IMG/VR virus record: IMGVR_UViG_3300043774_000033
Coordinates: 1-26,218 of that record
DNA: 26,218 nucleotides
Reading direction: 5' to 3' (one strand)
Origin: a virus
Shown here piece by piece: positions 1 through 26,218 of the stretch (the first letter of the stretch is position 1; each line of letters opens with the position of its first letter). Both the position numbers and the translations under genes were made by a program. The notes below the pieces were generated by a model. That model did not search any database, was not told where the DNA came from, and worked only from the letters and a program-made list of their open reading frames with translations.

Positions 1-60
1 TATCGGAAAGTCTTCCATGCCTGCACTGCAAAGTATAAGGCCATCCAAGACTTTCCGATA
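1..60. repeat. 14-bp perfect inverted repeat flush with the window end
   Basis: Bases 1-14 (tatcggaaagtctt) are the exact reverse complement of bases 47-60, separated by 32 nt. The right arm encodes the Walker A residues of the helicase gene, so coding explains one arm but not both. The flush position suggests a fold-back assembly artefact or the true end of a contig rather than a functional palindrome. Confidence 0.7.
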
Positions 61-605
61 CCTGGATAGGCTAGGAACACTCCAAGTTGTCCAGCAGTAA
101 TTCCAGCAGGAAGGTAATTGTCGAAACCAGCAAGGCCAGTCTTAATTCCCATAGCACCAAGCTCATTCTGCCTTTTAACATGCTCATAATAGGCAACTGC
201 ATCTTCAATATCTGTAGCGTCGATGTCACGAATAACGGATGTGTTTTTCTTAAGAGCAGATGTTTTTGTAATGATATCTTCTAGAGCTTTTACACCCTGG
301 CCAGACTGAACCTCTGTTGCAGTGTTTCTAAGAATATCCTTTAGGCTATCGCTAAGGTATTCAGCCTGGAGCTCTTCTAAGTGATACTTGGTTGCACCAA
401 CACCGTCTACAAGCTGAAAGTCTCTAAACTTGTCTACAAGCAATGTGGTTGGAGGCACTGTGCCATTTGCCTCTGAGTAGTTTCTAATGAACTGCCAAAT
501 ATCATTGTGGGTGCGAAGAATGTTGTCTACGTTTGCCTGCAGCAAAACGTGCACCTGCTTATCCTGCAGAACTGCTGATATTAGTTTAGCCTCAATATTA
601 CTCAT
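1..605 (-). CDS. DnaB-like replicative helicase, N-terminal part (cut by left edge)
   Basis: The frame from the ATG at 605 stays open for 201 codons to the window edge. The first ~110 residues are helical and resemble the DnaB N-terminal domain. Residues ~165-201 begin the RecA-like ATPase core, with a Walker A motif AYPGIGKSW at about residues 179-187 (invariant K185, S186) followed by MALYFAVQAWK. SF4 helicases of this type unwind the fork as hexamers in phage DNA replication. The catalytic Glu, Walker B and arginine finger lie beyond the edge, so a RecA-like ATPase other than DnaB cannot be fully excluded. The start overlaps the upstream 103-aa gene by 8 nt (ATGAGTAA), so translation is probably coupled. 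The last residues fall in an inverted repeat at the window end and may be unreliable. Confidence 0.85.
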   Translation of the reverse strand, partial: MSNIEAKLISAVLQDKQVHVLLQANVDNILRTHNDIWQFIRNYSEANGTVPPTTLLVDKFRDFQLVDGVGATKYHLEELQAEYLSDSLKDILRNTATEVQSGQGVKALEDIITKTSALKKNTSVIRDIDATDIEDAVAYYEHVKRQNELGAMGIKTGLAGFDNYLPAGITAGQLGVFLAYPGIGKSWMALYFAVQAWKTFR

Positions 606-909
606 TTAACCACAGCTGGGCAAGTCTTCGTCGCTCAGCTCTCTCCTCAATGTCTCGTTTATAATCGTTTCGTGCATCTACAATCTTGTCAGCATAGTTT
701 GCAAAGTATTTCCAGGTTGGCTTTTCTGCTGTCTCAAAGTAATATTCTAGCAGATCATAGCAAAAAGGTAAAGTGTAAGATTCAATGAGTGCGTCTGCTG
801 CCCACTGCTCTACATTTAAATTTAATAAAGGCTTTTCTTGATACTTGGCGGTATGAAACTTGCTATACCGAGAAAGCAAAGCCATGCGGTCTTTGCGCTC
901 TATTGCCAT
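598..909 (-). CDS. Hypothetical 103-aa protein upstream of the helicase
   Basis: The protein is small, helical and aromatic-rich. A central stretch (about residues 35-75) holds paired acidic and aromatic residues (CYDLLEYYFETAEKPTWKYF). The C-terminal third is strongly charged with an Arg/Glu run (EERAERRR) typical of an exposed helix. There is no signal peptide or membrane segment. Its ATG overlaps the stop of the 68-aa gene (TAATG), and its end overlaps the helicase start by 8 nt, so it is in a tight translational chain with the helicase. In SPP1-like phages a small helicase loader precedes the helicase; the position and size would fit that role here, but this is inference from context only and no loader motif is recognised. 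Confidence 0.8.
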   Translation of the reverse strand: MAIERKDRMALLSRYSKFHTAKYQEKPLLNLNVEQWAADALIESYTLPFCYDLLEYYFETAEKPTWKYFANYADKIVDARNDYKRDIEERAERRRLAQLWLNE

Positions 910-1115
910 TATCCGAGTTCGGCCTTAGACTCGTTAACTTTTTCAGTAAGCTTTTGCTCTACAAAATCATACACACGGTTAAAGGCGTCGTTGATTGTGC
1001 CATCGGCTTCTCGCTTGGTGTCTTGAACCTCTACGTCAATACGTAGTGACTGAAAATTTCCTAGGTTGAGTGTATATCCTAGCGCTACACGAACCTTTGT
1101 CTCTTCGTTATTCAT
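909..1115 (-). CDS. Hypothetical 68-aa protein
   Basis: A short beta-alpha protein. Residues 7-32 look like two or three strands (VRVALGYTLNLGNFQSLRIDVEV) and residues 38-68 like one long charged helix (INDAFNRVYDFVEQKLTEKV). The ATG at 1115 follows a weak AGGG placed only 2 nt upstream. A stop-start overlap (TAATG) couples it to the 103-aa gene. The function is not recognised; its place before the helicase suggests a replication-module accessory protein. The even spacing and coupling with both neighbours argue that it is real despite its size. Confidence 0.72.
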   Translation of the reverse strand: MNNEETKVRVALGYTLNLGNFQSLRIDVEVQDTKREADGTINDAFNRVYDFVEQKLTEKVNESKAELG

Positions 1116-1131
1116 ACCCTATAACTTTCTT

Positions 1132-1662
1132 TTATATTGATTCCGACCAGACTGGGATAAACCTGCCGTCCTCAGTCTTTGTATATGTAAGTATACCATC
1201 CCCCATACGCCGTGTCAACTCTTGTTTTGAGGGAGTAATATCATTAGTAATTAATTTATCATTCCTTGGCCTACCCATGTGATAGGAGGCTAAGATATCT
1301 CGCAGCTCTCTGACCTGTGATTCAGAATAGTAGGATCTTACCTGCCAGCCAGTCTTTCCGCCCCTCTGTGAGCCTGTGGGGGCTGGAATGATGCCTCTAC
1401 GCATAAGTGATGGCATATACTTCTTGTGCCTATTTACTAGGTCTGCCGTCTCTCCTACAGTGTAGGCTCTTTCACGATTCTTCTTAAAATCATTAATCAA
1501 ACAGCTCTCACTCCTGTCTTCAATAATGTTATAAACAGACATAATTCCGTTAGACCTGTTTAGGTGATGTATTCTGACAAGGTATCCGTTTAAGAACCAC
1601 ACCTTTTTGTTGCCAGGAATTACTGGAGAGCTGTTATACTCTTCCCTAGTCCTATAAGCCAT
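1132..1662 (-). CDS. MerR/excisionase-like winged-helix DNA-binding protein
   Basis: A 176-aa protein. Residues ~66-122 fit a MerR-type winged helix: AYTVGETADLVNRHKKYMPSLMRRGIIP is the helix-turn-helix followed by the wing-leading strand, and SYYSESQVRELRDILAS is the helix after the wing. Residues ~18-55 form a separate small beta-rich segment (VWFLNGYLVRIHHL, IMSVYNIIED). The C terminus is charged, without an obvious effector domain. The ATG at 1662 is chosen because it follows the previous stop by 1 nt; an upstream TTG at 1683 would overlap the neighbour by 20 nt. No Shine-Dalgarno is seen, so coupling is likely. It sits exactly between tail genes and the helicase, a sensible place for a regulator switching or balancing the two modules; the DNA target is unknown. 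Confidence 0.75.
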   Translation of the reverse strand: MAYRTREEYNSSPVIPGNKKVWFLNGYLVRIHHLNRSNGIMSVYNIIEDRSESCLINDFKKNRERAYTVGETADLVNRHKKYMPSLMRRGIIPAPTGSQRGGKTGWQVRSYYSESQVRELRDILASYHMGRPRNDKLITNDITPSKQELTRRMGDGILTYTKTEDGRFIPVWSESI

Positions 1663-1663
1663 T

Positions 1664-2107
1664 TTAGTTTGGAATACCAACAATGATTAGATTAACTCCA
1701 ACAGTTGCTGATCCGCTTGTGTTAACCTTAACAATACCCTCGACACGGGAAGTGGTTACAGCCTTAAGAATTACGGAAACACTTCTTCCTGCTGGAGTGT
1801 CTCCCACGTTTACTGGAGTTGCTGTCGCAACTGGGGCATACTTATAGTCAGCTGGGAAGTTGTAAAAAAAGGTTTGTTCTTGACCTGCTGTAACTGTAGA
1901 GCCTGGATAAACCTCTATGTATGCAGCATTAATCTTGACTCCAGAAGACATGGTGCTTTGCTTTCCATCGGCAGGAGTTTCTATAGTTACGTACCTGTTG
2001 TTTGTTGGAGAAAGTTGCTGAGAAATATCGTTAATTGCTTCTGCAATTTGGTATATGTAGGATAGGTCAATTGGCTGACCTCGTTCTGGTAGTGGTATTC
2101 TTGACAT
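1664..2107 (-). CDS. Probable minor tail/tail-tip protein (147 aa)
   Basis: The N-terminal ~35 residues (PLPERGQPIDLSYIYQIAEA, then INDISQQL) look like a helical anchor. The remaining ~110 residues are beta-rich, with alternating hydrophobics and Gly/Thr turns (GVKINAAYIEVYPGSTVTAG, VEGIVKVNTSGSATVGVNLI), suggesting an exposed beta-sandwich. It is the last gene of the tail-tip cluster. Unlike its neighbours it has its own promoter-like site and an AGGAGA Shine-Dalgarno 4 nt upstream of the ATG, so it may be made in larger amounts than the rest of the tip. Receptor binding or virion decoration are possible roles; no specific family is recognised. Confidence 0.78.
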   Translation of the reverse strand: MSRIPLPERGQPIDLSYIYQIAEAINDISQQLSPTNNRYVTIETPADGKQSTMSSGVKINAAYIEVYPGSTVTAGQEQTFFYNFPADYKYAPVATATPVNVGDTPAGRSVSVILKAVTTSRVEGIVKVNTSGSATVGVNLIIVGIPN

Positions 2108-2116
2108 AGTTCTCCT

Positions 2117-2125
2117 ATTATATCA
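2117..2125 (-). promoter_or_regulatory. Extended -10 promoter (TGATATAAT) for the 147-aa gene
   Basis: On the minus strand TGATATAAT occupies this interval, with TTGCGC 17 bp upstream as a weak -35 (2140-2145). Only 9 nt (AGGAGAACT) separate the -10 from the ATG at 2107, so the expected transcript start falls ~3 nt before the ATG. A transcript from here would be almost leaderless, while the Shine-Dalgarno could serve read-through mRNA. Confidence 0.6.
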
Positions 2126-2150
2126 TTAATCAGACTCTAGCGCAAGCCTA

Positions 2151-2612
2151 TTATGTAGTGCTAACTACTCCGTTAGTTGCCGCTATAGTCATAGAGTCTA
2201 GCCTAATGCGTGGGATAGACATTCTTTGTATCCAAATCTGAGCAGAAACTCTTGCTGGTGGGATTGGTATGGTAACCAAGTTTCCAGAAACCGTTGCAAA
2301 GTATTCTGTTGTTCCGACTGAGCCTGGAGAAGTTCCCCAAGCAACATATACGTCATAACTTGTTGGGGTTGGGTCAGGCTCTGTTTCCCAGGATACCGTC
2401 AAAAATCCAGTGCTTTTTGTAATGGCTATGTCGGAGTACTCTTCTTGTGTTAGCGGAACTGGAGAAACTAGGTACTGAGGAGACCAGTGAGAAAATCTGT
2501 TTCGGTCTTCAGAAACAATTCTATACCTAACTACATATTTTCCAAGATTTGAATTAATTGGAGGAAGTTGGCTTTTTGAAAAAATTGCTTTTTTAATTCC
2601 AATGTCTGACAC
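2151..2612 (-). CDS. Tail-tip protein with fibronectin type III-like domain (153 aa)
   Basis: Residues ~25-125 have a fibronectin-III/Ig-like beta pattern: KYVVRYRIVSEDRNRFSHWS, then GFLTVSWE and SYDVYVAWG, with the Tyr/Trp spacing common in phage FN3 modules. The C terminus (PRIRLDSMTIAATNGVV) is also beta-rich. The start is GTG, overlapping the TAG stop of the preceding gene (TAGTG), so translation is probably coupled. Such domains usually sit on the outside of the tail tip and make weak contacts with cell-surface glycans; that role is inferred. It lies downstream of the hub and the 452-aa fibre-like gene, as expected for peripheral tail-tip parts. Confidence 0.82.
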   Translation of the reverse strand: MSDIGIKKAIFSKSQLPPINSNLGKYVVRYRIVSEDRNRFSHWSPQYLVSPVPLTQEEYSDIAITKSTGFLTVSWETEPDPTPTSYDVYVAWGTSPGSVGTTEYFATVSGNLVTIPIPPARVSAQIWIQRMSIPRIRLDSMTIAATNGVVSTT

Positions 2613-3970
2613 TATCTCACATCCATTGCAAATCTAAACTCTAATAAATTACTTGAGTTAGCAGCTTTAATGATTGGCTGTCCAGTATCATTTTTTACAA
2701 CGGTATAGCCAGTTAGTCCGTAGAGCGGGTTATCTGCTGTAAGGTTTTCTAGCCTAATAGCGTCAACGGCTACGTAGTAATCATCAGAGTATGTCGATCC
2801 AACAAGAACTGAGGAGTAAATTTTTACAACCCTAACGGAAGACCACAAGAATCCTCCACTTTTTTCTAAATCTTCAAGCTTTTGACTTTTTATAAAGTAT
2901 CTATTAGAGTTAAAATTATCTGCAACTGAAGTTAGATGCATTTTCATTCTTGCGTATTGTGGAATTGCAGCGCCTTCTTCATTAGAAAACTCTATAATAA
3001 TTTTTACATCGTCTGGATTTGAAGCATTTTCTTCTCTATTTATAAGAGCAAAAGCAACCCTTACTTCATCCTGACCCGAATTTCTATCTAGAGAAACGCT
3101 AGTTCCAGCTAAATGAACATGTGTAGAGTTGGTTGAGCTAACAGTCATAGTGCTTCCAGTTCCTTGCACTGCAGAGGTGTCACCCCTCATAAAAATTGTA
3201 TTATTTAAAAACCTTGTTCGCTCGTTTCTTGCAACTTTTATGATGCTGTTTAGCACTGAGTTATCGGCGTTTGCCTTAAATACTTTTTCTGGAACGTTGA
3301 TTGTTCCAACAGCTCCTCCGTCTGGAATAACTCCATTAATTTTGTCGAGAGAGTCTGAGTAAAAAGGAATTGCAGTTGCAGTACCAGAGTTTGGCCTATA
3401 TTCCCAGTTTTCTGCATTACTAAATGCATACAAAACTTTACTGTCTGAGGTTCCTGCGGATGGGTTTGCCCCAGCAGAATAAATTCCTAGCTCAGTAATT
3501 TCATATCTTTCTTCTGTCGGCAACTGGGCAGTCAAAACGATATTGGAAACTGTCCTTGTTGCAATTCCACCAGCAGTGTATGTTCCAGTAGCTGTGCTGT
3601 TTACAGTAAAGCTAGCGCTACTTGCTGAAGCAATAATTGCATTTTTAATATTAAAAGCTAAAACATTTGTGCCAGAAATTGATATTTGGTCACCAATTTG
3701 AAATGTGTTGTTGGCAGTATAGGTAATTGCGGCCCCATTTGAAGAAACGCTGGTAATTGTTGCTTGCTGAATGTCAGAAACGTAGCCTCTGGAAATAATT
3801 GGCGCTCTAAACATTTCAAAATCTAAGGACTCTTTTTCTGAATAATCTCCAAACGAATCTCCAGAATCAAGCGGAACTGCTCCAGAACCGAAAGCAATAA
3901 AAGATGCCACAGATGGGGCCTGACCAATAATGTATTTGGCAAGAATATTTTTACCAGCATTAGTTAACAT
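2612..3970 (-). CDS. Fibre-like minor tail protein with inserted beta domain (452 aa)
   Basis: Residues 1-64 (MLTNAGKNILAKYIIGQA and the following FIAFGSGAVPL) match the style of phage tail-fibre attachment domains. They resume at ~139-165 (TVSNIVLTAQLPTEERYEIT, then ELGIYSAG). Between them, residues ~65-138 form a Ser/Thr/Ala-rich beta insert with the pattern ITSVSS..ITYTANNTF.IGDQISISG...SFTVNST.TGTYTAGG. The rest is beta-rich with a jelly-roll-like feel (STHVHLAGTSVSL, VRVAFALIN, KIIIEFSNE). It begins directly after the upstream stop (TAAATG), and its TAG stop overlaps the GTG start of the FN3-like gene. Likely a tail-tip side fibre or adhesin base; receptor unknown. Confidence 0.8.
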   Translation of the reverse strand: MLTNAGKNILAKYIIGQAPSVASFIAFGSGAVPLDSGDSFGDYSEKESLDFEMFRAPIISRGYVSDIQQATITSVSSNGAAITYTANNTFQIGDQISISGTNVLAFNIKNAIIASASSASFTVNSTATGTYTAGGIATRTVSNIVLTAQLPTEERYEITELGIYSAGANPSAGTSDSKVLYAFSNAENWEYRPNSGTATAIPFYSDSLDKINGVIPDGGAVGTINVPEKVFKANADNSVLNSIIKVARNERTRFLNNTIFMRGDTSAVQGTGSTMTVSSTNSTHVHLAGTSVSLDRNSGQDEVRVAFALINREENASNPDDVKIIIEFSNEEGAAIPQYARMKMHLTSVADNFNSNRYFIKSQKLEDLEKSGGFLWSSVRVVKIYSSVLVGSTYSDDYYVAVDAIRLENLTADNPLYGLTGYTVVKNDTGQPIIKAANSSNLLEFRFAMDVR

Positions 3971-4525
3971 TTAACTTTCTTCCTGTTCGTTATCTACATA
4001 TATTGTATCATTAAAAATGGTTCCACGACTAAGTACTTGGAACTCTACCCTCTCATCATCTGCTAAATTAACAACATTAACCACTAAATCCCTAGTTTTT
4101 GGATCTATATAGACTGTTGTTCCATTCGGACCAAGACCTACTTCTGGCGTATACTGCTCTAATTTGATAGAAAAATTATTAAAAAATGCATTGCCCAGGT
4201 TTTGCAAGGCAATAAGATTTTGTGGGCTATACCTTATGGCTAGGCTAGAAAGATTTTTTATTGGTCTGTAATTTACTACCTGGCCATTGACAATGTCATT
4301 TCTAGTTATTTCAATTAGCTCTAGCGCAGCAATGTCTTCAAAAGCAAGGAAGGCAAGCATGTCAATTGGAACATCTAGATCGCTATTAAGTAAAATATCT
4401 GGAGTTGCAATTTTAATAGCTGGAGATAATGATGCCCTAGTCCTTGGCGTTATTGGTTGTGCTGGAGTTGCACTAACAGATGGACCTGGATTGTACCCGT
4501 CGACAAAGCTTCCAGAGTCTGACAC
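3971..4525 (-). CDS. Minor tail protein of unknown function (184 aa)
   Basis: The first ~40 residues are Pro/Ser/Thr-rich and probably disordered. After that the protein is mixed alpha/beta, with a helical stretch at ~52-75 (VPIDMLAFLAFEDIAALELI) and beta-rich segments in the second half (TTVYIDPKTRDLVVNVV, ERVEFQVLSRG). The start is GTG at 4525, overlapping the TAG stop of the hub gene (TAGTG), with GAGGTGG a few bases upstream as Shine-Dalgarno. The next gene starts directly after its stop. Position between the hub and the fibre-like protein suggests a structural tail-tip adaptor; no family is recognised. Confidence 0.78.
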   Translation of the reverse strand: MSDSGSFVDGYNPGPSVSATPAQPITPRTRASLSPAIKIATPDILLNSDLDVPIDMLAFLAFEDIAALELIEITRNDIVNGQVVNYRPIKNLSSLAIRYSPQNLIALQNLGNAFFNNFSIKLEQYTPEVGLGPNGTTVYIDPKTRDLVVNVVNLADDERVEFQVLSRGTIFNDTIYVDNEQEES

Positions 4526-7500
4526 TATGCCACCTCGCTTAAGAATACATTCATTTCTGGTCCGTCAGGTTTCCTGTTGTGCTCAATGTTATAAACAACA
4601 AATCTCGTTGCTCTAGAGGCTATTTGGTTATCCCCAGACTCATTCTTATAATCAATTTCCAGAATGTCCCCCAGCTGAATTATTGGCATAGAAAAAATTC
4701 TTGCCCCAACAGCTGACCTTGGCTTCATAAGCTTTGTGATCATCCAAGACATCAGCTCATTAGCGTCATCTTGTGTTTGAACATACGGGGCCGACAAACT
4801 AAACTGATTTTTGCCATACGTAAGTCTGCTAGTTTTAATATCAAAATATCTTTTTTCTTCTTTAATTGGCGAAACAATTAACGATCCGTCTCTTATTTCT
4901 GGATTGGAAAAATCACTATTCTTAGAAAAGTAACTGTCTACAGTTAGCTCATTGTTTGACTCTTGCGTAAAAGTAATTCCCTGTATTGCCAAACCATTGC
5001 CGCTGGCTGAATCTAGGCTTAAGACTGTGTCGGTTGCATTAAATATTAAGAACTCTGCCCCGTAGGCTCCAGCCATAAATCCAGAAACAGTATAACCTTT
5101 TATTCTATTAAATGTTGGAGAAAGCCTTGCGTATAAAGCTGGGTAGGCCAGGTCATACCTAACATTAAAGTATGCAGCTTCTCTCATTATAGCTCCAAAT
5201 TCCTCGAAGTATATGTCATATTCTGGTGGCTGAGATGGACTAATTCCAGAAAGATATGAGCCCTGGATAATGCCACCAAGAGCATACTTTCTAAAAGAAT
5301 CATTAAGGTTAATCTCACTTGTTGCAAAGATTTTGTTCGATGGAAGGTTTAAGTCTGTTCCAGTATTTTGAGAATAATTTTTTGTAATAGCAAAAACATT
5401 TTCAAACATTGCTCTTGCCCCTCCTCTAACAAAAAGGGCCATGTTGTTGTAAACTGGCAAAGGATCTACGTCATCTACAATTTGAACCAAGCTATTGTTT
5501 ACATAAAGATAAAACCTTCTAAGATTTCCAATATCTTGGTACTCTACAGAAAGATCGTATACAGTTGGCTTTTCTTCATTAAGCATTCTAGACTGTCCAG
5601 CTAGAGTCCCTCCGTCAACAGTAATCCCGATATAGTCTGACCAAAGCTTGATTGGAACAGCTTCGGATGTCGTTCCTCCAACAATCTTATAAAAAAGAAT
5701 GTCGTTGATGTTTGCTTCTTCATAGTCATCAATATTGTTTTCTGTTAAGGCTGCAATTTCAAAGTAGTACCCGATGTTCGTATCTGGATTAACCATTACC
5801 CCCAGCCCTGCAGAGGACCCACCAATGCTAAGGCTCTTGTCTGGCTTTGTACCAGTTACTGTATACATAGGAGTTACCCCTGATGGGGTCTGAGTTCTTG
5901 ACTCACTATTCTCCTGACGCCCAACTAGTCTTAATCTAGTTCCAAAGTGCTTATAGTTGTTGGTTAATGGTTTGTATACGTAGGAAATATAGTCGACTGG
6001 GTTCTCTGTGCTAAAAAAGTTTGCTCCTGTAAAAACAAGTGCAGAAGACTGAATAGTTCCAGTTTGAGTAGAAAACATTCTGTTGACATCGGACTCTTTG
6101 TTATAAGTTCCACTAAGGAAATTTTTAATTATTCCATTTCTTAAGGTTCTTGTAGCAGTTGCTTGGGACAATCCAGCAGCAAGAATATTAGTTGTTCCAG
6201 AAAACTCTTGAGAGCCAAAAAGATACTTGCTTTGCATTCTACATCCTCGAACGTTTTCATTGTCAGACCAGTATGGATTTAGTCCTGAAAAATGTTCTAC
6301 AGGCTTGGTTCCAAACTGACCTCTGCCGTGTTTTGCAACTGGACCATCTTTAAGTCTAGTTACACCCTGAATAACTTCATAGTTTGGCTCTGAGTAAATT
6401 CTTACAAGACCAGTCGGGTATATTTTTCCTCCAAAGGGAAGCTTAGAAAAATATCTTTGGTATTCTTGATTGCTAGAAATCCAAACGTTACTTCCATCAT
6501 CATACTCTGACCGAGATAAGCCAGGAATGCTATATTGCACCGCATCAAATTTTATTACCTCGCCACTAGAATAAAAATATCCGTTGTGTCTACTTAGCCA
6601 ATAGACACCTTCGCCCAAGTCTATAGTATTGTTTACAACAACATGATTAGAAACTGATGGAACTTTTTCTGTTAAGTCTGAGTTAAGTGGTATTGCGCTT
6701 AGAATGTAGTTAGATTGATCTGCAGTCTGATCATTTCTAGACCGAACGTTTTCTTCTGGAGAAACTTGCCAAAGTTCTGCTGGCTCGTATACCCAAGACT
6801 TATCTCTGTCTAAAAGAGACGCTTGCTGAATAGAGCCATAAGTTCTTTTAATGTGTCTAGTTGTGTACTGAATAATGCCATCGTTAAATACAGAATTTTG
6901 TTGTGAAGTAATTTCAATAATGTTGGAAATCTCTGGTGCATCTACGTGTACTGAGTTTACAAGTTGGCCCTGTTTGTTTTCCAAGATACCGCTATCATAA
7001 GAATCTGAAGATCCTCTTAGCACCATGTCAGTTGGACGATCTTCAATAGATGGCATTATAAAACCTTTACTCATAACAACAAAATTATTATACTCGTCAA
7101 AAAACATTGCAGACTGTGTTGAGATTGCTAAGTCTTGTAAAACCTGGGCAATGGTGTAATCTGGTGGCACAAAGAAAAATGGAATAACCGCTTCCGATTC
7201 ATTAGGCAATCTTTTAAAGGTATAGTTGGAAAATCCAATATAATCTAGCAGGGTTGAAATAGCGTAACTTAAAGAAACGTTTGTTAGTAGTAGTTGTGGT
7301 GCTGACAAAAACTCAAAATAAAAATATAGATCTCTTAGGGATAGCGATACTTTTCTGGTTGAGTTGTCTATTTCTGGAAAACCTTCTGCATACATTGTTT
7401 TTATTGGTACGTAGTAATCAAAGATGCCACCTAACTCATTTGCAGCGTTTCTGGCTTCTACATTAGCAATAATTTCATAAAACTTAATTTGTGTATTTTG

Positions 7501-8940
7501 TATGATGTACGGAGCAATAATGCTTTTTGTGTTTGTTCTAACAAAAGCTTGGTCGTAGTCAAAAATACTTATTGAGCCAGTAGATGCAAGCAGCTGTCCT
7601 ACTGGCATACCGCTTACCCCCAAATCAGAAGCAGCTTTTTTAATAGAGTACTCTACGGTTTTGTCTGAAATATCTGCAACAAGTCTTGGAGACATTTCAA
7701 TTAGGTCAAAGGTGGAGTCTATTTTGTTCATTGTGTCAACCACAACCCTTATTCCAGAGATATACTGAAATTCACGGTACTTATTTTTGCCATCTGCCTG
7801 GTCGTAGTATAAAACTGGATCTGTTAGGTCTGTTGCATAAGATGTTGTACTGTTTACTGACTCTTCAGCAAGGTACCAGTTATAGGTTGGCACAAAACTT
7901 TCTCTTTCTCCGTCTATCCAAATATAGTACGTTCCCAAATCTTGTTCTGTAGGCCTGACTAAATAGGCTGCTCCAGTTGGAGCTTCATCTGGAAGCAGTC
8001 CTACTGAAGAGTAGACACCAGCATCCAGGAATATGTCTCTATATCTTTCTGGAATAATGAGTCCGTAAGCAAGCTCCACATATCCATCCGAACCAACAAT
8101 AGAAAGACCATTATTCCTAACAGCATCTTCTGAAAAAGATAGTGCAGTTATCCATGTGTTGTTTTGTAAATATTGAATTGCCCAGGTTTTAGGAACGGTC
8201 TTGTTAGCATCGCCAAACAGTGGGTCTTGAAAATCTCCAGAGGTACCACCAAAAGGCCCTAAGTCTATTGTTCCAACATTTGTTTGCATTTTTACGATAA
8301 GCCTGTTTGCTGGAACTTGTTTTTTGTAAACAATAAACGGAGCGGCATCGTCAATAAAGTGTCTGCTATCTACAGTTTTATTTGCAACTCCACGCTCTAC
8401 GGTTGTATCAATAACCCCATCTTGGTTTTTGTCTACAGACTCTGTTCTGTAGGATGTCCAATATTTAAACTGGTCATCTTTATGTGCCATATAGTACCGT
8501 GGTCTTTGAGCCATACTTGCATTTGTATGATGAGAGTAAGACCCTTCAAAATACCGAAGCTTGTTAATTCCAGAACGTGGTCTAAAGCGACCAATGCAGT
8601 CTTCCAAAGAATAAAGCATAGACTCTTTTTCTTTTGATGACAAAAAAGTTGTTGGTAAGCCATTGTCGGTTATGCCACCGTCAATAACAATATCTGCGTC
8701 TGTTGCGCCCGTATAAAACTTTCCTTGGTCATTATCGTCATAAGAGTTGTATGCTGAAGAATACACAGACCTTTCTAGTGGGTTAGGGATTGTAATGTTT
8801 TCGCTTGGTCTGTATCTGTAGTTTCCTATACGTGCAATATTTTCTGGAATGTTTAAGTTCCACTCGGCAACAACAAGCGACCTGTTTTGAATAACAGAAG
8901 ATGTTTTTAGATGCTGTTCTAGTTCTGGGTCTTTAAACAT
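4525..8940 (-). CDS. Large tail-tip/baseplate hub protein (1471 aa)
   Basis: Size, position after the tape measure and Dit-like genes, and composition point to the tail-associated hub/tip protein. Residues ~390-620 resemble the hub fold of Gp37/Tal-like proteins (STRKVSLSLRDLYFYFEF, YAISTLLDYIGFSNYTF, DYTIAQVLQDLAISTQSAMF). Residues ~960-1190 form a concanavalin/laminin-G-like jelly roll (FGTRLRLVG, NIGYYFEIAAL, YDLSVEYQDIGNLRRFYLYV, MALFVRGGARAMFENVFAI). Residues ~1360-1471 return to a hub-type C terminus (ANELMSWMITKLMKPR, IQLGDILEIDY). The jelly roll is probably a carbohydrate-binding module for host recognition. No peptidase or transglycosylase motif was noticed. The gene starts directly after the preceding stop. 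Confidence 0.85.
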   Translation of the reverse strand: MFKDPELEQHLKTSSVIQNRSLVVAEWNLNIPENIARIGNYRYRPSENITIPNPLERSVYSSAYNSYDDNDQGKFYTGATDADIVIDGGITDNGLPTTFLSSKEKESMLYSLEDCIGRFRPRSGINKLRYFEGSYSHHTNASMAQRPRYYMAHKDDQFKYWTSYRTESVDKNQDGVIDTTVERGVANKTVDSRHFIDDAAPFIVYKKQVPANRLIVKMQTNVGTIDLGPFGGTSGDFQDPLFGDANKTVPKTWAIQYLQNNTWITALSFSEDAVRNNGLSIVGSDGYVELAYGLIIPERYRDIFLDAGVYSSVGLLPDEAPTGAAYLVRPTEQDLGTYYIWIDGERESFVPTYNWYLAEESVNSTTSYATDLTDPVLYYDQADGKNKYREFQYISGIRVVVDTMNKIDSTFDLIEMSPRLVADISDKTVEYSIKKAASDLGVSGMPVGQLLASTGSISIFDYDQAFVRTNTKSIIAPYIIQNTQIKFYEIIANVEARNAANELGGIFDYYVPIKTMYAEGFPEIDNSTRKVSLSLRDLYFYFEFLSAPQLLLTNVSLSYAISTLLDYIGFSNYTFKRLPNESEAVIPFFFVPPDYTIAQVLQDLAISTQSAMFFDEYNNFVVMSKGFIMPSIEDRPTDMVLRGSSDSYDSGILENKQGQLVNSVHVDAPEISNIIEITSQQNSVFNDGIIQYTTRHIKRTYGSIQQASLLDRDKSWVYEPAELWQVSPEENVRSRNDQTADQSNYILSAIPLNSDLTEKVPSVSNHVVVNNTIDLGEGVYWLSRHNGYFYSSGEVIKFDAVQYSIPGLSRSEYDDGSNVWISSNQEYQRYFSKLPFGGKIYPTGLVRIYSEPNYEVIQGVTRLKDGPVAKHGRGQFGTKPVEHFSGLNPYWSDNENVRGCRMQSKYLFGSQEFSGTTNILAAGLSQATATRTLRNGIIKNFLSGTYNKESDVNRMFSTQTGTIQSSALVFTGANFFSTENPVDYISYVYKPLTNNYKHFGTRLRLVGRQENSESRTQTPSGVTPMYTVTGTKPDKSLSIGGSSAGLGVMVNPDTNIGYYFEIAALTENNIDDYEEANINDILFYKIVGGTTSEAVPIKLWSDYIGITVDGGTLAGQSRMLNEEKPTVYDLSVEYQDIGNLRRFYLYVNNSLVQIVDDVDPLPVYNNMALFVRGGARAMFENVFAITKNYSQNTGTDLNLPSNKIFATSEINLNDSFRKYALGGIIQGSYLSGISPSQPPEYDIYFEEFGAIMREAAYFNVRYDLAYPALYARLSPTFNRIKGYTVSGFMAGAYGAEFLIFNATDTVLSLDSASGNGLAIQGITFTQESNNELTVDSYFSKNSDFSNPEIRDGSLIVSPIKEEKRYFDIKTSRLTYGKNQFSLSAPYVQTQDDANELMSWMITKLMKPRSAVGARIFSMPIIQLGDILEIDYKNESGDNQIASRATRFVVYNIEHNRKPDGPEMNVFLSEVA

Positions 8941-9654
8941 TTAGACCTCTTCCAGAGTAACCTGTATATCCCAAAAGTCAAAGTTACTAGATCCACGCTT
9001 AACTACCGAATAAGAAAAATCAGAAATAAACATTTCTATGACTTGGCTATATTTTGAAAGTTGAAGATAGGCCTGGGCATTGTCTCCAAAGTTTGTGTGC
9101 TTGTCGTAAGATAAATAAACCCAAAAAGAACCCTTGTGCTGTTCATACCAGTCTAGAATTTCTACTCCACCAGCACCGCCATCGGTTGTGTACTGTAGCC
9201 TAGTAGAATCCATACTAGCAACGGCACCACTTTCTTTTCTTGTTAGTCCTGAAGTTACTAAGCTTGGCTTTCCAGTGCTTTGGTCAAAGCTGGGGATTCC
9301 TGCGAATCCTCTAGAAGGAAGGTTTTCCCATGAAGTAGAAATTGAAAGTTTGTCTGCAATATGATAGGATCTCATTCTGCCATTAATCATTCGTTCTCTT
9401 TTTTCAATTCTTTCATTTTTAAAATCAATAGATGATCGGTTATCATCTGAAAGAATTAAAAACTGATCTAGCAAGTCTAAATCAGTCACCCCAGTTTGAT
9501 TTGAACCAATCTCATTTCCAGTTGGAACAAAGTACCTTTGCTCTTGTGGAGTTCCTGCAGAAACAATTTGAAGAGTGCCAGGGTTTTCTGACCACAACAT
9601 AGCTTGTGGCCTAGCATACTTTTTGCGTCCTAGCATATAGTTTGATGTAGCCAT
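8941..9654 (-). CDS. Distal tail (Dit-like) protein (237 aa)
   Basis: Lies between tape measure and hub, the usual place of the distal tail protein that caps the tube and carries the tip. The protein is beta-rich, with a long strand-rich C-terminal half (GSFWVYLSYDKH, AYLQLSKYSQVIEMFISDFS, NFDFWDIQVTLEEV), and has no signal peptide or membrane segment. Its 237-aa length is within the range of Dit and Dit-like minor tail proteins. It starts by TAATG overlap with the tape measure stop. Family assignment is by position and fold style; no diagnostic motif was seen. Confidence 0.75.
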   Translation of the reverse strand: MATSNYMLGRKKYARPQAMLWSENPGTLQIVSAGTPQEQRYFVPTGNEIGSNQTGVTDLDLLDQFLILSDDNRSSIDFKNERIEKRERMINGRMRSYHIADKLSISTSWENLPSRGFAGIPSFDQSTGKPSLVTSGLTRKESGAVASMDSTRLQYTTDGGAGGVEILDWYEQHKGSFWVYLSYDKHTNFGDNAQAYLQLSKYSQVIEMFISDFSYSVVKRGSSNFDFWDIQVTLEEV

Positions 9655-12600
9655 TAGAACCTATTGCTCCTCATTCTTTGATCGTCTAGTCCGTGAATTT
9701 GTTTTCTAACGGCTCTAGCAATTTCGTCAGGGTTTGCGTCTGACTTAACCATAACATTAACACTATAATTATACACTGAACCGCCAGATCCTGCAAGAGA
9801 TCCAGTCCTATTAATCTCCTGAAGGTTTCTTAGTCCAAATTTATCAACAGATGGCTGCTTAACTACAAACTCTCCTGGAGTTAACATTGCTGGGATTGTG
9901 TCTGTTCCAGAAGCAAACATACTAAATAGCTTTGTTGCAAATCCTCCAGCTTTCATGTACCCTGGAACCTTTCCTCCAAGGGCAAATCCAGTGACCCCAG
10001 CCTTAGTAAAGATAGCATTTGCCTGAGCTTTTGTTATTTTTGCAATGTAGGCGTTAATCAGGCTTTCTATTTTATCCGCATTAGTAAGTCCGCTTGCTCC
10101 AGCAGCGTCTCTAAGTGCCTTTGAAACTTTGGGGGCAACGACAGGAGTATTTAGTGCTTTTCTAATTCTGGCTCCTTGAATTGCTGGAGTGTCATCGTTT
10201 ACAACTGCAGGTGCTGCTGGGCCAGTAGGCCTAGGGGCTGCTGGTGGTGGGTCGTTTACTGGTTGGCTGGCTGGTCCAGTTAGCGATACTGGGTTAGAGT
10301 TTACGTTTGCCCATGCTGCAGCTAGTTGTGGAATTAAAGCAATAGCGTCAACAATACTCTGCTTGTATGCTTCAGACTTAATACGTGCTATATCAATAGC
10401 ATTTTGGTTTGCCTCCCATTGTGCCCTTGTCTGCCCCAAGTAAGTCAAAGATTGAATAATTGAGTTTTGTATATAGTCTGCATTTTCTAGCGCTCTCTGA
10501 GCTGGCTCAAGAGTTTTTTCTTCAATGTCAAAAATTTCATCTTTAATTCTTTTAATTTCTTTTTCAATTTCTGCTCTCGATTTTCCGTCTGCAGACCTTA
10601 CTTGCCCAAGGGCTCTCTCTCTAGCTGCCTCAATTGTTCTACGCTGTGCCTCGAGCCTTTGCTGTGCTTCTTTTGCCCTAAGCTCTTGGGCTGCCTTTGC
10701 AGCTGCTGCAATGTCACCTCTTGATAGCGCTTCTGCAACGGTAAGCTGAGACTCTTGTCTTGCAGCCATTTCTCCATTAGCCTCATTAGCTTTTTCAATT
10801 GCTTCAAGTCTGCCATCATATGCCTTGTTAATTTCTTCTTCTTGTTCTGCAATTCCTTGAAGAGAGGCCTCATAATCATCGAGCTCGAACTGATGTTGTG
10901 CGATTGCCTCTTGTGCATCGGCAATTGTTTCTTCAAGTTCTGCTGTATTAATTAAGTCAGCGTTTTGTCCGCTAAGATTTGTTCCCATCTGGAAGTCTAG
11001 CTGTACCTGAGCTTCTAATGCATCTAGTCCAGCAAGTGCATTACTAACTCCTTCTGAGGCAACCTCTTCCATGCCTTCTGGTGTTGCAAGCTTTATTTGA
11101 AGCTCAATTGCTTGCTGGCGACGCAACTCATTAAGATACTTTGCAATCCAGCCTGCGGACAGGGCTCCATCTGCTAGGTCTGCTGCTAGTGCTTCAGCCA
11201 TATCTGGGTTAGAAAGAATTGTTTCAATAGACTCTAAGCTTAATCCCATAGCGCTAAGCTGTGGAATAATCTTCGCAAAGTCTGCCGATATGTTGTTAAG
11301 ATTTCTTGTTTCAATAAAAGCGTCTTTGTTAGAAAGGTTCTTAGTTGCAGCATCCACTGCTCGAATAAGCTCCAGGAGCTCTCTCCATTTTTGTGTTCCA
11401 ACCTGAGTGGTTGCAATTGCGGCTGCAAGGATTGGATCTTTTGCTGCCCTAAAGGCTTCCCCAATACTCAAGCCTGCGTCACGAAGCTTGCTGTAAGCAG
11501 AGCTAGCCTCTCTAATTTGCTTTTGCTGTTCTTTAAGATCTTCAATAGCTTCTTGTAGTGGTGTTTTCTTTGGTGCCCCACCGCCGCTGAACGTCCTTGA
11601 TGCTGCCTGGAAAGGAGAACTAGCAAGAAGGCCCTGAAGTTCTTTCCATTTATCAATTACTAGCTGTTGGCCTGCTGCATTTGTTTCTGCAGAGAATGCA
11701 GACAAGAAGTTAGCATCCGAAACCATCTTCACTGCTTCTGCTGCACCAATTCCATTAGCTATCAAAGTTTGGTATGCAAGGTCTTGTTCTTTAATCTTGT
11801 CAATTTGCTCTTGCATTGCAAGAGAAGCTTCCTGCCCTTCTGCAATAGCTGCCTCTTGGTCAGCCTGAGCTTTTTGTGATGCGGTTAGCTCTATAGTTGC
11901 TTGAGCTCCATCCCTTACAACGGTGTTTAATGCTTTTCTAGCGTCATCAGCCTTTTTAGTTTTTGCATCATCTGGAGTTCCATCTTTAGCTGCCTCTTCT
12001 GCTTCCTTAAGTGCATTTGCATAATCTGCTACCTCGTCAGCACTTAGACCAGTTGCGGCAGCTTGAAGAATTAAGAAAGCGTCGGTAGTGCTAGTAATTC
12101 CTTCAAGAAGTTCTGTGGCACCAAGTTGCGTTGCTAAATCTGGAAGAACAATGGCTGCTGTTTTTTCGTCTAGGCTTGCAAAGTTTTGGTTTAAGATTGC
12201 CATTTCTGCATTAAACTCTGTGGCATCCATTTGACCATTTACAAGCATAGTGTTCATGGATGATAGGCTTGAGGCCAAAGCGCCTGCGACAAGAGAGGTT
12301 TCAGCTGTTGGTGCGGCTGTTGTATCAGGAACATCTACAGTGCCATAAGCCCTATATCCTGCACCACCAGTTCCCTGCCCAGAAACTGGGTTTTGTTGCA
12401 AAGCCCCCATGGCTTGTTCTAAAGCAGCTCCAACCTGAGATGGATTTGTTTTAACATCTATAGATGAGAAGGTTAGGTCAAGGTTTTTCTTTCCAGCTGC
12501 GTCTGCTAGGGCCTTAATAATACCCTCTACTACCGCTTGGGGAGCACCTCCAGCAGAAACACCTTCAGCAATTGATTGCAAAATTATTTGAGCTTGTTCA

Positions 12601-15600
12601 TCTCCCGCACTCTTAAGAGCTTCAATATCTGCTGCATACTCTTTCAGGAACTCTTCATCGGCAGATCTTTCAGCAGCTACCTTTTCAGCTTCTAGAGAAG
12701 TCGTTCCTCCGCCCTGGAATGCAGTATCCAGTGTTCCAGTTTGTGCAGTAAACCCATAAATCTCTCCAAGCTTTTTTATCTGGTCAGCAGTAACAAAAGC
12801 TGCGTTACCCATAGCAGTAATTGCTTCTTTTTCTTTTATCTTAGCGGCAATAGTAAATCCAATAATTGTTGCAAGTGCTGTTACTGCCAAAACTACAAGA
12901 CCAATAGGACCCAGGAATGCAGTCATTGCCACTCTTGCAATTGTAAGAGTTCCAGCAAGAGTTCCTGCAGCTGCAGCGCCCATGGCTGACTTTGCAGCCT
13001 CAATAGCTTTCATTGCTATAGCTTTTCTTCCCACAATTAATTCCTGTAGCTTCATTGCAGTTACCGCTTGAACAATTTGGATTAGTCCAAAAAGGCCAGC
13101 AGAAATCATAGAAATTGCGCCAGAAAGTTCTCCAAACTGACCACCAAACATAGAAAGAATTCCACCTAGGCTAGCAACACCAATAGACAAACTTGTTATC
13201 GTGTTTCCAGTATTTTCAAATGCCCTGCCCAACTTTGAAGCTCTTTGAGCATTTTCTTCGTTTGCCTTAGAAGCGTTTTGAGAGGCTACCCCCAAAGCAA
13301 CTAGTGCTGGATGGGCTATCGGGACTGGACCAGTTGCCTTAGTAGCTTTTTGGGATTCAGTTTGATTAGAGAATTGAACGGCAGGAGCTGGACCCATAGT
13401 TCTTCTATTTCCAGTGGCTCCTGCCTCGGCAGAGTTTGCAAGCTGCTCTCCAGCAACAAACATGTCATCCTTGCCAGACTCTAATCCTTGCTTTGCACCG
13501 CTAACAAGGTTTTCACTAGACTGGTCCATTTCTCTTGAAGGAGAACTAGCTCCAGAAGCATCGTTTACCGCTTCTGCAAGCTGTCTATTAGTTCTTTCAA
13601 CTATTCGCCTACCAGCATCTGTTACTGGAACTGGAGTTGCTCTTCCATCTGCTTCGGCGTTTCCTTGTGCCATTGCGGCGGTAAGATTTGCTTGAGCATT
13701 AGCAATTTGAGCTGGAGTGCGAGAGCCGACTCCTGGGCTGGCTGGGCCTTGAGCTGCCCTAGCATCGGCACCAGCAACTGTAGCCTTTGCATTTGCAATA
13801 AAGTCTGGAGACAGATTGCTCAAAATCTCGCTATCGTCTAAGATGTTTCTTAAAACTTGAGCCTGAATCTGTAGCTCTTCTTCAGTTAAAGCAAGGTTGG
13901 CATTTATCTTTCTAAGAATTTCTTGCTTTTGATCTTCTGATGCTTGCTCTTCAGTAAGATTGTTTAAGTTTTCTGTGTAAAGATCTCTTATCGGACCAGA
14001 GGATTTGATTGCGTTGCTTAGCTGATTTTCAAATGCTGCTTGAGCTACCCAAAGGTCTTCATTCCAACCTTCTTCAAATTGTTTTCCGACACCATCAACT
14101 TCTGCAAGGTGAGCCCTGTGTATTTCTCCAGCCTGAGTTACTTTGCCAGCAACCTCTTCTGCAGTCATTCCAACTGACTCATAGTACTCAAGCATTGCAG
14201 CTTTGCCAGCATTTGCCGAAGCGGTAGCTCTATCGAATTCTTCTTGCCCAGCTGCACCCTTGGCTGCGACTAGATTTGCTTCTACTCCACCTCTTTTTCC
14301 AGAAGCAGAAGCTTTTCTTTCAAGCTCTTTTCCTGTAGCTATTTTTGTAGCTTGTCCTGGCCTCATTCCGCCAAACTCTGTAGCAACAACCTCAAGCTCT
14401 GCCTTAAAGTTTTGAAGAGTTAAGCCAGTCCTGTCAGCAAGTCTTGCAAAGACTTCTTCAATAATGTCTTCTCCATTATCAACAGATTGTCTAAATTGCT
14501 GAGCATAAAGCTCAAGATCTCTAGCAGTTTTTTGTCTAGCTGTATCTATTTGGTAACTTGCTGCAGGAACTGTAGTGGTTCCTCGCACCTGTTGTGGAAC
14601 GTTTACTGAACCTCTTACAAATCCAGGGATACTGCCCTCAATCATTGCAGCAATAAATCCACGGTTCTTTTTTGCCACGGCAGCTGGGATAACTGCTTCG
14701 CCTGGTTCTAGGAATGCAGCAATCTTATCACCCTTACCAGTACCTGGAACCATTGGAGTTCCCTTAGAGAATCCTGGAACAGCCTTTGGCTTTCTAGGAG
14801 TTGCAATCTTAACATTTGAGTGTACGGCATGGAACTTGCTCCAGTCAACGCCTAGACCAGCTTCGAGCCTTCTAATCATGTCATCGTAAAGTCCAACCTC
14901 AGTTGGGTTTGTTAGTCCAAATGATGCTACAGTCTGCTTTAGTTTTGGAAGAACCTTTGTTATTTCTGCAATCATCTTTTGGTGGTACTGGGCTGGAGTT
15001 AGTCCAGCCATCAGTCCAAGGGTTGATTCTGCAAAAGCTCTCTTAGCACCACCCTTAATTCCAAGTAGATTAATGATTGCTTGCTCTTCCATTGAAGGCA
15101 AGTTTCTGTCATAATCTCTTAGCCCAGATGCCCTATTAAATACCCCAGCTGGACCAGCGTCTGCAACTACGTTTCCGTAAACGTTTGAACCAGACAAATC
15201 TTTATCAACACGAAGAAGAGATGCAGTAAGCTGTCTAAAGTACTGCTCTTCGTTAAACACACCCATTGGCTGAGTATTAACAAACTTGGCATCAAGATCG
15301 GACTCTAGAGCCAAGAATCTTCTTATGCCCTTTACGTCCATTGGATCTTTAATAACTACAATTCTTTGCTGTGGAGCCTCTAGGCCGTGTGCCATTCTAG
15401 AAATTTCAGTCGAACGCATTTCAGCAAGTGCTGCTTTTTCATCTAGTACTGGCTTTACGAATACCTGCTTGTTACCCTTTTGGTATACTCCGCCCAGCCC
15501 AAAGATTGGGAAGCTGTGTCCAGTAGTTTTGCTAATTTGGTGACCGTAGTTTGTAGGAGGAACATTAGCATACGAACTCTTTTTAAACATCTCATAAACT

Positions 15601-17819
15601 TCATCTGCAGCGGTACGGTTTTTTGATACTGACTTTGCAGATTGTGGCATTCCCAAGAAGACGCCCTTTGCGTAACCTGGAAGATCTCCTGCAATCATAC
15701 CCTGAATTAGAGGGGCATACTTCTTTGCATGCTTAGCTGGAATAACCGCTTCTCCAGGAGAAAGCATTGCTGGAACAATATCTCCTGCACCCTTTGGTCC
15801 TGGAACTGAAACAACTCCATTAGCATACTTTTGAGTTGGCGTAGTTCCTCTAGCAACACCGCCTGGAACAGAGAATGCTCTTTGTGCATTAAGACTTCTT
15901 GTGTATGCTGCTGTGAGCAAGTCAACTGCAGCTGCCTCAGAGGTGAATGTTTGTTTTAGTTTTGAATGCACCTGGTCTAGGGAGGCAGCTACGGAAAGTG
16001 AGCGAATCTGCTCTTCTGTCATGTAGCTTGTTTCTGCTCCAACACCAGTAGCCTGACCACGAAGCTTTTGGAATACCTGGCCAATCATTCCAACACCCTT
16101 GATTAGGTTTGCAACACCGTTCGCAAGCAGACCAACAACCATTAGAACAACTGGACCAAGGCCAGCGAATAGTAGAGTGGCTCCTGTTATAAAGCCCTTA
16201 ACTCCGCTATCAAGCTTATTAAACTCTTCTAAAAGCTTAGTTCCAAATTCAATAACTGGTGTAATTGCTTTTAGGAATTCCTCTCCAACTGGAGCAATTG
16301 CAGCTTTTAGATCCTCAATTGCTTTCTGGAATTTAAATGTAGAAGACTCTTCAATTTTTCCAAGCTCTCGGCTAGATAGCTGTGCCAGCTCTTCTACTGT
16401 AGCGTTTGTTAATTCTAGAACCCTACTTGCCTGGGTACCATCTCTAATTACGTTTTGGAAAAGAGTTGATAGACGAGAAAACTGGAATTTACCAAAAAGT
16501 TGTTCAATTGCCTTGGCTCTGTTTAGAGGATCTAGCCCGTCTAGCGCTCTAGCAAAATCAGTTACAAGCCCAACAACGTCACCTTTGTTTTGCTGAACAA
16601 TGGCTTGGATATTAATTCCAAAGCCTCTAAGCATGTCGCTAGCAACCCCAGTTGGGTTAATGAGAGATGCAAGACCAGATTTTAGAGCGTTAGCACCTTC
16701 AGATGCGTTAATTCCACCTTCTCGCATAGCTGTTAGCAAGAATGCTAGGTCTTCTACGTCTCCACCAAGCTGCTTAACAACTGGACCAGCTTTTGGAACT
16801 GCAATGGTTAGGTCTGCAATAGAAGTAATGGTTTGGTTTTCAACTGCGTTTAAGAAGTCAATTTTATTTGCAAGGTCTTCTGTCGCAACACCAAAGGCAT
16901 CTGTTATAGATATAGTGGTCTTAAAAGCTTCGCCAAGCTCTACGTTACCCAGAACACCTAGCCTTGTTGCTTCAGTTACCTGTGCGGTTAGAGCTGCACC
17001 AGTCATACCAGTAGCTGCTGCCTGCGCTGCAAGGTCCATCGTGTCTGTAAGCGCTACACCATATTTAGTAAACTCTCTTGCAAGAGTTTGAATTTCTTCA
17101 ACCATGGCATTGGTTTCAGCTTCGCCAGTCATTAAGTCGCCATAAACACGCTTAAATTGAATAGCCTGCTTTTCTAGATCCATAAATGTTTTTGCAGCCA
17201 TGCTTCCAAAAACGCTTAGTGGAAGAGTAAATCCAACCATGAGCTGACGACCAGCCCACTGAGTATTCTTACCCCAGTTAAGAAGGTTGGTAGATCCTTG
17301 CTTTAAAAGCTGATTAAAAAGTTGCTGTTTTTGAGCATTGATTGCAGTTTGTGTTGCTAGGTTTTCCATGTCAAGAACAAGTGGACGAACCTTGATAGAT
17401 TGCATTGCACCGTTAGCATCACGGCCTAGCTGAATGTATTGAGTCTGTAAGTCTTTTACTCGTTCACGAGCGACTTTGTTTATTGTTGCAAACTCGGCAG
17501 CAAAGTTTTTGCCAAAAGTTTTTGTGGATGCCCCAGCATACCTAAAATATTCTCCAAGGGAGAACTTGTTTTTTTCTAGTGAGTTTGTAAATGACTCTGT
17601 TGTCGTTCTGACATTGGTCATGCTTGCAGCAAATTTGCCGCTAGCGTTTAGAGACTGAATTAAATCTTTTTGAAGGTTAGAGGCAGCCGCAGCGTTAGCG
17701 GCTGACCCCTTCGCCATTGCGGTATGAAAGGCTGATATTTCTCGCTGTAGATTCTTGATGTTTGCTAGCGCTGCGCTAGTATCAATATCTATTCTAATAT
17801 TTGACTGAATATCAGCCAT
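9654..17819 (-). CDS. Tail tape measure protein (2721 aa)
   Basis: Sets tail length and threads through the tube. Residues 1-190 are helical/coiled. Residues ~205-560 fit the TP901-type tape measure core (FMDLEKQAIQFKRVYGDLM, GGDVEDLAFLLTAMREGGIN). Hydrophobic segments lie at ~541-575, ~1541-1590 and ~1620-1660, probably for membrane insertion at injection. Long Ala/Glu coiled-coil tracts fill ~1100-1350 and ~1900-2480. A kinase-fold-like domain sits at ~768-1002, between two copies of a GD..PAMLSPGEAVIP module, with a third copy at ~2611-2665. At 0.15 nm per residue the tail could reach ~400 nm, an upper limit since globular inserts would not count. Start ATG 17819 has AAGGGA upstream and lies 16 nt after the short chaperone. 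Confidence 0.96.
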   Translation of the reverse strand: MADIQSNIRIDIDTSAALANIKNLQREISAFHTAMAKGSAANAAAASNLQKDLIQSLNASGKFAASMTNVRTTTESFTNSLEKNKFSLGEYFRYAGASTKTFGKNFAAEFATINKVARERVKDLQTQYIQLGRDANGAMQSIKVRPLVLDMENLATQTAINAQKQQLFNQLLKQGSTNLLNWGKNTQWAGRQLMVGFTLPLSVFGSMAAKTFMDLEKQAIQFKRVYGDLMTGEAETNAMVEEIQTLAREFTKYGVALTDTMDLAAQAAATGMTGAALTAQVTEATRLGVLGNVELGEAFKTTISITDAFGVATEDLANKIDFLNAVENQTITSIADLTIAVPKAGPVVKQLGGDVEDLAFLLTAMREGGINASEGANALKSGLASLINPTGVASDMLRGFGINIQAIVQQNKGDVVGLVTDFARALDGLDPLNRAKAIEQLFGKFQFSRLSTLFQNVIRDGTQASRVLELTNATVEELAQLSSRELGKIEESSTFKFQKAIEDLKAAIAPVGEEFLKAITPVIEFGTKLLEEFNKLDSGVKGFITGATLLFAGLGPVVLMVVGLLANGVANLIKGVGMIGQVFQKLRGQATGVGAETSYMTEEQIRSLSVAASLDQVHSKLKQTFTSEAAAVDLLTAAYTRSLNAQRAFSVPGGVARGTTPTQKYANGVVSVPGPKGAGDIVPAMLSPGEAVIPAKHAKKYAPLIQGMIAGDLPGYAKGVFLGMPQSAKSVSKNRTAADEVYEMFKKSSYANVPPTNYGHQISKTTGHSFPIFGLGGVYQKGNKQVFVKPVLDEKAALAEMRSTEISRMAHGLEAPQQRIVVIKDPMDVKGIRRFLALESDLDAKFVNTQPMGVFNEEQYFRQLTASLLRVDKDLSGSNVYGNVVADAGPAGVFNRASGLRDYDRNLPSMEEQAIINLLGIKGGAKRAFAESTLGLMAGLTPAQYHQKMIAEITKVLPKLKQTVASFGLTNPTEVGLYDDMIRRLEAGLGVDWSKFHAVHSNVKIATPRKPKAVPGFSKGTPMVPGTGKGDKIAAFLEPGEAVIPAAVAKKNRGFIAAMIEGSIPGFVRGSVNVPQQVRGTTTVPAASYQIDTARQKTARDLELYAQQFRQSVDNGEDIIEEVFARLADRTGLTLQNFKAELEVVATEFGGMRPGQATKIATGKELERKASASGKRGGVEANLVAAKGAAGQEEFDRATASANAGKAAMLEYYESVGMTAEEVAGKVTQAGEIHRAHLAEVDGVGKQFEEGWNEDLWVAQAAFENQLSNAIKSSGPIRDLYTENLNNLTEEQASEDQKQEILRKINANLALTEEELQIQAQVLRNILDDSEILSNLSPDFIANAKATVAGADARAAQGPASPGVGSRTPAQIANAQANLTAAMAQGNAEADGRATPVPVTDAGRRIVERTNRQLAEAVNDASGASSPSREMDQSSENLVSGAKQGLESGKDDMFVAGEQLANSAEAGATGNRRTMGPAPAVQFSNQTESQKATKATGPVPIAHPALVALGVASQNASKANEENAQRASKLGRAFENTGNTITSLSIGVASLGGILSMFGGQFGELSGAISMISAGLFGLIQIVQAVTAMKLQELIVGRKAIAMKAIEAAKSAMGAAAAGTLAGTLTIARVAMTAFLGPIGLVVLAVTALATIIGFTIAAKIKEKEAITAMGNAAFVTADQIKKLGEIYGFTAQTGTLDTAFQGGGTTSLEAEKVAAERSADEEFLKEYAADIEALKSAGDEQAQIILQSIAEGVSAGGAPQAVVEGIIKALADAAGKKNLDLTFSSIDVKTNPSQVGAALEQAMGALQQNPVSGQGTGGAGYRAYGTVDVPDTTAAPTAETSLVAGALASSLSSMNTMLVNGQMDATEFNAEMAILNQNFASLDEKTAAIVLPDLATQLGATELLEGITSTTDAFLILQAAATGLSADEVADYANALKEAEEAAKDGTPDDAKTKKADDARKALNTVVRDGAQATIELTASQKAQADQEAAIAEGQEASLAMQEQIDKIKEQDLAYQTLIANGIGAAEAVKMVSDANFLSAFSAETNAAGQQLVIDKWKELQGLLASSPFQAASRTFSGGGAPKKTPLQEAIEDLKEQQKQIREASSAYSKLRDAGLSIGEAFRAAKDPILAAAIATTQVGTQKWRELLELIRAVDAATKNLSNKDAFIETRNLNNISADFAKIIPQLSAMGLSLESIETILSNPDMAEALAADLADGALSAGWIAKYLNELRRQQAIELQIKLATPEGMEEVASEGVSNALAGLDALEAQVQLDFQMGTNLSGQNADLINTAELEETIADAQEAIAQHQFELDDYEASLQGIAEQEEEINKAYDGRLEAIEKANEANGEMAARQESQLTVAEALSRGDIAAAAKAAQELRAKEAQQRLEAQRRTIEAARERALGQVRSADGKSRAEIEKEIKRIKDEIFDIEEKTLEPAQRALENADYIQNSIIQSLTYLGQTRAQWEANQNAIDIARIKSEAYKQSIVDAIALIPQLAAAWANVNSNPVSLTGPASQPVNDPPPAAPRPTGPAAPAVVNDDTPAIQGARIRKALNTPVVAPKVSKALRDAAGASGLTNADKIESLINAYIAKITKAQANAIFTKAGVTGFALGGKVPGYMKAGGFATKLFSMFASGTDTIPAMLTPGEFVVKQPSVDKFGLRNLQEINRTGSLAGSGGSVYNYSVNVMVKSDANPDEIARAVRKQIHGLDDQRMRSNRF
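9825..9989 (-). repeat. Tape measure repeat module, copy 3 (C-terminal)
   Basis: Encodes residues ~2611-2665: GFALGGKVPGYMKAGG then SGTDTIPAMLTPGEFVV. The core matches copies 1 and 2, but the Gly-rich PGYMKAGG element comes before the PGE core rather than after it, so it is a partial or permuted copy. Confidence 0.65.
14604..14777 (-). repeat. Tape measure repeat module, copy 2
   Basis: Encodes residues ~1015-1072: VPGTGKGDKIAAFLEPGEAV, then IPAAVAKK and AAMIEGSIPGFVRG. It has the same order of elements as copy 1, and the two copies bracket the kinase-like domain. Confidence 0.8.
14814..15518 (-). other. Kinase-fold-like domain inside the tape measure protein
   Basis: Residues ~768-1002 differ from the surrounding coiled coil. 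In order: a Gly-rich strand-turn (FGLGGVYQKG, 773-782), a VFVK strand with K789, a helix with E800/E805 (AEMRSTEISRMAHGLEAP), a DKDLSGSN segment (D874, N879), then VVADAG (D887, G889) and a helical C-terminal part (PSMEEQAIINLLGIKGGAKR). This order matches the K-E-D..N-D.G layout of protein-kinase, PI-kinase and HipA-like folds. Assignment is by eye; activity is unproven and the domain may be structural. Confidence 0.4.
15660..15830 (-). repeat. Tape measure repeat module, copy 1
   Basis: Encodes residues ~664-720: VPGPKGAGDIVPAMLSPGEA, then VIP, AKK, GMIAGDLPGYAKG. It matches copy 2 at 14604-14777 along its length and the core of copy 3 at 9825-9989. The core GD.VPAML.PGE.V is familiar from other tape measure proteins. 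Confidence 0.8.
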
Positions 17820-17835
17820 TCACTACACTTCCCTT

Positions 17836-18153
17836 TTAGCGACTTGCAGGATTGTTAAGATCGCTCAGACGTGCGCCCGATGCCTCTTCAACAATTCTGT
17901 AAACAGTTGGCAAGTCAAGCTGCTCTTCCAACTCTTTAATGTCTGTCGCTAGTTCTGGCTTGTACTGCTTCATAGCGATCTGGACACACTCCATTAGCAG
18001 GTTGATAGACTTTTCATTGTCTTCTGCTACCTTTGCAATACCCTCAAATTTCTTAGTGAATTCACGTAGTAGTGAAATCTTTAGCGGACGTACCGCAATT
18101 TCTGTTCCATCAATTAGTTTGATGGTGCTCTGCTCATTAATTGTTGTTGCCAT
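17836..18153 (-). CDS. Tail assembly chaperone, short form (105 aa)
   Basis: A small helical protein with the layout of gpG-type tail chaperones, which keep the tape measure protein soluble and recruit tube subunits. It aligns over almost its whole length with the N-terminal ~97 residues of the upstream 231-aa protein (shared PLKI, LREF, MKQY, PE, DLPT.Y.I), about 40 identical positions by hand. It ends without any long tail domain. It lies 16 nt before the tape measure start. The ATG at 18153 has GAAGGAA as Shine-Dalgarno, and an extended -10 lies ~31 nt further up. No convincing slippery heptamer was seen near its 3' end, so it appears to be expressed only as the short form. Confidence 0.88.
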   Translation of the reverse strand: MATTINEQSTIKLIDGTEIAVRPLKISLLREFTKKFEGIAKVAEDNEKSINLLMECVQIAMKQYKPELATDIKELEEQLDLPTVYRIVEEASGARLSDLNNPASR

Positions 18154-18184
18154 TATTCATTTCCTTCCGAAATAGGTTTATCTA

Positions 18185-18193
18185 ATTATAACA
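18185..18193 (-). promoter_or_regulatory. Extended -10 promoter (TGTTATAAT) for the short chaperone
   Basis: Minus-strand TGTTATAAT lies in the 43-nt gap between the two chaperone genes. The -35 is weak. Expected transcript start is near 18178, leaving a ~25-nt leader with a GAAGGAA Shine-Dalgarno before the ATG at 18153. Confidence 0.55.
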
Positions 18194-18196
18194 CAA

Positions 18197-18892
18197 TCAC
18201 TTAGTTTTTTTGGTTAAATCTTGGTACCCAAGGCCCATACCAATACCAAACCCTGCCTTGGCTGCGTTAGCTCCTTGAAGAGCCACCACGTCATTTGCGT
18301 CAGCTGTTCTTCCTCCGCTAAAATGCTTGGCTTTCATCTTTTGCCAGGCATCCTGGCCATTATTCTTGCCCTTATCTATGTCAATCCCTTGGATTGCTGC
18401 AAGAAACCTTTTTTCCTCATGGTCTAGCTCTCGTTTTGACTCAAGTGTGGCCACTAGCTCTGGCATAGACAACGATGTTTCCAGCTCTTCATAGTCTTTC
18501 CAAATTCCTAAAAGAAAAACTTCTGACTCTAGCTTGGCTAAATCAAGCTTTTCCCAAGTAGTACCACTTTCAACTGCCTGCTGCTTTACAGGCTCCTCAG
18601 ACTTTTCGCTAACCTTAATCCCTCCTGCTACGTCAATAATCTTATATATCGTTGGCAGGTCAAAAGAGTCCTCTAAGTCTTCTGTGGTTTTTATTTCTGG
18701 GTAGTACTGCTTCATAGAAATTCTAGCACACTCTACCAGCAAACTAATGGCCTCATCGTCATTTGCCGCAGATCTGACCTTTTCTAAAACTATCAGGAAT
18801 TCTCTTAAGTATTTAATCTTTAAGGGGGTGATATAAATATCTACGTCGTCTACAGTCTTGACGGATGCGCTATCGTATATTTTGGTGGCCAT
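18197..18892 (-). CDS. Tail assembly chaperone, long form (231 aa)
   Basis: Residues 1-97 are paralogous to the 105-aa protein encoded next. Residues ~110-175 form a second, helical domain (WEKLDLAKLESEVFLLGIWK, YEELETSLSMPELVATLESK, HEEKRFLAAIQGID), and the C terminus is Gly/Ala-rich (GANAAKAGFGIGMGLGY). This is the architecture of a gpGT-type fusion, normally made by frameshift from the short gene, but here it is a single continuous gene with its own stop (TGA) placed before the short one. Start ATG 18892 has no Shine-Dalgarno; a TATAAT ends 6 nt upstream, so its mRNA is probably leaderless. It likely works with the short form during tail tube assembly around the tape measure. Confidence 0.87.
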   Translation of the reverse strand: MATKIYDSASVKTVDDVDIYITPLKIKYLREFLIVLEKVRSAANDDEAISLLVECARISMKQYYPEIKTTEDLEDSFDLPTIYKIIDVAGGIKVSEKSEEPVKQQAVESGTTWEKLDLAKLESEVFLLGIWKDYEELETSLSMPELVATLESKRELDHEEKRFLAAIQGIDIDKGKNNGQDAWQKMKAKHFSGGRTADANDVVALQGANAAKAGFGIGMGLGYQDLTKKTK

Positions 18893-18898
18893 ATATCT

Positions 18899-18927
18899 AT
18901 TATAGCAAAAAGAAACTGCCCAGGCAA
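18899..18927 (-). promoter_or_regulatory. Extended -10 promoter for the long chaperone, leaderless type
   Basis: Minus strand: TTGCCT (18922-18927), 17-bp spacer, then TATAAT (18899-18904) preceded by TGC, giving TGCTATAAT. Only 6 nt (AGATAT) separate the -10 from the ATG at 18892, so the start site should be at or next to the A of ATG. The -35 and spacer overlap the terminator stem of the upstream gene. Confidence 0.7.
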
Positions 18928-18946
18928 GTTATACCTGAGCAGTTCC
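18912..18946 (-). terminator. Rho-independent terminator after the major tail protein gene
   Basis: Minus strand: GGAACTGCTCAGG pairs with CCTGGGCAGTTTC (13 bp including two G-U pairs) around a 9-nt loop, followed by five T residues. It begins 23 nt after the tail tube stop codon and would uncouple tube mRNA from the chaperone genes. Confidence 0.8.
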
Positions 18947-18969
18947 TATATTAAGTTATTTAGTTACTG

Positions 18970-19674
18970 TTAGCTAACTGCAGACAGAGTACGGTCTACG
19001 ATCTTACCGTAAGAAGCATCGTCGTTTGGAAGCAAGCGGAAGCTTACCTCAAACATTGTTGCCTCGTCACGCTTTGCAGATACTGTAACGCTCTCAATTG
19101 AGAGTGCACGGTATGCTACGTAGATACGCTCGATCTGGTCACCTTCAGCACAGTCACCTGTACCTGGACCAACTGCGACTAGACCACGCTCTACTGGACA
19201 TTCTCCAATGTCACCAGCAGACATGTTCATAACCTTGTTTCCAGCAAAGCGACCAGTTGTTGCGCCTGTACCTGTAGCTGGAGTAATGTCATCTGGAGAT
19301 CCTGCAACTGCGAAGAGCAAGTTCTCTAGTGTAGACTCAGCAAATGTAGTGTTCAGGTTAACCTGCATACCTTGCTTGTATAGCTTTGCAACGTCAAGAA
19401 CCTGATCGACCTGCACCTCACCAAAATCAGGCTGGAACTGAATCTCTAGACCGTTCATTGTGTAACCAACGTTACGGTAATCGGAATCAGCTGTCAGCGT
19501 GTTACGGTAGGTTACGTCTGGAGCAAGTGCTGGTAGGTCGCTTTCTGCCTGAGTGTTTGTAAGCGCTCCTGCGTTAAGGCCTGTAGTCACCTGTCCAATT
19601 GGACCAGCTTCGTATGTAAATAGCGCTGCTGCACCAACAATGATGTTTGCGCTAGAACCACGTGTATATGCCAT
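18970..19674 (-). CDS. Major tail tube protein (234 aa)
   Basis: Forms the stacked rings of the tail tube. The position (after neck genes, before chaperones and tape measure), the length and the beta-rich sequence fit the lambda gpV/SPP1 gp17.1 class. Typical elements are the Gly/Ala-rich N terminus (TRGSSANIIVGAAALFTYEA), strand pairs such as GYTMNGLEIQFQPDFGEVQV, and a C-terminal strand block (SIESVTVSAKRDEATMFEVS). It has its own promoter, a good Shine-Dalgarno (AGAGGTGA, 6 nt before ATG) and a strong terminator after it. Arg codons are mostly CGN and the codon choice looks more optimised than in the neck and tip genes, consistent with high expression. No C-terminal Ig domain is present. 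Confidence 0.9.
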   Translation of the reverse strand: MAYTRGSSANIIVGAAALFTYEAGPIGQVTTGLNAGALTNTQAESDLPALAPDVTYRNTLTADSDYRNVGYTMNGLEIQFQPDFGEVQVDQVLDVAKLYKQGMQVNLNTTFAESTLENLLFAVAGSPDDITPATGTGATTGRFAGNKVMNMSAGDIGECPVERGLVAVGPGTGDCAEGDQIERIYVAYRALSIESVTVSAKRDEATMFEVSFRLLPNDDASYGKIVDRTLSAVS

Positions 19675-19728
19675 ATTATTTCACCTCTTTTTCCTTAAAT
19701 AGATAGAAGGCGTGTTTCCTCAAGATTA

Positions 19729-19737
19729 AGTATAACA
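19729..19737 (-). promoter_or_regulatory. Extended -10 promoter (TGTTATACT) for the tail tube gene
   Basis: Minus-strand TGTTATACT lies in the 69-nt gap before the tail tube gene. The -35 region 17 bp upstream (CAAACA) is poor. The predicted ~45-nt AU-rich leader ends in AGAGGTGA, 6 nt before the ATG at 19674. Confidence 0.5.
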
Positions 19738-19743
19738 GGCCTT

Positions 19744-20355
19744 TTAAAAATTGTTTGACTTGTGCCAGTCGTAATCTATAATCATTTTGTTGCCAGCATA
19801 GGTTCTGGCTGTACCAAAGTCTATAATGTCCCTGGTTTCTTCTAGCTGATATACCTTGATTTTGTGAAAAAACGGCAAGAAAAAGTCTTTTCCACCAAAC
19901 CTAGCTGTAAGAACTCTTGGGTTTGACGGGTTAGCTAGATAGGCTGTGCTGGCTATTCCTCCGCTTGGCAAAACTGGAGTTCCAGGGTTTGCGGCCTGAT
20001 AAGACTTTACAAAAGCATTTAACTCTTGGGCGGACTCATCTTCTCTATCCAGCAGGTCCTGAACTAGCTGAGTTGTTTCAATCAAAGCTTCTGGATCTCC
20101 AGCAGTTTTGTAAAAATAGTACAACAATTGCTCACTCTTGATGTGTGGAAAAGGTCCTCTACGCATCTTTAACATTCTGTCATAAACTGCAAATACGTTG
20201 TTGGCTGCTTCTGGAAAAGTCGAAGTTAGGGAATCGATGTCTGTTGGCAGTGTAGGAAAAAACTTAAAATCTCCAGTAAACTTATCTGGCAAGCTTTCTG
20301 GGACTCTTGAAGACAAATAGGCATTAATAAAAATTGGTGGGTAGTAAATAGACAT
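19744..20355 (-). CDS. Probable tail terminator protein (203 aa)
   Basis: In siphovirus gene order the gene just before the major tail protein encodes the terminator that caps the tube and joins it to the neck. The protein is mixed alpha/beta: an N-terminal segment with Pro and aromatic residues, a helical centre (EALIETTQLVQDLLDRED), and a C-terminal strand-rich part (FFLPFFHKIKVYQLEETRDI). It is longer than lambda gpU (131 aa). ATG 20355 overlaps the previous stop (TAATG) with GGAGGAA upstream. Assignment is by position, as no family motif was recognised. Confidence 0.65.
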   Translation of the reverse strand: MSIYYPPIFINAYLSSRVPESLPDKFTGDFKFFPTLPTDIDSLTSTFPEAANNVFAVYDRMLKMRRGPFPHIKSEQLLYYFYKTAGDPEALIETTQLVQDLLDREDESAQELNAFVKSYQAANPGTPVLPSGGIASTAYLANPSNPRVLTARFGGKDFFLPFFHKIKVYQLEETRDIIDFGTARTYAGNKMIIDYDWHKSNNF

Positions 20356-21032
20356 TAGGTTGTTCCTCCAAGACCTGCATTAACAATCCATCGGAATCCT
20401 GTAGACACCCCAACAGACCTACCACGTGACTTACCAGAAGAAAGGTTTTTCTTGTATGCTCCTGGATTTTCTAGGTAGTCAGCAATGCCGCTGCTTCTTA
20501 GAAAAGCCTGAGTAAAGTATTTGCTAAAGAAAGAGTCAAAAACCTTTTCGTATTGCCCCTCTACGTTTCCTCCAGGATTACTTACTGTTACTGGACCCCT
20601 AGTAAAAACCTGTTCTCCATCTTCTTCAAAGGCCAAAACTTGTGCCTGAACTGGTCTAATTGTTACTGGAACCCCATACTCCATAATCCTTGCCTTGTCA
20701 TAGAATGGAACGTTAGACCCATTTTTAATAGATGACGACTGACTAAAAGTTGACTTAATGGAAAGTCCAAGATTACTAATAGTATAATCTAGATCAAAAA
20801 GTCTAGAGTTTGGAGACCCCGTTTCGTGCCATTCGTAGATGTGGTGTAAAAGATCTGGATTTAACCTAGCATTTGAGTCTACGTATTGCTTTAGCATTTC
20901 AATAGTGTGCTCACCCATTACTCTCATAAAGCGAGCCTTGCCTAGCTGAACTCCGTCAAGAAAGCCAGTTGAATAGTTCATTACGTTTTTCATGTCTTTT
21001 ATGAAGCTGCGGTTGTCAAACTTGTATCTCAT
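20355..21032 (-). CDS. Neck / tail completion protein, HK97 gp10-like (225 aa)
   Basis: Residues ~8-60 are helical (FIKDMKNVMNYSTGFLDGVQ), and residues ~100-150 give the strand pattern KARIMEYGVPVTIRPVQAQV then LAFEEDGEQVF, where gp10-like proteins carry a beta-sheet with a YGTP/V..I.P signature. The C terminus is basic and Ser/Gly-rich (KKNLSSGKSRGRSVGVSTG), longer than in HK97 gp10. It would join the head connector to the tail. ATGA overlap with the preceding gene suggests coupling. The exact role (neck versus tail completion) is inferred from order. Confidence 0.68.
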   Translation of the reverse strand: MRYKFDNRSFIKDMKNVMNYSTGFLDGVQLGKARFMRVMGEHTIEMLKQYVDSNARLNPDLLHHIYEWHETGSPNSRLFDLDYTISNLGLSIKSTFSQSSSIKNGSNVPFYDKARIMEYGVPVTIRPVQAQVLAFEEDGEQVFTRGPVTVSNPGGNVEGQYEKVFDSFFSKYFTQAFLRSSGIADYLENPGAYKKNLSSGKSRGRSVGVSTGFRWIVNAGLGGTT

Positions 21033-21478
21033 ACGTCTACCCCCTGATTATCGGATCTACGCACAATAACCTTGTAATATTCTATGTTGCCAAAAGGACC
21101 AGAGAATGGGTCGTTGGTAGCTATCTCAAAGATTGTTGACTTTCCAGCACGTGGGCCAGCTGTTTCTACATATATTGGATTGCAGTTTTTATCACGAATA
21201 TTTGTAATAATAACGTTGGTAATAGCGTTGCCAGTTTCACGGCTAGAAAATCTAATGTCTTCTCTAATTCTACCAATAAGGGTTATGTCTTTTGTTATGT
21301 TAACTGTTGGCTTGACTTCTTCTTTTCCAGCTGTCCCAGCAGAACTAAATGCGCAGCCAACTGTTCTGTCTAAAACCCAAGTTTTTTCAATGTTGCCGTA
21401 CGCACCCTGTTCTGTAATTGGGTAATAAATATCTGCCTCCATGGGGAAGACAAAGTCTGTCTTATCTCCACACGGCAT
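21029..21478 (-). CDS. Head closure (stopper)-like connector protein (149 aa)
   Basis: A beta-rich protein in the position of the head-closure/stopper protein that plugs the portal after packaging. It has alternating strands (FVFPMEADIYYPITEQGAYG, DITLIGRIREDIRF, AITNVIITNIRD) and a C-terminal strand (EYYKVIVRRSDNQG). Three Cys residues are visible (PCGD near the N terminus, VGCAF, KNCNP). ATG 21478 overlaps the stop of the previous gene (TAATG), with GGAG upstream. No catalytic motif is present. Confidence 0.65.
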   Translation of the reverse strand: MPCGDKTDFVFPMEADIYYPITEQGAYGNIEKTWVLDRTVGCAFSSAGTAGKEEVKPTVNITKDITLIGRIREDIRFSSRETGNAITNVIITNIRDKNCNPIYVETAGPRAGKSTIFEIATNDPFSGPFGNIEYYKVIVRRSDNQGVDV

Positions 21479-22335
21479 TATAACACTCCGATTGTCTTAA
21501 TAGGCTTTACATACTTAGAAAGTATCTTGTCTACAAGCAGATTCCCTGTTCCTTCAAAAACTTGTCCGTCAAACTTAATCTTAAACTGATCCGTATTGTA
21601 GTCCGCTATGTACCGCTTATAATAGTCTAGCTTACCACAAGCAATATCTTCTATAAGTAGCTCTGTAGCCCTCACAAGGTCTCCTGGAAGGGTTTTATAG
21701 CCTACCTCAAGCACAAACTTGTAGTCATAGTTTTTAGGAAAAGCTGATCCGTAAAACAACGGGTAGTCTTGCATGTCTGATCCTGCTCCAGGGAGAAGGT
21801 TAGGTGCGGCATCATCTCTGTTTAGAGTTCCCGTATAGCTTTGAGTAATTGCAGTCTTGTCTGCGGTAATCTCATAATATCTGTCTGTTACCAAAACGTT
21901 ATTTTCGTATACAGACAAAATCTTTTTACCGTCGATCCAGAGCGGGATATAGTCTGCTCCTAGTCCGCTGGTTTCAAAAACCTTTTTGCGATAGTAAAAT
22001 CCTCCATCAACAATTGAGTCAATTATTGCTCTAGCCAACTCTTCATGCTTTGCATATTCGCCAATTTCAGAAAGGGTCGTCCCCTTTGTTTTTGGGTCCA
22101 CATATGGCCTGGTGATGTCTACATAAGTGCTATCGGTAAAGATATCAACTTGATAAGAGTTGTCATATTCTTGTGGAAGCTCTACAAGAACTTCTGAATC
22201 TGCATTGGATGTAATAGTTAGAGTGGTTACTGAGTTGTCCGCCAGGTCACGGACGATTACTGGATATGGTGTAGATGGGTTTTCTACTCCAATCCTAGCA
22301 ACCGTGTTGTAGGGTGGTACCCTCAGAATTTCCAT
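21478..22335 (-). CDS. Head-tail connector / adaptor with N-terminal beta domain (285 aa)
   Basis: Residues ~1-85 look like a small Ig-like beta domain (YPVIVRDLADNSVTTLTITS, SEVLVELPQEYDNSYQVDIF). Residues ~205-285 hold the helical adaptor-type segment (LVRATELLIEDIACGKLDYY, LLVDKILSKYVKPI) familiar from gp6/gp15-like connectors that bind the portal ring. The middle part (PLWIDGKKILSVYENNVLVT, RYYEIT) is beta-rich and may be an insert. The ATG at 22335 is preferred over an upstream in-frame start because it follows the previous stop by only a few bases and has GGAAAG upstream. It works in the head neck; confidence rests on order and the C-terminal pattern. Confidence 0.72.
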   Translation of the reverse strand: MEILRVPPYNTVARIGVENPSTPYPVIVRDLADNSVTTLTITSNADSEVLVELPQEYDNSYQVDIFTDSTYVDITRPYVDPKTKGTTLSEIGEYAKHEELARAIIDSIVDGGFYYRKKVFETSGLGADYIPLWIDGKKILSVYENNVLVTDRYYEITADKTAITQSYTGTLNRDDAAPNLLPGAGSDMQDYPLFYGSAFPKNYDYKFVLEVGYKTLPGDLVRATELLIEDIACGKLDYYKRYIADYNTDQFKIKFDGQVFEGTGNLLVDKILSKYVKPIKTIGVL

Positions 22336-22339
22336 TATA

Positions 22340-22732
22340 TTACTTTCCGAATGCGTTAGCGACTTCTTCTGGTGTTGCAAGCCTTACGTGACCACGAGTC
22401 AGCCAGACTTCAGCTTTTGCTTTACTAACAATATTATAACCACGGTTTAGGTGTCCGTAGCCATCCCAGAATACGTTTTTGGTTGAAAACAAAGCAACCT
22501 TGTCTTCTTCCTTTTTTGCAGATGCAGGCTTTTCTTTTTTAGAAAGGTCCGCCTTTCCTGATCCAATTACTCCATCGGCAACTAGGGTTAGGGCTGGCTT
22601 TTTTGGTGCTTTTGAATCTGCTGTTTTTGATGATATGATTGAATCGTCAATTGATGAAGACGACTCCGTTACTTTTCCAGCTTTAATCTTTAGCTGGTCT
22701 GCAACAATGTCTGTGTTTGTAGTGTCGTTCAT
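22340..22732 (-). CDS. Small capsid-adjacent protein (130 aa)
   Basis: The first ~75 residues are Ser/Lys/Asp-rich and probably disordered. The last ~50 form a compact domain (FWDGYGHLNRGYNIVSKAKA, then WLTRGHVRLATPEEVANAFG). A gene of this size between capsid and connector in similar phages is usually annotated as hypothetical or a head-associated protein; decoration, or a plug for the head-tail joint, are both possible. The ATG at 22732 is chosen over a TTG at 22750 because it has AGGAGG just upstream. It has its own promoter and is separated from the capsid gene by a terminator, suggesting dosage independent of the capsid protein. Confidence 0.78.
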   Translation of the reverse strand: MNDTTNTDIVADQLKIKAGKVTESSSSIDDSIISSKTADSKAPKKPALTLVADGVIGSGKADLSKKEKPASAKKEEDKVALFSTKNVFWDGYGHLNRGYNIVSKAKAEVWLTRGHVRLATPEEVANAFGK

Positions 22733-22749
22733 AGTTCCTCCTACTATCA

Positions 22750-22758
22750 ATTATATCA
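22750..22758 (-). promoter_or_regulatory. Extended -10 promoter (TGATATAAT) after the capsid terminator
   Basis: Minus-strand TGATATAAT begins 13 nt after the terminator stem. The predicted start near 22743 leaves a ~11-nt leader that still contains the AGGAGG Shine-Dalgarno (22737-22742) of the gene starting at 22732. No good -35 is seen. Confidence 0.6.
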
Positions 22759-22771
22759 GATAATAAGAAGA

Positions 22772-22795
22772 GGGCAGAAGCCTAAGCTCCTGCCC
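22772..22795 (-). terminator. Rho-independent terminator after the major capsid gene
   Basis: Minus strand: GGGCAGGAGC pairs with GCTTCTGCCC (10 bp, one G-U) around a 4-nt loop TTAG. The following tract TCTTCTT is only partly T-rich, so termination may be incomplete. It lies 23 nt after the capsid stop. Confidence 0.72.
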
Positions 22796-22818
22796 CCATC
22801 AAATGGTTAGACTAAGAT

Positions 22819-23946
22819 TTAAGAATCTGAGCCGTCTGCGTCAGCGAACGCAATAGCGTCCTCTTCCTCCCAAGTTACACCAAAGCGTACGAATACTGTG
22901 TACTCGATTGTGTCTTTCTTTGGCTTGTACTCACGGTTTACAGTGATGTCTCTCTGGAAACCCCATACACGGTTAGCTGGGAATGTAAGGTCTACATATC
23001 CTGCTGGGTAGTAAGGAACTTCCTGAACGTCAATTCCAAGAACACGAGTAGTACGTGCTCCTCCGAATGTCTGTCCAGCGCCATCTAGGTAAGCCTGACG
23101 GTTTGCTGGGGTACCTGCTGGAGTACCAGCAAATGCCTCGGCAATAGCGTCTGCTAGAGTACCGTTGTTCTTAAGAATACCCTGGAACGCATCGGTTCCA
23201 GCGTAGAACTTAAGGTTTGACTTGATTGCACGATACTTACGTGGCATTGCAAGAATAATCTTCTGCATAACCTCTGGGGTCCATGCATTGTCAGATACTG
23301 TTACAACAGCCTCGTGTGCATCGTTGTTGGTCTTTACCTTGTTGACAAAGCCCTCCATGATACCAAGGAACGCACCGCTCTGGGTTGTTCCGATACCATT
23401 GATTGCTAGGTCTTCGATGTCATTGGCAAAGGCGTTTGTCATTAGACGAACCAAGTGGTCCTCTAGTGCAGCCCCTTCAATACCATCTTCAAGCGACTCA
23501 GCAGAAACTTCCCAATCAAGACGAATCTTTTTTGTGGTAAGCTCTACCTTGCTAAATGTAGCTCCAGTGTTTGTGTAGTCACCTGTTGCCTGTGCTGCTG
23601 CACGGATAACACGCTCTCCAACATTAACCTTCTCTAGCTCCATTGTGTTGGCTCGCATAGTTACACGACGACCATCTTTGGCGAGAACTGTAGCATCCCA
23701 TACGTAGTCAATAAAACGACGTGCCTGTTCAGGGCGTAGGATACCGCTTGCTGCATCACCCGAAGGATTTACGGCATTAGGACCAGTTGTAGTACCAAAG
23801 TTGGCAGTTGGAATGTTTCCAAGAGTTGAAGCTCCAGGATTTGTTACACCTCCAATGCCACCAGATGCGAATGCACCTTCTCCATTAAATAGCCCAGAAT
23901 CGGCTCCTGCGCTATCTGGATTGTTTTTAATAATCTCTTCCGACAT
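22819..23946 (-). CDS. Major capsid protein, HK97 fold (375 aa)
   Basis: Builds the icosahedral head. The first ~70 residues are Gly/Ser/Pro-rich and flexible (FASGGIGGVTNPGAS). The HK97-fold region follows: LRPEQARRFIDYVWDATVLA (N-arm and start of the fold), VELTTKKIRLDWEVSAESLE (E-loop/spine region), a long helix at EDHLVRLMTNAFANDIEDLA, and the C-terminal P/A-domain strands (YTVFVRFGVTWEEEDA). The start is the ATG at 23946 because TAGGAGGTG lies just upstream; the ATG at 23973 has no Shine-Dalgarno. There is no N-terminal scaffold (delta) domain, in agreement with a separate scaffold. Arg codons are mostly CGN and codon choice looks optimised for high expression. Confidence 0.93.
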   Translation of the reverse strand: MSEEIIKNNPDSAGADSGLFNGEGAFASGGIGGVTNPGASTLGNIPTANFGTTTGPNAVNPSGDAASGILRPEQARRFIDYVWDATVLAKDGRRVTMRANTMELEKVNVGERVIRAAAQATGDYTNTGATFSKVELTTKKIRLDWEVSAESLEDGIEGAALEDHLVRLMTNAFANDIEDLAINGIGTTQSGAFLGIMEGFVNKVKTNNDAHEAVVTVSDNAWTPEVMQKIILAMPRKYRAIKSNLKFYAGTDAFQGILKNNGTLADAIAEAFAGTPAGTPANRQAYLDGAGQTFGGARTTRVLGIDVQEVPYYPAGYVDLTFPANRVWGFQRDITVNREYKPKKDTIEYTVFVRFGVTWEEEDAIAFADADGSDS

Positions 23947-23972
23947 ATTGTCACCTCCTAAGTGATTTTTCA

Positions 23973-24518
23973 TTAATTAAATAAATCGGCAGTTTTGAGG
24001 AAACGTCCGCCCCATAGGGATTTTTCAACCATTACTGGTTGTTCCTGTACAATCTCGCCGAGATCGCCAGACTTACGGAAAGCGGTGTCTGCCTCCACAG
24101 CATCTACCCTCTTTCCAAACTCGTTAAACACGTCCTTGCTTGCAGTTACCTCATTTTTTACTGCTGCAATAGACTTGTGTAGTTCTGCAATTTGTTCAGC
24201 TTGTGCCTGAACTACTGCAGTTAGATCGCTAAAGGCTTTTGTGACAACATCTTTAACATCGGCAATAGATGCCTCAATTACTAGGGTGTCATCTGACTTC
24301 GATACTTCGTCAGCTGGAGCTTCCTCAGCAACTTCCTCAACTGCTACATCTTCAGAAGGAACATCGTCCGACTTTTCTGTAACCTCTGCCTCTGTTGCTT
24401 CTGCCTCAACTACTGCATCTGCCTCTGGAGCGACCTGTGATTCTTCAACAGCAGCGTCCTCAACTACAGCATCTTCTGCTGGAGCTTCTGGAGCTACCTC
24501 ATTTGTTGTGTCAGTCAT
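23973..24518 (-). CDS. Internal-start scaffolding protein nested in the protease gene (181 aa)
   Basis: The in-frame ATG at codon 253 of the protease gene is preceded, after 7 nt, by a perfect AAGGAGGT (24526-24533), the strongest Shine-Dalgarno noticed in the window. It falls exactly at the boundary between protease and acidic scaffold region. The product would start MTDTTNEVAPEAPAEDA and consist of the acidic Ala/Glu-rich stretch plus coiled coil. This arrangement is known for lambda C/Nu3, where the nested product is made in excess as scaffold around which the capsid protein assembles. The product has not been observed; the sequence supports it strongly. Confidence 0.8.
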   Translation of the reverse strand: MTDTTNEVAPEAPAEDAVVEDAAVEESQVAPEADAVVEAEATEAEVTEKSDDVPSEDVAVEEVAEEAPADEVSKSDDTLVIEASIADVKDVVTKAFSDLTAVVQAQAEQIAELHKSIAAVKNEVTASKDVFNEFGKRVDAVEADTAFRKSGDLGEIVQEQPVMVEKSLWGGRFLKTADLFN

Positions 24519-25274
24519 AGGACTTACCTCCTTGTTAATCTCAGTTTTAATGCCTTTAGCACTATCTACTAAGAACTTTATCATATCTGTTTTTTCGCTG
24601 TCAGTTTTTTCAACGAAACCTATGTTCTTCATCGGTGCACCAGTAAGTGGGCTAACCTCAGAATCATTATCGGACAAGGTTACGATACCGTTGTCTTGGT
24701 CGTAAAAAACATTTTCGATTACAGTGTCTGCAAGGTCACCCTTGATAACATCAACACCATCAACCTTTTCAACAGAAAGAACATTCGCAAACTGATTTGC
24801 TGGGCTATCTACAAGAGACAACTCGACAAGATCATATTCTTTGATAATGCGAATCTTTTTTTCCATACTCTCGTCATAAGCGTCATCCCACTTATTCATC
24901 TTACCACCAATAGAAAAACCAGACAAGGTTCCGTCTAGAACCTTTTCCCAGGTGCTTTGCGCACCCTTTGAAATATATGTAGACACATAGACACCAGAAT
25001 AAAACTTTTTGGACTCTGGATCGAAGTATTTGTCTTCCTTGAAAGCAACCATTTTTCCAACAGAAATTGGCTGGTGCATTTCACGGATGTTGCCACGGAA
25101 CTTTGAGAATGCCTTTACAGAAGCTTCTGCCGTTACAATATCTGCCTGCTTGTCTACGTTGTCAAGTGTGGCAAATCCAGAAACGATTCTTCGTTCCTCA
25201 TCAACCTTGCTGAAAGGCATCGACAGACGGACGCTGTCGCCCTCTGTATTCCAGTGTGCTTTAGATATAGTCAT
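23973..25274 (-). CDS. Prohead protease with C-terminal scaffold domain (433 aa)
   Basis: Residues ~15-170 fit a capsid maturation serine protease of the S78/XkdF-like group: H67 in REMHQPISVGK, S121 in GTLSGFSIGG, and the conserved DLVELSLVDSPAN at 148-160. Residues ~175-250 are a linker. Residues ~253-345 are Ala/Glu/Asp/Val-rich and acidic, followed by a coiled coil at ~350-400 (DLTAVVQAQAEQIAELHKSI), typical of a scaffold. It cleaves capsid and scaffold proteins during head maturation. The ATG at 25274 has no Shine-Dalgarno and the promoter lies so close that the mRNA should be leaderless. An internal start at 24518 would give the scaffold alone. Confidence 0.88.
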   Translation of the reverse strand: MTISKAHWNTEGDSVRLSMPFSKVDEERRIVSGFATLDNVDKQADIVTAEASVKAFSKFRGNIREMHQPISVGKMVAFKEDKYFDPESKKFYSGVYVSTYISKGAQSTWEKVLDGTLSGFSIGGKMNKWDDAYDESMEKKIRIIKEYDLVELSLVDSPANQFANVLSVEKVDGVDVIKGDLADTVIENVFYDQDNGIVTLSDNDSEVSPLTGAPMKNIGFVEKTDSEKTDMIKFLVDSAKGIKTEINKEVSPMTDTTNEVAPEAPAEDAVVEDAAVEESQVAPEADAVVEAEATEAEVTEKSDDVPSEDVAVEEVAEEAPADEVSKSDDTLVIEASIADVKDVVTKAFSDLTAVVQAQAEQIAELHKSIAAVKNEVTASKDVFNEFGKRVDAVEADTAFRKSGDLGEIVQEQPVMVEKSLWGGRFLKTADLFN

Positions 25275-25283
25275 ACTAGTACA

Positions 25284-25313
25284 ATTATAGGACCCTTTTT
25301 ACACAATTGTTAA
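25284..25313 (-). promoter_or_regulatory. Capsid-operon promoter, leaderless type
   Basis: Minus strand: TTAACA (25308-25313), 18-bp spacer, TATAAT (25284-25289). Nine nt later comes the ATG at 25274, so the start site should be 0-4 nt before it. This is the best -35/-10 pair found in the window and the only one of six without an extended TGn. Confidence 0.72.
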
Positions 25314-25315
25314 TA

Positions 25316-25356
25316 AGTTGTGGATATCTTATTAAAAACTGTGGAAAACTTATTCT
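25316..25356. repeat. 21-bp tandem repeat with DnaA-box-like cores upstream of the capsid promoter
   Basis: Two imperfect copies (AAGTTGTGGATATCTTATT and AAACTGTGGAAAACTTATT on the plus strand) are spaced exactly 21 bp apart, 15 of 19 bases identical. On the minus strand their cores read ATATCCACA and TTTTCCACA, close to the DnaA box TTWTNCACA. They lie just upstream of the -35. The outer copy extends a few bases past the portal stop codon. Confidence 0.6.
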
Positions 25357-26218
25357 GACGATCTGCCTTCTCCAGCTGGATTTCTTCCAGATGTTGTGGC
25401 TGGACCGTCTGATTGGTTGTTGGCCCTCTCCCTATCCCTTTGTCTGTTGTCTGCTAGATTAGCTCTAGTATCGGTGGCTTGCCTCGAAGATAGCTCAAAT
25501 GGCTCATCGCCATCAGAACGCTGAGGTAGCCCCAAAATTTCTCTGGCCTCGTTAGGCACCATGATTTGAGTCTTTACGTATCTTTCAAGAATCTGTGACT
25601 GGGTCACTTCGTCTGTCAGAGTTAGCTCGTTAAACTTTAGCTGAACAATGTCTGTCTTTTCACGAACAATCTTATTAATGATTTTTTCCAGGTTTCTCTG
25701 GGCTGGTCTAGCTACCTGCTCTTTAAAAGTACGGTCTTGAGCAATAGAAGCAGCGATGGCAGAGGCATCCCCTCCACCAATCTTAGATAGTGGAACTTGG
25801 TGAGCCACCAAGATGTCGTCACGGTTACGAATTCTATACTGGTTAAAGGATGCTTCCTGAACCCCATTCTCAATAGGCTCCATCTTAAACTCAACCTTGT
25901 TGTTGTCTGTGTCACCAGGCAATGGAATGTAAAGAGTTCTGTGAGACTGTCCTTTAAGATTTGTCTGCAAGAATCTGAACATCTTGTCTTCTGCGTCCCC
26001 AGAAAGCTTTGCACCCTTAAGAGTAACCACGTACCTTGGCACAGCCTTGTTTCCAAAGTAATCAATATTGTACTGGGAAGCTAGCTGGTCTCCGTGTAAA
26101 GAAGAAATTGCAGACATAATGTCAGGAATCCCGTAAAAAGTATTTAGTGGTGAGTATTCCTTATAGTGCAAAATTTCGTTTGGTCTTGGATCTCCTGTAA
26201 TTGGGTTTGCATTTTTTG
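25350..26218 (-). CDS. Portal protein, C-terminal part (cut by right edge)
   Basis: The frame is open to the right edge: codons beyond the apparent TTG start at 26171 continue in frame (GDPRPNEILHYKEYS), so the gene is partial and the real start is outside. PRPNEILHYKEYS followed by SPLNTFYGIPDIMSAI is the signature region of HK97/PBSX-type portal proteins. Residues further on (DILVAHQVPLSKIGG, then VPNEAREILGLPQR) are typical of the crown-side region. The last ~40 residues are Arg/Asn/Gly-rich and probably disordered. The portal forms the dodecameric vertex for DNA packaging and tail attachment. A 75-nt gap with repeats and a promoter separates it from the protease gene; terminase genes would be expected beyond the right edge. 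Confidence 0.9.
   Translation of the reverse strand, partial: KNANPITGDPRPNEILHYKEYSPLNTFYGIPDIMSAISSLHGDQLASQYNIDYFGNKAVPRYVVTLKGAKLSGDAEDKMFRFLQTNLKGQSHRTLYIPLPGDTDNNKVEFKMEPIENGVQEASFNQYRIRNRDDILVAHQVPLSKIGGGDASAIAASIAQDRTFKEQVARPAQRNLEKIINKIVREKTDIVQLKFNELTLTDEVTQSQILERYVKTQIMVPNEAREILGLPQRSDGDEPFELSSRQATDTRANLADNRQRDRERANNQSDGPATTSGRNPAGEGRSSE

Follow-up and report, generated by a model that had tools for sequence, protein, structure and literature searches.

The tape measure gene and its surroundings

The window, meaning here the whole stretch of 26,218 nt that was analyzed (IMG/VR record IMGVR_UViG_3300043774_000033), stems from a tailed phage and encodes a tape measure protein (TMP) of 2721 aa. 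This ORF is matched by Pfam PF10145 (E 6.4e-25), by phrog_10030 (E 7.9e-99) and by further TMP PHROGs. Its gene is placed between the tail chaperone and minor tail genes, with two phrog_10504 genes immediately upstream, in the same order as in annotated Stanwilliamsviridae phages. Genes for the portal, head maturation protease, major capsid protein and an Ig-domain tail protein, as well as tail-chaperone-like genes, are also found upstream. The two phrog_10504 genes (17836-18153 and 18197-18892, both on the minus strand) match this family over their first ~100 aa each, which looks like a duplication of a tail assembly chaperone.

The nearest cultured phages listed are Streptomyces phages of 121-134 kb, with ~28-34% identity in the TMP core and ~43% in the capsid protein; all four of those whose TMP regions were read belong to the Stanwilliamsviridae. 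The G+C content of the window is 38-45%. No host is named in the collections used; we infer that the phage is of freshwater origin and that its host is probably a low-GC actinobacterium.

The features discussed below are compiled in Table 1. The kinase-fold cassette sits between the two hydrophobic regions of the TMP, and in the window a linker of ~65 aa (PGPKGAGDIVPAMLSPGEAVIP...IPGY.KG) flanks it on both sides; the PGE motifs of the two copies are found at residues 688 and 1039. A third, shorter copy of this linker is present near residue 2648.

Table 1. Position of the cassette, its motifs and the surrounding regions of the tape measure gene in the window.
Feature	TMP residues	Window position	Strand	Basis
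Tape measure protein, carrier of the domain	1-2721	9654..17819	-	PF10145, phrog_10030, gene order
Conserved TMP core, common to kinase-bearing and kinase-lacking relatives	1-620	15960..17819	-	
First hydrophobic (membrane-like) segment	542-576	16092..16196	-	Kyte-Doolittle 19-residue scan
Linker 1 (PGPKGAGDIVPAMLSPGEAVIP...LPGYAKG), upstream border of cassette exchange	656-725	15645..15854	-	
Kinase-fold cassette	727-1008	14796..15641	-	74-sequence alignment, AlphaFold2 model, Foldseek, 134 distinct homologues
Codon of K789, beta-3 lysine in VFVKP	789	15453..15455	-	Invariant 134/134
Codon of E800, helix C glutamate	800	15420..15422	-	Conserved 133/134
D-L-S-G-S-N, catalytic-loop-like motif (DLxxxN)	874-879	15183..15200	-	D874 and N879 invariant 134/134; after predicted helix 857-870
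D-A-G, DFG-like putative metal-binding motif	887-889	15153..15161	-	D887 and G889 invariant 134/134
Linker 2, second PGEAVIP linker copy	1012-1075	14595..14786	-	
Second hydrophobic region	1565-1589 and 1625-1662	12834..13127	-	Kyte-Doolittle 19-residue scan

A predicted kinase-order fold within the tape measure protein

Structure prediction by AlphaFold2 on an alignment of 74 sequences, cut to the domain, yielded a model with a pLDDT of 92.6 and a pTM of 0.91; a shallower first model, built on 29 sequences, had reached 79 and 0.78, respectively. The predicted domain opens with a helix (728-746) and a strand (761-764), followed by a glycine-rich turn containing G767, S769 and G777, a strand at 777-781, the strand that carries K789 (784-791) and the helix that carries E800 (794-809). 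Two further strands (819-824 and 834-841, the latter with a hinge-like LES) lead to the helix 857-870, the D874-LSGS-N879 motif, two short strands, D887-x-G889 and a loop. Helices at 910-919, 942-966, 972-990 and 994-1001 complete the model, the last three being predicted at high confidence. The order of elements is thus that of a kinase: beta3-alphaC-beta4-beta5-alphaE-catalytic loop-beta7-beta8-DxG-C-lobe.

Searched against the PDB with Foldseek, the model from 74 sequences gave 562 matches at E<=10, none of them at E<=0.001. The best 50 of the 562 are all kinases, CtkA being the first, and the top three have probabilities of 0.93-0.97 (up to 0.97 for CtkA) with TM scores of 0.34-0.40. With the shallower model, all 50 matches listed are kinases and HipA, and in the viral models of BFVD it found only weak matches, many of which are giant-virus kinases. 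Kinases are abundant in the PDB, and this biases Foldseek toward kinase matches; that kinases alone appear among the listed matches is still informative despite this bias.

A sequence-only reading of the window had proposed a kinase-type domain inside the TMP at 14814-15518, and the matches of the ORF to PF10145 and phrog_10030 agree with the assignment of the carrier. These coordinates translate exactly into residues 768-1002, and G767/G777, K789, E800, E805, D874, N879 and D887 all lie where that reading had put them. It located the domain correctly but made it too small, the actual extent being ~727-1008. The residue layout it described is borne out by the kinase order of the predicted elements; the model is of mixed alpha/beta type, not the all-helical or non-kinase fold that would have spoken against it, and the proposed structural search listed kinase-fold matches from two models, CtkA and HipA ranking high among them. 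Of its suggested link to protein kinases, HipA and PI-kinases, the fold is supported, whereas membership in the HipA or PI-kinase families is not supported at the sequence level.

Sequence relationship to known kinase families

Searches of Pfam, PHROGs and PDB sequences with phmmer and hmmsearch returned nothing convincing for the domain or for any of the 74 family members. Matches to a C-type lectin, a designed protein and leucine-rich repeats were dismissed as weak chance hits. No kinase family is among the Pfam matches listed for the 74 members, the domain has D-K-D in the position of the HRD motif of the canonical Pkinase family, and HipA_C (PF07804) was likewise matched by no member among the listed Pfam families. 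On the predicted model, the domain is a protein-kinase-like fold of a new sequence family, matched by no Pfam or PHROG family.

A profile-profile comparison by hhalign was made with 11 diverse HipA proteins; plasmid homologues of HipA were used, as the close copies in IMG/VR are nearly identical and useless as a profile. The score was 23.9 at a probability of just 1.6%. Neither the reversed profile nor any of 60 HipA profiles with shuffled columns scored as high, the best of the latter reaching 20.4. The alignment places VFVKP onto IIKLP of HipA, with K789 in register, and 'GLEAPQQRI' onto 'GLNVPDAEI'. A remote homology between the domain and HipA is at most suggested by this comparison.

Conservation and purifying selection

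Conservation was assessed on 134 distinct domain sequences from 316 kinase ORFs, with pairwise identities down to 34% and a median of 49%. K789, D874, N879, D887 and G889 are invariant in all 134, and 30 of 284 positions are invariant overall, including also D872 and L875. K789 is the single invariant one among the 22 lysines of the domain; the invariant aspartates are D872, D874 and D887 of 14, and the invariant asparagines N879 and N917 of 13. Because K789, D874, N879 and D887 had been chosen beforehand from one sequence, their conservation is an independent test, and the loss of K789, D874 or D887 among homologues, which would have counted against a kinase, did not occur. Simple combinatorics within residue types puts the probability of all four being invariant at ~2e-4 (1/22 x 3/91 x 2/13). 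Regarding the two helix glutamates picked out at the same time, E800 is conserved in 133 of 134 sequences, with glutamine in locus L115 as the sole deviation, while E805 is not among the conserved positions.

In protein kinases (HRDLKPEN) and in HipA (DxHxxN), the distance from the catalytic aspartate to the asparagine is five residues, the same spacing as between D874 and N879. The invariant D872, which the sequence-only reading did not single out, precedes D874 at the catalytic position, so that D-K (D872-K873) stands where HRD has His/Arg, giving D-K-D vs H-R-D. Between relatives, dN/dS is 0.08-0.22 and thus about 0.1 (NG86 counts), these values being rough since several of the pairs are close to saturation at synonymous sites.

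Restriction to tape measure proteins

With the domain alone as query, 35 IMG/VR contigs were found, and alignment queries retrieved overlapping sets of 264, 451 and 322 contigs; at most 80 loci of each search were analyzed, and all counts of relatives rest on these. Scans of 50,697 phage records (cultured phages) and of 84,980 prokaryote genomes (one per species) detected no relatives, both scans relying on short conserved peptides, which very distant relatives could escape. A single match to a terminase in the phage records (E=8) was regarded as chance. For 131 of the 134 distinct domain sequences the TMP core is present in the same ORF, and the other three are accounted for by contig edges or a frame break; in L109 and L288, whose kinase ORFs lack the core, each contig carries part of the ORF alone. 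Among the loci examined in these collections, the domain is thus confined to TMPs.

Its prevalence was taken from a sample for which the TMP core was the sole criterion, as loci L002-L116 had been selected by the kinase and are unsuited for this purpose. This sample comprises 62 distinct cores, and the kinase is present with 34 of them. The four TMPs tested from Streptomyces phages (Stanwilliamsviridae) have neither the kinase nor the linker.

Exchange of cassettes behind a conserved linker

The identities of core and kinase are weakly correlated (r=0.30, from pairs that are not independent). L151 and L311 share 97.4% of the core and 48.3% of the kinase, and the window and L057 share 56.5% and 84.9%, respectively. 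Presence or absence of the kinase can differ at core identities of 90.9-94.0% (L042/L122 and L165/L138), and where L122 is aligned with L007 (from the contig of L042), or L138 with L165, the alignment breaks off at residues ~718-728, where the linker ends. The domain is a cassette that is exchanged downstream of this conserved linker, nearly identical cores being followed by divergent kinases, by another cassette or by none.

In closely related TMP cores, the kinase slot is filled by a DUF3626-like cassette, which we take to be possibly ADP-ribosyltransferase-like. That of L133 (8657-9649) matches PF12294 at E 3.3e-6, just under the curated cutoff, and is related to those of L122, L124 and L132; L134 has a DUF3626-like cassette at the same TMP position as these four. 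A subset of relatives carries, downstream of the kinase, a HAD IIIB/PNKP-like phosphatase cassette (PF03767, E 1e-15 to 1e-18). In L035 (10017-10430, TMP residues ~1433-1570) it has complete FDxDDTLLD and TAR motifs and accompanies a kinase in the same TMP, as it does in L014, L016, L019, L021, L025, L030, L031 and L036. All 36 ORFs with the HAD cassette bear the kinase, and no kinase-lacking TMP has it. The association is weak (14/100 with the kinase vs 0/25 without, p=0.07) and the TMP of the window has no HAD cassette, so an obligate pair of kinase and HAD phosphatase was rejected for now.

Further cassettes, several of no recognized kind, replace the kinase or are added to it in individual groups. 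A cassette with a GAHQPFTVAHE motif and no profile match, presumably nucleotidyltransferase-like, occurs in L188 (8618-9100) and, after the kinase, in L060 and L176. In a large subgroup of TMPs (L142, 4904-5881; L147, 7603-8580; L152, 8438-9415), ~250 aa of at least two unrelated-looking types are inserted between linker and kinase. L005 (6378-7880) has an extra cassette of ~480 aa before the kinase, with linker copies at its borders and no Pfam family, and L006 has one at the same place. Across homologous TMPs, the enzyme cassettes thus comprise the kinase and the HAD phosphatase together with the DUF3626-like and nucleotidyltransferase-like ones; in the window copy, the kinase is the one identified.

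Proposed function and alternative explanations

Taken together, the computational evidence makes it probable that residues ~727-1008 form a complete, catalytically competent kinase-like domain, which serves as an exchangeable payload cassette in the TMP of freshwater, probably actinobacterial, siphophages. The prevailing view is that TMPs are injected and that the DNA channel consists of them. The domain would bind Mg-ATP with K789, E800 and D887, and D874 would act as the catalytic base in ATP-dependent phosphotransfer. The kinase cassette would ride in the tail lumen and exit with the TMP during DNA ejection; once delivered, it may phosphorylate some target of the host, whether membrane-located or cytoplasmic, thereby favouring infection or blocking a defence. 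Two studies illustrate such steps in other phages: the TMP of P23-45 carries a virion RNA polymerase which acts at infection (PMC10770324), and the lambda TMP was placed beside inner-membrane proteins during injection by proximity labelling (PMC13190303). Against delivery it must be said that a folded kinase has to be stretched or partially unfolded in the narrow tail lumen.

Several other explanations compete with that of a delivered kinase. Kinase folds catalyze other transfers too, and an enzyme of different chemistry or with a non-protein substrate, acting by AMPylation (as SelO), glutamylation or the phosphorylation of lipids, nucleotides, RNA ends or small molecules, is a minor but real contender; the HAD IIIB/PNKP-like cassette (DxDDT) added in some homologues would suit it, as a kinase-phosphatase pair would. 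Every canonical phosphotransfer residue is in place, however, including D874 at the catalytic position, and the HAD association is as weak as described above and does not extend to the TMP of the window. Less probable is a kinase whose substrates are proteins of the tail, including the TMP, and which works before infection, inside the virion or the cell that produces it, in assembly, length control or triggering of ejection, and not in the new host. In favour of this reading, the domain belongs to a structural protein and its delivery is a proposal. Against it, with about half of the sampled core-related TMPs lacking it, the kinase is not needed for tail building in general. Since, in addition, unrelated cassettes replace it at 91-94% core identity, the pattern is more that of a payload than that of a component for assembly.

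Pseudokinases are widespread, and the sequence-only reading had allowed for an inactive structural relic, which might act as a spacer or binding module. This is very improbable, as the catalytic residues are invariant down to 34% identity while most positions vary, and a dN/dS of about 0.1 indicates purifying selection. A chance series of motifs in an ordinary TMP region without a kinase fold would accord with the modest Foldseek E-values and with the lack of a sequence profile match; it is scarcely credible in view of the high-confidence AlphaFold2 model, of kinases alone among the listed structural matches of two models and of the invariance of catalytic residues named beforehand.

Judging from the exchangeable kinase, the tails of some phages may contain interchangeable enzymes that enter the host along with the DNA. 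We tentatively extend this to a polymorphic payload system of freshwater, probably actinobacterial, phage TMPs, in which the core and C-terminus are constant and enzyme cassettes are swapped at the repeated PGEAVIP linker. By analogy to polymorphic toxins, and equally tentatively, such cassettes may enter together with the DNA and serve to modify the host or to act against its defences. Enzymes brought in with phage DNA, and the structural part carrying them, are known for very few phages. If the proposal is true, the TMP is more than the ruler and DNA channel that it is usually taken for, and also carries exchangeable cargo. A TMP-only kinase family swapped among near-identical TMPs would then offer a direct, testable handle on what such phages do as infection begins, in bacteria that are dominant in lakes and difficult to cultivate.

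Comparison with known systems

Phage enzymes that modify host proteins early include the ADP-ribosyltransferase Alt of T4, a protein of the head that is injected with the DNA and has no kinase function, and the T7 kinase gp0.7, which is made after infection. The window domain would resemble them in its presumed action on the host. Its best structural matches among those listed are the Ser/Thr kinases CtkA and HipA; it has the DxxxxN spacing in common with them, and FVKP...E...GLxxP...I in its N-lobe aligns with HipA in register. Unlike these, it has no HipA_C match and is located in a TMP instead of a toxin-antitoxin operon.

Regarding the carrier, the TMP of P23-45 likewise bears an enzyme, which acts at DNA entry, but there the enzyme is an RNA polymerase in an N-terminal position (PMC10770324), whereas the kinase-like cassette follows the core and is exchangeable among relatives. 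The Sle1/Tme effectors of Actinobacteria are also TMP-derived proteins with an exchangeable functional domain and membrane segments; they differ in being effectors of contractile injection systems with C-terminal domains, and the word "kinase" is absent from the paper (PMC13277306). Kinase-superfamily domains have been described in polyvalent proteins, i.e., giant multidomain phage proteins for which injection and the modification of host proteins were predicted and a cassette-like exchange was also proposed (Iyer et al., 2017; PMC5512222). The presence of several enzyme cassettes in a giant multidomain protein, a trait of polyvalent proteins, is found across the homologous TMPs. Polyvalent-protein kinases, which occur mainly in (pro)phages of the Verrucomicrobia-Chlamydia group and of Bacteroidetes, have, according to their description, no C-terminal subdomain at all (PMC5512222); in contrast, the predicted window domain keeps the helices 942-966, 972-990 and 994-1001, matches no Pfam family and is carried by the TMP of a probable actinophage. 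A search of the open-access literature found no TMP reported to contain a kinase domain. With polyvalent-protein kinases and actinobacterial injection system effectors already described, the novelty thus lies in the kinase-like family and in its carrier, while the strategy itself is a known one.
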